In this document: one piece after another, positions 1 to 64,000 of the stretch
Position numbering within the stretch: the first letter of the stretch is position 1
How the letters are laid out: every line of letters begins with the position of its first letter
Origin: Fictibacillus phosphorivorans
GTDB lineage: Bacteria; Bacillota; Bacilli; Bacillales; Fictibacillaceae
Assembly: GCF_001629705.1 (NCBI RefSeq)
Contig: NZ_CP015378.1
Coordinates: 3,782,001-3,846,000 of the forward strand
Direction of reading: 5' to 3'
DNA: 64,000 nt
The notes under the pieces: generated by a model
Databases searched by the model: none
What the model was told of the DNA's origin: nothing
Seen by the model: only the letters and a program-made list of their open reading frames with translations
Program-made: the position numbers and the translations under genes

Positions 1-1
1 T

Positions 2-448
2 GAAATCACATACGGTGATGTATTAACGACTCTTCCGTTTGGTAACACATTAGCAACAATGAAGTTAACAGGTGCAGAAATTAAGACTGCTCTTGAGCAC
101 AGTGTAAGCCAATCTCCAAAAGAAAGCGGCGGTTTCCTACATGTGTCTGGCATGAAGTTCAAGTTTGACAGCACAAAAGTTGCTGGCAGCCGTGTGGTTT
201 CTATGGAAGTGAAGAACGCAGATGGCACTTACACTGCAATCGACACAACAAAAGAATATGTCATCGCAACTAACGCATTTACAGCTAAAGGCGGAGACGG
301 ATACACAGTATTCGCGGACGCTTATGCGCAAGGCCGCGTAACTGACCTAGGTGCATCCGACTGGGAAAACCTACGTGACTATGTAGCAAAATTAGTAAAA
401 GTTGATCCACAAGTTGAAGGCCGTATCGTGGATGTAGCAAAACAATAA
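2..448 (+). CDS. 5'-nucleotidase / metallophosphatase, C-terminal part (5' end outside window)
   Basis: The reading frame is open from the window edge and ends at TAA 446-448, so only about 148 C-terminal residues are present. The sequence YGDVLTTLPFGNTL followed by MKLTGAEIKTALEHS is typical of the 5'-nucleotidase C-terminal domain (5_nucleotid_C), which binds the nucleotide substrate in secreted UshA/YfkN-type enzymes. The end KGGDGYTVF also fits that domain. The catalytic metallophosphatase domain and any signal peptide or wall anchor must lie upstream. No LPXTG or membrane anchor follows the domain, so this end of the protein is free. Confidence 0.85.
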   Translation, partial: EITYGDVLTTLPFGNTLATMKLTGAEIKTALEHSVSQSPKESGGFLHVSGMKFKFDSTKVAGSRVVSMEVKNADGTYTAIDTTKEYVIATNAFTAKGGDGYTVFADAYAQGRVTDLGASDWENLRDYVAKLVKVDPQVEGRIVDVAKQ

Positions 449-460
449 TAATTGTGTGGA

Positions 461-508
461 AAGCTAGCATGAAAGGTGTGGAATTCACCTTTTGTGTTGG
501 CTTTTTTG
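461..508 (+). terminator. Rho-independent terminator after the 5'-nucleotidase gene
   Basis: Two nested stems are visible: AAGCTA (461-466) with TGGCTT (498-503), and AAAGGTG (472-478) with CACCTTT (486-492), followed by a T run. It lies 12 bases after the stop codon. Confidence 0.75.
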
Positions 509-572
509 ATTTGTGTGAGGTTTTGTTCAGTGTAGTGGTGATGTTTTTGTGCTGGTGGAGTTGAATGTAGCT

Positions 573-706
573 GCTTGTAGAGGTTAAGCGGTGAAACTTG
601 AGCTTCTTCAGGTGATGAGCATCCAATCTCAGGTGAAAAGTGGGTCATCTCAGGTGGAACTGAGCACTTTACAGGTGGTCACAGACCATTTACCGGTGAA
701 CGCGTA
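573..706. repeat. Degenerate 21-bp tandem array A (core TCAGGTGAA)
   Basis: At least five units begin with (t)caggtg or cggtgaa at 21-22 base spacing, with variable sequence between the cores. The array fills most of the gap between the 5'-nucleotidase terminator and the next gene. It has the same period as arrays at about 51.35 kb and 56.73 kb. Read on the minus strand the core is TTCACCTGA, similar in layout to the TTATCCnnGAA cores there. Function unknown. Confidence 0.6.
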
Positions 707-818
707 ACAAATATAAAAAACACGTACCGTAAAAAGCGTTATAATTCTTCCACACTCATTATTTGGTACATTATAGAAGAGAATTTTTTTATTGCAGTCA
801 ATATGGGGGATAAAAATT

Positions 819-1748
819 TTGGATCGATTATTAATTAAGGTTTATTCAGCATTAGTAGGAATTTTTGGTTTATTAGGATTGATGGCATTTTATAGCATGA
901 AAAAGGGCCAGTTAGTGGACTTAACATCATCTATTTTTTGGTATGGTTACGTAGGTCTTATCATAAGTATGACTTGCGGGATTGCTCTATCTTTTTTTGT
1001 TGAATGGTTAATTAAACAACCTGAACGAAGCGGAGTTGGAGATAACATTACTTTTATCTGGTACCATACTTTAGCGGGTACGCTTATACCAATACTGGGG
1101 AATATTGTGGCATTCTTTTTTGCGGTCACTCACCTGCTTATCGAGAATGGGAAAACAAAAGAAGTATTATTCTTCTGTATTTGGATGGTTTCATTAATTT
1201 TCACAGGTTTCTTTCTTCAAATAAATGGTACTGATTATTTTAATATACAGTTAGGAGATATGACTCCTTTTTTTGTACTGATTACAATAGGAGTTGGATT
1301 TTCTGCCTATTTATTACTTAGTGGAAATGTGATGTTGAGAATCATGATCTTTCTAATAAGTATTTGTTCCATTTTTCTTCCAAGCACTTTGAATATCTTA
1401 CAAGCTCATGAAGAAGCCCATACAAGTGATAGACCATATTCAGAATTAGAGTTTGTGCACAATCACCTTAAGAATCGTTATTCCAATTTGAAACTAGATA
1501 TCGCTAGTAGTAATGATAGTGAAAAATTACTCCATCTCACTATACATAAAAATACGATTGGGTTCTCGATTCCCCAGATGGAGAAGTTAATAAAAGATAC
1601 ATCCGTAAGTGAGTCAGAGTTTTCCTTACGCCTGTACGAAGAGGAGAAAGACTTCCTTGATATAACGGTTGATTCAGCACGTAAAGTAACAGAGTGTGAA
1701 TCTTCAAATCCCAAAAAGAATATTTGTAGTGTGTTGTTAAGTAACTGA
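819..1748 (+). CDS. Multi-pass membrane protein of unknown function
   Basis: About 309 residues. The N-terminal two thirds carry five to seven hydrophobic segments, for example LVGIFGLLGLMAFYS and FFVLITIGVGFSAYLLL. The C-terminal third (about residues 205-309) is hydrophilic and probably a globular domain. I choose the TTG at 819 because GGGGGA at 805-810 lies 8 bases before it; the longer reading from 792 has no ribosome binding site. I do not recognise the family. The gene stands alone between two terminators. Confidence 0.65.
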   Translation: MDRLLIKVYSALVGIFGLLGLMAFYSMKKGQLVDLTSSIFWYGYVGLIISMTCGIALSFFVEWLIKQPERSGVGDNITFIWYHTLAGTLIPILGNIVAFFFAVTHLLIENGKTKEVLFFCIWMVSLIFTGFFLQINGTDYFNIQLGDMTPFFVLITIGVGFSAYLLLSGNVMLRIMIFLISICSIFLPSTLNILQAHEEAHTSDRPYSELEFVHNHLKNRYSNLKLDIASSNDSEKLLHLTIHKNTIGFSIPQMEKLIKDTSVSESEFSLRLYEEEKDFLDITVDSARKVTECESSNPKKNICSVLLSN

Positions 1749-1801
1749 TTTCAAACCACTGGGGACACATTCAAATTAGAGGACACAACCGTTCACGCAC
1801 A

Positions 1802-1839
1802 TAAAAAAAGCTCTTTAGAGAATCATCCTCTAAAGAGCT
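1802..1839 (-). terminator. Terminator of the SpoIID-domain gene
   Basis: A perfect 12-bp stem (AGCTCTTTAGAG / CTCTAAAGAGCT) with T7 on the minus strand, 11 bases after the stop of the minus-strand gene. It may also serve the convergent plus-strand gene. Confidence 0.85.
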
Positions 1840-1849
1840 CCCCCACTAT

Positions 1850-3721
1850 TTATTTATTCAGCCACAGTACTTGTTCTGCTTTCTCATCATAATAAGAAGG
1901 AACTAAGCCCGTTTGCTTTAAGAACGTAAGTGGCACATAGACCTTGTTATAATACTTTTCTGGTTTTGCTGTAAGCAGAATTTTCTTCCCATTCACCGTT
2001 GCATACTTGCTGAGGTGTGATGCAACAACCTTACGTGATCCATCAACTACCGTGAAGTTAGATGAAGTAGAATTAAGTTTCATCTTATAACGTGTAGCAA
2101 GTCCTGGCATTGGGACGTACAACGTATTGTTCTTGGAAACAATCGGTGAGCCTAAGTTCAAGATCTGTCCTGACGTGATTGGTGTGATGCCATCTTTATA
2201 AGAGATGGTTTGGCCGAGCGTAATATAATGCTCGTTCATGTAGCCTGTAATTGTGCCTGCTTTCACCTTAAACCATTCTCCAGACTTACCTAGAATGATA
2301 ATCTTTTGATTGAGTTTGGTCTTGCCTAATTCAGCACTTGTTATTGAAGCAGATTTTCTAATCTTAGTACCTTCATAATTAACAAGTCCTGTCATCTGCA
2401 GTGCTGTTGTCGGAATCGTAGTTGTTTTATCATTTGTAATGACCGTACCTGGATAATAGAATGCTAGAATCTCACGGAATCCTTTACCCTGTTTAGCCAT
2501 AACGTTAGCACCAGTCTGACTCATTCCAACACCATGACCGTTTCCAACAACGGATACTTGATAGTCCACTGTTGTAGGTATAAATGACGTAACAAGTGTA
2601 CTGTTTACTTGAAGAGCATATTTAAACTGAGAACCGGTTAAAGTAAGCTGCTTATTAAACTTTTTAACTGTCCCTTTGTCATCTATTATTACTTTTCCGT
2701 TAGCATCCCTCATCACGTAAGTAAATGCAACGTTTGCACTCTTAATTCGTTTTCCTTTTGTAAGCTCGTCTGAAATAGTAAATGAATTAACGTCTATTAC
2801 CTTTGCATTCTTATAATCATTAGATAAAAACATTCTCTTTAACTGTGAAGCAAAAACAGGATTCTTTTCTTCTTTACTCCACCATGCTTCTGTGTTGTTT
2901 ACATCCAGTCCAGTTAATGAGAACTGTGTTTTATAAATCGTTTCACTATCCGTGCTCTTTACATCATACGGATCAGGTTTAGCTGGAAAGTATGGAAAAT
3001 CAACAGTACCGCTCGGCCAAGCACCCGTATTCGTTTCTGAATGTCCCCCATTTGATGAAGAATACACGCCATCAATAATTTTTCCGTTATAGCTCAGAAC
3101 TTTACCTTTTGTTTCAATGGCTGCTTTAATAAAATTATGATAATCCATGCTGTATCCTACATAACGTTGGAAAGAAACCGTATCCGTAACAGGTTTCCTT
3201 CCTACCCAATAGTGTAAATATGTTCTTGCCACAATAGCTTGTGAGCGCATTGTATGTATATGATAAGACTGATATAACTCACCAGGAAGAACACCCTGGA
3301 TGTATTCTTCAACCGGTATGCTGTTTACCGGTCGAACGTACTCACCCTCAACTTTAAAATTCATCGTACCCATGTATGATCTTTTTACTTTTCCGTTTAG
3401 CGTCGTGAGATGACTTGGAGATATACCTGCTGGTTTCAGTGAAAGTTCAGTTTGTCTGATCATTAACGTACTTCCGTCGTAAAGCCCAATCTGTTCATTT
3501 TCTACTTTAACTGTATATGTTTTGCCTGCTACTAAACTTCTTCCGCTAGTAACCTCTTTAAATGTTCCTTTTAATGAAAAATCCAAGGCTGAGAGTTGAT
3601 CTACCTCATGAATAAGTGAAACATTCACCTCAGACTCTGCTGCGTCAGCTACTTTGTTTTTTACCGGAAGAACACTAAACAAAAGCAACGCAACCACAAA
3701 TAGAACAATACCTTTTCTCAT
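1850..3721 (-). CDS. Secreted SpoIID/LytB-domain protein with SH3b and copper-amine-oxidase-like C-terminal domains
   Basis: The start at 3721 gives MRKGIVLFVVALLLFSVLPV, a clear signal peptide ending near VADA; an upstream ATG at 3757 adds 12 residues that would spoil it. Residues about 130-450 match the SpoIID/LytB family (EYIQGVLPGE, SQAIVARTYLHYW, YSSSNGGHSE, GHGVGMSQTGA). In SpoIID this fold is a lytic transglycosylase acting on peptidoglycan denuded of stem peptides; LytB is an amidase enhancer. An SH3b-like segment follows (KIRKSASITSAELGK). The last ~100 residues (KVYVPLTFLKQTGLVPSYYDE) resemble the copper amine oxidase N-terminal type repeat found on Bacillus wall proteins. Likely role: envelope remodelling outside the cell. 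Monocistronic. Confidence 0.8.
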   Translation of the reverse strand: MRKGIVLFVVALLLFSVLPVKNKVADAAESEVNVSLIHEVDQLSALDFSLKGTFKEVTSGRSLVAGKTYTVKVENEQIGLYDGSTLMIRQTELSLKPAGISPSHLTTLNGKVKRSYMGTMNFKVEGEYVRPVNSIPVEEYIQGVLPGELYQSYHIHTMRSQAIVARTYLHYWVGRKPVTDTVSFQRYVGYSMDYHNFIKAAIETKGKVLSYNGKIIDGVYSSSNGGHSETNTGAWPSGTVDFPYFPAKPDPYDVKSTDSETIYKTQFSLTGLDVNNTEAWWSKEEKNPVFASQLKRMFLSNDYKNAKVIDVNSFTISDELTKGKRIKSANVAFTYVMRDANGKVIIDDKGTVKKFNKQLTLTGSQFKYALQVNSTLVTSFIPTTVDYQVSVVGNGHGVGMSQTGANVMAKQGKGFREILAFYYPGTVITNDKTTTIPTTALQMTGLVNYEGTKIRKSASITSAELGKTKLNQKIIILGKSGEWFKVKAGTITGYMNEHYITLGQTISYKDGITPITSGQILNLGSPIVSKNNTLYVPMPGLATRYKMKLNSTSSNFTVVDGSRKVVASHLSKYATVNGKKILLTAKPEKYYNKVYVPLTFLKQTGLVPSYYDEKAEQVLWLNK

Positions 3722-3782
3722 TTCGCACCAACTTATCCTAATATTTACATTTAACAAATACTAGTATATCAAAATCATTGAG

Positions 3783-4676
3783 TCATAGACTACTAGAATA
3801 TGTATTTTCTGCGTCTAACCAGTTGTACCTTGGAACGCTAGAATCCGTGAGATGCTCTTTTCTTTTTTCAGCAGATAACATCGTTATTAACGTGCCATAA
3901 TAATACGCTATGAAACTTGTCTTGATTTTGCGATGTTTGTACTGAAAGACAGTTGTCTTGAAAGCATGAATAACAAGGTCTGTCATGTGTTCAATCGGCT
4001 GATAAAGGTTTAGTTGTCTGTATGCCATCAACGCTTTTTCCCAAAATGTAAAAATCTCTGCAGCAAGATTGAAAAATGGCCTAACCGTTTGTATAAAAGT
4101 TTGCGGCACCGTATCTGGAACGAAAGAATAATCAAGGTTTTCAAAAGAAGTTGAAGATGGTGCATGTAAAGCTGAAACGTTGTCTTCCAGACATATGTTT
4201 TTATCTGTATTTTGTAGATTTAAAAAGAGTTTTTCCGTTTCTGGGGCTGTGAAAATCTCTTCTGACCTACTCTCAGTATGGTGTTCACTGTTAGCACGGT
4301 AATTCATTTGTGTTTTCATGAATGTGTCAATTGGTTGAAAAACAAATACATTATGTGCGAATCCGCCACTTGAACGATACGTTTTATGAACAGTAAGAAA
4401 GCCTGTTGTTTTCGCTTTACGCAGCATACGTACAAATGTCGCACGAGATACCCCGCCTTGTTTACCTTGGCAAGCTGAAACGAGTGTCGCAATCTTCGCG
4501 TTAGCAACACCTGGAACAACCACACTGAATTGAGTTAATACTTCAAAAGCAATAAATTCTGAATGTGTAAACTGATCCGGGTATAATTGCAAATACCTTT
4601 CTTTGTGTTCATTAAACTCCTTTACACTCCGAAACTGACTCAAGTATTTAAATTGATAGATATTTCCCGCTCTCAC
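3783..4676 (-). CDS. Helix-turn-helix protein, function unknown
   Basis: 297 residues, no signal peptide. The N-terminal ~130 residues contain a winged-helix-like stretch (KIATLVSACQGKQGGVSRATFVRMLRKAKTTGFL), in which a residue set for recognition (SRATFVRML) precedes a wing-like segment. This layout is seen in plasmid- and phage-derived proteins of Bacillus that resemble replication-initiator helix-turn-helix domains. The C-terminal half is rich in aromatic residues and has no motif I recognise. It lies 25 bases upstream of the SpoIID-domain gene start on the same strand but need not share its role. Confidence 0.6.
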   Translation of the reverse strand: MRAGNIYQFKYLSQFRSVKEFNEHKERYLQLYPDQFTHSEFIAFEVLTQFSVVVPGVANAKIATLVSACQGKQGGVSRATFVRMLRKAKTTGFLTVHKTYRSSGGFAHNVFVFQPIDTFMKTQMNYRANSEHHTESRSEEIFTAPETEKLFLNLQNTDKNICLEDNVSALHAPSSTSFENLDYSFVPDTVPQTFIQTVRPFFNLAAEIFTFWEKALMAYRQLNLYQPIEHMTDLVIHAFKTTVFQYKHRKIKTSFIAYYYGTLITMLSAEKRKEHLTDSSVPRYNWLDAENTYSSSL

Positions 4677-4776
4677 ATTTTTTCCTCCTCATCATTTGAC
4701 TCAACCTATAAATGTCTGATCAACGATAAAAGGAGCCATCATAATTGAAATTTTTTTGCGTTTAGCACGAGTAGAT

Positions 4777-4801
4777 GTTTATTCATATGTGAGATGGGAA
4801 G
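4777..4801 (+). promoter_or_regulatory. Candidate sigma-B-type promoter of the SDR gene
   Basis: GTTTAT (4777-4782), 13 bases, GGGAAG (4796-4801) resembles the sigma-B consensus GTTTaa-N13-15-GGgwAw. It sits 38 bases before the SDR start. General-stress control would fit the gene's family. Inferred from two hexamers only. Confidence 0.4.
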
Positions 4802-4839
4802 AAAAGAGTTATGAAGAAATATAAGGAGTGATATCGTCT

Positions 4840-5706
4840 ATGTCTAATCAAGAGCACCCAAAAGGGCAACCTGCACAACATCAAAACCAACAGCCAGGTG
4901 TAGAATCTGAAATGACACCTAAGCCTCAATCGGAAAGCCCGACGTATAAAGGCAGCGGTAAGCTAAAAGGAAAAACCACACTGATCACGGGTGGAGACAG
5001 CGGAATCGGTAAAGCAGCCGCAATAGCTTTCGCGAAAGAAGGAGCCAACGTTGCGATTGTCTATCTAGAGGAATCAGAAGACGCTGAGGAAACGAAGACA
5101 CAGATCGAGCAAGAAGGCGTGAAATGCTTGTTGATTCGCGGAGATATCGGTGACGAATCGTTCTGTGAACAAACGGTTCGCGATGTGGTTGGTTCGTTCG
5201 GCGGACTGGACGTTCTTGTAAACAATGCCGCTGAACAGCATCCACAGCAAAACTTTGAGGATATTACAGCGGAACAGCTTGAGAAAACATTCCGCACAAA
5301 TATATTCAGCATGTTCCACCTGACGAAAGCTGCACTTCCACATTTGAAACAAGGAAGTTCGATCATTAATACTGCTTCGATTACAGCATATCAAGGTCAT
5401 CCGGAATTGATCGATTATGCGTCAACGAAAGGCGCAATCGTTTCTTTCACTCGCTCGTTATCGAATAACCTTGTGAAAAAAGGAATTCGTGTGAACGGTA
5501 TCGCACCAGGTCCGATCTGGACACCGCTCATCCCTTCTACATTCACTGCAGATAAAGTAGAACAGTTTGGTAAAGATACACCGATGGGTCGACCAGGTCA
5601 GCCAGAGGAACTCGCACCTGCATATGTGTATCTAGCGAGCGAAGATTCTTCCTATGTATCTGGGCAGATGATTCATATTAATGGTGGTAAGGTTGTAAAC
5701 GGATAG
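4840..5706 (+). CDS. SDR-family oxidoreductase, general stress protein 39-like
   Basis: 288 residues from ATG 4840, which has AAGGAGTG 9 bases upstream. A polar, Gln/Pro-rich N-terminal tail of about 40 residues precedes a classical short-chain dehydrogenase: cofactor loop TGGDSGIGKA, the NNAA motif, and catalytic Tyr/Lys in YASTK. The tail and sequence resemble Bacillus YdaD/YhdF-type general stress proteins, whose substrates are not established. A candidate sigma-B promoter lies upstream. It stands alone with its own terminator. Confidence 0.9.
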   Translation: MSNQEHPKGQPAQHQNQQPGVESEMTPKPQSESPTYKGSGKLKGKTTLITGGDSGIGKAAAIAFAKEGANVAIVYLEESEDAEETKTQIEQEGVKCLLIRGDIGDESFCEQTVRDVVGSFGGLDVLVNNAAEQHPQQNFEDITAEQLEKTFRTNIFSMFHLTKAALPHLKQGSSIINTASITAYQGHPELIDYASTKGAIVSFTRSLSNNLVKKGIRVNGIAPGPIWTPLIPSTFTADKVEQFGKDTPMGRPGQPEELAPAYVYLASEDSSYVSGQMIHINGGKVVNG

Positions 5707-5726
5707 TTAACAAAATTATTTTGACT

Positions 5727-5776
5727 AAAGCTGGCTTCTTAAGTAAGAATTATCACTTAAGAGTGCCAGCTTTTTT
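5727..5776 (+). terminator. Terminator of the SDR gene
   Basis: AAAGCTGGC (5727-5735) pairs with GCCAGCTTT (5765-5773), with an inner stem CTTAAGT/ACTTAAG, followed by T6. Confidence 0.9.
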
Positions 5777-5811
5777 GTGAAAACTACAAATTCAAACCAT
5801 GTACATGATAA

Positions 5812-5854
5812 ACGAAAGAAAGCCACTGCCCGATATACCGTTAGGGCAGTGGCT
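5812..5854 (-). terminator. Terminator of the sipW2-tasA2-sortase operon
   Basis: AGCCACTGCC (5821-5830) pairs with GGCAGTGGCT (5845-5854); on the minus strand it is followed by a T-rich tract. It lies just after the last gene of the minus-strand operon. Confidence 0.7.
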
Positions 5855-5860
5855 TCACAT

Positions 5861-6094
5861 TCAGACTAGAGTATCGAACGAAGACTTTAGTTCTTGGTAC
5901 TGATAGTTAGTGATTTTAGACGTGTTCCATTTCTTTTCCATAAAATTTAATTTCTTTTTCACATAATCAAATGGTGCCCTACCTTGATACTCATCACCTA
6001 AATAGATTTCACATTCATTCTTGCCTTTATAGACAATCCTTAAAATATGACCGTTTAGATGACAGATATACAAGCCATCCGCTAACCGTATCAC
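5861..6094 (-). CDS. Small protein of unknown function at the end of the sortase/SinR operon
   Basis: 77 residues if started at GTG 6094, which has GGAAGG about 8 bases upstream inside the end of the SinR-like gene; a GTG at 6103 is also possible. The protein is soluble and basic (ADGLYICHLNGHILRIVYKG, then YVKKKLNFMEKKW). I do not recognise it. Its coupling to the SinR-like gene suggests co-translation, so a role in adjusting that regulator is possible, but this is inference from position. Confidence 0.6.
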   Translation of the reverse strand: MIRLADGLYICHLNGHILRIVYKGKNECEIYLGDEYQGRAPFDYVKKKLNFMEKKWNTSKITNYQYQELKSSFDTLV

Positions 6095-6095
6095 G

Positions 6096-6431
6096 TTAAA
6101 CACCTTCCTTATCAGAACACTTCCATGATTCGTAAGCTAAGAAGTCTCGAATATCTTCTTTATTAAGACCTAAATCTCTGGCTTGTAAAACAAGATCCAC
6201 CCATTCTGGATCTAGAATACCTACATGAATGCTCAGTAACTGCTCCACAGGAACCTCCAAAGCTTTAGCTATTTTTTGAATTATATGCGCAGATGGGTTT
6301 GTCTCATGATTTTCAATGCTGCTTAAATAACTTTTTGATATTCCCGCGATTGTCGCTAGCTTAGATAAACTCATCCGTTTTTTTAAACGATTATTTTTTA
6401 TTTGTAACCCTAGTTTCTTATTCACATCCAA
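6096..6431 (-). CDS. SinR-like repressor with its own SinI-type dimerisation segment
   Basis: About 111 residues. Residues 8-65 form a Xre-type helix-turn-helix (LGLQIKNNRLKKRMSLSKLA, then ISKSYLSSIENHETNPS), the DNA-binding domain of SinR. After residue 75, LDPEWVDLVLQARDLGLNKE, IRDFLAYESWK is the SinR/SinI helical-hairpin interaction domain. The start is uncertain: TTG at 6434 or 6431 or GTG at 6425; AAAAGGAAG precedes them and favours 6431. Placed directly after the sortase gene in the sipW2-tasA2 operon, it could provide feedback on the matrix genes. Confidence 0.85.
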   Translation of the reverse strand: MDVNKKLGLQIKNNRLKKRMSLSKLATIAGISKSYLSSIENHETNPSAHIIQKIAKALEVPVEQLLSIHVGILDPEWVDLVLQARDLGLNKEDIRDFLAYESWKCSDKEGV

Positions 6432-6443
6432 CAACTTCCTTTT

Positions 6444-7070
6444 CTATAAAACCTCCTCTTTTTTTAAAACAGCTTTCACAATATAACGATGAGTAGGATT
6501 TTTCATAGGATGACATGTAATCAAGGTAATCATTGCTTCGTTCTTTTTGTTATTTTGTAGAACGGTTAGGTCAGTTGGTTTAACGAGAATTTCTTCCGTT
6601 ACGGTGTACATCAATTTTTGATGAGCTGTTTCAACTTGAATGGAATCCCCCGGCTTTACTTCAGGCAGCCGGTTAAATTGTTTTCCATACGTGTAGCTGC
6701 GATGTGCCGCAATCGCAGCGTTCCCTGTTTGCCCAAGTGGAGACGTACCCGACAGATGCCCCGCTCCCACCTTAAGGTTGTTTTTTGTTGCTCCTTCTAA
6801 AATAGGAATAGACAACTGAATTTGATTAATGGTCAATTTTCCAATTATTCCTGTCTTCGAAGAGACTTGCTCCTTATAATCTTGACTTCTTTCTTGTAAA
6901 AAAATATCATCCAACTGTTTGTAGCTCTGTTTAATCTTTGATTGGTCCATCGAGGATTCCCAGTCTTCAAGCAGCCTTTGTTCTTGATAAGAAAAGTACA
7001 CACTTTTGGCTTTCGGGTACGCCATTGTCATGACCCCTGCAAAAATCAACAAGTATGCCAGCCATCTCAT
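6444..7070 (-). CDS. Sortase, class D type
   Basis: 208 residues. The N-terminal hydrophobic segment (residues 3-18) anchors it in the membrane. The catalytic triad is visible: His123 in AAHRSY, Cys186 in TLITCHP, Arg195 in THRYIV. The TLITC signature and length suit class D sortases, which transpeptidate LPXTG-like sorting signals onto peptidoglycan. The start lies 3 bases after the stop of an LPXTG-protein gene, its obvious substrate. A second LPXTG protein at 13.3-14.0 kb has no local sortase and may also use it. That a sortase sits inside a sipW-tasA cluster is unusual. Confidence 0.9.
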   Translation of the reverse strand: MRWLAYLLIFAGVMTMAYPKAKSVYFSYQEQRLLEDWESSMDQSKIKQSYKQLDDIFLQERSQDYKEQVSSKTGIIGKLTINQIQLSIPILEGATKNNLKVGAGHLSGTSPLGQTGNAAIAAHRSYTYGKQFNRLPEVKPGDSIQVETAHQKLMYTVTEEILVKPTDLTVLQNNKKNEAMITLITCHPMKNPTHRYIVKAVLKKEEVL

Positions 7071-7073
7071 GCC

Positions 7074-8057
7074 TTATCCTCTTCTAATTCGCTTTTGTAC
7101 AAGTAGTTTCTTTACAAATAATATGCAAAGTCCAGTCATGGATAATAAAGAACCAATTAACATCCATACCATTGGATCTTCTTCACCTGTTTGCGGTAAT
7201 GATTCGGTACCTGTTGATGGTGAACGAGTCGGCTTCTGAGTATCACCTTTTGTTGGAGGTTGTTGTGCCGGTGGTTCACTGCCATTATCTCCATCGTCTG
7301 GGTTGCCATCGCCTGGATTACCGTCACCTGGGTCGCCATCGCCTGGATCTCCATCACCTGGGTCGCCGTCGCCTGGGTCACCGTCGCCTGGATCGCCATC
7401 GCCTGGGTCGCCGTCGCCTGGGTCACCGTCGCCTGGATCGCCATCTCCTGGATCGCCATCGCCTGGGTCACCGTCGCCTGGATCGCCATCGCCTGGGTCG
7501 CCATCGCCTGGATCACCGTCGTCTGGGTCGCCATCGCCTGGATCACCGTCGCCTGGGTCGCCATCGCCTGGATCACCGTCGCCTGGGTCGCCGTCATCCG
7601 GATCTTCGCCTTCACCTTGAACTTGAATCTCATAAGTGGTCGCTAACCCTTGAAATTCGTTTCCAGCTTCACCAGCTAAACCTATAGAAAAAGTTAATTT
7701 GTCATCTGTTTTAGCTGGTAAGGCTATGGGGGTTATTGTAAGTTCACGTAATTTCCCTTTAAATAGTTCAGTATTGTCTTTTTTTACAGTTACAATTAAC
7801 GCACTAAAAAGCATCTCACCTGTTTTATGTTTTGTTTTTACGTTATATTTCAATAGCTGGTTACCAGTGTTTTTTACAGTTAATGTGTAGTCCTCACTGT
7901 AACCTGGCCGCATATTCTTCATCTCAAATGCGGATGGTGTAAGCTCTAGTCCATAGCTTCCATCCGAAAACGAGTAAATTTTTTCTGATTGTATAGCAGC
8001 TGCACCGATTATTAATACAGCCATAACTCCATAAATAATTTGTTTTAGACTAAGCAA
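7074..8057 (-). CDS. LPXTG wall-anchored protein with TasA-like domain and Gly-Asp-Pro repeat stalk
   Basis: About 327 residues from TTG 8057 (GGGGTG 8 bases upstream); GTG 8072 is an alternative. Order: signal peptide (IIYGVMAVLIIGAAA); a TasA/camelysin-like domain of about 120 residues with the markers MRPGYSEDYTLTVKNTGNQ and AGNEFQGLATTYEI; a stalk of about 20 repeats of DPGDG; then LPQTGEEDP, a hydrophobic helix and KRIRRG. The GNE-Y/F-QG motif is shared with the TasA proteins at 8.9 and the LPXTG protein at 13.3 kb. I infer a wall-anchored subunit or base for TasA-type fibres. Sortase follows immediately. Confidence 0.85.
   Translation of the reverse strand: MLSLKQIIYGVMAVLIIGAAAIQSEKIYSFSDGSYGLELTPSAFEMKNMRPGYSEDYTLTVKNTGNQLLKYNVKTKHKTGEMLFSALIVTVKKDNTELFKGKLRELTITPIALPAKTDDKLTFSIGLAGEAGNEFQGLATTYEIQVQGEGEDPDDGDPGDGDPGDGDPGDGDPGDGDPDDGDPGDGDPGDGDPGDGDPGDGDPGDGDPGDGDPGDGDPGDGDPGDGDPGDGDPGDGDPGDGDPGDGNPGDGNPDDGDNGSEPPAQQPPTKGDTQKPTRSPSTGTESLPQTGEEDPMVWMLIGSLLSMTGLCILFVKKLLVQKRIRRG
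7290..7605 (-). repeat. In-gene tandem repeat encoding DPGDG units
   Basis: Near-identical 15-base units differing mainly at third positions (gg-tcg-cc-atc/gtc-gcctg) encode the acidic stalk of the LPXTG protein. All three frames of the opposite strand stay open here, giving spurious Pro-Ser-Gly and similar reading frames. Copy number is likely to vary between strains. Confidence 0.9.
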
Positions 8058-8102
8058 TAGACCACACCCCACTTTAATAGGTTTTGAACGTCACGAGTTT
8101 GT

Positions 8103-8834
8103 TTAAGCATCTGTTTTAACGTCCTTTTTACCTTCCTGGTCTGACTGTTCTGGTTGTGGAGCAGGAATTGGCGTGTCAGCTTGGTCATCATCTGGATTGG
8201 TTGTGTCTGGATTTTCTTCTGGTTGTGGTGTTGGTGGTGTTGGTTCTGTTGGTACTTCTTCTTCAGGTGCTGGATCTTGTTGAGGTGGCTCTTCTATTTC
8301 AGGTATTTGAGGCTCTTCTTTTTCTACTTCTGGCTCTTTCTTACTTTCATCGTTAGTATCCTCCTTCTTAGGCTCCACAGGCTTAATCATCTTTTCTGGA
8401 CTTAATGGAACCACAATTTTTTCATCTACATATCCTTCGAATGCATACAAGTGATACATCACTTGACTCGCATCACAAGAAGGATCAGTAACGTTTGTAC
8501 CACTACTAAGCGCTTCCCCAGGTTGTAACCATTTTGATTTTGATTGATTTTCTTTACTTATTAGATTTAATGAAACGGGAATTTCTATATTGGAGATATT
8601 CGTAATGGTTACACTCGTTTTTACTTTGCAGTTCTTTTGGTACTGTACATCACTAACATCAATATTTAACAAGTCGGATGTATTGGCGTTTGTTATTTTC
8701 CCCTTAGCAAAGGATTCGGCTGTAAACCATGCAAACGTATCGTATTTCGGTATGATTAAGATAGAAATATAGAAAAAGAGAATCAAACTCAGCAAGATAT
8801 GTTTTTTCTTGATTAGCTTCCTTTTCGGTACCAC
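8103..8834 (-). CDS. Exported TapA-like accessory protein with acidic Pro-rich tail
   Basis: 243 residues from GTG 8834 (GGAGGTG upstream). An N-terminal hydrophobic helix is followed by FAWFTAESFAKGKI, the SipW-substrate/camelysin type N-terminus. A domain of about 100 residues holds two Cys (KNCKVK, PSCDAS). The last ~100 residues are Glu/Pro/Gln-rich low complexity. This plan (signal, two-Cys domain, charged tail) matches TapA, though the sequence is not clearly homologous. In the sipW2-tasA2 cluster it takes the place of tapA. I infer a fibre-assembly or anchoring role. Confidence 0.6.
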   Translation of the reverse strand: MVPKRKLIKKKHILLSLILFFYISILIIPKYDTFAWFTAESFAKGKITNANTSDLLNIDVSDVQYQKNCKVKTSVTITNISNIEIPVSLNLISKENQSKSKWLQPGEALSSGTNVTDPSCDASQVMYHLYAFEGYVDEKIVVPLSPEKMIKPVEPKKEDTNDESKKEPEVEKEEPQIPEIEEPPQQDPAPEEEVPTEPTPPTPQPEENPDTTNPDDDQADTPIPAPQPEQSDQEGKKDVKTDA

Positions 8835-8868
8835 TCATACACCTCCAAACTACAATTTACCTATTTAG

Positions 8869-8901
8869 AAAAAGAGCAGCCGACAAAATCGACTGCCCGC
8901 T
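8869..8901 (-). terminator. Partial terminator between tasA2 and the TapA-like gene
   Basis: A GC-rich imperfect stem (GCAG-CGA / TCG-CTGC) just after the tasA2 stop is followed by T5 on the minus strand. It may set a high tasA2 to low downstream expression ratio, as expected for a major fibre subunit. Confidence 0.55.
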
Positions 8902-8909
8902 TCTTTCAT

Positions 8910-9632
8910 TTATTCTGCTGTTGTTGGTGAAACCTCTGTGTTCGCAGCTGGACCAAAATCTGCACCCTCATCCGTTTGTTTCGCTTCCACTTTGAATTCT
9001 CCGTTATATTGTGCTCCTTGATACTCATTTCCAGCACTATCAAGAAGTTTTACAAAGAACATGATTTCAATACTTTGGTTATCTTTTAGCTTCCAGAAAC
9101 CGTCTTTACCGAATTTGAATGTTTTCTCTTGATTAGCAGCTTGCATTTTCATAGCGCTTGCTTCATCTGCAGATACTAATCCGCCTTCTACCTCATAGCC
9201 TACTGCTTGTTTTGACTTTCCACTCGGCATAACTGGGTTATCTACACCTTTTTTAAATCCTTTTTCATATTCAGTTGCCATACCTTTTAATACTGTTTCA
9301 TCAGGTCTTTCAGCATACTTAATCGCTAAGTACGCTACTTTGTACTTTTTAGCAGAAGCTTTATCTACTGAATGCGTGTAAGAAGCTCGTAAGATTTGAT
9401 CCAAGCTACCTGTGTTTTCAATCTTTTTGAAATCACTTACTAGAACTTGCGAAGGAGCAAATTTTTCATGTGTAAATAATTGTGTATCCATTCCTAAAGT
9501 AAGTGTTCCGTTATCAATTTCACTATTTGCTGTTTTTACATCCGTAAACCATGAATACGTTCCAAATCCTGCAGATACAACCAATGCTCCAGCTAGTGCT
9601 GTTCCTAGTAACGCTTTTTTTGCTTTTTTCAT
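8910..9632 (-). CDS. tasA: TasA/camelysin (CalY)-family fibre protein, copy 2
   Basis: 240 residues with a good GGAGG. Signal peptide MKKAKKALLGTALAGALVVS ends in the SipW-type context GTYSWFTD. The mature domain has the camelysin/TasA pattern: GTLTLGMDTQLF, FAPSQ, NTGSLDQ, and SAGNEYQGAQYNGEFKVEA near the end. TasA proteins polymerise by donor-strand exchange into the amyloid-like fibres of the biofilm; camelysin was also reported as a metalloprotease. It directly follows a sipW gene (107-base gap). Diverged from the copy at 14.1 kb, so specialised function is possible. Confidence 0.9.
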   Translation of the reverse strand: MKKAKKALLGTALAGALVVSAGFGTYSWFTDVKTANSEIDNGTLTLGMDTQLFTHEKFAPSQVLVSDFKKIENTGSLDQILRASYTHSVDKASAKKYKVAYLAIKYAERPDETVLKGMATEYEKGFKKGVDNPVMPSGKSKQAVGYEVEGGLVSADEASAMKMQAANQEKTFKFGKDGFWKLKDNQSIEIMFFVKLLDSAGNEYQGAQYNGEFKVEAKQTDEGADFGPAANTEVSPTTAE

Positions 9633-9739
9633 TTAAATTGCCTCCAATAAATTTATTTTGTTTTTCTCATATGGAACTATGTAGCTTTCCCCTATCAACC
9701 TATTGAATAGCCCCACCTCCTAAAAGGAATAAGCATTGC

Positions 9740-10273
9740 TCATACTGCTTTTTCTTTTCTGTTAAGAAATCTGTTAATCCAATCATGTATTTCTAAAAGC
9801 AAGTAACCAAGTAACGGTATTAATATTAGAAGTGTTATGCCTATTGGGCTGCTGACGAACTTTGATACATATCCCGCTTTCGGTATCGTGAAAGCTTGTG
9901 TACCTACAACATCTGCTGGCTTAACAATCGCTGCATCTTTTACGTTGTTGCTGTCACCTTTTGTAATAAATCCTTGTTCTGATACACCCACTACTCTATG
10001 CGTGATTAATTTTCGTCCTTCCGCTTTAAAGGTTATAACATCATCTACAGCAATCTCAGCTGTTGGTTTATCTTTTACGAAAACCATATCCCCGGCTGAA
10101 AATGCGGGCTGCATACTATTCGAGAGAACGGTAAAAGATTTAAAGCCTAAAAGAGAGGGAACATCGTCTGGATTTTTACTAGCTTGATAGCTCATATAAA
10201 GAAGTGAACAAATACTGATAAATATACAGATAACAAATGTGATTGATCCAATTTTCAATATGGATTTGTGCAT
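9740..10273 (-). CDS. sipW: SipW-type (ER-type) signal peptidase I, copy 2
   Basis: 177 residues from ATG 10273. N-terminal membrane helix (residues 9-28), Ser53 in VLSNSMQPAF, and His92 in KLITHRVVG in place of the usual bacterial Lys, which defines the SipW/ER-type S26B group; GDSNN and a C-terminal helix follow. SipW processes TasA- and TapA-type precursors, so its substrates should be the two genes downstream. It is the first gene of the minus-strand operon and faces inhA across a regulatory region with SinR-like operators. Confidence 0.92.
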   Translation of the reverse strand: MHKSILKIGSITFVICIFISICSLLYMSYQASKNPDDVPSLLGFKSFTVLSNSMQPAFSAGDMVFVKDKPTAEIAVDDVITFKAEGRKLITHRVVGVSEQGFITKGDSNNVKDAAIVKPADVVGTQAFTIPKAGYVSKFVSSPIGITLLILIPLLGYLLLEIHDWINRFLNRKEKAV

Positions 10274-10352
10274 CTCAACACACCCTTTGTTCGTTATAAA
10301 GCACTTTATGACTATCAATTTACACCACACTCAACGCCGTGTCAACCTATAT

Positions 10353-10588
10353 AAAGAACAATTTGTTCTATATTTTGTCGACAAATTCCTACAAATTCAC
10401 TTCTAATTATTTCTTTCCTATAAATATTTGATAAAAGTAAGAAATACCACGCTGTATTTTTTAAAAGAATATTGCCACTTAACGTTCTATATACCGTACA
10501 AAATAACTTTTTATATAAAATGAATAAATTAACTTTACAAAAGTTGGCTATTTTCGTATTATTCTAATTATAGAACTAATTGTTCTAT
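10353..10588. promoter_or_regulatory. Divergent control region of sipW2 and inhA with SinR-type operators
   Basis: Two near-identical dyads bracket the region: AAAGAAC-N5-GTTCTAT at 10353-10371 and ATAGAAC-N5-GTTCTAT at 10570-10588. A half-site GTTCTAT lies at 10484-10490. B. subtilis SinR binds 7-bp GTTCTYT sites singly or as inverted pairs. One dyad lies close to each divergent gene, so both the matrix operon and the protease gene are likely SinR targets. The rest of the 400-base gap is very AT-rich. Confidence 0.65.
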
Positions 10589-10673
10589 ATATTGAACTTA
10601 CATAAGGAGATGATGTTCCTACTTTTTTGTTATGTACGGTTCTTAATAAAATGGGAAAACAGGAGGAGAAGAA

Positions 10674-13097
10674 ATGGGGAAATGGAGTAAAAAGCTCGGC
10701 ACTTCTTTAATGCTTACAGGGATCTCTATGAGTCTACTAGCACCGTCTGCTTTTACGACAAGTAAAGCAATGCCACTTGAAAGTTCCTATTCGAAATCAG
10801 CAGCCATCCTAGAATCCGCACCTATTGATATGCACCTAGTCGATCAAGACCGCTTAGCACAGGCTCTTAAAGATCAAGGAATCATTGCAAAGAATGCTTC
10901 CAAAACAGAGACAGAAAAAGCGGTAAAAAGGTACATTGAACTTAAAAGTAAAAAAGGAACAGCACCTTCACCAGAAATCAAAGATCAAAAGGCAAAAGAT
11001 ATATCCAATCAATCAAAGGAATTCTTAAACAACCAAAAGGAAAAACTCTCTAAGAAACTAAATAAATCACATAATTCAACATCCGGAAGTGGCTTTCTAG
11101 ATGTTGAACCAGCAAAACCTGCAAAGTATAAAGGCGGCGTTCGTGAAGATAAAGTCCTTGTACTTTTAGCTGAGTTTTCGGACTTCAAACATAATAGTAT
11201 TGATAAAGTTGAAGGTTACATGTATTCAGATGACTTCAACCGAGAGCATTATCAAAAGATGCTTTTCGGCGACAAGGACTTCAAGTTACATGATGGCTCT
11301 AAAGTTAAAACATTTAAGCAATATTACGAAGAACAATCAGGCGGCAGCTATACAGTGGACGGATACGTGTCAAACTGGCTGACTGTTCCGGGAACTGCCA
11401 AAGAGTACGGCGATGATAACCCGGCAGGTGGTCACGATAACTTAAACCCTAAAGGTCCACGTAACTTTGTAGCTGACGCACTAAATGCTGCCGTTGCAAA
11501 CGGAGTAAATTTATCTGATTTTGACGAACTTGATATTTATGACCTTGACGGAGACGGCAATACGAACGAACCGGATGGAATCGTTGACCACTTAATGGTT
11601 ATTCATGCAGGTGTTGGTCAAGAAGCAGGCGGCGGACGCTTAGGAGCTGACGCGATCTGGTCTCACCGCTGGACGCTAGGCGGGGTGTACGGAGTTCCTG
11701 GTTCAACTGGACCGTGGAGCGGTAAGATGGGAGCTTACGATTACACGATTGAACCTGAAGACGGCGCGGTCGGCGTATTCGCTCACGAATTCGGACATGA
11801 TCTTGGTCTTCCAGATGAGTACGATACACAGTACACAGGAGATGGAGAACCAGTAGCATCTTGGTCCATCATGAGTGGCGGTAGCTGGAATGGGAAAATT
11901 GCAGGTACAGAACCTACAAGCTTCTCTCCACAAAACAAAGAATATTTCCAAAAAGTGATGGGCGGTAACTGGGCAAACATCACTGAAATTGATGTGAAGG
12001 ACATTACTTCAGCTGGAAGTTTAGTGAAAATCGATCAATCGGTTACTAAATCTAAGAATCCAGGCATTGTAAAAGTAAATCTTCCACAAAAAGAAGTACC
12101 TAGCAAAATACAGCCTGCATTTGGATCGAAGTACTACTACAGTACAAAAGGTGATAACCTGCACACTAGTATGGAGTCACCAGTATTCGATCTTACTGGA
12201 AAAACATCAGCAACATTCACGTACAAAGCAAACTATGAAATTGAAAATGCAGGAGAATACGATAAGTTATCTGTATATGTTCAAACAGAAGACGGCAAAA
12301 CACTTAAAGAAATCGAGAGACTTGGTTGGACAGCAACAAATGAACAAAAAGAGCTGTACACCACTGAGGGCGATTGGGTTGATAAATCTTATGACCTAAG
12401 TGAATTTGCAGGGCAAAAAGTAAAACTTGTCTTCGATTATTCAACAGATGGCGGACTTGCGCCTGAAGGATTCGCTCTTGATAACGCTCAACTTACTGCT
12501 GACGGAGCAGTTGTCTTCTCAGATGACGCAGAAGGAGCAGCAAAGTTCAAACTAAATGACTTTACTGTATCAAATGGTGTTTCTTATGCAGACCACTACT
12601 ATTATATCGAGTGGAGAAACACAGAAGGATCAGATAAAGCATTACAATCTAGTCGTGGTGTTAAATACAACACAGGTATGCTTGTATGGTACGGTGATGA
12701 CAGCTTCAGCGACAACTGGGTTGGAGATCATCCTGGAGAAGGATTCATCGGTGTAGTCGATTCTCATCCTCAAGCAATCGTAGGTATGAAGGATGGCAAA
12801 CCAACTGTTGAAGACTCTACTCGTTATCAAATTGCAGATGCAGCATTCTCATTTGATAAGTCTCCAAGCTGGTACATTGATTCACCTAGCCGTGGAATCT
12901 TTGATTACAAAGGCGAAAAAGGAGTTCCAGTATTTAACGACTCTGTTACGTACATTGATAACACAGACTATAACGGAAGTGAGTTAGATGGCATAATCAA
13001 CGACGCTGGTAAAGTTCTTCCTAAATACGGTCTAAAGTTCACGATCCTAGGAGAAGCATCTGATAACTCTGCTGGATTGATTAAGATCAGTAAATAA
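10674..13097 (+). CDS. inhA: Immune inhibitor A, secreted zinc metalloprotease (peptidase M6)
   Basis: 807 residues with a strong AGGAGGAG. Signal peptide at residues 1-30. Zinc site [14 protein letters not shown], the HExxHxxGxxD form of M6, starts at His371. A MAM/jelly-roll-like segment follows (residues ~500-620) and the C-terminal part has YYIEWRN and related blocks of InhA proteins. In the B. cereus group InhA degrades host and self-secreted proteins; the B. cereus inhA1 and sipW-calY genes are linked to SinR/Spo0A-type control. Here it lies between the two tasA clusters and shares a control region with sipW2. Confidence 0.95.
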
Positions 13098-13108
13098 CAT
13101 TTAACCGA

Positions 13109-13143
13109 CTAACCCAAAAGTGCTCTTTTGGGTTAGTTTTTTT
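13109..13143 (+). terminator. Terminator of inhA
   Basis: CTAACCCAAAAG (13109-13120) pairs perfectly with CTTTTGGGTTAG (13125-13136), followed by T7. Confidence 0.92.
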
Positions 13144-13271
13144 ATGAAGTGCTGACGGAAAGTTAGAGGAATATTACGTCAACAAAAATAAGCTAACGAT
13201 TGGCGTATTAACTACCAACAGCTAGCTCACATCAAGTATTCATATCGTTCAATCATACCTCGAATCATGTT

Positions 13272-13976
13272 TTATAATCTCTTAAAAGGATTGGGCAGTA
13301 TTGATTTTTTCACAAGTAACAATGCTAGACCAGCCATTGAGATATATAGTCCAGACAAAATAATGAAAATTGGATTATCTTCCCCTGTTTGAGGCAGTGA
13401 TCCAGTGTCTGTTGATGGTGGCTTATTGCTGTTATTGCCTGGCGGTGTACTTCCGTTGTCTTGATTTGGCTTTTCAGTGTCTGTCGGTGGTGGTGCATTC
13501 TCGCCATCGGCATAAAGAACGAATTCGACCTCCGTATCAAGTCCTTGATACTCATTTCCCGATATGTAAGGAAATTCGACGGTAACCGTAAGTTTTTCTT
13601 CTGAAAAAGCAGCTAAAGGACGTGGATCGAGCCCTTTAAAGTCTTTTAAATTACCTTTAAAAATGACACTAGACGAATCCTCAATTTTCAAGTGAAATAT
13701 GTTGAAGAGTTTCCGAGATCCAGATTTCATACGTGACTGTAAGTTATAAGTGAAGTCCTGATTGCCGTTGTTTTGGATGGTTAAAACACGTGGTGCCCAG
13801 TCACCGGGTTTAAAGTCATCTAAGTCAAAGAGAACTTTTTGCGGCAGAGCGTCTATTTTGATTTCTGGTGTGCTGGAGTCTGCTCCGGTGTTGCCTATTG
13901 GGATGAAGAGAGTGGCGACAAGAATTATGCATGTATAGATTAGCAGTAATTTAAATTTGTTTGAGTTAAGTTTCAT
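13272..13976 (-). CDS. LPXTG wall-anchored protein with TasA-like domain, downstream of tasA1
   Basis: 234 residues. Signal peptide (residues ~9-28), then a TasA-like domain: DLDDFKPGDWAPRVLTIQNN closely parallels LDKFKPGDWKNQTFKLINNG in the adjacent TasA, and ISGNEYQGLDTEVEFVLYA carries the shared GNEYQG motif. A short Pro/Asn/Thr-rich spacer leads to LPQTGEDNP, a hydrophobic helix and a basic end. No SipW-type WFT/YFS N-terminus is present. It is the fourth gene after tapA-sipW-tasA, behind a partial terminator. Probable wall anchor of TasA fibres, sorted by the enzyme at 6.4-7.1 kb. Confidence 0.85.
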   Translation of the reverse strand: MKLNSNKFKLLLIYTCIILVATLFIPIGNTGADSSTPEIKIDALPQKVLFDLDDFKPGDWAPRVLTIQNNGNQDFTYNLQSRMKSGSRKLFNIFHLKIEDSSSVIFKGNLKDFKGLDPRPLAAFSEEKLTVTVEFPYISGNEYQGLDTEVEFVLYADGENAPPPTDTEKPNQDNGSTPPGNNSNKPPSTDTGSLPQTGEDNPIFIILSGLYISMAGLALLLVKKSILPNPFKRL

Positions 13977-14019
13977 AGAGTTTACCTCTCAATCTTCGTA
14001 ATTAGAGGTACCTATTATC

Positions 14020-14047
14020 AAAAAAAGGCGGGATTACCCCACCTTTT
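14020..14047 (-). terminator. Partial terminator between tasA1 and the LPXTG gene
   Basis: On the minus strand AAAGGTGGGG and TCCCGCCTTT form a stem followed by T7, 9 bases after the tasA stop. Some read-through into the LPXTG gene is expected. Confidence 0.75.
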
Positions 14048-14055
14048 TCTCTTTA

Positions 14056-14712
14056 TTATCTTCTTTCTCCGTCCTTCTGAATTCCTTCAAATGTCCAGGT
14101 TAAGTTAAGCTTTAAATTCTGAAGATCATTTTGTGGAGCATTTGGAGTATTTTTAAATTGGAACTGTACGGAAAATTCATCCACTGATTCTTGGCCAGTT
14201 CCTTTAGCTGTAATCCCATCTCTTAATGCCCACCGTATTAATCCCTCACGATCCCACTCTTTAGCTAAATCTTGAGTGGTTTTTGTTGCTAATTCTTTTA
14301 ATGACATTGTTGTAACAACGTTATAATCTGTGTCTTTAACAATACTCCAGTCATCTCCAACATTTTTAAGAAAAACTACTTCAATAGCATCTGCATATTT
14401 TGCAGCTAATGTAGGATCAACTGATGAACCATCATTTTTAGTTACAGAGTAAGCCGTTTTTAGATTTACACTCTTAATATCAAGGTTTCCATTATTGATA
14501 AGTTTAAATGTTTGGTTTTTCCAGTCTCCAGGCTTAAATTTATCTAATGTAATCAATGTAGTTGGATCTACATTTAAGTCTAAAGTTCCTGAAGCAAAGG
14601 TACTCGTTTGAACAGCAGTATCACTAAAATAAGCATAAGTTCCCCCACCTACTAAAGACAATCCAAGTGCTGCTGATGCTACCCCAAGACCTAACTTTTT
14701 CTTTAAACTCAT
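14056..14712 (-). CDS. tasA: TasA, major biofilm fibre subunit, copy 1
   Basis: 218 residues from ATG 14712 (GGGAGGAAG upstream). Signal peptide MSLKKKLGLGVASAALGLSL ending in GTYAYFSD, the SipW-cognate context. Mature domain with GTLDLNVDP, FKPGDW, NNGNLD and the long C-terminal strand pattern SVDEFSVQFQFKNT...LTWTFEG of TasA. TasA subunits are cleaved by SipW and assemble outside the cell into fibres with TapA. Third gene of tapA-sipW-tasA, 92 bases after sipW. Confidence 0.93.
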   Translation of the reverse strand: MSLKKKLGLGVASAALGLSLVGGGTYAYFSDTAVQTSTFASGTLDLNVDPTTLITLDKFKPGDWKNQTFKLINNGNLDIKSVNLKTAYSVTKNDGSSVDPTLAAKYADAIEVVFLKNVGDDWSIVKDTDYNVVTTMSLKELATKTTQDLAKEWDREGLIRWALRDGITAKGTGQESVDEFSVQFQFKNTPNAPQNDLQNLKLNLTWTFEGIQKDGERR

Positions 14713-14804
14713 ATCAAACTTCCTCCCTCTCACCCTTTTTAGGGTATGTACAATTTTATATTGAAACCGTAAGTATTCAGAATCCTTACGGCAGTTCAAC
14801 CACA

Positions 14805-15374
14805 TTAATTGGAAGTCGTTGTTGTGTCTTTGCTCAATTCTATCTCTTTAATCGCTTTCCATATGGTAACAGCAGAGTATAGAAGTAATAACACGCCTGG
14901 TAAGATCAGAAGCAGTGCAGAACCCATTTTGGATTGAGCAGCACTTAAGAGATATCCGATATAAGGAATGGTAAATCCGTTGTACTCACCTACTACATTA
15001 GCAGCGAGCACTGGGGTCATATCAGGTGCATCATTGTTATCGCCTTTTGTAATGTATTGCGTGTTCTCCCCGCTCCCTTTCACTTCTTGGATGCGGTGAG
15101 TAATAAGTTTTGTTTCAGACTCCTTGAAGGTAATAACGTCACCTTTTTTAAAACGTGTCACGTCTCCACTTGGTTTAATAGCAATAATGGATCCGGTTTT
15201 AATACCAGGCTCCATCGATCCTGAAAGAACCGTTTTCAGCTGATAACCCATCACGGTAGGTTCTCCGCCAGACGCTTTAGAGGAGATGACGACAAAAGCA
15301 GTTGAAATCAATGTTAGAAATAATATACAAGTGATAATATTGCTTATCCAAGTTTTCACTTTTACCATTTTCAT
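14805..15374 (-). CDS. sipW: SipW, ER-type signal peptidase for TasA/TapA
   Basis: 189 residues. N-terminal membrane helix (11-31), catalytic Ser53 in SGSMEPG, His93 in KLITHRI instead of Lys, KGDNND motif, C-terminal helix (LLLILPGVLLLLYSAV). Overlaps the end of tapA by 4 bases, so translation is coupled. Middle gene of the canonical tapA-sipW-tasA operon. Confidence 0.93.
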   Translation of the reverse strand: MKMVKVKTWISNIITCILFLTLISTAFVVISSKASGGEPTVMGYQLKTVLSGSMEPGIKTGSIIAIKPSGDVTRFKKGDVITFKESETKLITHRIQEVKGSGENTQYITKGDNNDAPDMTPVLAANVVGEYNGFTIPYIGYLLSAAQSKMGSALLLILPGVLLLLYSAVTIWKAIKEIELSKDTTTTSN

Positions 15375-16153
15375 TTTGAATCATCCTTTTGTGTTTCATT
15401 TTCCTTAACGGGCTCAGTTTCTGGTTTTGTGTCACTCTGATTTCCTTCTAGATTCTCATCCGTCTGGTTTTCGTTTTGTTGATTTTCAGAAGCTGTTTCA
15501 GCAGTCTCTTGTGAGGTGTTTTCTTCAGCCTCAGGTGTAGTAGGTTCAATGGATTCCTCTAATTCTTGCCCTGTTGGAGGTTGCTGTTCTTCTTCAGGCT
15601 CAGCACTGTTATGATCTTCTTTCTTTTCTTCCTCAGGCTGTGATTCAGAACAGTTAACCTTTAGATCTTCACTCCAAAGTTCGCCCTGTCCCGGATGTCC
15701 TTCACTTTGAAAAGCTTTAAATTTATAGGTGCCCTCTTTATCAGGACTGTGTGACAGAATTTCACTTTCCCCACTGTTTAACGCCTTAACTTCTCCTTCA
15801 CTTACCTTTAGTCCATTTTTCGGGTTACCTGTTTCAGCCCACCATACTTCGTAACGGACAGGTCCGATCCTATTTCCGTCACCAGCATTCTTTATCGTCA
15901 TATCAATAGATGTACAAAGAGCATCGCTTTTCGTTTCGTTTTGTTTTGTTACAAATGTTAGGGAGCTTTTATCCCACCAAGTTCCTGCTTGGATCACTCC
16001 AGTTACACTTTCATTATCATTAAAGTAAGCACTTGTATAACCTGTAAGGTAGAGAATAGAGAACGTCATAGAATAAAAGATAAGTCCAAGTTTCATACAT
16101 AAGACATAAGACCAATTCTTGTTTCTGAATTTCCGAAGACGCTTAACTCTAAT
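15371..16153 (-). CDS. tapA: TapA, amyloid fibre assembly/anchoring protein, with probable AUU start
   Basis: The domain with two Cys (ALCTSIDM and LKVNC) and the stretch GTYKFKAFQSEGHPGQGE-LWSE aligns with B. subtilis TapA (GIYAFKVYKPAGYPANGS). An acidic Glu/Gln/Thr-rich tail of about 90 residues follows, as in TapA. Start: the ATG at 16096 has no ribosome binding site. The frame stays open upstream, and a perfect AAGGAGGG (16161-16168) lies exactly 7 bases before ATT 16151-16153. No ATG, GTG or TTG exists in between. An AUU start adds a basic 19-residue leader (RVKRLRKFRNKN), comparable with the basic N-terminus of known TapA. First gene of the operon; SinR-type sites lie just upstream. Confidence 0.88.
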   Translation of the reverse strand: MRVKRLRKFRNKNWSYVLCMKLGLIFYSMTFSILYLTGYTSAYFNDNESVTGVIQAGTWWDKSSLTFVTKQNETKSDALCTSIDMTIKNAGDGNRIGPVRYEVWWAETGNPKNGLKVSEGEVKALNSGESEILSHSPDKEGTYKFKAFQSEGHPGQGELWSEDLKVNCSESQPEEEKKEDHNSAEPEEEQQPPTGQELEESIEPTTPEAEENTSQETAETASENQQNENQTDENLEGNQSDTKPETEPVKENETQKDDSK

Positions 16154-16194
16154 TTCGAGTCCCTCCTTCAGCTTGCAAGATCAAGATACTCTTT

Positions 16195-16370
16195 GTTCTT
16201 TTTAAAGAACACTTATAACGTTATTATAGAACGATTCTACTAGTTTAAAAACCCCCATTTATAGCAAAATTTGTTCTTTTTAACATACAAATGTACTATT
16301 TTTTAAAGTTTTTCTTTGTTTTTCGTTAATTATCGTTTTATTTAAGAATATTTCGTTCTATTTAAAGAAC
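16195..16370 (-). promoter_or_regulatory. SinR-type operator cluster upstream of tapA-sipW-tasA
   Basis: Six 7-bp sites: GTTCTTT 16195-16201 and AAAGAAC 16204-16210 (inverted pair, 2-base gap), ATAGAAC 16226-16232, GTTCTTT 16273-16279, and GTTCTAT 16355-16361 with AAAGAAC 16364-16370 (inverted pair, 2-base gap). These match the SinR consensus GTTCTYT. The dense array fits strong repression of matrix genes in motile cells. Confidence 0.8.
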
Positions 16371-16421
16371 TTTATGCGTTATGTATTTCTCACACGCTTG
16401 ATATCTATAACTCATTACACC

Positions 16422-16467
16422 AAAAAATCCCGAATAATGGACCATTCACTCAGTCCATTATCGAGAT
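16422..16467 (-). terminator. Terminator of the GDPD gene
   Basis: On the minus strand AATCTCGATAATGGAC pairs with GTCCATTATTCGGGATT and is followed by T6. It lies 40 bases after the GDPD stop. Confidence 0.85.
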
Positions 16468-16506
16468 TCTTCAGATTAATGTATTTTGTCTACATTTTTG
16501 ACTCTT

Positions 16507-18822
16507 TTATTTCACCGTTACCTCAATCGGTTCAGACACTAAACTCCACTCTTCGCCTAACATTTCAAACGTATGCTTTACAAAGACTTGCGCGTTTCCT
16601 GGTGCGATGGCTTGAATCGTATTTCCTTCTACTCGGACAGCACCCGTATTGTCTTTTACATAAAGCACCGTATCAATTCGTTCTCGGTTATCCAACCGAT
16701 AACTGAGTTTCGCTTTAGCCCTTACAGTGTGAGTCTTTCCTGATTTTATGTTCAATTTTTTCACAGGTGACTCTAAATACACCGGAGATTCTGATAGCCA
16801 TTGTGAATAATCTGTAATTGGGCCGATCAAGCCTTGCTTTAGTTTGTCCACGAAAGGCTCTTCGGATCGGAACGTCCAATGCATGCTCATCACTCCGCGC
16901 TGGCGCATATATGTGATGAATTCTTCGTAGACGGTTCCATAGCTAGCGTTTAATGTCACATCGTTCAATGTTCCGTAGTCTACCATCTTTTTGGCGTTCT
17001 TCACTTTCGCTTCGTATGAAGAAGGAACAGCTGCAGAGAACAAGTAACCGATTGGCAGCTGAGGCGCAATCTCGTTCATCACCTGCATGCTGTCGAGATA
17101 AAAGCTTTGCATCACCACTTGATCCATCATTCCTTCAGCAGAAATCTCATCGATTACTTGTTGTTCGATGTCATGATCTTTCAACTCGACAAGCAGAACG
17201 ATATCTTTCCCTTTAAACGCTTGAAGAAATTCTTTGAACGTTGGTACTTTTTCTCCTGCATATTTAGGGTCATATTTAATTCCAGCATCAAGTTCTCTGA
17301 TTTCCGCCAGCGTCAGTTGATCCACAGCACCGGTTCCGTTCGTTGTTCTGTCTACGGTATTGTCATGCATGATAACAAGTTGTCCGTCTTTCGTTCGTTG
17401 CACATCTGTCTCGATCTGGTCGGCACCAAGATCAAATGCCATCTGGTAGCCTACCATTGTGTTTTCTGGTGCTAATGATGGAACACCACGGTGAGCTGAA
17501 ACGATTGGGCGCTGAATAATCGTGTTTTCCGGATATTGTGTAAAAGCTTTTTCAGCGAGCGCCGGTTGATTCGTCACAAGTCCATCCACCCCAAGATGAA
17601 TCAGTTCATGCTGATCTGCTAACTTGTCGTCACTCACACCCCAAACCGATACCATTCGGTTGTGCAGGTAATAGACAACATCTGGTGATAAATTTTTTTG
17701 TGGAAACAGAACCATCTTACTTCCACTTTCATGAACTTTATCTACGATCTGCTGCAGTCCTCTTTCATTTAATGGACCACGCTCATAAACAAGTCCTCCA
17801 CGAATTTTGGGGTTCAGACTTTTAATGGCTTTAACGATCTCTGCGTCACTTGAGATCACTTGAACGTCAGTCGTTTGCGTCTCATTTAGTGCATCAATAA
17901 TACTCTCTTCTATTCCAGCTTGTTCGATATGTAGGACTGGAATCTTCTTGTTCTTCAGTAGATTCAGCTGGTCGATCAATCGTTTGCCGTTTGCATAAAG
18001 GTTGCCATCCGTTCCTCGGTCCACTTTTAACATAGCAGAAGCCGTTGCATGCTGAAGGCTGGTTACTTTTGTTCCTGAGATTAAAGTAGGAGGATTAATA
18101 ATGTCGGTTGGCGCTTCGGTTGGAAGCAATGCACCTGAGTTTTCAACCGGAGGAAGCTCTCCAGTAAAAGATGTCAACTTAACGTTATCGTATTGTACAG
18201 TCGATCCAACAGCTTGAAACCCGATATCGCCATTCTGCCATTTAGATGCTCCTGCTGTGTCCACAACAAGTTCACCGTTCACAAACTGCTGTACACGATT
18301 CTTGCTTGCTATTACTTTTAGACGATAGCTTTTGTTGTACTGGAAGTTCTCTTTATAAAAGTTAGTTTCTGTTACGTTCCAGGTGTTCTTTTCTGTGCGC
18401 TCGGCAAATTCCATGCCGTTAAGTGCTGATGTTCCTCGTCTGACCGCAAACTGATAATACGGATAGTTCTCGTTCTGTACACGATACATGATAGAAGCCC
18501 AGCGCGTGTCTTCAACCGCTGATACAAACGTCATGTCTGCTTCGAACACATAGTTTCCGTTGTTATCATCTGCTAAAGGGACGACGACTCTTGCAGGTCT
18601 ATTCGTTGCAGCTGATTGCAGCACAAGCTTTCCATCTTGCACCTCTCCTGTTCCTTCAACCACTTTCCAGTCATTCGGCAATGTTCCATTTTGAATACCA
18701 TCAAAATTCTCGCTTACGATCACCGAATCATTCGCTGTTACCATGCTTGTTCCTTGTGGAATCACTAGACTCAATGCTAAGGCAGACGTTACGACCAATT
18801 GACGCATGAAATGAGTTTTCAC
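16507..18822 (-). CDS. Secreted glycerophosphodiester phosphodiesterase with N-terminal jelly-roll domain
   Basis: About 771 residues from GTG 18822 (AGGAGGG 11 bases upstream; GTG 18834 sits too near it). Signal peptide, then a concanavalin-like domain (NFDGIQNGTLPNDWKVVEGT to about residue 210). A degenerate TIM-barrel GDPD-like region follows (about 250-430), then an intact GDPD domain with SAHRGVPSLAPENTMVGYQM, DLGADQIETDVQRTKDG and MHDNTVDRTTNGTG holding the metal and catalytic His/Glu. A beta-rich tail ends it. It hydrolyses glycerophosphodiesters to glycerol-3-phosphate and an alcohol outside the cell. It is divergent from a GlpP-type regulator, and an ABC transporter and phosphatase lie beyond it, which suggests a shared pathway. 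Confidence 0.9.
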   Translation of the reverse strand: MKTHFMRQLVVTSALALSLVIPQGTSMVTANDSVIVSENFDGIQNGTLPNDWKVVEGTGEVQDGKLVLQSAATNRPARVVVPLADDNNGNYVFEADMTFVSAVEDTRWASIMYRVQNENYPYYQFAVRRGTSALNGMEFAERTEKNTWNVTETNFYKENFQYNKSYRLKVIASKNRVQQFVNGELVVDTAGASKWQNGDIGFQAVGSTVQYDNVKLTSFTGELPPVENSGALLPTEAPTDIINPPTLISGTKVTSLQHATASAMLKVDRGTDGNLYANGKRLIDQLNLLKNKKIPVLHIEQAGIEESIIDALNETQTTDVQVISSDAEIVKAIKSLNPKIRGGLVYERGPLNERGLQQIVDKVHESGSKMVLFPQKNLSPDVVYYLHNRMVSVWGVSDDKLADQHELIHLGVDGLVTNQPALAEKAFTQYPENTIIQRPIVSAHRGVPSLAPENTMVGYQMAFDLGADQIETDVQRTKDGQLVIMHDNTVDRTTNGTGAVDQLTLAEIRELDAGIKYDPKYAGEKVPTFKEFLQAFKGKDIVLLVELKDHDIEQQVIDEISAEGMMDQVVMQSFYLDSMQVMNEIAPQLPIGYLFSAAVPSSYEAKVKNAKKMVDYGTLNDVTLNASYGTVYEEFITYMRQRGVMSMHWTFRSEEPFVDKLKQGLIGPITDYSQWLSESPVYLESPVKKLNIKSGKTHTVRAKAKLSYRLDNRERIDTVLYVKDNTGAVRVEGNTIQAIAPGNAQVFVKHTFEMLGEEWSLVSEPIEVTVK

Positions 18823-19000
18823 GTTACTAAACACCCTCCTGAAATAATAGTTTGTGAAACACTGAGCAAAAAGACCTAGTTCACCTCCTTAAAAGACTTT
18901 AAATAAGTCATGAGTACCGTGCATTTCTTCAAACATATGGTAAACTCTTCATAGATAAATAGTATAAATATTCAAAAAATGAATACGGGGTGAGAAGGAT

Positions 19001-19564
19001 ATGGAACTTGTTAATATGGTAGAATCACAGATTATCGCATCGATTAAAGATCAGAAAGATATTGATAAAGCGATTAAAAGTTCAGCAAACATTGCTTTTC
19101 TTTTAACAGGGGACATCTCAACTGTTGAAAATTATATTAATCAGCTTCGTGAAGCAGGTATGTATATTTTCATTCATCTCGATTTTATGGAGGGCTTGTC
19201 CAATTCTAGAAGTGCTGTTAAATACATTGCGGACGTGTTAAAACCAACCGGCATCATCACTACGAAAATCAACATGATCAAGTATGCGAAAGAAGAAGGA
19301 CTGCTTACCATTCAACGGATTTTCTTAATTGATCGTGCTGCCATACAAAAAGGCATTGAGATGGTCAAATCGTGCAAGCCAGATGCTGTAGAAGTGCTGC
19401 CTGGATTGATGCCGAAAGTGATCGACCAGCTGTCGCGCCAGCTCAAGCTTCCTCTTATTGTTGGCGGTTTGATTCAAGAGAAAGAGGATATTCTACTAGC
19501 CCTTGAAGCTGGAGCGCTCGCTGTGTCGTCAGGCGATCCTCGTATGTGGAAATTCGATCTATAA
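19001..19564 (+). CDS. glpP: GlpP-family glycerol-3-phosphate-responsive antiterminator
   Basis: 187 residues, soluble. Characteristic blocks: ANIAFLLTGDISTV, YIFIHLDFMEGLSNSR, GIITTKINMIKYAKEEGL, DAVEVLPGLMPKVI, PLIVGGLIQEKEDI. GlpP binds glycerol-3-phosphate and prevents termination in leader RNAs. In B. subtilis it sits next to glpFKD; here those genes are absent from the window. It lies instead between a secreted GDPD and a phosphatase/ABC operon whose leader has a strong terminator. It overlaps the convergent phosphatase gene by 6 bases. Confidence 0.92.
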   Translation: MELVNMVESQIIASIKDQKDIDKAIKSSANIAFLLTGDISTVENYINQLREAGMYIFIHLDFMEGLSNSRSAVKYIADVLKPTGIITTKINMIKYAKEEGLLTIQRIFLIDRAAIQKGIEMVKSCKPDAVEVLPGLMPKVIDQLSRQLKLPLIVGGLIQEKEDILLALEAGALAVSSGDPRMWKFDL

Positions 19565-20335
19565 ATTTACTACTTCTTTAATACTACCAAGTACATAGGA
19601 CGGCTTGTATAAAGATTTTGTTAACATTTCTTGATTTGTCACACCTGTCATCACAAGGACAGACTGCAATCCATTCTCGATACCCATTCGGATATCGGTC
19701 TCAAGCCGGTCACCGACCATATAGCACTGAGAAGGATCTAGTTTCAGAACTTGAGAGACTACGTATTCTGCCATCCATTTGGAAGGTTTTCCTGTGATTG
19801 ACTCGATCCTCTGACCGGTCACACCTTCTAGGGCTCCGATCATGGCACCACAGTCAGGAATCTCTCCACCAAGGACGGGACAGGTTCGATCTGGGTTCGT
19901 GGCAATAATCGTCGCTTTGTTAAGCCATGCTTGAAAAGCTAGATTGATTTTTTCATAGCTGAACTGACGGTCCCAGCCGAGCACGACAAACTTTGCTTGC
20001 TTTGCGTCAAACGTGATGGGGATGCCTTCGTCTTCTAGTTCTTCTAAAAGCGGCTGCTCGCCAATCACTAGTGCGGCTTCTCCAGTCTCTAATGCTTCTT
20101 TTAAATATTTTGCGGTAATGAAGTTCGAGTTGATCACTTCATCCAACTCCACTTCTATACCTAACTTTCGAAGTTTTTGAACATAATCCATGCGGGTTGA
20201 TATGGATTTGTTCGTTAAATAAACGACCTTATCTCCCCGCTGTTTGAGGGCGGCAATTGCTTCTGCCGCACCCTCAATCATCACTTCATCTAAATAAACC
20301 GTTCCATCCAAATCAAAAATAAATCCTCTAGTCAA
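19559..20335 (-). CDS. HAD-IIA family phosphatase (AraL/NagD/PGP-like)
   Basis: About 258 residues. I choose TTG 20335 because GGAGGAAG lies 5-7 bases before it; the longer ATG frame at 20356 places that site inside the coding region. Motif I FDLDGTVY (Asp8, Asp10), motif II YLTNKS, the C2-type cap, and MVGDRLETDIRMG with the acidic pair are all present, so it should be active. HAD-IIA enzymes dephosphorylate small phosphates, including glycerol-3-phosphate in the PGP branch. It is the last gene of the ABC operon. I infer release of phosphate from an imported phosphoester. Confidence 0.85.
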   Translation of the reverse strand: MTRGFIFDLDGTVYLDEVMIEGAAEAIAALKQRGDKVVYLTNKSISTRMDYVQKLRKLGIEVELDEVINSNFITAKYLKEALETGEAALVIGEQPLLEELEDEGIPITFDAKQAKFVVLGWDRQFSYEKINLAFQAWLNKATIIATNPDRTCPVLGGEIPDCGAMIGALEGVTGQRIESITGKPSKWMAEYVVSQVLKLDPSQCYMVGDRLETDIRMGIENGLQSVLVMTGVTNQEMLTKSLYKPSYVLGSIKEVVNL

Positions 20336-20357
20336 TGTTCTTCCTCCACCATCCATC

Positions 20358-22058
20358 TTATAGTTGATTTTTTGAAATGCGGTTTGCTATCGCTTGCAGA
20401 ATTAACACGATTATGACAAGAACAACAGACATCGCAGCAGCTGTGTAGTATTCACCGCGCAGTATGTTTTGGAATATAGCTAGACTCATTGGTGCCCAGT
20501 CTGCAGGCGCTAATAATATAGATATACTCGTTTCTTTAATAACGGTGATAAAAACAAGAATGGATCCGGCTGCAATTCCTGGCAGCATCAATGGCCCGAT
20601 GATTGTAATCGCTGCTGTTAACGGTGTTGCACCTAAGTTAACCGCCGCTTCTTCAATATCTTGCTTGATTGCACGCATCGTACCCATCGTCGATCGAACC
20701 ATGTACGGAAGCCTTCTGATCGTATAGGCGACAATCAACAGAAGTGCCGTTCCTGTCAGGTGAAGAGGTGCTGTGTTAAACGTTTGGATGAGTGCGATAC
20801 CAAACGCGATACCTGGAACTACGAGTGGGATCGACGTCATGAAATCAAGTTTAGAAGAGTTCTGTCTGACAACAAAATACGATACGAATGTAGCGATGAT
20901 CACACTCAGGATTAAAGCACCAAGCGCAAGGACGATCGAATTCTGGATGTTGCCCATTGAGCTTGTGAAAATGGTTTGATAGTGTGATAGCGTGTAACCG
21001 TTCGGAAGTGGATTCTTTCCCCATGTTGTTGCAAGAGATTGCAGCACGATGGATAACATCGCAAGCACCGGAATGATGACAATGGCTAAAGAATAAACAG
21101 ACAACGTGCGCGTTAATCCTTTTGCATCATTCAGCTTCTGTTGCTTCGGTTTTCCAGAAACAGATCCATAGTTCTTTCCTTTTGTAAAAAGGTGCTGCAG
21201 CCAAAAGAAAAACGCTGCTACGAGTACCATGATGACAGTCAGTATTGCCGCACCACCCCAGTTGAAGAAACCTGCAATCTCACGGTATGCCTCAACAACG
21301 AGCAAGTTCAGATCTTTAGGAGCGAGAATGATCGGTGTCCCAAAATCTGAGAACGAAACGGTGAAAATTAATAGTGCACTCGAGATCACACCTGGAATCG
21401 CAAGCGGAAACGTAACAAAAATAAAGGTAAACCAATTTCTTGCACCTAAGTTCAGCGATGCTTCTTCAAGCGAGATGTCACTCACTTTAAACGCTGCCAC
21501 CATCGGCCAAAGCGCATACGGAAAAAAGAAGAAAACTTGGACGAGCATGATTCCAGCAATGGAATACGGATCGAGCAGCATCCCTTCCCCGCCAAGAGAG
21601 TTGTAGATGTACGTCACCCATCCTGCACGGCCGAACATGATGATGATCGCATAGGCTGAGATAAACGTTGGAACGATTAGTGGAATCGTACATAGTGCTG
21701 CAATCGTCCTTTTGAAAGGCATCGTCGTACGCGCGATACCATAAGCAATTGGTATACACATCACGATGACGATCAATGAGACGAGAATGGCGAGCTCTAA
21801 GCTATTTTGAACCGCTGAAAAGTATGTTTTGTTCGTGAAAATCTTTTCGTAGTTATCAAACGACGCTGAACTAAATTTTTCAATGGTCGATTGTAAGATG
21901 TTTGAATTGGTGATTGAACCGAGCAGATTGATAGGTTGACCTGTGAAGCTGACTAAGAATACCGAAACAAGAGGCAACAACAGAAAAACACCAAAGAAAA
22001 GATAGATCAATACTTTTACAAAGGTGAGTTCGTTAAAAGAACTGAGACGGTTCTTCAT
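20358..22058 (-). CDS. ABC transporter permease, fused double-domain (Fe3+/2-aminoethylphosphonate type)
   Basis: 566 residues with about 12 membrane helices in two homologous BPD_transp_1 halves joined near residue 300. Both EAA-like loops are visible (EEASLNLGARNWFTFIFVTF and EEAAVNLGATPLTAAITIIG). This fused layout is typical of ferric-iron FbpB and aminoethylphosphonate permeases. It overlaps the ATPase gene by 4 bases. Neighbour genes (GDPD, GlpP, HAD) favour a phosphorus-containing substrate over iron, but the substrate cannot be read from sequence. Confidence 0.88.
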   Translation of the reverse strand: MKNRLSSFNELTFVKVLIYLFFGVFLLLPLVSVFLVSFTGQPINLLGSITNSNILQSTIEKFSSASFDNYEKIFTNKTYFSAVQNSLELAILVSLIVIVMCIPIAYGIARTTMPFKRTIAALCTIPLIVPTFISAYAIIIMFGRAGWVTYIYNSLGGEGMLLDPYSIAGIMLVQVFFFFPYALWPMVAAFKVSDISLEEASLNLGARNWFTFIFVTFPLAIPGVISSALLIFTVSFSDFGTPIILAPKDLNLLVVEAYREIAGFFNWGGAAILTVIMVLVAAFFFWLQHLFTKGKNYGSVSGKPKQQKLNDAKGLTRTLSVYSLAIVIIPVLAMLSIVLQSLATTWGKNPLPNGYTLSHYQTIFTSSMGNIQNSIVLALGALILSVIIATFVSYFVVRQNSSKLDFMTSIPLVVPGIAFGIALIQTFNTAPLHLTGTALLLIVAYTIRRLPYMVRSTMGTMRAIKQDIEEAAVNLGATPLTAAITIIGPLMLPGIAAGSILVFITVIKETSISILLAPADWAPMSLAIFQNILRGEYYTAAAMSVVLVIIVLILQAIANRISKNQL

Positions 22059-23185
22059 ATTAACAACACCCTCTCAGGATCGATGGTTAACTGCACCCTC
22101 TCTCCTTCTGTTAAGATCGCCTCACCTGGAACAAACGTAGTATCCACGACTAGCTGGTATTCTTCTACTTGAATGTCGTAGCGAACGATCGAACCAAGAT
22201 AAGTGGAAACGAGTACCGTTCCTTCAATAATGTTGGTTAATTCGTCAGAACTGATCGTCCCCGGTTTGAACGCTTTAATGTTTTCAGGACGCACGATCAC
22301 GTTCACTTCTTTTTGCTGTACATGATTTGTTGATTTAATGAGAAAGCCATGGCCTTTTACAACCGAATAGCCATTCTCTTCCCCAACTACCGTCCCTTTT
22401 AAGACGTTTGATGTCCCGACAAAATTCGCGATGAACGGTGTAGAAGGTTTACTATAGAGCTCAATCGGCGTTCCGATCTGCTTCACTTCCCCACTATCCA
22501 TAACCGCAACTCTGTCTGCCATACTCATTGCTTCTTCTTGGTCATGTGTAACAAATATGGTTGTGATACCAAGGTCTTGTTGAATGCGGCGAATCGTATT
22601 CCGCATCGAGTGGCGTAGCTTTTGATCGAGGTTCGACAACGGTTCATCCATTAAAAGAACAGCCGGTTCCATAACAAGAGCTCTAGCAAGTGCCACACGC
22701 TGCTGCTGACCGCCAGACAGTTCACTTGTGAGGCGAGTGGCGTGCTTATCAAGTTCCACGTATTGAAGGATTTCCATTACCTTTTGTTCGATCGGCTTCG
22801 GATACTTCCCTAGTTTTCTGTTAAGCAGCCGTAAATAGATCGGAAGCTTAGCCGCCATATTGCTTGAGTTGAGCTGTTTAATGTTTAAGCTGTATGCAAC
22901 ATTTTCAAATACGTTCATATGTGGAAATAGCGCATAGCTTTGGAACACCATCCCACAGTTTCTTTTGTTCGGAGGAATATGGTTTACTTTTGTCTCTCCG
23001 ATTTGAATCATTCCTGATGTTGGTTGTTCAAACCCTGCAATACAACGCATCGTTGTCGTTTTGCCGCAACCTGATGGTCCAAGAAGAGCGAAGAACTCGC
23101 CTTCTCGGATATCTAGATTAACGTTCTTTAGAGCATGAACACCTGAAAACTCTTTTGTTAGCTCTGAAACTTTGACTGAACCCAT
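22055..23185 (-). CDS. ABC transporter ATP-binding protein (PotA/FbpC type)
   Basis: 376 residues. Walker A GPSGCGKTT, Q-loop, signature LSGGQQQRVALARALV, Walker B LLMDEPLSNLD, and H-loop FVTHDQ are intact. A C-terminal TOBE-like regulatory domain follows (about 280-376). An insert of about 25 residues between Q-loop and signature (YLRLLNRKLGKYPKP) is unusual. It powers import together with the fused permease and the lipoprotein on either side. Confidence 0.92.
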   Translation of the reverse strand: MGSVKVSELTKEFSGVHALKNVNLDIREGEFFALLGPSGCGKTTTMRCIAGFEQPTSGMIQIGETKVNHIPPNKRNCGMVFQSYALFPHMNVFENVAYSLNIKQLNSSNMAAKLPIYLRLLNRKLGKYPKPIEQKVMEILQYVELDKHATRLTSELSGGQQQRVALARALVMEPAVLLMDEPLSNLDQKLRHSMRNTIRRIQQDLGITTIFVTHDQEEAMSMADRVAVMDSGEVKQIGTPIELYSKPSTPFIANFVGTSNVLKGTVVGEENGYSVVKGHGFLIKSTNHVQQKEVNVIVRPENIKAFKPGTISSDELTNIIEGTVLVSTYLGSIVRYDIQVEEYQLVVDTTFVPGEAILTEGERVQLTIDPERVLLI

Positions 23186-23207
23186 TCTCGACCACCCCTA
23201 ATGTGTA

Positions 23208-24245
23208 TTACTGAAATTTCTCTTTCCACTCGTTTCTTACACGGTCATAGTTCTCATTCACCCAATCGATATCTAGATCTACGGCATGAGATTTTACTTT
23301 TTCAAGTGTAAGAGGTGTTTTGGATTCCACATCTGGATTGATCGGGATATGGTACCAGTTTGCTAGAATTTGTTGACCCTCTTTTGATAATAAGAAATCG
23401 ATCAGCTTCTTCCCGCCTTCAGGATTCGGACCGCCTTCCACGATAGACACTGGGTTAACTAGGATCGGCGTCTTATCCGGTACTACAAAGTCCACACTCT
23501 CTCCTTTGGCTTTTTGCTCGTATGCCATGAAGTCGAATCCTACACCAATGTGTGCTTCACCCATAGATACTGCTTTTGTTGGAGCAGAGCCTGAATCTGG
23601 CATAGAGTTCGCTTGGTCTACTAGCTTCTTAAAGTAGTCCCAGCCTTCCGCTTCACCGCGCTGCATCATCTGGTTTAAAACCATAAGTGTTGCCGTACCT
23701 GATGCTGCCGGATTGGAGAACTGAATCTTCCCTTTCCATTTAGGATCAAGCAGGTCATCCCAAGTCTTTGGCGCTTCATCCGCTTTTACAAGGTCCGTGT
23801 TATAAGCAAAACCGAGTACAAATACTTCAACACCAACATACTTACCATCTTCATGCTTCACTTTAATTCCGTCTTCCACCGTATCCCAATCTTTTGCAAA
23901 GTCAGGGATGTATTTTCCGACAATCCCTTTGTCTACAGCCGCTTCAAACGGAAGGATTCCTCCCCCTCCGTACCAAACATCACCTTGAGGATTATCTTTT
24001 TCCGCCATCATGCGGTTCACGAGTACGTTCGTACCCGCATACTGAACGTTAACTGAGCCATCATGAAGCTCTTCAAATTTCTGTCCAAGTTCCTTCGTCA
24101 TATCAGGAGTCTCAGGAGAGTAGAATGTAATTTCCCCTTTTCCATCTCCTCCACCAGAATCTTGATCACCCGCACATGCCGTGAGTAAGAGTATACTCAT
24201 CATTAAAAATACAGAAGTAAAAATTGAAAAAGACCTTTTCATCAT
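23208..24245 (-). CDS. ABC transporter substrate-binding lipoprotein (Fe3+/phosphonate-like family)
   Basis: 345 residues. Lipobox LLLTACAGD with lipidated Cys24, then a Gly/Asp-rich linker. The mature part follows the AfuA/FbpA-like binding-protein pattern (ITFYSPETPDMTKELGQKFE, GDVWYGGGG, PKTWDDLLDPKWKGKI). The tyrosine pair that binds iron in FbpA is not apparent to me. Family members bind iron, 2-aminoethylphosphonate or phosphoesters. First gene of the operon, behind an attenuator-like leader. Confidence 0.88.
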   Translation of the reverse strand: MMKRSFSIFTSVFLMMSILLLTACAGDQDSGGGDGKGEITFYSPETPDMTKELGQKFEELHDGSVNVQYAGTNVLVNRMMAEKDNPQGDVWYGGGGILPFEAAVDKGIVGKYIPDFAKDWDTVEDGIKVKHEDGKYVGVEVFVLGFAYNTDLVKADEAPKTWDDLLDPKWKGKIQFSNPAASGTATLMVLNQMMQRGEAEGWDYFKKLVDQANSMPDSGSAPTKAVSMGEAHIGVGFDFMAYEQKAKGESVDFVVPDKTPILVNPVSIVEGGPNPEGGKKLIDFLLSKEGQQILANWYHIPINPDVESKTPLTLEKVKSHAVDLDIDWVNENYDRVRNEWKEKFQ

Positions 24246-24284
24246 TCAACCCCCTATAAGTGTATGATCGATTTTTCGGCAAAG

Positions 24285-24350
24285 AAAAAAGAGAAGAAAC
24301 ACCAATGTAAACCCTTTCAAAAGAAAGGATTACAAATTGGGTTTCTTCTC
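24285..24350 (-). terminator. Leader attenuator in front of the ABC operon, candidate GlpP target
   Basis: On the minus strand GAGAAGAAAC (24350-24341) pairs with GTTTCTTCTC (24300-24291); inside, CCAA/TTGG and CCTTTC/GAAAGG continue the stem, and T6 follows. The hairpin lies within the leader, about 27 bases after the predicted transcription start and 40 bases before the first start codon. Such a terminator needs an antiterminator to express the operon, and a GlpP-family gene lies 4.7 kb away. Confidence 0.85.
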
Positions 24351-24383
24351 ATGGTCTCTTCCCGTCCATATTCGATTACTATC

Positions 24384-24411
24384 ATTATACAAAATTATCT
24401 GAATTTTACAA
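24384..24411 (-). promoter_or_regulatory. Sigma-A promoter of the ABC operon
   Basis: On the minus strand TTGTAA (24411-24406), 16 bases, TATAAT (24389-24384). The start of transcription should be near 24377, just upstream of the leader hairpin. Confidence 0.7.
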
Positions 24412-24490
24412 CCATTTTGAAATAAAAAATTTACAATTTCTTTACAATGGTAGGAAATTATTGTTTAAAACCTATCTAGTGGTTTTTATT

Positions 24491-25042
24491 TTAGATTCCT
24501 TTTATATAAGCCAATTCCATCTCGATCTTGCTCTTTTTCATCGTAATCTCGTCAATCGTTTTTGTATCCACTGGAAACTCAGTATGATGCTCTAGATAAT
24601 ATTTTAATTTTAAGAAATTGCTTAACGGAAATTCATATTGAACCCACATCTCTTTATACCCGACGATTCCATATTCTAAAAGAAGCTGTTCACTTATATC
24701 AACCCAAGCTTTAAGGAACTCATCATATGAATACTGGAATTTTATATCTATCTCGGGATTCGATCTTTCATCTTCATAATGATAGAGTTCAATCTCCATT
24801 TGATTTTTACCTAGGTACTTAAACTTCCATTCTGTTTCTTGAGGCTCAGCATCCCATCTCGCACTAGCACCATCTTCTAGATAGCATTCTTCTGTGTATA
24901 TGGGGTTGATGTTCAATAGAGCCTCTAGAATTTCGCCAAGTGCGTCTGTTAAGTAACCTGGCCAGAACGTATACTTTTTATCATTTAATACGAAAACACA
25001 CTCTGCCCATCCAGTACCTGTTAATTGATAATCAATTTTCAT
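24491..25042 (-). CDS. Unknown acidic protein, possible immunity-type gene
   Basis: 183 residues, soluble, rich in Glu, Tyr and Trp (for example EWKFKYLGKNQMEIELYHYE). No motif I can name. It heads a run of small same-strand genes with poor mutual similarity, a pattern common in orphan toxin-immunity islands, but there is no toxin gene in the window, so this is only a suggestion from context. Confidence 0.6.
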   Translation of the reverse strand: MKIDYQLTGTGWAECVFVLNDKKYTFWPGYLTDALGEILEALLNINPIYTEECYLEDGASARWDAEPQETEWKFKYLGKNQMEIELYHYEDERSNPEIDIKFQYSYDEFLKAWVDISEQLLLEYGIVGYKEMWVQYEFPLSNFLKLKYYLEHHTEFPVDTKTIDEITMKKSKIEMELAYIKGI

Positions 25043-25070
25043 AAATAGTCTCCCTTAACCTTGGTTCGTA

Positions 25071-25445
25071 TCAGTCATTCATTTGATCGATTATTTCTTT
25101 TATTTCTTTACGCGTTTGAACCATCGTGTCTTTCTCACTCGGGAAAATAGCAGCTGCACCACCGTCTTCTTCAAGATCAACAAGTAAGTGATCTATAAAC
25201 TGAGAAAGCGGCATGTTGAACGCTTTATATGATTTCTTAAGATTTGCAGCTTCCATTTCAGCAAAACTTCGACTTGGCCAAACAGGTAACAAAAACTCAT
25301 AATCTTCATCACCTTCCGTAACGAATAGATCGCCATGCTTGTTCTCCAATAGCCATACCTGTTCATCGGTCGCCACCATGCTATAAAAATAAACAAGCCG
25401 CTTTTCGGCAGGACGGTTTAACATTATTTTTTTTATAAATTTCAT
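25071..25445 (-). CDS. DUF2750-like protein
   Basis: 124 residues. The block MVATDEQVWLLENKHGDLFV and FLLPVWPSRSFAEMEA follows the DUF2750 pattern (a short Trp-rich domain of unknown function often found beside immunity genes). Start ATG 25445 has a GGAGGAAC-type site upstream. Located between two unknown small genes on the same strand. Confidence 0.6.
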   Translation of the reverse strand: MKFIKKIMLNRPAEKRLVYFYSMVATDEQVWLLENKHGDLFVTEGDEDYEFLLPVWPSRSFAEMEAANLKKSYKAFNMPLSQFIDHLLVDLEEDGGAAAIFPSEKDTMVQTRKEIKEIIDQMND

Positions 25446-25463
25446 TTAGTTGTTCCTCCTTAT

Positions 25464-25892
25464 TTAGAAATCTTCAACAAATAGCCCTAAATTCTGTATG
25501 GATTGAAAGATTGGATTTAATGGAATATGCGAATGAACACTCATCAAATAATCATAACCGATAAACAGCTTGCATTTTCTTGGATAAAAAACCGCCGAGC
25601 CCAAGTCCTCTCTTAGTTGTAATCTACAATGTTTGTCTATATGCTCATAGGTTATTTTCTCGTTGTTGTTAGTTGAGAAATAATAATGCAGCAAGTCATT
25701 TGGGTACAATTCCATATAGGCATTTATTTGTGTTAGAAACTGATCATCCTTGAAACTTTTTATGATATTTCTCGCATGTAAATGTGGAAGATTTAAAAAA
25801 TCCATTGTTAGATGTACAGCTTTTATGTAAGAGTCCTCTGTTTTTTTGTACATTTCTATCGTTAGTTCTTGATTTTCAATTTCCAATATCAC
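25464..25892 (-). CDS. Unknown small protein
   Basis: 142 residues, soluble, with MILEIENQELTIEMYKK at the start and a helical, Leu/His/Asn-rich body. No recognisable domain. 18 bases separate it from the DUF2750-like gene, so they are probably co-transcribed. Confidence 0.6.
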   Translation of the reverse strand: MILEIENQELTIEMYKKTEDSYIKAVHLTMDFLNLPHLHARNIIKSFKDDQFLTQINAYMELYPNDLLHYYFSTNNNEKITYEHIDKHCRLQLREDLGSAVFYPRKCKLFIGYDYLMSVHSHIPLNPIFQSIQNLGLFVEDF

Positions 25893-25997
25893 TTATGCTC
25901 GTCCAATCATCGCGGGTAAAACATCCTTCAGCATCCCGGAATAATGGATTGTATCTTGTCACTCGGTATTTGTGCATTTTGTCACTTATCAATAGAA

Positions 25998-26453
25998 TTA
26001 GACTTCGAATATTTCTTTTTTTTCGTCTTTCGTTAGCCCTGTGAAGAATTTCTTATGTATCCTTAGTTCTTTCTCTTTTTTAGGAAATACTCTTTCAAAC
26101 CACGTGACAGCCATGGGAGTATGGTCGGGTTGGGCATTCACTTTTTCTAAGAACCACTCATATTCACTTATCGTTTCATCTGTAATGAGTTTCAAGTCTT
26201 TATCTCTACTTTTAAAATCGAGTTCTGCTAATTCTTTTGCTGTAATCTGACCGTTAATGGTTTTTACCACGCCAATTTCTGATGGCAGACGCTGATCATT
26301 TAATGATACAAAGTAATGCAGGTAGTTCGGTAATCGAAACAGTCCTTTCTTTGTATCTTTTCTATTTGCAATGTATAGCCAATCTCCTTTATTGGAATAA
26401 CAATTAAAGTCTTCGTCGTTTATCGCTATCAACATTTTTTCGTATTTCTTCAT
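25998..26453 (-). CDS. Unknown small protein
   Basis: 151 residues, soluble and highly charged; it contains FRLPNYLHYFVSLNDQRL and ends KKEIFEV. No family recognised. It is preceded at 20 bases by another small gene on the same strand. Confidence 0.6.
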   Translation of the reverse strand: MKKYEKMLIAINDEDFNCYSNKGDWLYIANRKDTKKGLFRLPNYLHYFVSLNDQRLPSEIGVVKTINGQITAKELAELDFKSRDKDLKLITDETISEYEWFLEKVNAQPDHTPMAVTWFERVFPKKEKELRIHKKFFTGLTKDEKKEIFEV

Positions 26454-26473
26454 AACACACCTCGATTCTAAAA

Positions 26474-26929
26474 CTATTTAATAGATAACGAGTTAGCAAC
26501 TTTCACTAACTCGTTTCGGTTGATTTTTTTATTGCCCTTATACGTTATAAAAATTTCTTTTTCATGTTTCTTATCGATCCATGCTAATAATTGTTCATCT
26601 TTTCTTTTTTCATAAAAGAATTTTGTCTTACCTATCATTCTGCTTTTATCCCATATAGAGTCACTTGAAGCACTTAACTTATCAGTAACAAGTATGGACA
26701 GATACCGATTATTCTTTTTGTAGTGATATTTGACCTCACTACAATCGTTTCCACATCTTTTGATTGTGGCGTACTTTTTGGTGTCTTTAAATGGTACATA
26801 GTTCACTTTTGTATCTACATTTACAAGGTACTTAGGTGTACTAATGGGGTAATGAAAAAATGGAACATCAATGACTAAGATACTTGAAATACCTAAGAGC
26901 ACGATTGGGATACTTACTTTCTTTTTCAT
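26474..26929 (-). CDS. Unknown membrane-anchored or exported protein
   Basis: 151 residues with an N-terminal hydrophobic segment (VSIPIVLLGISSILVI) that acts as a signal or anchor. The rest is Lys-rich, with a Cys pair in RCGNDCSE. No family recognised. Likely extracytoplasmic. Confidence 0.6.
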   Translation of the reverse strand: MKKKVSIPIVLLGISSILVIDVPFFHYPISTPKYLVNVDTKVNYVPFKDTKKYATIKRCGNDCSEVKYHYKKNNRYLSILVTDKLSASSDSIWDKSRMIGKTKFFYEKRKDEQLLAWIDKKHEKEIFITYKGNKKINRNELVKVANSLSIK

Positions 26930-27011
26930 ACGAAAACATCCGATCGAATTTATTAATATGTGAGGTTTTTTATGGTTGGGTTTTCGGAAGCAAATAGTCA
27001 GTTCAGCGCAC

Positions 27012-27056
27012 TAAAATAGCCATCTCATTCGTAAGAGAATTCGATGGCTACTTAAA
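27012..27056 (-). terminator. Terminator after the four-helix membrane protein gene
   Basis: TAGCCATC (27017-27024) pairs with GATGGCTA (27043-27050); a TATTTTA tract follows on the minus strand. Confidence 0.6.
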
Positions 27057-27065
27057 ACTCGTTGA

Positions 27066-27497
27066 TTAACGGGCAGTCTTTCTAAATTTGAAAACAAATC
27101 CAATAATAAACGAAACTATTGTCATGATGAAAAGTGCAGTAGTGATTGTTGTCACGCCAGAATTGATATTAAGCGCGTGGTACACTTGGGCGCAGATACC
27201 AAATGGAATGGCGAAGAACAAAAATGTCATGCCGAACACGGCATTCTTCGCGTTATATAACTCTGTCTTATGTGCAAGATCTAAAACTTTCAAGCTAAGA
27301 ATCCAAAATGCACTCGTGATTGACCAGAATAGAAGTATGGAAGAAATAAATGAAGTAGAAGTTAGTCCCATAATTCGTTCAAAGAACAAATTAATGTTCC
27401 CCCATACCATCACTGTTTGATAAAGTCCCAATGCAAAAAGTCCTGCTAAGAAGATAAACGCAAATCCAAACCCTGATGTGTTATGTTTCATCTCCAA
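27066..27497 (-). CDS. Small membrane protein with four predicted helices
   Basis: 143 residues with four hydrophobic stretches (near residues 8-30, 45-68, 85-108, 118-138) and a basic end FKFRKTAR. The stretch FFAIPFGICAQVYHALN links helices three and four. Function unknown. It is separated from the sinR-like gene upstream by about 130 bases. Confidence 0.65.
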   Translation of the reverse strand: MEMKHNTSGFGFAFIFLAGLFALGLYQTVMVWGNINLFFERIMGLTSTSFISSILLFWSITSAFWILSLKVLDLAHKTELYNAKNAVFGMTFLFFAIPFGICAQVYHALNINSGVTTITTALFIMTIVSFIIGFVFKFRKTAR

Positions 27498-27630
27498 ATA
27501 TACTCTCCTTCCCCAATTCCGCTAAAACGAAACCTAATTTTCAAATTATTTTACAATATTTTTTAGAAAATTGGAACCCTTTATCTTAATATTTAATATT
27601 TTTCGGAGAGTTTGAGTATCTGAATTAAAG

Positions 27631-27960
27631 CTATCCATCTTTCTTTAAAAAGATTTTCCATGATTCGTAAGCTAAGAAGGATTTGACTTCTTCTTTACTA
27701 ATTCCTATATTTTGTGCTTGGATCATTAAATTTGCCCATTCTGGATCAAGTTGGTTATCAGAATAACTAATAATGGATTCAACCGGAATTTCAAGAGCAA
27801 AGGCTAGCTTATTCAATACATGAACCGAGGGACTGGTGCCATGGTTTTCAATATTACTTAAGTGCCCTTTTGAGATACCTGCCTTAAACGCTAAATTTGT
27901 TATACTAAACCGTTTTGATAACCTTAATTTTTTAATGTGCTGTCCAAGGGTTCTATCAAT
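27631..27960 (-). CDS. SinR-like repressor, paralogue 3, with probable AUU start
   Basis: A full SinR-type frame runs from a stop at 27976 to 27631, yet it has no ATG, GTG or TTG before codon 49. GGGAGG (27973-27968) lies 7 bases before ATT 27960-27958, giving about 109 residues, the normal SinR length. N-terminal Xre helix-turn-helix: IKKLRLSKRFSITNLAFKAG, ISKGHLSNIENHGTSPS. C-terminal SinI-interaction hairpin: LDPEWANLMIQAQNIGISKE, VKSFLAYESWK. It lies just downstream of the exopolysaccharide cluster. Alternatively it is a gene that lost its start codon; the intact frame argues against long decay. Confidence 0.75.
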   Translation of the reverse strand: MDRTLGQHIKKLRLSKRFSITNLAFKAGISKGHLSNIENHGTSPSVHVLNKLAFALEIPVESIISYSDNQLDPEWANLMIQAQNIGISKEEVKSFLAYESWKIFLKKDG

Positions 27961-28050
27961 AATACTGCCTCCCGCCTATATGTTTTTTCAGAATTATATC
28001 CTATCCGTTCAATATCCATAAAAATTTGTTCTTGATTAAGAATTTTATCC

Positions 28051-29109
28051 TTAAAAAAAATGATACCTGCCGTATTCTTCAAATGTTTTCGTAACCATAT
28101 TGTTTAAAGAGAATTCATTCATCACTTTTTGTCGTGCTCTTCGTGTAAGATTTAAACGTAATTGTTTATTCTGTTGAAGCTCTCTTATTTTAGTACAGTA
28201 CATGTCTACAGAGTGTTCTGAGATAAGTATTCCTGTTTCGTTATTGATAATCGCTTCTTTTATACCACCTTTATCAATAGAAATCATAGGTGTGCCTACA
28301 GCCATCGCTTCAAGTACTACCATCGGAAATACCTCTCGCTTAGAAGTTAATACTAAAACGTCCATCTCTTTTATAAACTTCTCAGGCTCATCTATATTTC
28401 CTAACAACTTAACTCTATGTTCTAAGTTCGCCTTGATTATTTTATCTTTAATGATTTGGTAGTCTGGCCCATCTCCGGCTGCATAAAATTCAATATTTGT
28501 ATGTTGCTGTAATTGATTAGCAATATCTATAAATAGCGTATGGTTTTTTTCTTCAGAAAGTCTTGCTAAAATTCCGACCTTGAACACCATCTCAGATCGT
28601 TTATCTTGATATTGAAATTGATCTAAGTCCACTCCATTATAGATGGTCGTTATGTTTTGTCTATGAACCCCTAAATCAATTAAATGATTTCTTTCAAAAT
28701 GACTGACCGTTATTACTTTGGTTACAAATTTATTTAAAAGAAATACAAAAAGATCAGGCGCCTGTTTTTCAAGGATTGTCACATTGTGCTTTGTATATAT
28801 GCACTGAAAGGACTGAAGGATGGTCAATCGAATGAACAGCAGCAATAGCACTACTCTTAAGCTGTTAGCGTGAATGATGTCAATTTTTTTGTTGCGGATG
28901 AGTTTGCGAATTCTCCATAAGTTTAATAAATGATTGGATTTACTCAGTTCTAAAAATCGATCTTTGTGTTTTATGTGCTTGTAGAGCTCTCCTGACCCCG
29001 CTGCTGTATACACGGTAACTTTGTCTTGAGGTAAATTATTCTCAAGCTTGCAAAAATAAATTTCAGCGCCTCCTGTGGTTAACTTATCAGTCATTAAAAG
29101 GATATTCAT
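28051..29109 (-). CDS. GT4-family glycosyltransferase
   Basis: 352 residues with GT-B fold signs: N-terminal ILLMTDKLTTGGAEIYF, and C-terminal KVGILARLSEEKNH, AAGDGPDY and VLEAMAVGTPMISIDKGGIKEA (donor-sugar nucleotide binding, EX7E-type). Transfers an activated sugar during exopolysaccharide repeat-unit synthesis on the cytoplasmic face. Overlaps the polymerase gene by 4 bases. Last gene of the exopolysaccharide run. Confidence 0.9.
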   Translation of the reverse strand: MNILLMTDKLTTGGAEIYFCKLENNLPQDKVTVYTAAGSGELYKHIKHKDRFLELSKSNHLLNLWRIRKLIRNKKIDIIHANSLRVVLLLLFIRLTILQSFQCIYTKHNVTILEKQAPDLFVFLLNKFVTKVITVSHFERNHLIDLGVHRQNITTIYNGVDLDQFQYQDKRSEMVFKVGILARLSEEKNHTLFIDIANQLQQHTNIEFYAAGDGPDYQIIKDKIIKANLEHRVKLLGNIDEPEKFIKEMDVLVLTSKREVFPMVVLEAMAVGTPMISIDKGGIKEAIINNETGILISEHSVDMYCTKIRELQQNKQLRLNLTRRARQKVMNEFSLNNMVTKTFEEYGRYHFF

Positions 29110-30356
29110 AGACTAACACCTCCTCGTAAAATTCCGCTCGAAAATTTGTCCTCTGCCTGTTCTTTCTGCCTATTCTCTTCTTGATGAAAGTAGACAGAAA
29201 GAACAGCTAAATACATAAAAAACAGATCGTTTATAATGATTGATAACGACATCATCTGCAATAAAAAACCAAAAAACGCTAAGAATAGATATGGCTTTTT
29301 CTCATAAACTCTATGTTGAAATAATTGATAGATGGTTAGAAGAAGGAATATCATAAAACAAAATGCTCCTATGATTCCTGTTTCTGATAATATCTCTAAA
29401 AAGGTATTATGCACCTGCAAAGAATCACCGAACTGAAATTGGTTGTACGGAAGAAAGTTCGATGCCCCTACTCCAATCAATGGACTACTCAAAAAATATT
29501 CCCACGCTCTTCCCCATAGTTCAAATCTGCCGCTACCTCCATCACTTGAAAAATCTTGCATCCGAGATTGAATCACACCAAAAATATCAAAGCTTAGAAA
29601 AGTAACCGCAAGATAAAAGGAAACGGCAATAGCAAGAAATGTCCCAATCAATAATCTTAGTTGCTTGATGGGGTTATTCAAAATGAGAATATACAAGAGG
29701 AAAATAGCAATAAATGCTACTAATCCTCCTCTTGAAAAAGAAAGAACACTCGTTATGATGCATAAAAGCATCCCTATACGGTTTCGATTATGGTTAAGGT
29801 TGCAAAGAAAGTAAGTGAAGAAAAGTGTGTTATAAAATACAAGGTAATTAGGATCCGCTACAAGACCGATTAAACGAGGATATTCACGATCCATGAATAC
29901 ACCTAGTGAATAGATTCCATCTCCCTGAAGAATAAAGTTTAACTTCTTTAACCCTAATACGTATAACAGTAAGCATCCTAAGTTAAACACGATTCCTGCA
30001 TAAGAGATTGAACGTTCAATAGAATGTGTGTTTGAAGAGCTAATTAAGCTTTTCATAAGAAAATAACAGAACAAATATAAAGCAATTCCACATACAATAC
30101 GTAAGCTCATTGAACTGTAGAGAGCAAATACACCAGATAAACAATAGACCATATAGAATAAAAGCATGGCACACTCGAATAATTGAAGCTTATAGAAATG
30201 TATACTCGATAGATAGATGACATAAAAGAGAACTAAAAAGATCATGTATGGCTTCAAAGCAAATCCAATATATAAACTATATTTTCCTAAGAATACAAGC
30301 AGAAATAGTAAGAACAAACTAAGTTGAAAGTTCTCTCGTTTATTTATGGATTGCAT
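29106..30356 (-). CDS. Wzy-type polysaccharide polymerase / O-antigen ligase family
   Basis: 416 residues with about 11 membrane helices. The conserved Wzy_C-type loop GVGASNFLPYNQFQFG...VHNTFLEILSETG lies between late helices. It joins lipid-linked repeat units outside the membrane. Overlaps both neighbours, consistent with one transcript. Confidence 0.85.
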   Translation of the reverse strand: MQSINKRENFQLSLFLLFLLVFLGKYSLYIGFALKPYMIFLVLFYVIYLSSIHFYKLQLFECAMLLFYMVYCLSGVFALYSSMSLRIVCGIALYLFCYFLMKSLISSSNTHSIERSISYAGIVFNLGCLLLYVLGLKKLNFILQGDGIYSLGVFMDREYPRLIGLVADPNYLVFYNTLFFTYFLCNLNHNRNRIGMLLCIITSVLSFSRGGLVAFIAIFLLYILILNNPIKQLRLLIGTFLAIAVSFYLAVTFLSFDIFGVIQSRMQDFSSDGGSGRFELWGRAWEYFLSSPLIGVGASNFLPYNQFQFGDSLQVHNTFLEILSETGIIGAFCFMIFLLLTIYQLFQHRVYEKKPYLFLAFFGFLLQMMSLSIIINDLFFMYLAVLSVYFHQEENRQKEQAEDKFSSGILRGGVSL

Positions 30357-31803
30357 CTTCCACCCTCTCCCTCATCTTTAATTTTGAACGTACAATGTCA
30401 TACAATCCCACTAGCTTTCGCTTCATTTCTTTATCTAGAATTACTAGAAATCCAACACTCATTAGATGAATGACTGCAGCAAGGTATGGATATGTAGTCA
30501 TAATCAAGGAACAGAGATACAAAAACAAACCAAAGTAAAGGAAATAAGGTACAAAGGACTTTAACGCTATTGTTCTTTTTTGAGGAAGGAATAAATAATA
30601 ACCAATAAGAGCTATCAACTCAACAGAAAGACCAGCTAAGGCTCCTCCTGTTATTCCATAGGTGTTGCTAAAAAGGATATAGACAGCAATCCCAGTTAAA
30701 ACTGAAAATAACTGAATTCCCGTTCGAAATTTCTGCAATCCCCTCGTCGTTAAACCATCAGCTAAACCGACTCCAACAGCTTGAATCAATAAAAGGAGAG
30801 ACAATATCTTTAGTGCTTGAGAAGAAAGCAGCCAGCTCTCGCCGAATAAGAACAATATAATTTCATCTGATAAATAGAATAGAGGGATCGTGATAACCAT
30901 TCCACATATCGCCATCAGTTTAATAAGTGTTACATTTAAATCTACATGCTGATCCATTCGCTTTCTATGAAAGTGAGTAAACATAACAGGTCGATAAGCT
31001 CCAGCAACAATTAATGGTAACTGCTGCAGTGCTTGCGGTATGCGATAGGCTACCGCAAACAGTCCTACTTCTTTTAATGTTAGTGTTTTCTCTAGAATAA
31101 TAGGTCCTAATTGAGGAGTTATGATGAATAACAAACCGCTTAACATGAAAGAAGTAAAATTTTTTAAGAACCCTGGTAAAAAAGGAACATCAAGACGAAA
31201 GGGAATATGTCTCGCCACCAATACGAGTGCAAATATCCCTGCTATAAAGTAGGAGAAACCATACAAAAAACAAACAATTACTGGTGTAAGAGAAAGAAAC
31301 ATACTCATTCCAAGGGTGCAGATCAACAACAATGCTGTAAACATCTTAATAAAACCGATGTATTGCATCTTTTGAACCAATTGAAAGAACATGGTACCTA
31401 TTCCTTGGAAAGCTAACCCGAATACCATGGGAATTGATAAGCAATATGCCAACTTTGTTAACTCAGGATTATCATTATAAAAAAAGGAAATATAACAAGC
31501 ACCGCCTGCTAATGTTAGAAGGAGAAGCAGCGCCCTCACCTTAAGATAAGAAGATAAGATAGCAACTCGATCAGCCTCTTTTTTTGAACCTTCTCTTATT
31601 GCAATCTCCGTTAGACCTGCATCCGTAAAATACCCCATGACCATTGCTGAAGCTAAAACCACACTGAACATCCCATAATGAAAAGCCTCTAGATAAGAAG
31701 CTAAGTAGATAAGAACCAAAGCATTCAGAAAGCTCGCTGCAGCTGTACTATATAATAGATGAAAGATATTTTTAGATATTGAATTGGGTATCACTTCTTT
31801 CAT
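30340..31803 (-). CDS. Wzx-type flippase (MATE/PST superfamily)
   Basis: 487 residues with 12-14 hydrophobic helices, including the polysaccharide-synthesis flippase pattern (LIYLASYLEAFHYGMFSVVL, GYFTDAGLTEIAIRE). It moves undecaprenyl-linked units to the outer face for the polymerase next door. The start is 14 bases after the kinase-like gene. Confidence 0.88.
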   Translation of the reverse strand: MKEVIPNSISKNIFHLLYSTAAASFLNALVLIYLASYLEAFHYGMFSVVLASAMVMGYFTDAGLTEIAIREGSKKEADRVAILSSYLKVRALLLLLTLAGGACYISFFYNDNPELTKLAYCLSIPMVFGLAFQGIGTMFFQLVQKMQYIGFIKMFTALLLICTLGMSMFLSLTPVIVCFLYGFSYFIAGIFALVLVARHIPFRLDVPFLPGFLKNFTSFMLSGLLFIITPQLGPIILEKTLTLKEVGLFAVAYRIPQALQQLPLIVAGAYRPVMFTHFHRKRMDQHVDLNVTLIKLMAICGMVITIPLFYLSDEIILFLFGESWLLSSQALKILSLLLLIQAVGVGLADGLTTRGLQKFRTGIQLFSVLTGIAVYILFSNTYGITGGALAGLSVELIALIGYYLFLPQKRTIALKSFVPYFLYFGLFLYLCSLIMTTYPYLAAVIHLMSVGFLVILDKEMKRKLVGLYDIVRSKLKMRERVEDAIHK

Positions 31804-31817
31804 TGCCCTACACCTTT

Positions 31818-32441
31818 CTACCCTGTTTGATAGATTACACCGAGTATTGGTTTTTTAGATTGATTGATTTGTTTTTTCGCTGCTACAGCGTCTTCTATTT
31901 TTGTTTTACCGGACTGAACAACAAGCAAAACCCCATCACATTGGTCGACCAAAACTTGAGCATCTGATATTTCCAAATAACTAGGAGCATGAAATAAGAC
32001 GAAATCAAACCTTTGTTTCCAGTTATTCACTACATGTTCGATCTTTTTACTAACCCATAAGTCAACTGGCGTTTCAAATAGATTTCCGGCTGTAAGAATG
32101 GAGAGACCTCTTATATAATCATTTTGAGCATGTAGAAATCCGTTCTCACCTTGCATAACTACATCAGAGAAACCTTTTGTATTTGAAATATTAAAATAAG
32201 TATGCAACGTTGGATTTCTTAAATTTGCATCGACTAACAATACTTTCTTTCCTTGTTCTGCAAAAGAGATGGCTAGTTGAGATGAGATATAGATGTGATG
32301 AGATGGTCCTTTTGGCGAAGTAATCATCACGATTTGAGAGTGACTATCTTCCAATTGTTTTTCAATGTTACTTCTTAATATCCTAACTTCTTCTGTACTT
32401 TGGTTGTAATTCATGACTGAATTCTTTTTACGCCTTAACAC
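31818..32441 (-). CDS. CpsD/EpsB-type BY-kinase homologue with degraded nucleotide motifs (pseudokinase)
   Basis: 207 residues. The fold is clear from EEVRILRSNIEKQL, the Walker A' region KKVLLVDANLRNPTLHTYF, SDAQVLVDQCDGVLLVVQSG. The active forms have PGEGKST at Walker A, VDADLRKP at A' and FDTPP at Walker B. Here these read SPKGPSHH, VDANLRNP and FHAPS, and the C-terminal tyrosine cluster is missing. It therefore should not bind ATP or autophosphorylate in the normal way. It overlaps the Wzz-type partner by 14 bases. It may act as a structural partner only. Confidence 0.85.
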   Translation of the reverse strand: MLRRKKNSVMNYNQSTEEVRILRSNIEKQLEDSHSQIVMITSPKGPSHHIYISSQLAISFAEQGKKVLLVDANLRNPTLHTYFNISNTKGFSDVVMQGENGFLHAQNDYIRGLSILTAGNLFETPVDLWVSKKIEHVVNNWKQRFDFVLFHAPSYLEISDAQVLVDQCDGVLLVVQSGKTKIEDAVAAKKQINQSKKPILGVIYQTG

Positions 32442-33150
32442 TTATCTCACCTCGTTGAACAGATTTGTTTTGAAATAAATATTTTTCTTTCTTTTTTACA
32501 TGAATATGCCCTAATACTGGTAGACCGAGGGTCATTTCTACCTCTGAAGGATCATTTATGGAATGATCAAAATACTCCTTCAGCATTCCTAGACCTATTC
32601 CCATGAATAATCCTACAAACAATCCAATAGCGATGTTAGACAGAGAATTACCGACTTGTTTGACTGAGATATCAGATTCTGATTTACTTACGATTTTTAG
32701 GTTCTTTACATTCAGCAGATCATTTAATTTTTGAACGGAAACATTTCCCACTGCATATGCCATTTGTTTTGCAACTTCTGGACTCGATTCCTTAATGACA
32801 ATATGAATAATTTGAGAATCCTTATTATTTTGAACCGATATATTTTCTTCAAGCTCTTTAAGACTATTTTGATTGCCTAGTTCAGCACTAACAGCATTAA
32901 GAACAATGGGGCTTTTTATTAAGTCTACGGCAGACGCCAAAATACGAATAAGTTCTTGATTTTCCGTATAGCTATTTTCATTTTGTTCTTTACCCACAAT
33001 AATATATTCCGTCGCTTCAAATGAAGGTTTTACAAAATACATGGAGACTATTACTGCAATAGCCGTAACAAACAAGGTGGTTACCATAATTGTAATAGCT
33101 CTATTTTTTAAAATTTGAAGAAATTTTTTTAGATCTATTCTCTGTTCCAT
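32428..33150 (-). CDS. epsA: Wzz/CapA/EpsA-type chain-length and kinase-modulator protein
   Basis: 240 residues from ATG 33150 (GAGGAGG upstream). Two membrane helices (about 18-40 and 175-198) flank an extracytoplasmic coiled domain, as in B. subtilis EpsA. The second helix is followed by a basic cytoplasmic tail that in related proteins activates the BY-kinase. It regulates polymer length in the Wzx/Wzy pathway. SinR-like sites lie directly upstream, so a second promoter may begin here. Confidence 0.85.
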   Translation of the reverse strand: MEQRIDLKKFLQILKNRAITIMVTTLFVTAIAVIVSMYFVKPSFEATEYIIVGKEQNENSYTENQELIRILASAVDLIKSPIVLNAVSAELGNQNSLKELEENISVQNNKDSQIIHIVIKESSPEVAKQMAYAVGNVSVQKLNDLLNVKNLKIVSKSESDISVKQVGNSLSNIAIGLFVGLFMGIGLGMLKEYFDHSINDPSEVEMTLGLPVLGHIHVKKKEKYLFQNKSVQRGEISVKA

Positions 33151-33171
33151 CCTTAACCTCCTCAAGTGGTT

Positions 33172-33238
33172 GTTCTAAATAATGAACTTGATGAGTAAAA
33201 AAAATATTAAGTTTTGTGTTTTGTTCATTTTAAAGAAC
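33172..33238 (-). promoter_or_regulatory. SinR-type operators inside the exopolysaccharide cluster
   Basis: GTTCTAA at 33172-33178 with a loose partner TGAAC, and GTTCATT 33223-33229 with AAAGAAC 33232-33238 as an inverted pair with 2-base gap. They lie between the beta-helix gene and epsA. Confidence 0.6.
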
Positions 33239-33250
33239 AAACTATCTGTA

Positions 33251-34180
33251 TTATTCTGTGTAACTATTTAGATTTCCTTTATCCATAATAGAAAATCTTT
33301 CAATGTTCATGTCTAGCATGTTATGTGCAGATTCTTGAGTAAATTGGACAACTTTATTCGGAGTATTTAACAGGTGTTGATCCCAAACCATGCCTTGAAA
33401 CGTATTGTAAGATCCGCTCACTTTAATTATCGTTTGAGAAATTTGGGACAGTTGAATCTGCAATCCAGTAAACTGGTTCCCAGAACTTTCATTTGGTATG
33501 GAAACAGATGAGTCTATAACAATATAATTTACACAATCATCTAATGTCATGTTCACAAAACGGTTTCCATTAATCCAACTCTGTCCTTTCTTGTTACCAC
33601 TAGGCTCTACAACAATCTGGATGCCATTATTAAACCCTGCCACTTTATTATTTACAAAATTGACAAAGCTGATAAAGCTTTCATCGCCCGTTGCATATAG
33701 CGAGAGAGCTGACCCCTTATGAGATCCGCTAGAATTGATAATGGAAACATTCGTAACTTCCGTTCGTTCCCATGACCAAAACTTATGCTTTCCGTCTATA
33801 AAAACCACTTCTGAATTGAATTTGGGATCAATCACTTCTATGGTTCCATTGATAATAGTGGCATTTTTTTCAAGCTGTATAGCCCTAAAATTCCCATCGA
33901 TTAGGATTTTAGTATTTTTTCCGAGTTCTAACGTTACACCTTCTTTGATCACTATACCTGATCGAATCACATATTTCTTGTTGCCAGTCAACTTCACTAG
34001 CCCCTCTTTATTCTTAAAACTACTATTAATAGCTTGCTGGATGACTATAGCATCATCTTTCAAATCATTACCATGTGTTTCTATATTGGTAGATTTGATG
34101 TACATCTGCTGAAGGATCAACGTCAATACAGCGGTGAGTAAAGCTGTAAGAAAGAGGTATCCGAAAACCGGTCTGGACAT
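33251..34180 (-). CDS. Membrane-anchored right-handed beta-helix protein
   Basis: 309 residues. N-terminal hydrophobic segment (FGYLFLTALLTAVLTLIL) anchors or exports it. The rest is a pectate-lyase-like beta-helix pattern with repeating short strands (TGDESFISFVNFVNNKVAG, GNRFVNMTLDDCVNYIVIDS). It is colinear with the next upstream gene, including the blocks SIDD/TLDDCV, SSxSIPNE and SGxYNxFxGM. Probable role: binding, trimming or modifying the exported polysaccharide. Confidence 0.75.
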   Translation of the reverse strand: MSRPVFGYLFLTALLTAVLTLILQQMYIKSTNIETHGNDLKDDAIVIQQAINSSFKNKEGLVKLTGNKKYVIRSGIVIKEGVTLELGKNTKILIDGNFRAIQLEKNATIINGTIEVIDPKFNSEVVFIDGKHKFWSWERTEVTNVSIINSSGSHKGSALSLYATGDESFISFVNFVNNKVAGFNNGIQIVVEPSGNKKGQSWINGNRFVNMTLDDCVNYIVIDSSVSIPNESSGNQFTGLQIQLSQISQTIIKVSGSYNTFQGMVWDQHLLNTPNKVVQFTQESAHNMLDMNIERFSIMDKGNLNSYTE

Positions 34181-34227
34181 ACATAACCCCCACTTAAAAA
34201 CTCCAAGTTATTGGAGTTTCGAACGAT

Positions 34228-35058
34228 TTACTTAAGGTTAAACTTTCCTTTATCTACAATACGTGAAGTCGGGATGCTTCGAATATTTATCTTGTTATAC
34301 GAACTTTGTGACAAGAATTCTACTAACGTATTATTACGAACTAGGGATAGATCCCATGCCATGCCATTGAATTCATTGTACTGACCAGATATAGTGACTA
34401 ATTTAACGGTTTTGGTAGAAGGCTGAATCTGCAAATTCGAAAAAACGTTCCCACTACATTCATTCGGTATACTTTCACTCGAGTTAAACACAATGCCTTG
34501 AACACAATCATCAATTGATACATTCGTAAAACGGTTCGCATTCACCCAGCTATACCCTGTTGCTGGCTTTGTGCTCTGTAAACGTACAGCTGTATTTAGA
34601 CCAGCGATATTGATGTTTTCAAAATTCACAAATGAGATCTCGTGACCCGTACCGTTAGAATATAGATGTAACCCTGTTCCCTTATAACTGCCGCTCCAGT
34701 TTACAATATTAATATCTTTAATCAAGGTTTTATTCCACGTATTGTAGTATTTGTATTTCCCATCCAAGTATATTACTGGCGAATTGAAGTTTACATCATC
34801 AATTGCAATATAAGCTCCTTCTAACGATGCATTTTTTTGAAGTTCCAAAACTCTAAAGTTACCATTTACTACAAACCGTGTTCCATAACCAAATAGTAGT
34901 CTTATACCTTCTTTAATGACGATTTTACCTGTTATATAGTAATCTCGATCTGAAAGCAAAACAGTTTTGAAACTATTATGTGAAAAGGCATAATCTATTG
35001 CAGACTGAACGGCTGCAGCATCATTTACACCACTAAAATTCTCCACATTAATTGTCAT
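34228..35058 (-). CDS. Right-handed beta-helix protein without signal peptide
   Basis: About 276 residues from ATG 35058. Paralogue of the following gene: same beta-helix core (GHEISFVNFENINIAGLNTA, ANRFTNVSIDDCVQGIVFNS) but no signal peptide or membrane segment. The N-terminus begins directly with VENFSGVNDAAAVQSAID, the usual entry into pectate-lyase superfamily folds. It may act in the cytoplasm or leave by a non-Sec route. The pair arose by tandem duplication. Confidence 0.75.
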   Translation of the reverse strand: MTINVENFSGVNDAAAVQSAIDYAFSHNSFKTVLLSDRDYYITGKIVIKEGIRLLFGYGTRFVVNGNFRVLELQKNASLEGAYIAIDDVNFNSPVIYLDGKYKYYNTWNKTLIKDINIVNWSGSYKGTGLHLYSNGTGHEISFVNFENINIAGLNTAVRLQSTKPATGYSWVNANRFTNVSIDDCVQGIVFNSSESIPNECSGNVFSNLQIQPSTKTVKLVTISGQYNEFNGMAWDLSLVRNNTLVEFLSQSSYNKINIRSIPTSRIVDKGKFNLK

Positions 35059-35168
35059 TAAAATCATACCTTTCATAACAAGCTTTACTGCTTGTTACTC
35101 TATTCATGCATGCCTATACCTAAGGGAAAGACAAGCTTAACAGATACTATAAGATATGAAATTAATGG

Positions 35169-36572
35169 TTAAAATGCCACTCTATCTCTGGGTGGTTTAA
35201 CAATAGAATTGCTATGGAATAACTTCTCAAGATCATCCCAGCTTGTGTATACACATAATTTGTCTTCTTCCGATAATTTTGGACCGCTTTGAATCTCAAT
35301 AATCTCTAAATCTATAGTTGCTTTTATACTGTGCGTGGCTTTAGGTGGGATTTCAAGTACGTCCCCTGCAGTAACTCTTTTTATTTCTCCGTTTAATACA
35401 AATTCTCCCTCGCCTTTAATAATGGTCCAGACTTCATGCCTATGAAAGTGAGTATGATAACTTAAGAACTTGTCCTTGTTAATCACTAACCTTTTTGTCA
35501 GTACCTCTCTTTGTTCATCAACTTTTCTATGTTCCAATACTTTATACCATCCCCACCTTCGCTCTTCATACATAGGTATTTGATGGTCAAATTGTTGTAA
35601 TTTTTTAACCCTATGACTTTTTTCTTTATCCGCTACTAAAATTCCATCAGGGCTAGCTGCCACAATGAGATTCATTCCTCCAATTACGGTAATAGGTATA
35701 TCCAGCTCATTGATTAAGTGAGTATTTACTGAATCATCACTTATAGTTCCTTTACCTAATGGGTTTGTATCCATTTCATCTGTTAAAGTATTCCATGTCC
35801 CTAGATCCTTCCAGTACCCATCATATTTTAAAACAATAACATTCTTCTCTTTTTCAATTACTGCATAATCCATACTGTCCCGTGGTAAAAGAGAATAGTT
35901 TTCTAGCAAACTCTCATATTGAACAGGAAATTCCATCATCCTTAACAAAGAAAGAATATAACTTAATTTGAAGGCAAAAACACCACAATTCCAAAGACCA
36001 CCTTGACTTATGAACTCCTCGGCTAAGACTTGGGTTGGTTTCTCTTTAAAATGAAGTACTTTATTCCACGAATCATCACCTTCATAACTCGGAATAATGT
36101 ACCCATACTTTTCAGATGGATACGTCGGCTGTACACCAATTAATGCAATTTGAGTATTTGATTGTTGAAGAGCTGTTTCAAGCTCCATAATTTTATAGAA
36201 AAATTCATTTTCAACATATGGATCGACAGGTAAAACGACAACTACTTCGTTAGGATCTATATTTAATACTGAATAAAGATAAGAGGCTGCTAAGCAAACT
36301 GCCGGAAAAGTATCTCGTCTTTCAGGCTCAACAATAATGCCATTCGTTGGATTCAACTGGTTCAAGATCAAATCTACTTGAGCCATACTTGTAGAAATTA
36401 GTGTTGAACTAGCAAGATCAACCTCCGTTAATTGATTCCAAACACGCTGAATCATTGATTGGCTAACATTATTTTTATCTTTCAGTACTTTTAGAAATTG
36501 CTTAGATCGCGCATCATTAGACAGTGGCCATAATCTTTTCCCCGAGCCTCCTGATAAAAGAATTACTTTCAT
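35169..36572 (-). CDS. manC: Bifunctional mannose-1-phosphate guanylyltransferase / mannose-6-phosphate isomerase
   Basis: 467 residues. Nucleotidyltransferase GGSGKRLWPLS and SKQFL at the N-terminus, EKPTQVLAEEF and GVFAFK in the core. The C-terminal cupin carries HFHRHEVWTIIKGEGEF, the type II isomerase metal site. It makes GDP-mannose for the polysaccharide. The start overlaps the glycosyltransferase gene by 4 bases. Confidence 0.92.
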   Translation of the reverse strand: MKVILLSGGSGKRLWPLSNDARSKQFLKVLKDKNNVSQSMIQRVWNQLTEVDLASSTLISTSMAQVDLILNQLNPTNGIIVEPERRDTFPAVCLAASYLYSVLNIDPNEVVVVLPVDPYVENEFFYKIMELETALQQSNTQIALIGVQPTYPSEKYGYIIPSYEGDDSWNKVLHFKEKPTQVLAEEFISQGGLWNCGVFAFKLSYILSLLRMMEFPVQYESLLENYSLLPRDSMDYAVIEKEKNVIVLKYDGYWKDLGTWNTLTDEMDTNPLGKGTISDDSVNTHLINELDIPITVIGGMNLIVAASPDGILVADKEKSHRVKKLQQFDHQIPMYEERRWGWYKVLEHRKVDEQREVLTKRLVINKDKFLSYHTHFHRHEVWTIIKGEGEFVLNGEIKRVTAGDVLEIPPKATHSIKATIDLEIIEIQSGPKLSEEDKLCVYTSWDDLEKLFHSNSIVKPPRDRVAF

Positions 36573-37801
36573 CCTATCACCTCGGCTTTTACTTCCTTTT
36601 GTGGTGTAGGGTTCCTCTTACTAATGTGCTTATTAATAGTCATTTTGTAAAAATCAATTAATTGATGGTTTAAATGTTCCCATTTGTAGTTGCTCTCAAC
36701 AAATGTCCTTGCTTCTTTTCGTATATCATTTAACTTCATTGGATCAGAGAGCAGATCAACAATTTTTTCAGCAAATTCTTCATCTCGATCTCTGACAATA
36801 ATACTTTGATCATTTATTGCCTTAATCGGTTCACTGACGATTGATGTGGTAATGACAGGGATGCCGCATGACATGGCTTCCAACACTTTATTTTGTAATC
36901 CCGCACCACTTTTCAGCGGGCAAACAAATAACTTAGCATCCCATAGATATTTTCTCACATCATCCACTTCCCCTGTTAAAACAATATTTTTATGTTTTGC
37001 GCAGAGACGTATAAGGTCTTGCGTTGGATTTCTTCCTACGACATAAAAAGTAAAGTCTTCCATCTTCTCTTTTATAAGAGGAAAAATATGTTTAATAAAA
37101 TACTTCACACCATCTCGGTTAGGAGCATAGCTCATATTCCCGACGAATACGAAGTTGTTTTTGGTAGTTAATTGTTTTTTGTAAGAGAAGTACTTAAGAT
37201 CGACCCCGTTCGCAATGGTGATTAGTGTGTCACGATTTAATGAAACATTGTTTTTATCAATATCTGAAATAAAAATACCTCCGTCATAACGAGAACTTGC
37301 TACCTGTTCCATATTATGTACGTTTTTAGCTTCCCAACGAGTAATTGGATTTATTAACGATTTCTTAAGCTGTGCAGACCGTTTGAGATTAAGAGAGATA
37401 GAATCAACAAAGTCTATTACATTTGGAACATGATTAATCGTTGACTGATATGGATAGAGGCGCACTAGTTGATGATGAACGATATCATATTGTTCTTTAC
37501 TCGTTTCATTTCTCAAAATCTGAAGAAGTTCATTAGAATAATAGAGGGAGGTTTGTAAAGGCCATTTCTTAAACAAACCGAGGAACATACTTTTTATTGC
37601 TGTTCGTTTACTATGTGGAACAATTGTCACTTTTTTGCATAATTGGTGGACTTCATTCGGAATAGGTTGTTGTTTTCCAAAGGAGATTAAATGCACTTCA
37701 TGGCCTAATGCTTTTAACCCTCTCAACTGGTTATAAGCTCTTAATTGATCTCCTTTTTTAGGAGGATACGGAAATCGAGGTGAAACAAATAAAATCTTCA
37801 A
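36569..37801 (-). CDS. Glycosyltransferase, GT-B fold (first gene of the exopolysaccharide cluster)
   Basis: About 410 residues from TTG 37801 (GGTAGGTGAT upstream); a GTG at 37834 lacks a site. LKILFVSPRFPYPPKKGDQLR at the N-terminus and GVKYFIKHIFPLI, VVGRNPTQDLI, VCPLKSGAGLQNKVLEAMSC, GIPVITTS at the C-terminus match the sugar transferases associated with exopolysaccharide/EpsH systems. SinR-type sites lie just upstream, so this gene marks the operon start. Confidence 0.88.
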   Translation of the reverse strand: MKILFVSPRFPYPPKKGDQLRAYNQLRGLKALGHEVHLISFGKQQPIPNEVHQLCKKVTIVPHSKRTAIKSMFLGLFKKWPLQTSLYYSNELLQILRNETSKEQYDIVHHQLVRLYPYQSTINHVPNVIDFVDSISLNLKRSAQLKKSLINPITRWEAKNVHNMEQVASSRYDGGIFISDIDKNNVSLNRDTLITIANGVDLKYFSYKKQLTTKNNFVFVGNMSYAPNRDGVKYFIKHIFPLIKEKMEDFTFYVVGRNPTQDLIRLCAKHKNIVLTGEVDDVRKYLWDAKLFVCPLKSGAGLQNKVLEAMSCGIPVITTSIVSEPIKAINDQSIIVRDRDEEFAEKIVDLLSDPMKLNDIRKEARTFVESNYKWEHLNHQLIDFYKMTINKHISKRNPTPQKEVKAEVIG

Positions 37802-37839
37802 GTGATCACCTACCCTTTGTTTTTTATACAACACTAATC

Positions 37840-37928
37840 GTTCTTTAAAAAGTACAATTTCTTATGATTATAGTAGGTGTTAGACGAGAACGCAAGATTT
37901 AAAGAACAAATAATTCGTTTTTAAGAAC
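37840..37928 (-). promoter_or_regulatory. SinR-type operators upstream of the exopolysaccharide cluster
   Basis: GTTCTTT 37840-37846, AAAGAAC 37911-37917 and TAAGAAC 37922-37928. They lie 40-130 bases before the first glycosyltransferase gene, as SinR sites do before eps in B. subtilis. Confidence 0.7.
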
Positions 37929-38024
37929 ATTCACCTTTCAAAAAAATGGTTATTAACAAATCTACTTATTCATTTATAGTAAAATATACTCAATCTGTAC
38001 TTCGTATTTAAATATTCCATTTTA

Positions 38025-38057
38025 TGACAACATTTTTAATAACCCCTGTTTATAATC
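38025..38057 (+). promoter_or_regulatory. Promoter of the first sinI-like gene, shared design with the second
   Basis: TGACAACATTTT (38025-38036), 14 bases, TATAATC (38051-38057). The same words at the same spacing occur before the other sinI (43245-43277). The reverse complement TGTTGTCA resembles a Spo0A box (TTTGTCRAA) in 7 of 9 positions. Confidence 0.55.
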
Positions 38058-38124
38058 GAAATATATAATTTAACTATTTAGAAAAATTAGTTTCCAATGT
38101 TTAATTGATTGCTATTTTGAGAGT

Positions 38125-38159
38125 ATATAAACATCACAAAATTATAAAAATGTTTATAT
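38125..38159 (+). other. Leader hairpin next to the ribosome binding site of sinI-like gene 1
   Basis: ATATAAACAT (38125-38134) and ATGTTTATAT (38150-38159) are perfect complements; the GGGGGGAAG ribosome binding site starts one base later. It could affect initiation or message stability. AT-only stem, so weak. Confidence 0.45.
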
Positions 38160-38173
38160 GGGGGGAAGTTCCT

Positions 38174-38293
38174 ATGGACCATATCTTGTCTTTAGACAAA
38201 GAATGGATTGAATTAATTATAGAGGCGAAAGATCAAGGACTGACGAAACAAGATATAAGAGATTTTTTAAAATGTACAAAAAACAGTAAATAA
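38174..38293 (+). CDS. sinI: SinI-like antirepressor 1
   Basis: 39 residues from ATG 38174 with GGGGGGAAG 6 bases upstream; the longer frame from 38105 is not needed. LDKEWIELIIEAKDQGLTKQ, then IRDFLK, is the SinI helical hairpin that binds SinR and breaks its tetramer. It is shorter than B. subtilis SinI (57 residues). It lies alone, divergent from the exopolysaccharide cluster, without an adjacent sinR. Confidence 0.85.
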   Translation: MDHILSLDKEWIELIIEAKDQGLTKQDIRDFLKCTKNSK

Positions 38294-38519
38294 CAGTGGG
38301 AAAAGTGTGTTGCAAATTTAAGTTTACTCCCTGAAACATACTTTATCCCTCGGTACAATAGTTCAATTTAAGAAAAATAAACCCAGCCGAAATAAAATCC
38401 TCGGGGGGTATTTTTTATAGTTTATATAGAAACAGTTTCGCGTTAGAAAAACAGGTTTCACTTTTTCTAAATAATGGAATATTAAGGTGAGTTTCTTGTT
38501 TAGAGAAAGGAGATGCAGA

Positions 38520-39026
38520 TTGGACATTCAAACAAATTACGCTAATTCAAAATTATTTGACGGCCAATTAGCAGAAAAAGAAAAGTTCGAGGCATTTGTA
38601 GGTGAAAAGAAGAAAGACTTTTACTTAAGAAAATGGCAAAAAGACAACAGTTGGAACTGGGCGGCTTGTTTATTAACTATTTTTTGGCTTGGTTACAGAA
38701 AAATGCTCAAACCTGTTGTTTATATCATTCTTGGTTTTTTAGCAATAGACATCATTATTCTTTTCATTGGTTTTGATGGCGCAGCAATCAGTAGAGGATT
38801 AGGTTATGGACTTGCTGGAGCTCTAGGGATTACAGGTAATATGTTTTATAGAAAGCACGCTGAAAAACAAGTACAAGAGGTTAATCAGCTTTCGGTCAGC
38901 GATGAGGAGAAGATGCATGAACTTCGTAAACGCGGTGGTACGAGTGGAAAAGGAGCTTTCTTCGCAGTCTTAATGTTTTTAGGATATTTGGCTATTACAA
39001 TTGGATTGACACTTACTTTTGCATAA
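38520..39026 (+). CDS. DUF2628-like membrane protein
   Basis: 168 residues from TTG 38520 (AAAGGAGA 7 bases upstream). A soluble Lys-rich N-terminus (FEAFVGEKKKDFYLRKWQK) leads into NSWNWAACLLTIFWLGYRKM, the DUF2628 signature, followed by two helices, a cytoplasmic loop and a third helix. Function unknown. Confidence 0.75.
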   Translation: MDIQTNYANSKLFDGQLAEKEKFEAFVGEKKKDFYLRKWQKDNSWNWAACLLTIFWLGYRKMLKPVVYIILGFLAIDIIILFIGFDGAAISRGLGYGLAGALGITGNMFYRKHAEKQVQEVNQLSVSDEEKMHELRKRGGTSGKGAFFAVLMFLGYLAITIGLTLTFA

Positions 39027-39033
39027 TTCCTGT

Positions 39034-39069
39034 AAAAAAAGATAACTCGACTAATGAGTTATCTTTTTG
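39034..39069 (+). terminator. Terminator of the DUF2628-like gene
   Basis: AGATAACTC (39041-39049) pairs with GAGTTATCT (39057-39065), followed by T5. Confidence 0.85.
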
Positions 39070-39097
39070 CTTATATTCTTTTTTTTTAGATGAAATA

Positions 39098-39319
39098 CTA
39101 ATCACCTGAACCAACTATATGCTTCTTCTTCTCCAGTGCCTCTAAACAAAATGTCTTGAACTTTGTACAAAATTTCCGTACCCTATTATGTTGCCAACTA
39201 AATTCATCATTATATTTTTCTATTAAGTCGTCACAAAGTAAAGTGAGTTTTTGAATTTGAGAGCTTTTAAACTCACAATACGAGTAGGGATCCAGGTTAA
39301 GAAGTATTCCGTATTTCAC
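39098..39319 (-). CDS. Small protein of unknown function
   Basis: 73 residues, soluble, with several Cys and aromatic residues (LDPYSYCEFKSSQIQKLTLL). The start ATG 39319 is preceded by AAGAGAAGGGG. No family recognised. Confidence 0.5.
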   Translation of the reverse strand: MKYGILLNLDPYSYCEFKSSQIQKLTLLCDDLIEKYNDEFSWQHNRVRKFCTKFKTFCLEALEKKKHIVGSGD

Positions 39320-39473
39320 ATTATCCCCTTCTCTTTATCGCAAATACCCGTGGATTTTCTCATCACATAATATAACTTTCTTCTCTCCTTTTATCTTAAA
39401 AGTTATTCCAGCCATCTTATCCCCTTCATTCTTTACTCTCATTAGATTCGTCTTAGAAACTTCAAACAAGAAA

Positions 39474-39506
39474 ACAAAAAAATCACAACGGATATTCGTT
39501 GCGATT
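39474..39506 (-). terminator. Terminator of the 123-residue unknown gene
   Basis: AATCACAACG (39481-39490) pairs with CGTTGCGATT (39497-39506); T-rich on the minus strand. Confidence 0.75.
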
Positions 39507-39532
39507 CTTACAATACGCGAGAAACTTCAATT

Positions 39533-39904
39533 TTACGAAAAAATCTTTTCAGTTTTGCTTATGATTTGATTTAGGTTATTCTCTAATAATTTTGCCTTAT
39601 TCGTAATTCCTTTTTCAAATTGCTCAATTGTTGTTTGATCTCCATTACTTTTAATAGGTTCAACATTAAGAATCTCTTCTAGTTGCATACGTGGTGATTG
39701 CTCTTTTTGCTTATGATCTAACCTTCTCATGTAAATAAACGTATCCATATCTCGGTAATTTAATTCTATTTCAATTTCTAGCTGATCGTTAACGTATAAG
39801 AAGGTTGTCTTCCAACTCCCATCTGTATCGACCGGCTCAGAAAATCCATAATCTCGTATTAAATAATCAAAACTTTCTTCGGTAATCGATGAGAATAAAT
39901 TCAT
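39533..39904 (-). CDS. Small soluble protein of unknown function
   Basis: 123 residues, acidic. EESFDYLIRDYGFSEPVDTD then LFLYVNDQLEIEIELNYRD-like strands suggest an immunity- or SMI1-like alpha/beta protein, but I cannot name the family. GGAGGTG precedes the start. Confidence 0.55.
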   Translation of the reverse strand: MNLFSSITEESFDYLIRDYGFSEPVDTDGSWKTTFLYVNDQLEIEIELNYRDMDTFIYMRRLDHKQKEQSPRMQLEEILNVEPIKSNGDQTTIEQFEKGITNKAKLLENNLNQIISKTEKIFS

Positions 39905-40135
39905 GGTAACACCTCCATATTTATTAGCTGTAGATATTTATCATATCGTAATGAATTCCTTACAGTTTACACGGTTTCTTTACATAAAGATATTACTTAT
40001 TACTTTCGCTCTCTTCTTCCCTTCTCCTCTTTTCGAGGTAAATATGGTTGGATTTTGTTTATTGGAGATACATCGGAAAGGACACAGCAAATTGCGGTGT
40101 CCTTTCCTAGTGCACATATTCAGTACTTTGTAATT

Positions 40136-40156
40136 GTATGGGGTCAGACCCCTAAA
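40136..40156. repeat. REP-like palindrome GTATGGGGTCAGACCCC, copy 1
   Basis: GGGGTCAGACCCC is a near-perfect palindrome preceded by GTAT. Copies also occur at 45955-45973 and 63559-63577, always between genes. Confidence 0.65.
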
Positions 40157-40186
40157 TGGTAATATTATACTGGTATTCTAAATTTA

Positions 40187-40213
40187 TGAAACTTATGTTA
40201 CTATATCGTCGTC
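40187..40213 (+). promoter_or_regulatory. ECF-type promoter, probably autoregulatory
   Basis: TGAAAC (40187-40192), 17 bases, CGTC (40210-40213) resembles ECF promoters such as those of sigma-W/M/X. It is about 35 bases upstream of the ECF sigma gene. Confidence 0.55.
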
Positions 40214-40247
40214 TTACTATCGGAAATACAACTAAGGAGGACAGCTA

Positions 40248-40805
40248 GTGAAAAGTGAGGGATTAAGGGGTTCCATAAGTATTGATGGAATGACTAAAGA
40301 TGATGCCACTGTTTACTTAATGAGATGCTACGGCGAAGAGATCAAACGTCTCGTTTATACATTCGTGAAGAATTGGCAGCAAGCTGAAGATATTACTCAA
40401 GATGTTTATATCGCATTGTATACGAAACTTGATACATTTCGTGGAGAATCTGCATTAAAGAGCTGGATTTATACAATAGCTATTAATAAGTCAAAAGACT
40501 TTTTAAAAAGTTGGAGCTATCGAAAGCTTGCTCTTACAGATAAATTCACTGCAAATTCAAATGGAAGTGTCGACTCTGCTGAAGATGGGGTCGTTTCAAA
40601 CAGTGAGGATGAACTTTTGTATCAAGCCGTACTCTCTCTGCCGATAAAATATAGAGAAGTCATTTTATTACACTATTATAAGGAATTTTCTATTCGAGAA
40701 ATATGTGAGTTGTTGACGATAAATGAATCGACAGTCAAGACCCGTTTAAGTAGAGCGAGAACAAAGTTACAAGATTCCTATATTCATCTAGGAGGTGAGC
40801 GATAA
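40248..40805 (+). CDS. ECF sigma factor
   Basis: 185 residues from GTG 40248 (AAGGAGGAC upstream). Region 2 (WQQAEDITQDVYIALYTKLD, GESALKSWIYTIAINKS) and region 4 (LPIKYREVILLHYYKEFS, then STVKTRLSRARTKL) are intact. It directs RNA polymerase to envelope-stress-type promoters. The stop overlaps the start of the anti-sigma gene, so both are made together. Confidence 0.93.
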   Translation: MKSEGLRGSISIDGMTKDDATVYLMRCYGEEIKRLVYTFVKNWQQAEDITQDVYIALYTKLDTFRGESALKSWIYTIAINKSKDFLKSWSYRKLALTDKFTANSNGSVDSAEDGVVSNSEDELLYQAVLSLPIKYREVILLHYYKEFSIREICELLTINESTVKTRLSRARTKLQDSYIHLGGER

Positions 40806-42058
40806 TGGAAAAAAAACTTAAAGATCTTAGACAAACACTGGATCAACAAATTTCTACAAATCCCGTTTTCACAAAAAAAGATGAAGAAAACATTTTACTT
40901 TCTATACGTAACTCATCTTTCAACAATAAAGTAGGGAAGAGAAAGAATACATTTCTTCCAAAACTCCTGACAGCAGCTCTTTTTGCTGGGATTGTTTTTA
41001 CCTCTTATACATTGATTGACACGTATTTGGAACCCCAAACGGCGATTGAAATTAAAAAAGAAAATAAGAAACCTAAAGTCCATTACGCTCAGAAATTAAC
41101 CCAAGCTTCCAGTACGCTGTCTTTTGAGGTTAGTAAAAGAGAACTTACGATTTCAGGAACGGTTGTAAATACAACAAATTATAATAGTGAACCGGTTCAG
41201 GCAAAAGTAAATATCTTAGATGAAGATGTAGCAAAAGCTTTAGGAGCAGAAAGCTTAATTATAGAAACTCCTACTAATCAAATATTAAAACCCGATGAAA
41301 GTTACTCTTTTAAGAAAGTAGTCACTGTTGACCTTGGTATTATTGATGAAAACACATTTAAGGATGCCGTAGAAGTAGAAATATACAGCAAGGAAAATAT
41401 TTTAACCTCGTTTGTTATAAATGATATAACATATTTATCAAAAGAAGAAAAAGAGGTAGAATCACAAGAAGAGAACACTAGCATAGAGGAAAAAAATGTT
41501 GAATCTACTGACACACCTGACAATACAATTATTAATGAAGAAGTAGAGTTAGCCGAAGAGTCCGCTATAGTAGAAAAACCTGAAGAAATAAAAGAACAAA
41601 AGAAAACTCCTTTTGATAAAGTAAATGTTTCTTATCAAGGAGGTAAGTATTATTTTAATGGTGTAACTACCGAAATGACTTTAGAAGAAACCGTAAAAGT
41701 CCTCGGGCTTTATGATCAAAAGTATATTTCAGAGATTGAATATGATGCACAAAGTACTTATAGTTGGAAAACTAAAATAAATGATTCTCCTCCTTATGAG
41801 TTTCTTAGTATCAATTATATGAATCAAAACCGAGCCTTTACTTTAAGCTTTTATCTAAAAAAGAAAGAGAGAGATGCGTTGATACAACAGCTTGGAAAGC
41901 CATATCATATTCATGAACGAAGTGAGAGTGTATATTTTTATTCGGAGAGTTCTAAGCAATTACTTGATATTTCTAGAGGAATTGCAGAAACCAAAGATCT
42001 CTATAGAGTAGATCTGCGAATAAAAGATGATCCAAGTTATTTAAGAGATTTTAAATAA
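40805..42058 (+). CDS. Membrane-spanning anti-sigma factor
   Basis: 417 residues. A cytoplasmic N-terminus of about 50 residues without Cys, so no zinc anti-sigma motif, is followed by one membrane helix (LLTAALFAGIVFTSYTLID). Outside are a beta-rich domain (residues ~95-205), a Glu-rich spacer (~210-270) and a C-terminal domain with DKVNVSYQGGKYYFNGVTT. Position after an ECF gene with a 1-base overlap gives the role; the sensed signal is unknown. Confidence 0.8.
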   Translation: MEKKLKDLRQTLDQQISTNPVFTKKDEENILLSIRNSSFNNKVGKRKNTFLPKLLTAALFAGIVFTSYTLIDTYLEPQTAIEIKKENKKPKVHYAQKLTQASSTLSFEVSKRELTISGTVVNTTNYNSEPVQAKVNILDEDVAKALGAESLIIETPTNQILKPDESYSFKKVVTVDLGIIDENTFKDAVEVEIYSKENILTSFVINDITYLSKEEKEVESQEENTSIEEKNVESTDTPDNTIINEEVELAEESAIVEKPEEIKEQKKTPFDKVNVSYQGGKYYFNGVTTEMTLEETVKVLGLYDQKYISEIEYDAQSTYSWKTKINDSPPYEFLSINYMNQNRAFTLSFYLKKKERDALIQQLGKPYHIHERSESVYFYSESSKQLLDISRGIAETKDLYRVDLRIKDDPSYLRDFK

Positions 42059-42062
42059 ACTT

Positions 42063-42100
42063 CCCCCCAAAATCACGTTTATACAGCGTGGTTTTGGGGG
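42063..42100. terminator. Bidirectional terminator between the anti-sigma and nitronate monooxygenase genes
   Basis: CCCCCAAAATCACG pairs with CGTGGTTTTGGGGG; it lies between convergent genes. Confidence 0.85.
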
Positions 42101-42124
42101 ATTTAGTTCTAAAGGACTAATGTT

Positions 42125-43108
42125 TTAAGGGATAATACTCATAGCTTCCCTTGTTCTTAATGCTTTTTTGTATTCTTCCTTTAGCTCATCTACTACTTCC
42201 TGAATGGTAGAGATTTTCTTCACACTGCCAACACCTTGTCCTGCGGACCAGATGTCTTTCCATGCTTTTGCTTTGGATTCAGAGAACGAGAGGTCAACAT
42301 CATCCTTTTTCATCAAGTTTTCCACATCAAATCCCGCTCTTTGTAAGGATGGAAGCAGGTAGTTTCCTTTTATTCCACTAATCGCATCCGTATAAACAAG
42401 ATCCTCAAGAGTAGAATCTATTAACATCTGCCGGTAATCTTCGCTCGCCGAAGATTCTTGCGTCGCAATAAAGCGTGTTCCCATGTATACGAGATCGGCT
42501 CCAAGAACCTTGGCAGCTAGTATTTCTTCACCTGTAGAAATAGCCCCAGCTAGAATCGTCATCCCATCCCAGAATTCCTTTACGGCTTTTAAGAAAGCAA
42601 ACGGATTTAACGTCCCACCATGGCCACCTGCTCCACTGCACACGAGTATTAATCCATCAATGCCCGTCTTAGCAGCCTTACGCGCGTGATCAAGCGAGAT
42701 AACGTCAGAGAATACGAGACCACCGTACCCGTGAACGATTTTAGCAACATCGCTTGGATTACCAAGAGAAGTAATCACCACTGGCGGTTCATATTTCTTT
42801 ATTAGCTCCAAATCTTCTTCAAAACGTTTATTCGTTCGGTGAACGATTAAGTTAACACCCCATGGAGCAATCTTTGCCGAAGGATCTTTTTCCCTGGCAT
42901 TACTCAGCTCTTCTGAAATATGTTTCATCCAATTTTCTAATAGATCGGAGGTTCTTGCATTCAGTAATGGAAATGTACCTATTATTCCGTTCTTACAGCT
43001 TTCAATCACCATATCAGGACTCGATACAAGAAACATTGGGGCGTTAATCACTGGTAAACTGAGTTGATTCGACAAATTCATTGGCAATTTGTTAGACAAT
43101 TTATTCAT
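42125..43108 (-). CDS. Nitronate monooxygenase (2-nitropropane dioxygenase family)
   Basis: 327 residues, FMN-dependent TIM barrel. PVINAPMFLVSSPDMV at the N-terminus, GGHGG in CSGAGGHGGTLNPFAF, and AGAISTGEEILAAKVLGADL-VYMGTRF for the phosphate site. It oxidises toxic nitronates such as propionate-3-nitronate. Stands alone. Confidence 0.9.
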   Translation of the reverse strand: MNKLSNKLPMNLSNQLSLPVINAPMFLVSSPDMVIESCKNGIIGTFPLLNARTSDLLENWMKHISEELSNAREKDPSAKIAPWGVNLIVHRTNKRFEEDLELIKKYEPPVVITSLGNPSDVAKIVHGYGGLVFSDVISLDHARKAAKTGIDGLILVCSGAGGHGGTLNPFAFLKAVKEFWDGMTILAGAISTGEEILAAKVLGADLVYMGTRFIATQESSASEDYRQMLIDSTLEDLVYTDAISGIKGNYLLPSLQRAGFDVENLMKKDDVDLSFSESKAKAWKDIWSAGQGVGSVKKISTIQEVVDELKEEYKKALRTREAMSIIP

Positions 43109-43244
43109 CCTTTCAGCAGTTAAAATTAGTTTAATGGGTATTTATTAAGAATAATTTCAACATAACCTGCATCATTCCTTTAAATTTGTTTTATAGGGGT
43201 CTTATTACGCTTCCTTATATTACATTTTTATTACAGTCATTTTC

Positions 43245-43277
43245 TGACAACATTTTCTATTGAGCTTGTATATAATC
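43245..43277 (+). promoter_or_regulatory. Promoter of the riboswitch-sinI-sinR unit
   Basis: TGACAACATTTT (43245-43256), 14 bases, TATAATC (43271-43277): the same element as before the other sinI. Transcription should start near 43284, about 20 bases before the riboswitch. Confidence 0.55.
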
Positions 43278-43304
43278 AATTTGAGTTAGGAAATAGGTCC
43301 TAAT

Positions 43305-43420
43305 TATCCTCCAGACAAGGGCAAACATTTTCGAAAGAAGTGGGCGCAAAGCCACGGGTCTAAGGCTTTAAAAGCTATGATCGCCGGGTTGCCTGGACAT
43401 CATTTACTTTCTGGAGGGAT
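43305..43420 (+). promoter_or_regulatory. Class I c-di-GMP riboswitch (GEMM-I) in the sinI leader
   Basis: Conserved aptamer words occur in order: AAGGGCAAAC (43317-43326), tetraloop CGAAAG (43332-43337), GCGCAAAGCCACGGGTCTAA (43344-43363), and GCCGGGTTGCC (43383-43393). TCCAG (43310-43314) can pair with CTGGA (43393-43397) as P1. The same 5' strand, as CCTCCAG (43308-43314), can instead pair with CTGGAGG (43411-43417), which contains the sinI ribosome binding site. The two pairings exclude each other. Ligand-bound P1 would free the site, so I predict an ON switch acting on translation. No terminator T run is seen before the start codon. Confidence 0.92.
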
Positions 43421-43425
43421 TCTTA

Positions 43426-43569
43426 GTGGAAAATACGTTTAAGCTGGATCACGAGTGGATTGAATTAATAAGAGAAGCTAGAGATCAAGGTTTTACTAAA
43501 GAAGAGATTATTCGTTTTTTACAAAATCCCCAATTAACTTTAGAAAACTATCAATTGCAAGGAAATTAA
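43426..43569 (+). CDS. sinI: SinI-like antirepressor 2, under the c-di-GMP riboswitch
   Basis: 47 residues from GTG 43426; GGAGGG (43413-43418) lies 7 bases upstream and is part of the riboswitch switching stem. LDHEWIELIREARDQGFTKE, then IIRFL, is the SinI hairpin that binds SinR; the C-terminal 14 residues are unstructured. sinR follows after 97 bases. This gives the classic sinI-sinR arrangement plus an added RNA switch. Confidence 0.9.
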   Translation: MENTFKLDHEWIELIREARDQGFTKEEIIRFLQNPQLTLENYQLQGN

Positions 43570-43666
43570 TTCATTGAAATAGTAAGCAAGTCACAGAATT
43601 TATTTACTTACCTCATACAGAAAGATATAATAAAGGCAAATTATTTCTAAATGGGGATTGCAAATG

Positions 43667-43987
43667 ATGATTGGTGAGCGAGTAAAAAAATATCGTACCG
43701 AAAAAGGCCTCTCCATTACAGCATTGGCTGATAAAGCAGGGGTAGCAAAATCTTATATAAGTGCTCTAGAGCGAAATATTCAACAAAACCCTTCGATACA
43801 GCTTCTTGAAAAGATTGCGGATGTATTGAATATTTCTGTAGATCACTTAATTAAAGCTGAAGTTGATACAAAAAACTTAGATCATGAATGGGCTGAATTA
43901 GTTAAGGAAGCTATGGGATCTGGGGTAAGTAAAGAACAGTTTAAAGAGTTTTTGGAATTTAACAAATGGAAAAATAAACAAAACTAA
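43667..43987 (+). CDS. sinR: SinR, master repressor of biofilm matrix genes
   Basis: 106 residues from ATG 43667 (ATG 43664 also possible; GGGGA upstream). MIGERVKKYRTEKGLSITAL and VAKSYISALERNIQQNPSIQ match the SinR DNA-binding domain closely. C-terminal LDHEWAELVKEAMGSGVSKE, FKEFLEFNKWK is the SinI-binding and multimerisation hairpin. Of the three SinR-type proteins here it is nearest to B. subtilis SinR. It probably binds the GTTCTTT sites at the tapA, sipW2/inhA and exopolysaccharide promoters. Confidence 0.95.
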   Translation: MIGERVKKYRTEKGLSITALADKAGVAKSYISALERNIQQNPSIQLLEKIADVLNISVDHLIKAEVDTKNLDHEWAELVKEAMGSGVSKEQFKEFLEFNKWKNKQN

Positions 43988-44018
43988 CCACCCTAGTTCC
44001 GACTAAGGTGGTTTTTGT
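43985..44018 (+). terminator. Terminator of sinR
   Basis: AACCACC (43985-43991) pairs with GGTGGTT, followed by a T-rich tract. Confidence 0.8.
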
Positions 44019-44020
44019 TT

Positions 44021-44584
44021 TCACAATGCATAGATATATATGATAAAAGAAGAAACGGTTAAGATTACAAAAAATATTCCAATTGAAATAATAAATAAGT
44101 TTTTCTTACGTGTATACCATAAGTTTGGACTAGAGCAATCCACGTTTCTCACATGAAAGAAGAGGCCGATATTCACAACTGCTAATATCCATATTGTAAC
44201 AAGTAAAAGAATAGGCCAGTCCAATTGAAGAACTTTATCAATTGAATTTCGATGTAAGTAAACTTGAAAAAACATAATGATACTCAATGAAATATTCATA
44301 AAATAACTTAATCTCCGTTGCTTTTCCCACTCCTTTCCCATCTTTTTTTTCTCATAAGTTGCAACTTTTTCAAAAATTAATAATAAATACTTTGTTGATT
44401 CTTTCTTAAGTAAACCTATTAATCCATTCATAAACGCTACTACCCCTAACAAAAAATATAAGGAAGCATATGTCATGTCAGCCAACATGATTAATAGAAA
44501 AACTACATACATTATTAGAATGATAACTATATTCAGCATCATGAACTGCTTACGTCTCATCTCTTTTATTTCTTCTGCTCTCAT
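44021..44584 (-). CDS. Membrane protein of unknown function, possible SinR target
   Basis: 187 residues from ATG 44584 (AGGGATG 6-8 bases upstream). Five hydrophobic segments in two groups, separated by a basic loop (LIFEKVATYEKKKMGKEWEK). No family recognised. Three AAAGAAC-like words in the same direction lie 44-111 bases upstream, so it may belong to the SinR regulon. Confidence 0.6.
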   Translation of the reverse strand: MRAEEIKEMRRKQFMMLNIVIILIMYVVFLLIMLADMTYASLYFLLGVVAFMNGLIGLLKKESTKYLLLIFEKVATYEKKKMGKEWEKQRRLSYFMNISLSIIMFFQVYLHRNSIDKVLQLDWPILLLVTIWILAVVNIGLFFHVRNVDCSSPNLWYTRKKNLFIISIGIFFVILTVSSFIIYIYAL

Positions 44585-44627
44585 TATAATCATCCCTAAC
44601 TATCCTTTATATTTGTTTGTTTCTAAA

Positions 44628-44695
44628 TAAGAACGATTTTATATTTAATAAAGAACGATACCCAGAGTAGTATCATCTAAAACTTAAGAAAGAAC
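44628..44695 (-). promoter_or_regulatory. Three direct SinR-type sites upstream of the membrane-protein gene
   Basis: TAAGAAC 44628-44634, AAAGAAC 44650-44656 and AAAGAAC 44689-44695, all in one orientation (GTTCTTT on the strand of the gene). Confidence 0.55.
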
Positions 44696-44806
44696 GCTTA
44701 AAAAATCTTTTGAAGATTTAATTGAAGCATAATTATATATGTTTCATTCCAACTAGAATAGGGTACGAAAAAAGGGTGTCTACTATTTTGCTATGGAGGA
44801 TAATAA

Positions 44807-45850
44807 ATGAAGCAGTCGCCAAACGAACTAATGGATTCTCAAAAAAGTGTAGATGTGAATGGTTCTTCTTTTCATTGGGACACAGCAAAAGGTATATTTC
44901 AATTTGAAGGCGAAGATGTAATGTTGTTTTGGATTGATTCAGCATTTAAGGTGTTTCTTGAATCCATTGAAGAGATTACAGGAGAAGGAACAGCAGACCT
45001 CGTTTTTGAAACAGCTGGGTATCGGACAGGGTTAATCGTTAGTGATTTTTACATAAGAACGATCAAAGATATTGAGATTTCCGCTGAATCATTGCCTAAC
45101 ATTTATGCATCAGCTGGTTGGGGTAAAACATACATAGAGCTTGATGTAGAGAAAAAAGAAGCAATCATTACGATTACAAACAGCTGGGAAACGAAAATTA
45201 AAAAAGCGCAGAACAGCGAACGCATGGGACGCTTCTTACCTGGCCATTGGGCTGGTGTTTTCACCGGACTCTTTCAAACCAACATGTGGTTCGAGGTGCT
45301 TGAGAACAAGTCTGAACCTAACACGTTAGCATTAAAAATCACAGAATCACATATAACACCAAAAGATAACATCCGCGATCTCGTTCACCGGGAAGAACAG
45401 CATGAGATTATGAAGTTAGAAGCGATGGTGGAAGATCGAACAAGAGAGTTGACCGATTTAATCAGAGAGATTTCCTCTCCCATTATTCCGGTTACCGATC
45501 ATATTGTAGTTATTCCTTTAATCGGTAAATACAATGAGCTCCGTTCTAAAGATATGTTAGAGCATACTCTGACTTCACTGCCTCAACACAGAGCAAAATT
45601 TGTTATCTTAGATCTAACGGGTATTAAGTCTATTGATTCTGAAATGGTGGATATGTTAAACAAGCTCGTTTCTTCAGCTCGATTGTTTGGTATGGAAACG
45701 TTATTGGTAGGGATCTCACCAGAATTGAGTATGGAAATCACAAAACATCAATATTCCCTCGGAGAAAGTACATATTTTAGAAACCTGAAACACGCCATCC
45801 ACTTTGCTTTTGCAAAAGAAGGCATGCTCATACAAGAACCTTCGAAGTAA
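44807..45850 (+). CDS. RsbR-like protein: N-terminal sensor domain plus C-terminal STAS domain
   Basis: 347 residues from ATG 44807 (GGAGGA upstream). Residues 1-180 form a globular domain with some resemblance to XylR-N/V4R sensors (GTADLVFETAGYRTGLIVSD, LPGHWAGVFTGLFQTNMWFE), though the usual Cys residues are absent. A helical linker (IMKLEAMVEDRTRELTDLI) leads to a STAS domain with IPLIGKYNELRS and FVILDLTGIKSIDSEMVDML, as in stressosome RsbR paralogues. Ser and Thr at the phosphorylation region are kept. Probably part of a stressosome feeding sigma-B; no rsbS or rsbT is nearby. Confidence 0.75.
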   Translation: MKQSPNELMDSQKSVDVNGSSFHWDTAKGIFQFEGEDVMLFWIDSAFKVFLESIEEITGEGTADLVFETAGYRTGLIVSDFYIRTIKDIEISAESLPNIYASAGWGKTYIELDVEKKEAIITITNSWETKIKKAQNSERMGRFLPGHWAGVFTGLFQTNMWFEVLENKSEPNTLALKITESHITPKDNIRDLVHREEQHEIMKLEAMVEDRTRELTDLIREISSPIIPVTDHIVVIPLIGKYNELRSKDMLEHTLTSLPQHRAKFVILDLTGIKSIDSEMVDMLNKLVSSARLFGMETLLVGISPELSMEITKHQYSLGESTYFRNLKHAIHFAFAKEGMLIQEPSK

Positions 45851-45853
45851 GAA

Positions 45854-45887
45854 AAATCCACGCTGCGGTTGCAGCGTGGATTTTTCG
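45854..45887 (+). terminator. Terminator of the RsbR-like gene
   Basis: AAATCCACGCTGC (45854-45866) pairs with GCAGCGTGGATTT (45871-45883), followed by T. Confidence 0.92.
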
Positions 45888-45954
45888 TTTATTACTTTTT
45901 TATGTTGTTCTCCGGTATATATCTGAGAAGAACAAATTAAAGGGATTTGTATTT

Positions 45955-45973
45955 GTATGGGGTCAGACCCCAT
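45955..45973. repeat. REP-like palindrome GTATGGGGTCAGACCCC, copy 2
   Basis: Same 17-base word as at 40136, here ending ...CCCCAT. It lies between the RsbR-like and polyserine genes. Confidence 0.65.
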
Positions 45974-46082
45974 TTTCTTAAAATCTCAACGTTTGTCTAA
46001 GCAACTTGTCTGCCTCTACATATGATATACAGAAACCGAAACCAATTGGAAGTCGGTATCAATTTGTGAGGTGAAACGAATA

Positions 46083-46334
46083 ATGTGTAACAAGTGTGGA
46101 AACTACGACCACTGCAAACATGAAAAGCATGAAAAAGTTGAGAAGTGTTACAAGAAAGTAGAATGGGTTTGTGAAGAATCTTCTTCATCATCCTCTTCAT
46201 CTTCTTCCTCTTCTTCATCGTCCTCTTCTTCATCTTCTTCTAGCTACGAAGTGTTGAAGTGCAAGAAGTACAAAAAAGCTAAGAAAAAGCAACATCATCG
46301 CTGTTGCGATCCTTGGGCAAGAATCTTGTTCTAG
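46083..46334 (+). CDS. Cys/His-rich protein with a polyserine tract, possible spore coat protein
   Basis: 83 residues from ATG 46083 (GAGGTG 9 bases upstream). MCNKCGNYDHCKHEKHEKVE has a metal-binding look; then Cys/Lys segments, a tract of about 24 Ser, and a second basic Cys part (VLKCKKYKKAKKKQHHRCCD). Serine-, Cys- and Lys/Tyr-rich small proteins are common in spore coats. CATATGATA at 46019-46027 fits a sigma-K -10 box but its -35 is unclear. Family not recognised. Confidence 0.6.
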   Translation: MCNKCGNYDHCKHEKHEKVEKCYKKVEWVCEESSSSSSSSSSSSSSSSSSSSSSYEVLKCKKYKKAKKKQHHRCCDPWARILF

Positions 46335-46341
46335 GATACAA

Positions 46342-46370
46342 AAAAGGAGTCCAATCAATGGACTCCTTTT
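46342..46370. terminator. Bidirectional terminator
   Basis: AAAAGGAGTCC (46342-46352) pairs with GGACTCCTTTT (46360-46370), between convergent genes. Confidence 0.9.
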
Positions 46371-46373
46371 TCT

Positions 46374-47027
46374 TTATAAACGTTTTGTCCCATAATAACG
46401 CGGCTTCCAGTAGCTGTTGTTCATATCTGAAATCGTTACTCCAGTTGAAGAACCAGCATGGATGAACTTCCCATTACCAACATAGATGCCCATGTGTGAA
46501 GCGCCAGAATCTGTTGTTGAGAAGAATACAAGGTCTCCAATCTCTTGACTACCAACCTTATAGCCTGTGTTTATCCACATCTCTTTTACTGTTCGCGGCA
46601 GGGTAATGTTATGGGAATTTTTAAAAACGTAGTTAATGTACCCTGAGCAATCAAAACCAGAGGTAGTCGTTCCTCCCCATTTGTATACCGTTCCTTGAAA
46701 ACGTTTAGCATAATCTACTAAGTATGCATTGTTAACATTATAAACACCTAGTTTATTAAACGTACTTCGGCCCGCAATCCCATCTGCAGTTAAGCCTTTT
46801 GCACGTTGAAAACTCATAACCGCACTTTTTGTATAAGAACCGAAATATGTTGTATAAGAACCACTATATGTAAAGTAACCTTTACTGCGCAATAATGATT
46901 GTAACGTTCTAACATCTGAATGAGTCATCGTTGGACGAAGTGTTTGATCTCCAATATTTGCAAACGCCTGTAGTGGCGACAATAATAAACTTGCACCTAA
47001 AACTGATGTAACTATCCATTTTTTCAT
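46374..47027 (-). CDS. Secreted NlpC/P60 cell-wall endopeptidase with peptidoglycan-binding domain
   Basis: 217 residues. Signal peptide ending at AFA-N (residues 1-23). A PG_binding_1 domain follows (LQSLLRSKGYFTYSGSYTTY, FQRAKGLTADGIAGRSTF). The C-terminal NlpC/P60 domain has catalytic Cys in GFDCSGYI, His in ASHMGIYVG and a polar residue in KFIHAGS. It cleaves stem peptides in peptidoglycan. Monocistronic. Confidence 0.92.
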   Translation of the reverse strand: MKKWIVTSVLGASLLLSPLQAFANIGDQTLRPTMTHSDVRTLQSLLRSKGYFTYSGSYTTYFGSYTKSAVMSFQRAKGLTADGIAGRSTFNKLGVYNVNNAYLVDYAKRFQGTVYKWGGTTTSGFDCSGYINYVFKNSHNITLPRTVKEMWINTGYKVGSQEIGDLVFFSTTDSGASHMGIYVGNGKFIHAGSSTGVTISDMNNSYWKPRYYGTKRL

Positions 47028-47216
47028 TATTTATCCCAAACTCCTTTGATTTTCCAAGTAATCTATTATTATCCTACAATAAATTATAGGACTTGTGTTT
47101 TACGCTTACGTTACGGAAAATAGGAATTTGGTCTTCTTGTAAAATCTTGTCGAATTTAGTATCGTGCTAAAATAATTATACGAAGTGCACGATTTACTAC
47201 TTTAATAACTGCAATC

Positions 47217-48074
47217 TCAAAATCCTTCTCGCTGTAGTATCTCTTCAACATCAATGCTATGATTCTCTAAGTATTGACTACCATGCATCGAAAAATCGGA
47301 CGTGCAATTTGAATTGATAACGGTAAATGAATGATAGCTGAATTCCCTTTCATTATTTGATCGAGAACCTGAAACTCCTATATGTATACACTTTTCATCA
47401 ATTTTTTCTTTATGCCCGTCTTCGTCAATATAAAAGTATTGATTATTAAATGTACCTTCTGGTTCTGGTAATGCCGTAAGCCCATAACCATCATGGTTTA
47501 TTTTTATAACATTATGGTCTCCAACTTTTTCTGGCTTCGGTTCGTCCTCAATATCATATATCACAGTCACTTTACCAACATAATCAGCTGGAATGAGGTA
47601 ATATTCGTTCGTTTTCTTTTCTAGTAACTCTTGTACATAAAAGGATGAATATACAGCAAATACACTAAGTCCAAAGACAAAGCAGCTATTCATTAACATT
47701 CGTTTTCGACTATAGTTAGGTTTTTTAAAACTCTTTTGCCATTCATCACTCAAGAAAAAAAGAGCAGCGCATATTACTGCATAACTATTGAGATTTTCTA
47801 TAATAAAAAAGGTAATATAACCAAAGAAAACATGTAAAAAACCTGATAGTAAAAAATAAAATTTAATTCGTTTTCTTAATAAATAATCAATGAAGAGTGA
47901 TACGGGGATGCCATACAAGAAGTTACCAGCTAACGAAAAGAAAAAAATGACAATTAAAAATAAGAAAGCATCTACTGATTCAGATTCATATATAGAGTAA
48001 ATACCTAGTAAGACGATTAAGAATAATGATGCTAACAATGCTGATTTTATTTTTCTCAATAGTTTATCCTTCAT
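47217..48074 (-). CDS. Membrane protein with DUF6843-like extracytoplasmic domain
   Basis: 285 residues. Four or five helices in the first half, then an extracytoplasmic domain (residues ~160-285) beginning NEYYLIPADYVGKVTVIYDI, which resembles DUF6843 domains of Bacillus proteins. Function unknown. Alone on the strand. Confidence 0.7.
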   Translation of the reverse strand: MKDKLLRKIKSALLASLFLIVLLGIYSIYESESVDAFLFLIVIFFFSLAGNFLYGIPVSLFIDYLLRKRIKFYFLLSGFLHVFFGYITFFIIENLNSYAVICAALFFLSDEWQKSFKKPNYSRKRMLMNSCFVFGLSVFAVYSSFYVQELLEKKTNEYYLIPADYVGKVTVIYDIEDEPKPEKVGDHNVIKINHDGYGLTALPEPEGTFNNQYFYIDEDGHKEKIDEKCIHIGVSGSRSNNEREFSYHSFTVINSNCTSDFSMHGSQYLENHSIDVEEILQREGF

Positions 48075-48181
48075 GTCATCCGCTCCTTATATTGTGAATG
48101 TTTTCACATACATTCTATCACTTTAAATCTAACATTGGAATATTAAGGATAAAAAAAGAAGCCTGCCAACATCAGCAGACT

Positions 48182-48895
48182 TCATCCAACTATCTCTCCA
48201 AGAGTTTCCGCAAAGTTTTCCGATTGTGCAACGGAACCGAACTGTCGCACCTTTTGTTTTGACCCATAAAAAAGCAACTCTCCCTCTTTTAAAATCAAAA
48301 AAGAAGTACATAATGTTTCGAGCTCTTGCGCGTCATGACTGGAATAGAGGATTGTCTTCCCTTCCCGTCCCAGCTGGCGTAAATCGTTCACGATCTCTTG
48401 TTTTGCGGATATATCAATTCCGACGGTCGGTTCATCTAAAATCAGAAGATCCGGGTCATGCAGCATCGCGATCAAGATGTTCAGCTTTCTCTGGTTACCA
48501 CCAGACAGATGCTTCACTTTTTTATCAAGGTGCTCTGCCAACCGCCACTCCTCGCAGCGCTGCATCCATCTTTCTTCTGACGACCCTTTTGCCAACTTCG
48601 CAAAAAATCGTAAGTTTTCGCGTGTTGTTAGCTCATGATACACGGCTATTTCTTGCGGTACGTAACCGATTTTCTGACGAATTCTCTTTTGTTCTTTCCT
48701 CACATCTAGTCCATCAATCTGAACCGATCCGCCAGAACTTTTCATGAGGGTTGCAAGGATTCTCAAAAGCGTTGATTTACCTGCACCGTTTGGGCCAACA
48801 ACGCCGACGGTTTCACCTTTTTCAATAAAGAAGTTCATTTCTTTTAATACTTCTTTTCTACCAAACTTCTTTTTCAAATTTTCTGCTGCGATCAA
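48182..48895 (-). CDS. ABC exporter ATP-binding protein
   Basis: 237 residues. Walker A GPNGAGKST, signature LSGGNQRKLNILIAML, Walker B LLILDEPTVGID and H-loop SSHDAQE are intact. Its type (CcmA/NatA-like) works with ABC-2 permeases. Overlaps the permease gene by 4 bases. Arrangement resembles LnrLMN-type exporters that remove linear polyene antibiotics, but the substrate here is unknown. Confidence 0.92.
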   Translation of the reverse strand: MIAAENLKKKFGRKEVLKEMNFFIEKGETVGVVGPNGAGKSTLLRILATLMKSSGGSVQIDGLDVRKEQKRIRQKIGYVPQEIAVYHELTTRENLRFFAKLAKGSSEERWMQRCEEWRLAEHLDKKVKHLSGGNQRKLNILIAMLHDPDLLILDEPTVGIDISAKQEIVNDLRQLGREGKTILYSSHDAQELETLCTSFLILKEGELLFYGSKQKVRQFGSVAQSENFAETLGEIVG

Positions 48896-50055
48896 GCGTT
48901 GTCACCTGCCTTTATGGTTGAAAGTACGTATAAAATGATGCTTAGACCCGCAAATATAAAGGGAATCATTAGCGTTTCTTGATTTAAAGTTGATACGATC
49001 CAATATTGCGGCGTCCACTCTGCAGCACGTTGTAAAAAGCTTGATAGCTCATCGCTCGGAAAGAAAGTTCCGCTTAGAAGCGATGTACATAATACAACAA
49101 AGAGTGTAACTGCTTGCCACGTGCGGTTGCTGTGCACGAAATAGGCAAACAAGAGTGATAGTGCATTTAGAAATAAAACATAGCTGATCAAACTAACTAT
49201 TGTTGTCACGTTCAACGTTAACGCTTCTCTCCACCAGCCAAACCCGATCAATAAGACAAGCATGGATAGCTGTAAAAGCAAAACACCCAGTGCATTCCCG
49301 AACCAGTATATTGTGAATCGGCCAGCTGCATAAGGGACTCTGGACCTCATGCCGGAATCACGGTCTTTAACCGGCCAGCTGTTATATAAAAAACTAACTA
49401 ACATGAGAAGTACAAGCATCCCTGGAACATAGATTGAAGGGGCACTGCTATCCGCCTCTACCGATGAATCTCTCGTAACCCCAACTTTATAGTCAACGGT
49501 CATCAGAGGCTTCGGCTCCCAATGTTTATCGCTATACGCCCATGCATCCTTCCAGACCTCTGCTTGCTCCTTGGCATCCAGCTTCTCGCTTTTTCCGTAC
49601 GTTTTTAACACCGTATTTGCACCATAAGAATTACTCGATAACCGCTTCACTTCACTTGCAAAGATTTCGCGCACTAACCCATGAGAAATAGAACCCGACG
49701 AGAGCCACATCGTAACAAGCCCATCTTCATCGTTTTTTTGTATGCTTTCCATAAACCCTTCAGGTATAAAGAAACCGATGGCGGCTTTCTGTGTCTCAAT
49801 CTGGTTTCGCGCATCCTCTTCATTCCGAACACTTACCGCTACAGCTGGATTTTTACTCACTCGTTCTATGACCGTTTTCGAGTATTCTGTTTCGTCCGCG
49901 TCTACGATCACAACAGGAATCTTGGTCGCGTTACTTGTTTTTTCTACCGACATGTCTAAGAAAATCAGCACGAGAACCGGAACGATGAGTCCCAGCCAAC
50001 TCCACGGACTTTGAAGCAATAATTTTATACGTGTAATGGCAATTGTCCAGACCAT
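48892..50055 (-). CDS. ABC-2 type permease
   Basis: About 387 residues from ATG 50055 (AGAGG upstream), inside the end of the preceding gene. One N-terminal helix, a large extracytoplasmic domain (VVIVDADETEYSKTVIERVS to residue ~190), then five helices in the C-terminal half, the usual ABC-2/YhgE-like layout. It forms the transport pore with its partner upstream. Confidence 0.85.
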   Translation of the reverse strand: MVWTIAITRIKLLLQSPWSWLGLIVPVLVLIFLDMSVEKTSNATKIPVVIVDADETEYSKTVIERVSKNPAVAVSVRNEEDARNQIETQKAAIGFFIPEGFMESIQKNDEDGLVTMWLSSGSISHGLVREIFASEVKRLSSNSYGANTVLKTYGKSEKLDAKEQAEVWKDAWAYSDKHWEPKPLMTVDYKVGVTRDSSVEADSSAPSIYVPGMLVLLMLVSFLYNSWPVKDRDSGMRSRVPYAAGRFTIYWFGNALGVLLLQLSMLVLLIGFGWWREALTLNVTTIVSLISYVLFLNALSLLFAYFVHSNRTWQAVTLFVVLCTSLLSGTFFPSDELSSFLQRAAEWTPQYWIVSTLNQETLMIPFIFAGLSIILYVLSTIKAGDNA

Positions 50056-51254
50056 GGCAACCTCTTCTTTATCGTGATAAGCAGTAAACTCACTGCCCAA
50101 ATGATGATTGAAAAACTAAGCAGCAGGAGAACAGGCATCCACGTTTCATTCCCCGCAAATAACGTATCTAAGAGTCCACTGTGTGCATGATGCACGATGT
50201 TAAGCATACTTCCGCTTCGCCACGTTTCTGGAAGATACGATAATGGCAGAACACTTCCGCTTGTCGCAACGAGTCCCATCGCAAGGATGATTCCCGCTCC
50301 CCATTTTGCCCCGTTACGAACAAAAAGTTCCTGACAAAGCGCGAAAAGGGATGCGATGCTTAAGCAGTATGCTAAAACTAATATTGTTGCTGTGATGCTC
50401 CACGTTTTGGTTAGAACATAAAATAAGGAAACTAGAACGGCGCTTTGGATGACGAGCAGAAGGAAAACGGATAGAACATTGCTAAAAAAGAATATGCCAG
50501 ACCTGACCCCTTGTAGACTTAGTCTTTCGCGCAGTGCGGTTTGTTCACTTCTTGCGGTCAAACTCATACCAAACAGTCCACCAACGAGTAACAGAATCAA
50601 CACACCTGATAAGCTGTAATAGTCGATCGTTGTTACTCCGCCTAACGCACTTAGTGTTTCCGTTTCGTAAATCTTATTTCGGTTCAGAGCTTGTAGCGTA
50701 AAGTCTGTAATGACCGTGTCGCGGTAAGCACGGAATTCATCTGAACTCAAATCCATCTTTCGCAAATAATGAAAAGCTGCGTTCGCTCCGCTTTGTGCAG
50801 AAGAGATCAAGTTGGCGTTCGACACCATCACTTGCTGCAAGAGATTTGCTTGAAAAGGGCGTTCAGGGTTACCGATAACGGTTACAGGGATATTTTTGCC
50901 CTTGCGTATCCCTTTAGTAAATCCATCCGGTACGATCACCATGCCCGCGATATCGTTATTAGCCAGCTTTTCACTTGCGGTTTCTGCATCTGTTTTTTCA
51001 AAGGTTAATACGTTTTTTAGTTCTTCTGAGTTTTCATACTGCTTCATGAGCAGTTTGGTTTCAAACGTGTTATCTTCATCTACGATCGCTACAGCAAAAG
51101 GCTCTACCCACTGCTTTTCTTCAAGAAGTGGTTTTAGCCCGAGATACGTGATTCCAAGTAACAGTATCGGAAACAGCATCATAGCAATCAGAGGAAAAGG
51201 CTGCTTTAGCCAGCATTTTACCGTTAGATGGGCAATGAGTAGCATTTGCCTCAT
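50025..51254 (-). CDS. ABC-2 type permease, partner
   Basis: 409 residues from ATG 51254 (AAAGGA 8 bases upstream). Same topology as the downstream permease: N-terminal helix, extracytoplasmic domain with FAVAIVDEDNTFETKLLMKQ and GMVIVPDGFTKGIRKG, five or six C-terminal helices. First gene of a three-gene exporter operon. Confidence 0.85.
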   Translation of the reverse strand: MRQMLLIAHLTVKCWLKQPFPLIAMMLFPILLLGITYLGLKPLLEEKQWVEPFAVAIVDEDNTFETKLLMKQYENSEELKNVLTFEKTDAETASEKLANNDIAGMVIVPDGFTKGIRKGKNIPVTVIGNPERPFQANLLQQVMVSNANLISSAQSGANAAFHYLRKMDLSSDEFRAYRDTVITDFTLQALNRNKIYETETLSALGGVTTIDYYSLSGVLILLLVGGLFGMSLTARSEQTALRERLSLQGVRSGIFFFSNVLSVFLLLVIQSAVLVSLFYVLTKTWSITATILVLAYCLSIASLFALCQELFVRNGAKWGAGIILAMGLVATSGSVLPLSYLPETWRSGSMLNIVHHAHSGLLDTLFAGNETWMPVLLLLSFSIIIWAVSLLLITIKKRLPWSGQLPLHV

Positions 51255-51343
51255 AGTGTCGTTCCTTTCGCTTAAAAATTTGAAGGGTTTCATGACCGAA
51301 ACGTCTCAGAACCCATACCTGTAGGGGCATTGGACTGGTTGAT

Positions 51344-51450
51344 TCCAGAAGTTTTGACTATTTATCCACGAGTTTTATCTGTTTATCCAGAAGTTTTAGC
51401 ACTTTATCCAAAAGTTTCAGCCGTTTATCCACGAGTCTACAATCCTCGAC
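51344..51450. repeat. Degenerate 21-bp tandem array B (core TTATCCACGAGTTTT)
   Basis: Five units at exact 21-base spacing: (g)attccagaag, ttatccacgag, ttatccagaag, ttatccaaaag, ttatccacgag, each followed by TTT-rich variable sequence. The array lies between divergent-side ends of the exporter operon and a terminator. Four units are one or two mismatches from a DnaA box (TTATCCACA). Confidence 0.8.
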
Positions 51451-51493
51451 AATTCGGACGCAGCCTACAAGCTATATATACCCTAATGGTTAG

Positions 51494-51520
51494 AAAAAAA
51501 GGACAAAGATCAACTTTGTC
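51494..51520 (-). terminator. Terminator of the 541-residue membrane-anchored protein gene
   Basis: GACAAAG (51502-51508) pairs with CTTTGTC (51514-51520) and is followed by T7 on the minus strand. Confidence 0.8.
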
Positions 51521-51551
51521 TTAAGTTATCTCTGTCCTTCTTATTATCATT

Positions 51552-53177
51552 CTATTGGAGCAATTGAGCGTTTTCACCGATAAATTGCTCGATGTTGCGT
51601 TGAATTTCTGACATCATCGTCATCATTTCAGCGTCACTCATCTCAGCAACGTTTACTGCTTTTCCTTCTGAAAGCTCAGGGAATTTCAGTTTATCGCCGA
51701 ACGTTGTTTTTGTTTTGATGTTTAATCCAACGTTGATATCGCCCATTGTAGCGTCGTTACCTTTTAATGTAACTTTGTAATCGTGCTTTGCAAAGTCTTT
51801 ATCAAGGTTTTGGTCACCAGTGTGCTCGATCTCAAGCGTCATATCTGGAAGTTCCATTGCGGAATCGCCAGCAGGAACAAGATTAGCCGTCCATTTAGAC
51901 TTCTTATCTGTGCCTTCACCTTTAATTTGGAATCCGATACCTTCTGTTGTACCGTTTTCAGTCATTTCGAATTTCGCTTTAATGTCTCGCTTCTTACCGT
52001 CTTTCCCTTTTGGTTCGCTTTCCATCTTAACATCTACAAGTAATGTTTCGCCTTCAGGACCTGCGTTAAGAACCCAAGAAGAGTTCGTTACGTCGCCCTT
52101 CGTCCAGCTCTCAGACTTGTAGTTCATCGGAACCGCTTCTTCACCGTTCGCACCAATCTTCATCGTTACGTTACGGCTTACTACTTTATCATCTCCATCG
52201 ATAATAACCACTTGCTTCATTCCACCCGGAATCTGTAAGTCATCTTTGATTCCTTTTTTCGCATCAGCAAGAAGTGATTTAATTTCTTTCTTCGCATCTG
52301 CTTTGCTCATGCTGCTGTTTGGTGCTACCATGCCAGTTTGGAATCCGCCTTGCAATGCTGATTGTTCAGCGATCGCATCTAGGATCTCATCGTCTTTTTC
52401 GATCTTCTCAACAAAGTTTACAAGCATTGCTTTTGTTTCTTTTTCAGAAAGAGAAACCGTTAACTCGCGAAGCTTCTCTCCTTTAAAATCAACATCGTCT
52501 TTTAGTTTTACGTTTTCATCTTTTACGCTGTCTGCGTACACTTTTGCGAACTCTTCAAACGCTTCATCACGAGCGTCTTCACTAATGTCGCTATCTACTG
52601 CTTTAAAGAAGTTTTCAAGCTTCTCCATTCCTTGGTACGCTGGATCGAACTTACGCATCACGTCACCGAACTTGCTATTTTCGAAGTAAACGTTCTTATC
52701 GTAAGCTGCAGGTACGTTTACAGCCGTTTGTTTGTTGTTTTGATAAAACTCAGCATTCACTAAATCTGCATCGTTCATTCTTAAAGCCATTCCAGCAGAT
52801 CCTTCTTCTTTCTTAGGATCATGCTGTGTAGTTACCTTGAATTCGCTGTTCTGTAGAATGGATCCGATCATTGCCGCTTCCATTCCGCCTGCTCCAAACA
52901 TCGCCGGGTCAACATCTACCCCAATGCTTGCTTCAGACTTATACGCTTCTTCCATCTGTTTTTCAGAAAGTGCTAGCGCATCTCCAAAGCTGTCTTCAAA
53001 AGATTCGTTTAGTGCTTTAAATGTGTTCATCTCGGATTTCAAATACAATTCACGTGGAGATAAATCTACGAACATTGCATAAGCAGTCGCACCAATTGCA
53101 AGCACTGCGATAATCGCAAGCCCAATGATCAACGGTCGCTTCTTGTTTCCAGTACTCTGATTCACTTGTGTTTCCAT
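51552..53177 (-). CDS. Membrane-anchored extracytoplasmic protein of unknown function
   Basis: 541 residues. One membrane helix near the N-terminus (RPLIIGLAIIAVLAIGATAYA) and a large acidic/Lys-rich outside domain with many short charged beta segments; no Cys. It resembles conserved Bacillus proteins of the DUF6583 kind, an assignment I hold loosely. Alone on the strand. Confidence 0.65.
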   Translation of the reverse strand: METQVNQSTGNKKRPLIIGLAIIAVLAIGATAYAMFVDLSPRELYLKSEMNTFKALNESFEDSFGDALALSEKQMEEAYKSEASIGVDVDPAMFGAGGMEAAMIGSILQNSEFKVTTQHDPKKEEGSAGMALRMNDADLVNAEFYQNNKQTAVNVPAAYDKNVYFENSKFGDVMRKFDPAYQGMEKLENFFKAVDSDISEDARDEAFEEFAKVYADSVKDENVKLKDDVDFKGEKLRELTVSLSEKETKAMLVNFVEKIEKDDEILDAIAEQSALQGGFQTGMVAPNSSMSKADAKKEIKSLLADAKKGIKDDLQIPGGMKQVVIIDGDDKVVSRNVTMKIGANGEEAVPMNYKSESWTKGDVTNSSWVLNAGPEGETLLVDVKMESEPKGKDGKKRDIKAKFEMTENGTTEGIGFQIKGEGTDKKSKWTANLVPAGDSAMELPDMTLEIEHTGDQNLDKDFAKHDYKVTLKGNDATMGDINVGLNIKTKTTFGDKLKFPELSEGKAVNVAEMSDAEMMTMMSEIQRNIEQFIGENAQLLQ

Positions 53178-53372
53178 CGTTTAGTTGTCCCCCTCTTAAT
53201 AAATATATAAGCTTTGTCCTACCAACTTATTACACTGTTATTCTAAAAAAATAGCAGCTTATATCTCTATTGGTTTTTATGGGTAAAAAAGGAATTTTTT
53301 CGCCCACAGTTTTCTACTATACCCTAATTCCAAAATTATATCCATCAAATCACGTAGTAAGAAAGTTTGATT

Positions 53373-53873
53373 TTAATTGGCATCTAAAACTGTACGAAGT
53401 TTCTTTATGGCCGCTTTTCTCCAAGACTTCACTGCATACAGCGTAACTCCGAACGTTTTTGCTATCTCTGCTTCTGATTGCATATGGAAAACACGATGAA
53501 CGACCCAACGCTGCTGATTTTCGGTAAGATGCATCAAATAGAGGTTCAATGTTTCGTCTTCCAAATACGGAATGTGATCTTGATGGGAAAGGTGTTGAAA
53601 CGTTAAGGATTCATGAGGATCATGCATCACCTCTATCTCCTGCCGCTTCAGCTCGTTTCGCAACTCTTGTAAAATACGTCCGCGAACATGGATGAAGGCA
53701 AAGGACGAGAATTGGCCTTTTTCTGGGTTGTACGCCTCGTAAGCTTTCCAGAGTCCGAGTAAACCAGCTTGATAGTATTGGTCAAAATGGTTTGTGAGGT
53801 GGTAGCGTTTAATCTGAGATTTTATGAGTGGTTCAAACATTGCAACAACTTCTTCAAACGGTGTGTTTTTCAT
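53373..53873 (-). CDS. Small sigma-70-type sigma factor
   Basis: 166 residues from ATG 53873 (AAAAGGA 9 bases upstream); the longer frame to 53957 is not needed. Region 2: FDQYYQAGLLGLWKAYEAYN, GQFSSFAFIHVRGRILQEL. Region 4-like: LTENQQRWVVHRVFHMQSEA, VTLYAVKSWRKAAIKKL. The size and lack of regions 1 and 3 resemble SigO/YvrI- or competence-type sigma factors. DUF1659 and DUF2922 genes, common partners of such loci, lie 750 bases away on the other strand. Confidence 0.8.
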   Translation of the reverse strand: MKNTPFEEVVAMFEPLIKSQIKRYHLTNHFDQYYQAGLLGLWKAYEAYNPEKGQFSSFAFIHVRGRILQELRNELKRQEIEVMHDPHESLTFQHLSHQDHIPYLEDETLNLYLMHLTENQQRWVVHRVFHMQSEAEIAKTFGVTLYAVKSWRKAAIKKLRTVLDAN

Positions 53874-54028
53874 GGGAATCGTTCCTTTTGGAATGTGCGC
53901 ACATTCGGGGAATTCCGCGGTATCTTCACTATAGATGGGGAGAGTTTTGTAAAACAAAGGGCAACTGTTGAAAAGTTGTGTGGTAAATGATGCAGAACGA
54001 CAAAAGTTGCCTGTGAACTTTTACATAG

Positions 54029-54142
54029 TTATCCACAATGTGTGTGCAGAATTGCGAAAATGAATAGATTTTTTTGGTGAAATGCTGGATTTTGAAAGAT
54101 TTGGGTGTTGGTTTTGAGTAAAACAAAAGAAATTGTGGATAA
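54029..54142. promoter_or_regulatory. Two perfect DnaA boxes upstream of the sigma-factor gene
   Basis: TTATCCACA at 54029-54037 and its complement TGTGGATAA at 54134-54142. Three more perfect boxes occur 1.1 kb further. The rest of this stretch (53874-54190) is AT-rich and shows no gene. Confidence 0.6.
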
Positions 54143-54193
54143 GTGCTGTGTGTAGAACTCTTTTGGTTATGCTTCGTCGGTTTGAGGGTGGTT

Positions 54194-54426
54194 GATTTCC
54201 GTTACAGGTTGCTCGCTTTCCGCGGGGCAGGCGGTGAGCCTCCTGTCTAGTTGCAGTGACTAGCCCCTCGAGGTCAAAAGTTGAATGGTCAAAAAGGCAA
54301 AGTGCGCCTTCCTGGCCATTCACCTTTTGCTTGTCGGGTCTGGAAGAGTCACTTCCACTTTTCGGACTGCCGCTTTGCGCCCTTAAGTGTCTCACCTGAC
54401 CGCTTGTCCCGCAGGAGTCTCACACC
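54194..54426. repeat. Intergenic MITE-like element of the CGCTTTCCGCGGGGC type
   Basis: A GC-rich block of about 230 bases in an AT-rich gap. It starts GTTACAGGTTGCTCGCTTTC and ends CGCTTGTCCCGCAGGAGTCT, with internal complementary segments (AATGGTC/GGCCATT, AAGGCGC/GCGCCTT). Blocks of this type recur between genes in many Bacillaceae. It has no coding capacity of its own. From 54427 to 54600 I see nothing definite. Confidence 0.6.
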
Positions 54427-54620
54427 CTACACTTCAATCAACTTGTCATTGATGCAGGTTTTGGAGAGTACCCTCTTAGTTAGAAAGCACTCCCCCTCTA
54501 CTTTTAATGATTTGTATCTGCATAAAGTAGATCTGATCGATAGCCATTTAAAAAAGTTTTTAGCGCATGGCTCCTTTTCACTTCTTTCTGGAACTTATGA
54601 TGTGAAAGGAGGTGAGGCAC

Positions 54621-54839
54621 ATGGCGACAGCAGCTTTGATTGATTCAGCGATGCGTTTGGAGCTTGATGGTGGTTTGGATGCAGACAACAAGCCGGTGGT
54701 GAAGTATAAGAACTTCGCTAATGTTAAAACCACTTCGACACCTGACCAGCTTTATGCGGTAGCAAACGCATTATCAGGACTTCAAGTGTATCCACTTGTG
54801 ATGATTAAGCGAAACGATTCCTTCGCGATCCACTCTTAA
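54621..54839 (+). CDS. DUF1659 protein
   Basis: 72 residues from ATG 54621 with a perfect AAAGGAGGTGA. The pattern MATAALIDSAMRLELDGGLD and ANVKTTSTPDQLYAVANALS is that of DUF1659. It is usually paired with DUF2922 and a YvrJ-type peptide. Role unknown; the DUF2922 gene follows after 41 bases. Confidence 0.85.
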   Translation: MATAALIDSAMRLELDGGLDADNKPVVKYKNFANVKTTSTPDQLYAVANALSGLQVYPLVMIKRNDSFAIHS

Positions 54840-54880
54840 GAGTAGAAGCGCGGAAAATATAGAAGAAAGGAGGGATTTCA

Positions 54881-55096
54881 ATGGCCAAAGTGCTTGAATT
54901 GCAGTTTCTTAACCAAGAGAACAAAACGGTAACCATCCGTCTGGATGCTCCGATCGAACCGGTTGATCCTGCAGCTGTAAATGCAGCGATGGACACGGTA
55001 ATCGCACAAAACATCTTCACTTCTTCGGGCGGAAACTATACGAGCAAAAAAGGTGCGCGTATTGTTGATCGTGAAGTGAGCGAGATCGAACTCTAA
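54881..55096 (+). CDS. DUF2922 protein
   Basis: 71 residues with AAAGGAGGGA upstream. MAKVLELQFLNQENKTVTIR and VNAAMDTVIAQNIFTSSGG match DUF2922. Two-gene operon with the DUF1659 gene. Function unknown. Confidence 0.85.
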   Translation: MAKVLELQFLNQENKTVTIRLDAPIEPVDPAAVNAAMDTVIAQNIFTSSGGNYTSKKGARIVDREVSEIEL

Positions 55097-55138
55097 GAAC
55101 AAACTTTTTAAAAAGAGCTAACAAAAAGCAACCGTAAT

Positions 55139-55177
55139 ATCCATCTTCTGAAGGAATTATTCAGAGGATGGATTTTT
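55139..55177 (+). terminator. Terminator of the DUF1659-DUF2922 operon
   Basis: ATCCATC...CTGAA pairs with TTCAG...GATGGAT, followed by T5. Confidence 0.8.
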
Positions 55178-55191
55178 CTTTCTGTGAATAA

Positions 55192-55274
55192 TGTGGATAA
55201 TGTGGATAAATCAGTGGATAGCTTTATTTTATAAGGTGAAATAATTCGCATTATTGTGGATAACTTTTGGATAA
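55192..55274. promoter_or_regulatory. DnaA-box cluster
   Basis: Three perfect TGTGGATAA boxes at 55192-55200, 55201-55209 (directly adjacent) and 55255-55263, plus near matches AGTGGATAG (55212-55220) and TTTGGATAA (55266-55274). All face the same way. No dnaA, dnaN or other oriC gene is near, so this is a cluster outside the origin. Confidence 0.7.
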
Positions 55275-55462
55275 CCGGTAAACCGCCAAAATTTCAATGC
55301 CAATTAGCTGATTTTGGAAGCGCTGCATTAAAGCGCTTTAATGGAAATGCTCATATGCTTTCGCTATAATACTTAACAAATAGAAGTTTTTAAAAATAAA
55401 AGGAAAATGTGTCACAATTATGGTAAAATAGTACAAACATTAATTACGTTGGAGGAAAAGGC

Positions 55463-55642
55463 ATGGAATTTAAAATCGGTGATATTATTGAAACATTCGA
55501 CGGCTTAAAAGGAGAAATTACTTCATTGTTGACCAACACCGCTGTTGTGGACTTTTCCGTAACAGAAAACTATTCGGAGCATTTTGAAGATGCGAAGCAA
55601 GTTGTTCGTTTGAATGATATTAGACAGATCATAAATAGCTAG
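55463..55642 (+). CDS. DUF2187 (YkvS-like) small protein
   Basis: 59 residues from ATG 55463 (TTGGAGG 8 bases upstream). MEFKIGDIIETFDGLKGEIT and VVDFSVTENYSEHFEDAKQV form the short KOW/SH3-like beta fold seen in DUF2187 proteins. Function unknown. Own terminator follows. Confidence 0.8.
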   Translation: MEFKIGDIIETFDGLKGEITSLLTNTAVVDFSVTENYSEHFEDAKQVVRLNDIRQIINS

Positions 55643-55682
55643 AACTTATTATATAGAAGTTTATTGTTTAAAACTGAAATCA

Positions 55683-55722
55683 AAAACAGCTCTCTGCATC
55701 AACACAGAGAGCTGTTTTTTCG
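55683..55722. terminator. Bidirectional terminator
   Basis: AAAACAGCTCTCTG (55683-55696) pairs with CAGAGAGCTGTTTT (55705-55718), between convergent genes. Confidence 0.92.
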
Positions 55723-55726
55723 CTTT

Positions 55727-56341
55727 TTATAAGTTTTTTCGATTATTTTGTGAAGTCACGCCTACTGAAACGACGTTTGAATCGTTTTCTCTTGTGTAAG
55801 TCGTTTCTTGCGCTGACCCAGTGGAATAGTCGTGCAACTTGTCATTTCCAATTGGATTCTCGACAATTTCTGTACCTGCTTCTTTTAATTTTGAACCGAT
55901 ATTGCCAAGTTCGCCTTTTGTTTCTTTTGCCGTTGAAAGCACATCGCTTGAGATCTCTTTTAGCGTGTTGATGTTACCGAATACGTCTTTATTGAGACGT
56001 TCATATAGCGTTTGCGCATCATTAATCGCATCTTTTAAGGTGGTGCTAGCCGATTTGAACTGGCTGATCATCTGATCTTTCACTTCACCTGGATTTTGTT
56101 TGACCTCAGTAATCATCTTGCTAGAACTATCCTTGAACCCTACCGCTGTATTCTTCACTTTTGACCGCGTATTGTAATCAATCAAGGCAAGTGCCCCACC
56201 AACGATACCGCCAATTATGATTCCTGTCAGGAGCTTGCTTTTTTGTGGGTCTGCCACTCGCCCTCTTTGCGCTGTACCGTAAGCATCATCAGGATACATG
56301 CCGTTTTCATATCCGTTTGTAGTGTTTACACTTTGTACCAT
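55727..56341 (-). CDS. YtxH-like stress/envelope protein
   Basis: 204 residues. A short polar N-terminus is followed by LLTGIIIGGIVGGALALIDY, the single Gly-rich helix of YtxH-type proteins. A long amphipathic helical region (MITEVKQNPGEVKDQMISQF to residue ~160) and a Thr/Asn-rich tail follow. Relatives are sigma-B-linked in Bacillus. No partner gene adjoins it. Confidence 0.7.
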   Translation of the reverse strand: MVQSVNTTNGYENGMYPDDAYGTAQRGRVADPQKSKLLTGIIIGGIVGGALALIDYNTRSKVKNTAVGFKDSSSKMITEVKQNPGEVKDQMISQFKSASTTLKDAINDAQTLYERLNKDVFGNINTLKEISSDVLSTAKETKGELGNIGSKLKEAGTEIVENPIGNDKLHDYSTGSAQETTYTRENDSNVVSVGVTSQNNRKNL

Positions 56342-56503
56342 TTTAAGTCCTCCTTGATTAATTTTTTTCGTAGTTAGGGGATTCCCTTTTCTCTAAAAGC
56401 TAAACGTTTGGGTAGGCTTTTTCTGGATATCTTCCGGTTTTACATAAAAGTTTCAGTTAGTTCTCATACTAATGAAAATCTACTGTGATTGGAGGGTTTC
56501 ACT

Positions 56504-56644
56504 ATGGGAAAAGACAGACAGGAGAAGAAGTTACGCGAGTCTGGACGCGTTGAATCTGACCGTGATCAAGACTTGAAATATTCTGGAGCAACGAAAATGG
56601 AAGGTCCTGATGAAGCGCGTGCGCGCAATCATCAAGATCAGTAA
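56504..56644 (+). CDS. YpzI-like small protein
   Basis: 46 residues from ATG 56504 (GGAGGG upstream). MGKDRQEKKLRESGRVESDR and GATKMEGPDEARARN match the small charged YpzI-type proteins of Bacillus. No hydrophobic core, probably disordered. Function unknown. Confidence 0.7.
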   Translation: MGKDRQEKKLRESGRVESDRDQDLKYSGATKMEGPDEARARNHQDQ

Positions 56645-56729
56645 TTAATACTTGGCGAGCAGCTCATTAAAGGAAATGAGTTGCTCTTTTTAGTATCAGA
56701 GATTGTGGTCATGTGTCGAACTTTCGATA

Positions 56730-56835
56730 AAAAATTTTATCCGGGAAATTAAAACGAATTACCGTGAAATTATGAGTCTTATCCGTGAAATTAATTTACA
56801 TTACCGAATTATAGTTGAATTTTATCCATCTGGAA
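56730..56835. repeat. Degenerate 21-bp tandem array C (core TTATCCGTGAAATT)
   Basis: Units ttatccgggaaatt, ttaccgtgaaatt, ttatccgtgaaatt, ttaccgaatt and ttatccatc follow at about 21-base spacing. Same period and similar core as array B. Confidence 0.7.
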
Positions 56836-56869
56836 TATACATCTCATAAATATGTCCTAATGAAAAACA

Positions 56870-56910
56870 CAAAAAAAGAGAACCAACTTCTAAAATGAAG
56901 TTTGTCCTCT
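56870..56910 (-). terminator. Terminator of the DUF1648 gene
   Basis: On the minus strand AGAGGACAAACTTC pairs with GAAGTTGGTTCTCT (two mismatches), followed by T7. Confidence 0.85.
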
Positions 56911-56913
56911 TCT

Positions 56914-57411
56914 TTATTTCCATTTAATTGATCGCACAATGAAAAATGCGATCGAACCGGTGATTCCCACGATAAAAATGGGTAGTACCCATACACTTAA
57001 TCCTTCACTGACTCCTTTAGCCACTTTCGAACATGCCCAAGTCATGTATACGAAAAACAGTAAGATTTCATTTTTCATCACATTGATCATCATGCGCGCA
57101 TTTTTGTACTGTCTTTCAACGTTTTCTTCCGTTAGATTAAAGTAGTTGTAGATGTGTGGATATTTTTCTAACACGGTAAGCAGTAACCATGTTACAACTC
57201 CCATGATGGTTAAAATCCAGAGGTTGCTCTTACTTCCCCAGCCATCTGGATCTCCGGCTGCATTAAAATGGGTAGGTACAGTGTCTGGGATCGCTGCCCA
57301 CTCTGAGATCAAGCTCATGGTTCCCATAATAAGTAAGGCGATGGATGCAATATCTAAAAAGTTTTCTAACCAAGTTCTTGGTATATTAAGCTTTGGTCGA
57401 CCTTCATACAT
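56914..57411 (-). CDS. DUF1648 membrane protein
   Basis: 165 residues. WAAIPDTVPTHFNAAGDPDG-WGSK is the DUF1648 signature, between the first two of four membrane helices. Members include SdpI-like immunity proteins and uncharacterised membrane proteins; no sdp genes are near. Confidence 0.85.
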   Translation of the reverse strand: MYEGRPKLNIPRTWLENFLDIASIALLIMGTMSLISEWAAIPDTVPTHFNAAGDPDGWGSKSNLWILTIMGVVTWLLLTVLEKYPHIYNYFNLTEENVERQYKNARMMINVMKNEILLFFVYMTWACSKVAKGVSEGLSVWVLPIFIVGITGSIAFFIVRSIKWK

Positions 57412-57501
57412 ATTCTTTTCAGCCTCCTCTACCTGCTCAATACGTTTTTTTCATTTAAAAAGTTTCGTATTTCATTGTCATTGTTGAATGGTACATAAAA
57501 C

Positions 57502-57533
57502 AACGTCCAGATCGCAATGTCGATCTGGACGTT
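57502..57533 (-). terminator. Terminator of the CMD-family gene
   Basis: AACGTCCAGATCG (57502-57514) pairs perfectly with CGATCTGGACGTT (57521-57533); T-rich after it on the minus strand. Confidence 0.88.
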
Positions 57534-57541
57534 TAATATTT

Positions 57542-57988
57542 CTATTCGTTTACTATCCCCATCGCGATTATGAACCAATTGGCTCCGTTTTTGCTACCGA
57601 TCTGGAAGAATAGCGCAATGATTTCTTCTTTTGAAAAATGTTGCTTCAGTCGGTTGTATAGTTCATCTGGCAGTTGTCCGTGATACGCCATGATGTGATC
57701 AGCGAGCTCGAGAGCTAACTTTTCGCGTGCTGATAACCCTGCTTTGTTCTCTTTTTTCATGGCCGCTTGTCTAGAAGACTCATCCAGAGTCCCGTAATCC
57801 ATGCTTTGTCAGTAATCGCACCCGTTGTTTGAGGCCGCTCGTAAGCGGAGCAGTTCCATGAGTCCAGGCTCAAGTATGTCATTCAGCGCTTTATCCATCT
57901 GCTGAAAAGCATCTAGGATTCCTGGTGCGTTCGCAAGGGTTTTCTTAAATGGTGTTCCTTCAACATCTACTTCTGGTAAACGTGCCAC
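57542..57988 (-). CDS. Carboxymuconolactone decarboxylase/AhpD-family protein with in-frame UGA (CxxU or nonsense)
   Basis: One frame runs from GTG 57988 (GGAGGA 6-9 bases upstream) to 57542 with a single TGA at 57811-57809. Before it: ARLPEVDVEGTPFKKTLANA, ELLRLRAASNNGCDY. After it: QSMDYGTLDESSRQA and ALFFQIGSKNGANWFIIAM. Together they make a normal 148-residue CMD/AhpD-like protein whose redox motif CxxC would be Cys57-Asp-Tyr-[UGA]60. The UGA thus falls exactly on the second Cys. Either it is read as selenocysteine, or it is a TGC/TGT to TGA mutation. A short frame from ATG 57802 would lack the N-terminal half. Confidence 0.75.
57776..57792 (-). other. SECIS-like hairpin after the UGA codon
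   Basis: On the minus strand GGACTC (57792-57787), loop TGGAT (57786-57782), GAGTCT (57781-57776). The loop begins 22 bases after the UGA and has G at its second position, both within the range described for bacterial SECIS elements. The stem is short (five Watson-Crick pairs plus G-U), so chance is possible. Confidence 0.4.
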
Positions 57989-58319
57989 TTATATTCCTCC
58001 TCCTCAAAAAATTTCTTTTTTACTCTCTTTTACCTTACATCATTCTTCCACTCAATCCTATGTTTCTGTTTAGAAGACTGAAAACGGAATGAGCTTTCTG
58101 TCGAATTTGAGTCTTATCACCTACCCAATTTTTATTTTAAGATAATGAATTGGTCATACGAACTCAGAATTACTCGTAGTAATATCTTCTCTTATATTGT
58201 AGTCTTTTGGTAAATAATCATTATTTTCGAATAGCATTAAAGGGTTTTGTTGAAAATTGTTGAATTCCTTACCATCGGAGCCAAGCTCGCTTGGTAATTA
58301 CAACAGAGGAGTGATTTTT

Positions 58320-59498
58320 ATGTTAAAGCGTTTCGTGGCGACTGCCGCAACATTACCACTACTGGTGTCATTAGCACTTCCAGCATCTGCTGCAAATTCT
58401 GAGGTATCTAAAGCTTCTTTTACACCGGCTGCAACAAAGGCTGCTTCACAAGAAATTATTGTCCATTTTAAAGATACGGTTTCAGCAGCAGTCAATACAG
58501 AAAAAAAAGTTTCACAGCTTGGCGGTAAAGTAGTTGAAGTAACGAAAGATTTTACAGTCGTGAAGGTAGACGGTAGTGTGGCAGATGCGCTCAAGAACTA
58601 TGAAAATCTTGACTCTGTTGAGTATGCAGAACCAAACTTAACGTTCCATGCAAGCTATGTACCAAACGATTCTGCTTATCAAAGTCAGCAATACGCACCA
58701 CAAAAAGTAGGAGCTGAGCAAGCTTGGGATACGACACAGAGCTCTTCCTCTGTAAAAATTGCAGTAATCGATACAGGTGTTGACTACAACCACCCTGATC
58801 TTGCAGGTAAAGTGATTAAAGGTGCCGACTATGTAGATGACGATAACGATCCATTGGATGAGAACGAGCACGGTACACACGTTGCAGGTATCGCGGCTGC
58901 GAACACAAATAATGGTGTAGGAATCGCGGGTCTTGCCCCAAAAGCTTCTATTCTAGCGGTTCGTGTTCTTGATGCGAACGGAAGTGGATCACTCGATGAC
59001 GTCGCTCAAGGTATTCGTTACGCAGCTGATCAAGGGGCACAAGTTATCAATCTAAGTCTTGGTGGAGCTGGCGGCACTCAAACGCTTCAATCTGCTGTTG
59101 ATTATGCATGGGGCAAAGGTTCTGTAGTCATCGCTGCTGCAGGAAATGAAGGGGTATCTTCTCCTAGCTATCCAGCTTATTACACGAACGCGATCGCAGT
59201 TGCTGCTACTGATCAAAACGACCGTAAAGCTTCATTCTCAAACTACGGTTCGTGGGTTGATATCGCAGCGCCAGGTGTTAACATCTATTCCACAACGCCT
59301 AATAATCAGTATGCGAGTTTCTCAGGAACGTCTATGGCATCACCAGTTGTTGCGGGTGTAGCAGGACTTCTTGCGGCTCAAGGCAAAAGTGCTTCTCAAA
59401 TCCGAGCAGCGCTTGAAAACACAGCTGATCCTGTGTCTGGAACAGGCAGTCAGTTCCAAAACGGCCGTGTGAATGCAGCGGCGGCTGTTCAACAATAA
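58320..59498 (+). CDS. Secreted subtilisin-family serine protease (S8)
   Basis: 392 residues from ATG 58320 (AGAGGAG upstream). Signal peptide MLKRFVATAATLPLLVSLAL-PASA, an I9 propeptide (residues ~40-115, EIIVHFKDT to YAEPN), then the catalytic domain: Asp151 in VIDTGVDYNHPDL, His184 in HGTHVAGIAA, Ser338 in FSGTSMASP. It has no C-terminal extra domain. Scavenging alkaline protease. A leader hairpin (TTACCA...TGGTAA) precedes the ribosome binding site and may stabilise the message. Confidence 0.95.
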   Translation: MLKRFVATAATLPLLVSLALPASAANSEVSKASFTPAATKAASQEIIVHFKDTVSAAVNTEKKVSQLGGKVVEVTKDFTVVKVDGSVADALKNYENLDSVEYAEPNLTFHASYVPNDSAYQSQQYAPQKVGAEQAWDTTQSSSSVKIAVIDTGVDYNHPDLAGKVIKGADYVDDDNDPLDENEHGTHVAGIAAANTNNGVGIAGLAPKASILAVRVLDANGSGSLDDVAQGIRYAADQGAQVINLSLGGAGGTQTLQSAVDYAWGKGSVVIAAAGNEGVSSPSYPAYYTNAIAVAATDQNDRKASFSNYGSWVDIAAPGVNIYSTTPNNQYASFSGTSMASPVVAGVAGLLAAQGKSASQIRAALENTADPVSGTGSQFQNGRVNAAAAVQQ

Positions 59499-59517
59499 TT
59501 TTAAAAAATGTTCCCAA

Positions 59518-59558
59518 GCCTCTGGAAGTTAGTGTTTATAACTTCTAGAGGTTTTTTA
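59518..59558 (+). terminator. Terminator of the subtilisin gene
   Basis: CCTCTGGAAGTTA (59518-59530) pairs with TAACTTCTAGAGG (59539-59551), followed by T6. Confidence 0.9.
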
Positions 59559-59683
59559 TTTTCACTTTTTCATAGATGCTAACTACGATACCCTTCTATA
59601 AATGTACCGTGTACGGTTTAAAACCTCCTTTTTCATGAAAAACTGTTAACAGAAACATCTGTAAGAAGCGGAGGAGTTCAGCT

Positions 59684-59899
59684 ATGTTTGGGTTCGGTAA
59701 GAGTAAGCAAAAGAAAAAAACGTCTCAAGGTTCCGGCAAGAGTGAGTCGACTGAATCAGAAAAAAGGCAGAGTGAAAAAGAAGCGGAAGAAAAAATCGTA
59801 TACTTTTTCTTGATCAGCACTGCGCTTTTTGGAGTGGTCGTTCTGTATCTTGGCATTTCTCGTGAGATGTCTTTCGTTTCTAATCTCATTTTAAGTTGA
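59684..59899 (+). CDS. Small single-helix membrane protein
   Basis: 71 residues with GGAGGAG upstream. A charged Lys/Ser/Glu-rich first half and one helix (IVYFFLISTALFGVVVLYLG). Function unknown. Confidence 0.6.
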   Translation: MFGFGKSKQKKKTSQGSGKSESTESEKRQSEKEAEEKIVYFFLISTALFGVVVLYLGISREMSFVSNLILS

Positions 59900-59961
59900 T
59901 TTTTCATGTCCTGAATGTATAATAGTTGTAACTTACATATCGTTTTTAGCCGATTATTCGG

Positions 59962-60101
59962 TCTCTTATTTCGAGCAGGCGGAGGGAATTAGCCCTATGA
60001 AGCCCGGCAACCACCTATTTTGTTAGGCACGGTGCTACATCTAACAGTTTTACAGACTGAAAGATAAGAGGATGTGAACACAACCATTCGTCCTCTTTTT
60101 T
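59962..60101 (+). promoter_or_regulatory. SAM-I riboswitch (S box) with terminator
   Basis: TCTCTTAT (59962-59969) pairs with ATAAGAG (60064-60070) as P1. Between them are GCAGGCGGAGGGAATTAGCC, CTATGAAGCCCGGCAACC, GGCACGGTGCTA and the closing ACTGAAAGAT, the S-box core in order. AAGAGGATG...TCCTCTTTTTT after it forms the terminator (60066-60101) that shares its 5' strand with P1. Expected: SAM binding favours termination, so the next gene is on when methionine/SAM is low. Confidence 0.93.
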
Positions 60102-60172
60102 ATTAAAGAGGGCGTTTTTTTATTTTGCTACTTCAAGCAGAAATCAACCAAAGTATAGAAAGGATGTTATGT

Positions 60173-60841
60173 ATGGACCTTAACAAAGCAGACCGCATTA
60201 AAAAGATGCGTGTCCCACAAGTCGATGGAAAGTTAGAAGATCGCTTGCCCCCTGGCCAGGTTGAAACAAAAAAGTTCCCCATTCTTCATGAAGGGGACGT
60301 TCCTGTTTACGATATGAAAAAATGGTCGTTATCTGTAGAAGGACTCGTAGGAAAACGTGTCGAATTTAGTTTTGAAGACATCATGAAGATGCCTCAAACG
60401 ACAGTAGTTCGTGACATTCACTGTGTGACAAGATGGTCACGGTTCGACAATGCGTTTGAAGGTGTTAAATTTACGGACTTTTTAAAGCATTTTGATGTGG
60501 ATTCTAAAGCAAAGTATGTGATGGTCCACGCCGATTACGATTATACGACGAATGTTCCGCTACAAGATCTATTGCGAGACGATGTGATTCTCGCGCACTC
60601 GTTTGATGGCAAGCCTTTAACGGAAAAGCATGGATTTCCGCTTCGCCTTATTGTTCCGCACCTTTACTTTTGGAAAAGTGCAAAGTGGATTCGCAAGTTT
60701 CAGTTCTTAGAAGAGGATCAGCCAGGCTTTTGGGAGCAGAACGGCTTTCATATGTATGGCGATCCATTTAAAGAGGAACGATTTTCGAGCGATGAATTCG
60801 AGATGCCTGAAGATGAGTGGAAAAAGAAAGAGTATGATTGA
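60173..60841 (+). CDS. Sulfite-oxidase-like molybdopterin oxidoreductase (YuiH type)
   Basis: 222 residues from ATG 60173 (AAAGGA 8 bases upstream). DIHCVTRWSRFDNAFEGVKF contains the Cys that binds molybdenum in the sulfite oxidase fold; HGFPLRLIVPHLYFWKSAKW follows. No heme domain, no Tat or Sec signal, so it is cytoplasmic. Relatives include YuiH and the MsrP/YedY family, which reduces methionine sulfoxide. Control by a SAM riboswitch suggests a role in methionine or sulfur supply. Confidence 0.9.
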   Translation: MDLNKADRIKKMRVPQVDGKLEDRLPPGQVETKKFPILHEGDVPVYDMKKWSLSVEGLVGKRVEFSFEDIMKMPQTTVVRDIHCVTRWSRFDNAFEGVKFTDFLKHFDVDSKAKYVMVHADYDYTTNVPLQDLLRDDVILAHSFDGKPLTEKHGFPLRLIVPHLYFWKSAKWIRKFQFLEEDQPGFWEQNGFHMYGDPFKEERFSSDEFEMPEDEWKKKEYD

Positions 60842-60851
60842 TTTTAGATTA

Positions 60852-60894
60852 TAAAAAAAAGGAGGGGAAAAGTGATTCTTATTATTTTCCCCTC
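60852..60894 (-). terminator. Terminator of the coiled-coil protein gene
   Basis: On the minus strand GAGGGGAAAA pairs with TTTTCCCCTC, followed by T8; it overlaps the last codons. It can also act on the convergent oxidoreductase gene. Confidence 0.8.
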
Positions 60895-61169
60895 AACATT
60901 TTGACTTCGTTTTTGAGATCTGTAATTTGATCTTGAATTTCTTTCATTTGTGTCTCTTGATTTTGCTGGTCTATTTGCGCTTGTGCTTCCTCAATGTAAA
61001 TCTGTTTAAGCGCGATGGCAGCGCTCAAAGTTGCGAGTAAATCACCTGCAGTTGTAAGAGTTGCTGCAAGTAAGTCGAGTTCTGCTAAAAAAGTTGCAGG
61101 GATTTTATTGTTCGCTAAGTATTCTGCTTGTGCCTCTGCTAAAACAACATCTACTACACGCTGATTCAA
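60882..61169 (-). CDS. Small helical/coiled-coil protein of unknown function
   Basis: About 95 residues; TTG 61169 is favoured because AAGGAGTG lies 6 bases upstream and overlaps GTG 61178. Ala/Leu-rich helix (AELDLLAATLTTAGDLLATL) followed by a Gln/Glu coiled coil (IDQQNQETQMKEIQDQITDL). No family recognised. Confidence 0.6.
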   Translation of the reverse strand: MNQRVVDVVLAEAQAEYLANNKIPATFLAELDLLAATLTTAGDLLATLSAAIALKQIYIEEAQAQIDQQNQETQMKEIQDQITDLKNEVKMLRGK

Positions 61170-61344
61170 ACCATTCACTCCTTACACCCGGTTCTACAAT
61201 ACCATATGCGTTTGCCCTAGTTCGGGTTCCCTTAGTCCTTTTTAAAGCTCATTCTAATTTTGGTGCCTTTGAGATTTACTGCAACTTATTTCTTAATGTA
61301 CAGGCATTTTGACCGATATTATTTATATTAGGGGAGGTTTAGCA

Positions 61345-61536
61345 ATGGAAAACTGGCTGTCTTTTCGGATTCCGTTCGATATTATATCCATTTATATCTT
61401 ACTCGCAGCTATTATTGTGGTTGGTATATGCGCAAGTCTGCTTCGAAACGCACTGCCAGAATGGTCTGTTCGAATCTTTAGCTACACAGGGTTTGTTGGA
61501 GTGATCTTTGCTTGGCTGAAGCTATTGGAGTATTGA
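61345..61536 (+). CDS. Small membrane protein
   Basis: 63 residues from ATG 61345 (GGGGAGG upstream). Two hydrophobic segments (ISIYILLAAIIVVGICASLL and a C-terminal one). Function unknown. Confidence 0.6.
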   Translation: MENWLSFRIPFDIISIYILLAAIIVVGICASLLRNALPEWSVRIFSYTGFVGVIFAWLKLLEY

Positions 61537-61547
61537 TACATACATAA

Positions 61548-61582
61548 AAAAACGCCTGGGGGTTTCCTGCCCTAGGCGTTTT
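61548..61582. terminator. Bidirectional terminator
   Basis: AAAACGCCTGGGG pairs with CCCTAGGCGTTTT, between convergent genes. Confidence 0.9.
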
Positions 61583-61588
61583 GACGTT

Positions 61589-63520
61589 TTATAGCGATTT
61601 AAAAAGCAGCTTACGAAGGACCGGCATCAGATAGTCGACAAGCTCTGAAGCACTTGGCACAACTACGTTTTGCGGTCCATAAATGTTCTGCATCAACTTC
61701 TCTTCTTCCTCTGTGATCTCTCCGTTCGCGATGAACATACCGATCGTTTCGATCCCAAGCTTTCGTGTACGAGTGACCGCTTCGTGTGTATCGAGTACTC
61801 CATGCGATTCATAATCAAAAGCCGCAGGTTCACCGTCTGAGAAAACGAGCAGAATCTTTTGCTGCTCTGGTCGCTTTGCCAACTCTTCTCCCATACGTCG
61901 GATGGAATACCCATCACGGTTATCTTCTTGCGGTTCAAGCTGAATGATCGGTGCTCCCGATTGATGCAAAGAGTTTCGGTACGAAATCACTTCATGAAAA
62001 TAATTCGGCTGATCGTTAGTTGAAGCATCTGCTGCATCTTCCCAAAATCCAACGACAGAATGCGGAATCCGAAGAGCTTTTAACGTTTCATGAAACAGCA
62101 CGATTCCTTTTTGCGTCTCTTCCATCTTGTTGAACATAGACGCCGAGCAATCGACGAGGAGCGTGAACGTCGTGTCGAGTTCTTGTTGAGATTCTTGCTT
62201 TTTTCTAAAAAGTCTCGGGTTCTTATCGGTTGCAAGTCTTGTAAGCTTCTTTCCGAGTCTTCCAAAGTGCAGATCTTCTCTCGGTGCTGTTCGTTTGTGC
62301 TCCATCGTTTTTAAAAAGTTTTGTTTCAACTGCGAAACGAATGGTGCGATCTCTTGGTTGTATTCGTCGTATTGCGCGATTTCGTCGAGTGTTGCCGGTT
62401 TCGCTGGCAAGAAATGCTCAGTTACGTTCTTGTTCACTTCTCCGTATGGGAAGTGGTTTGCAGAGTCCGAACCACTCTGGTTGTTATCGGTTTCGGCTTC
62501 ATGTTCGTTTTGAGTGTCAAAGTCGTTGTTGTCTGTACGTTTAGCGCTCGTTTGAACCGAGCCGAACACCGCGTCACCACTCTCCGCTTCCCTCGCACCT
62601 TCTCCTAACAGATCTGTGTTGGTCCCTTGGTCAAGATCCATCTGTAAGAATGAGTCTTGCGGATCAGATGTTTCATCATGCCAAGAGGAATGAGATTCTT
62701 TTTCTTTATCGTCTTTGTCTTTGTCTGAATCCTCGTCTTTGGTGATCGTTTTCTTTGTTTGGGTTTCGTTGTTGCGTGTGAGATCGTCAAAATTTTGTTC
62801 GCTCTCACCAGTTGTTTTGCTTTGCTGCGACTGATCGCTGAAACTTCGGTATGCAGTTTTCATATCGTTTAAGTTTAAATGTTTTTGTGTGATAGCAGCC
62901 ATTTCGGTAATGATTGCCGCGATATCTTCAGTCGATTTTGCCGTTGTAAGTTTTGTTAAAAGTGATCGCAGTTCTTGGTAGAGTTCTTGCGTTTCTTGTG
63001 GCACAGCTACAAATCGTTTGTTCGCTAAAAGGATAATATGGCAAAAAAGCGCATCAAGTGTACGCTTTTGTTGAATATGCTTTCGGTACTCACGGTTGTA
63101 GTGAACCTGAAACGTCTCTTTTCGCAGCTTGAACGCATGCATCATCCCGGGTCGGCCGTTCACACATATCTGCTCTAACCGATAGTCTTCTGCAAAAAGA
63201 AGGACTTGTTTAAGAAATTCCCGGTGAGGATGGGATTTCAGCTTGTTCAAAGTGTCCCAGATCACGTGGTCGTCCGTGTGAAACTGAGTTCCATAGCTGC
63301 GCAAATAAACATCCGATTTCCAGCCTTCCAGCTGAATATCGCGCGGGTACGGATTCCAGAACTGACTAACGTGTGTGATACCGCTGCTTCGCTCGAGGTA
63401 CGAGTGGTACGAGAACGAAACGTCCATTTTATCCACTTTTGAGAGTGAGCGGGAAAGATCGATCAGTTGCATATGAACAAATGAATCGATCTTCGTATCC
63501 GCAAATACTAGGAATTTCAT
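61589..63520 (-). CDS. yojO: VWA-domain protein, YojO/NorD-like
   Basis: 643 residues, cytoplasmic. The N-terminal ~230 residues (KFLVFADTKIDSFVHMQLID) match YojO; a long Asp/Glu/Lys/Ser-rich low-complexity linker follows (about 230-360). The C-terminal von Willebrand A domain has the MIDAS LLVDCSASMFNKM and LLVFSDGEPAAFD. Proteins of this type act with a MoxR AAA+ ATPase as a metal-insertion or remodelling chaperone. The ATPase gene lies directly upstream. Confidence 0.85.
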   Translation of the reverse strand: MKFLVFADTKIDSFVHMQLIDLSRSLSKVDKMDVSFSYHSYLERSSGITHVSQFWNPYPRDIQLEGWKSDVYLRSYGTQFHTDDHVIWDTLNKLKSHPHREFLKQVLLFAEDYRLEQICVNGRPGMMHAFKLRKETFQVHYNREYRKHIQQKRTLDALFCHIILLANKRFVAVPQETQELYQELRSLLTKLTTAKSTEDIAAIITEMAAITQKHLNLNDMKTAYRSFSDQSQQSKTTGESEQNFDDLTRNNETQTKKTITKDEDSDKDKDDKEKESHSSWHDETSDPQDSFLQMDLDQGTNTDLLGEGAREAESGDAVFGSVQTSAKRTDNNDFDTQNEHEAETDNNQSGSDSANHFPYGEVNKNVTEHFLPAKPATLDEIAQYDEYNQEIAPFVSQLKQNFLKTMEHKRTAPREDLHFGRLGKKLTRLATDKNPRLFRKKQESQQELDTTFTLLVDCSASMFNKMEETQKGIVLFHETLKALRIPHSVVGFWEDAADASTNDQPNYFHEVISYRNSLHQSGAPIIQLEPQEDNRDGYSIRRMGEELAKRPEQQKILLVFSDGEPAAFDYESHGVLDTHEAVTRTRKLGIETIGMFIANGEITEEEEKLMQNIYGPQNVVVPSASELVDYLMPVLRKLLFKSL

Positions 63521-63558
63521 CTAGGGAAAACCTCCAAAATCGTCGTGGGAAATAAATT

Positions 63559-63577
63559 GTATGGGGTCTGACCCCAT
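63559..63577. repeat. REP-like palindrome GTATGGGGTCTGACCCCAT, copy 3
   Basis: Same element as at 40136 and 45955 with one base change at the centre (TCTGA for TCAGA). It lies between yojO and its ATPase partner. Confidence 0.65.
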
Positions 63578-63585
63578 TTCCCAGC

Positions 63586-64000
63586 TTACGCGAACAGGGT
63601 TGCGGCTACGTTGGCAACGAGGGCGCGTTCGCGCGCATCTTCGAGCTTATCTGCGATCGCTCGCTGAATAGCACGCTTTGCCGGCAGATATACGGAAAGG
63701 TCTGCTGCATCTAGTAACGCACGGATGGATGCTGCATCCTCAGACAGATGGCCGGCTTTTGCTTGACCGATCAAGTCAGACGACAACTGAACAAATTTGG
63801 ATAGTACCTCTTCGTCTTTTTGCTGAGATTGATTCTCGAGCATTTCTTTTAACGTATCACCTTGAATGTAAGGCACTTCAATCACGACAAAGCGGTTTTT
63901 TAATGCCTCGTTTAAAGGTACCGTCCCGATGTACCCCTCGTTAATCGCTGCGATAACATTGAAACCAGGCTGTGCTTTTACCACTTCACCTGTGAACGGG
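63586..64000 (-). CDS. yojN: MoxR-family AAA+ ATPase, C-terminal part (5' end outside window)
   Basis: The frame is open to the window edge. PFTGEVVKAQPGFNVIAAIN-EGY and LNEALKNRFVVIEVPY contain the sensor 1 Asn and the arginine-finger region of MoxR/NorQ ATPases; the lid domain follows. The Walker motifs lie outside the window. Partner of the VWA protein downstream, a 65-base gap away. Confidence 0.82.
   Translation of the reverse strand, partial: PFTGEVVKAQPGFNVIAAINEGYIGTVPLNEALKNRFVVIEVPYIQGDTLKEMLENQSQQKDEEVLSKFVQLSSDLIGQAKAGHLSEDAASIRALLDAADLSVYLPAKRAIQRAIADKLEDARERALVANVAATLFA

Follow-up and report, generated by a model that had tools for sequence, protein, structure and literature searches.

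How might c-di-GMP reach the matrix genes of a Gram-positive spore-former? In our view that route is poorly settled, partly because the model organism, B. subtilis, shows no riboswitch of the kind considered here. The question is raised by a locus of Fictibacillus phosphorivorans. In a stretch of 64,000 nucleotides (the window) of its genome, which is one contig of 4.23 Mb, a c-di-GMP-I riboswitch aptamer lies directly in front of the gene for a SinI-type antirepressor, with sinR following. We hold it probable that this leader is a translational ON switch, by which c-di-GMP would turn on sinI and, through SinI, relieve SinR. A riboswitch on an antirepressor couples two familiar decision systems in a single step, and the circuit that results, from c-di-GMP to SinI to release of SinR repression, is clear and testable.

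The sinI leader, its genes and their promoter-like elements

The initial annotation had placed a GEMM-I aptamer immediately before a 47-residue sinI and then sinR, and had proposed an Infernal search of the leader with RF01051. That search (cmscan) returns a full-length match, well above the gathering score (model positions 1-87 of 87; E 7.3e-13), and the PF08671 match bears out the identity of the gene behind it. The features of the locus, and a second sinI of the window, are these:

43245..43277, plus strand: promoter-like element TGACAACATTTT-N14-TATAATC (genome-wide pattern search)
43286..43303, plus strand: short 5' hairpin TTAGG..CCTAA upstream of the aptamer (read by eye)
43308..43314, plus strand: CCTCCAG, the 5' strand common to P1 (as TCCAG) and the ribosome-binding-site helix (sequence, alignment)
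43310..43396, plus strand: c-di-GMP-I riboswitch aptamer, RF01051 (74.9 bits, gathering score 35)
43393..43397, plus strand: CTGGA, the 3' strand of P1 (5 bp form in 17/17 leaders)
43411..43417, plus strand: CTGGAGG, the ribosome-binding site with a 5' extension, pairing with CCTCCAG (7 bp in 17/17)
43426..43569, plus strand: sinI, 47 aa, GTG start, stand-alone SinI domain (PF08671, 40.9 bits; cut-off 31.4)
43603..43631, plus strand: promoter-like TTTACT-N17-TATAAT between sinI and sinR (10/12 matches, weak)
43667..43987 (from the second ATG), plus strand: sinR, HTH_3 plus SinI domain (Pfam; 1b0n_A, E 1.2e-35)
38174..38293, plus strand: second stand-alone sinI, 39 aa (PF08671, 51.8 bits)

By its sequence the RNA is a c-di-GMP-I riboswitch aptamer, and we infer that it binds the ligand. 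Its GGC core, which is expected to hold the ligand-selecting G and which we take to be the site of Vc2 G20, is present, and it is kept in all 57 class-I sinI leaders of the 80 sinR loci described below. (For the ligand-selecting role of Vc2 G20, see the consulted part of PMC9262584.) The window genome has six class-I aptamers and 13 GGDEF matches; an aptamer of another family, a SAM riboswitch (RF00162, 77 bits), lies at 59963-60070. The stem letters of the 5' hairpin vary between genomes, a helix being drawable by eye in most. Terminator-based transcriptional control finds no support in the window: only 29 nt separate the end of the aptamer from the sinI start codon, and a scan of 43200-44060 returned no terminator-like site on the plus strand, the interval between aptamer and sinR included.

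PF08671 is the sole Pfam match of the 47-residue product, which lacks an HTH. In sequence comparison it aligns with residues 7-36 of 1b0n_B (22.9 bits, E 0.00065); against the NCBIfam equivalog NF046031 it scores 32.2 bits, under the cut-off of 80, so that it is a relative of the B. subtilis-type protein and not its equivalog. Residues 1-105 of the SinR query align to residues 1-108 of 1b0n_A, which is B. subtilis SinR, at 124.9 bits. The SinI and SinR of the window accordingly match both chains of the B. subtilis SinR-SinI complex, a homology that leads one to expect that SinI would bind and inactivate SinR here as well.

The element in front of sinI is a rarity. Allowing a spacer of N{10,18}, TGACAACATTTT and TATAATC occur together at exactly two sites in the 4.23 Mb, upstream of the two stand-alone sinI genes (the second copy lies at 38025-38057). 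By eye, the element is largely kept in 17 Fictibacillus sequences, with alterations in G007 and G017. No sigma-A promoter with the usual spacing was found before sinI in the scan of 43200-44060; the 21-nt gap from TGACA to TATAAT presumably resembles that of Spo0A-activated promoters. Two promoter-like sites were found in the scanned region against 2.9 expected by chance, and the site at 43603..43631 weakly suggests that sinR could also be transcribed separately.

The second sinI adjoins an exopolysaccharide-type cluster on the minus strand, which reaches 37.8 kb in the window and includes genes for a chain-length protein, an eps-family tyrosine autokinase, glycosyltransferases and an O-antigen ligase-type protein. 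A cmscan of the window gave no Rfam match in front of this second gene. One sinI thus seems to have a c-di-GMP input and the other apparently none, both under a common promoter type. The whole genome has five SinI-domain matches, all inside the window. A 114-aa SinI-domain frame among the exopolysaccharide-cluster genes (~27630-27960, minus strand) is probably SinR-like. At 6096-8072 (minus strand) a SinR-like protein (HTH plus SinI domain) has as neighbours a sortase and an LPXTG-anchored protein of weak match; this may be a second SinR-type target locus. A small protein encoded at 46071-46334 has a stretch of ~20 serines flanked by ends rich in lysine and cysteine, and its one weak Pfam match falls below the cut-off.

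Two helices that compete for one strand

The initial annotation had proposed two alternative pairings in the leader, and both are there. P1 joins TCCAG (43310-43314) to CTGGA (43393-43397); the site helix joins CCTCCAG (43308-43314) to CTGGAGG (43411-43417) and covers the ribosome-binding site. Since TCCAG belongs to both, the two helices are mutually exclusive. The mechanism that this arrangement suggests is simple. In the absence of ligand, CCUCCAG would pair with CUGGAGG and the ribosome-binding site of sinI would be hidden; with c-di-GMP bound, P1 (UCCAG/CUGGA) would be held, its 5' strand would be occupied and the ribosome site would open. SinI would then be made and would bind SinR through the SinI-type helices common to both proteins, and SinR repression of the presumed matrix genes would be relieved.

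Conservation was assessed in an alignment of 17 of the 18 Fictibacillus leaders (the divergent G001 was left out). Every cell is paired in both helices (100%, 17/17 leaders). When the partner strand is slid by 1-3 columns, the paired share drops to 0-62% (P1) or 44-85% (site helix), in a control that is biased towards the true register by the structure having been read from one aligned sequence. The segment TCTGGAGGG over the ribosome-binding site is invariant in 17/17 leaders, and the linker varies. One P1 pair runs from UA through UG to CG across species, a covariation that is equalled by 240 of 500 shuffles; the window species has the CG form, which gives a perfect site helix, and the site helix has no two-sided changes among the 17 leaders. 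Covariation as proof of the helices was discarded: within Fictibacillus there is too little variation.

Folding calculations speak to the consequence of choosing one helix over the other. In the window, forcing P1 raises the predicted accessibility of the ribosome site from 0.01 to 0.46, at a cost of 8.7 kcal/mol relative to the free fold (these values come from a run over 58 of 59 leaders, in some of which, L073, L070 and L080, a doubtful P1 was chosen). The forced-P1 comparison covers class-I leaders, 55 of the 59 (the class-II L133 was left out, as were L141, L146 and L147, which have no 3-bp P1 at the fixed place). Accessibility rises by more than 0.1 in 51/55 and falls in one, four leaders in all showing no rise, and the median goes from 0.17 to 0.57, in a folding model without tertiary contacts or co-transcriptional order. 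Controls with P1, linker and flank shuffled also respond (520 of 1100 rise, 79 fall; medians 0.40 to 0.58), which means that the distinction of the real leaders lies mainly in how well their free form hides the site.

Read by eye across genera, the leaders would reach the same end by three different platforms. The first, that of Fictibacillus and some others, has the ribosome site covered by the 5' strand of P1. The second, found in Mesobacillus, Metabacillus, Sutcliffiella, Jeotgalibacillus and others, extends the 3' strand of P1 into a CCUGAAAUAC..GUAUUUUAGG-type hairpin that covers the start of the site. The third, that of the Paenibacillus group, sets a CCC strand at the end of the aptamer against the GGGGG of the site. 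P1 and the closed site should exclude each other in all three, so that ligand should open the site.

Class-I c-di-GMP aptamers work in both directions, ON and OFF, and the opposite sign has to be weighed. Were the leader an OFF switch, c-di-GMP would lower SinI translation and high c-di-GMP would keep SinR active. Vc2 is called a translational OFF switch in the consulted part of PMC9262584, and the ON case is an argument from base-pairing; yet each of the three platforms covers the ribosome site with an aptamer-adjoining strand that P1 should use, and for that reason P1 and an open site go together. Array data from B. thuringiensis 407, as given in the relevant part of PMC7793685, also have sinI up at high c-di-GMP, in a comparison that concerns the level of sinI only. 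We regard the OFF direction as unlikely. The translational ON logic of the initial annotation, with sinI as its target, is the model that sequence, conservation and folding favour.

Recurrence, and the target of the riboswitch

In the genus, a class-I aptamer stands 39-50 nt before a SinI-domain match in 18/18 Fictibacillus genomes. This excludes chance placement of the aptamer before sinI, and gives a positive result for the search of related genomes that the initial annotation had suggested.

The same 18 genomes bear on the suggestion that the aptamer is real and its output minor, the level of SinI being set instead by the common sinI promoter and by a second, riboswitch-free sinI. Both sinI genes of the window do share a promoter element unique to them in the genome, and in 9/18 Fictibacillus genomes a further short (<100 aa) SinI-domain frame was read by eye from the listing. 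A second sinI of this kind, with no riboswitch match, could blunt the effect of c-di-GMP. Against a minor role, the leader is kept in all 18, no short frame besides the riboswitch sinI appears among the matches listed for the other nine (also by eye), and the use of two aptamer classes on one gene argues that the control matters. We consider a minor output improbable.

Beyond the genus, an order sample of 61 genomes was searched (23 of them a second time), with aptamer-sinI pairs matched by eye and gaps computed; class II was searched in 11 of the 61. SinI-domain matches occur in 38 genomes, and in 28 of these a c-di-GMP aptamer precedes one (27 class I, 1 class II); the other 10 have no aptamer-sinI pair. 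The 27 class-I genomes hold 30 pairs, with the aptamer 42-75 nt before the SinI-domain match, and come from 24 family groups of the sample, which has 247 class-I matches altogether. Two of the 30 SinI partners fall under the Pfam cut-off (G039, G075). Fourteen control genomes, B. subtilis among them, gave neither a class-I nor a class-II match. The one class-II case, G067 (L206), has in its own genus group a class-I counterpart, G022 (L205); leaving the orthology of the loci aside, their sequences make a swap of aptamer class possible.

A complementary view comes from 80 sinR loci, the best 80 of 227 and hence biased to the query; 16 are from Fictibacillus and largely repeat the genus sample, and two (L133 and L176) belong to one Paenibacillus genome. 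Rfam finds 58 c-di-GMP riboswitches in 57 of these loci (57 class I, 1 class II). Behind every one, within 15-40 nt, is an ORF of 39-54 aa, and all 58 ORFs match PF08671 at E <= 1e-3. On the sinR strand lie 33 of the 58 (31 before sinR, 2 farther downstream); the remaining 25 lie on the opposite strand and point at sinR, 19 of them adjacent to it and 6 at least some 600 bases away. There is no riboswitch above the Rfam cut-off before 24 of the 82 short SinI-domain frames of these loci, among them the F. macauensis (L120) frame and five others, spread over four Halalkalibacter loci. The F. macauensis frame stands before sinR, and in this lack of a riboswitch match it is unlike the 15 other Fictibacillus loci. 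One locus, L149 (G034), carries two tandem class-I aptamers (2066-2154 and 2769-2859, minus strand), each before its own SinI-domain frame.

The class-II arrangement is regular in the genus group of Paenibacillus sp. Soil522. SinI-domain matches, some under the Pfam cut-off, are present in 16 of its 25 genomes, and in 16/16 of these a class-II aptamer precedes a sinI that is convergent with sinR (no riboswitch match came up at L177, which is the second sinR locus of G077). By eye, GUCCC follows the aptamer in 7/16 leaders, all seven with GGGGGAC at the ribosome site; the nine others have CCCC, and eight of the nine are without GGGGGAC.

These layouts point to the target. Many relatives have the riboswitch-sinI unit on the strand opposite to sinR and directed towards it; a leader so placed is unable to act on sinR translation in cis, and the target should therefore be SinI itself. 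An action on sinR instead, whether by read-through across sinI-sinR or by antisense RNA at convergent loci, is highly improbable: sinI and sinR of the window do share a strand, with no terminator-like site between them on it, and the consulted text of PMC9943018 suggests that a c-di-GMP-I riboswitch acts as antisense on a SinR-like XRE gene, but the aptamer is immediately followed by a sinI ORF in 25/25 minus-strand cases and in 16/16 Paenibacillus-group genomes, and in the window a weak promoter-like site stands between sinI and sinR. An antisense effect in addition to the control of sinI is conceivable.

The arrangement in the window is thus real, as the initial annotation had it, but it is no local curiosity: it is widespread in Bacillales and in Paenibacillus, where it comes with either of two aptamer classes and in two gene orders. 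Computation has shown the aptamer, the genes, the competing helices, their conservation and the recurrence of the unit; the observation is confirmed, and the mechanism is a model with good support. That one small gene is preceded by either of two unrelated aptamers suggests strong selection for a link between c-di-GMP and SinI, and c-di-GMP probably switches biofilm formation on directly in this soil bacterium and many of its relatives. On balance we lean towards a wider proposal: that direct control of SinI by c-di-GMP is the usual wiring of the Sin system in Bacillales and Paenibacillus, having arisen two or more times, from the unrelated class-I and class-II aptamers; that B. subtilis is the exception; and that some "antisense-acting" c-di-GMP riboswitches are leaders of an overlooked convergent sinI. 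What should surprise the specialist is how widely the arrangement is spread, that two aptamer classes serve it, and that sinI and sinR can converge.

Comparison with known systems

The initial annotation knew of no described SinI riboswitch. One has in fact been listed: a table row of Irla et al. 2015 (PMC4342826), in the part consulted, reads "(c-di-GMP)-sinI, Control of biofilm formation, BMMGA3_08510" for Bacillus methanolicus. With that one-row precedent, "undescribed" is too strong a word for the association of a c-di-GMP riboswitch with sinI. B. methanolicus MGA3 has, like the window, a c-di-GMP riboswitch on sinI; the entry, as consulted, is a bare table listing, from which class, mechanism, structure, conservation and test are absent. 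In the consulted portions of the open-licence PMC literature we found neither the mechanism nor its spread described, nor a class-II aptamer before sinI, and the riboswitch-sinI link is absent from those of PMC2614493, PMC7423583, PMC8876208, PMC10240345, PMC6143707, PMC2885750 and PMC9262584.

B. subtilis has the same two proteins as the window, antirepressor and repressor (1b0n), and, unlike the window, neither a class-I nor a class-II match; its sinI is transcribed under Spo0A control, according to the consulted part of PMC3163267. The Bc2 riboswitch of cbpA/cap in the B. cereus group resembles the window leader in being, as the consulted parts of PMC7423583 and PMC4933901 describe it, a class-I ON switch of a Bacillus on a gene of surface life. 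Bc2 acts on the transcription of one collagen-binding adhesin, whereas the window leader would act on the antirepressor of a master regulator.

A further comparison is with a SinR-like gene of Paenibacillus, where the consulted part of PMC9943018 places a c-di-GMP-I aptamer opposite the sinR relative and reads it as antisense control. In the 16 Soil522-group genomes, in contrast, the class-II aptamer leads a convergent sinI. Judged from those 16 genomes, the "antisense-acting" riboswitch of PMC9943018 may likewise be an overlooked sinI leader, and by that analogy a convergent sinI would be the simpler reading of the case.
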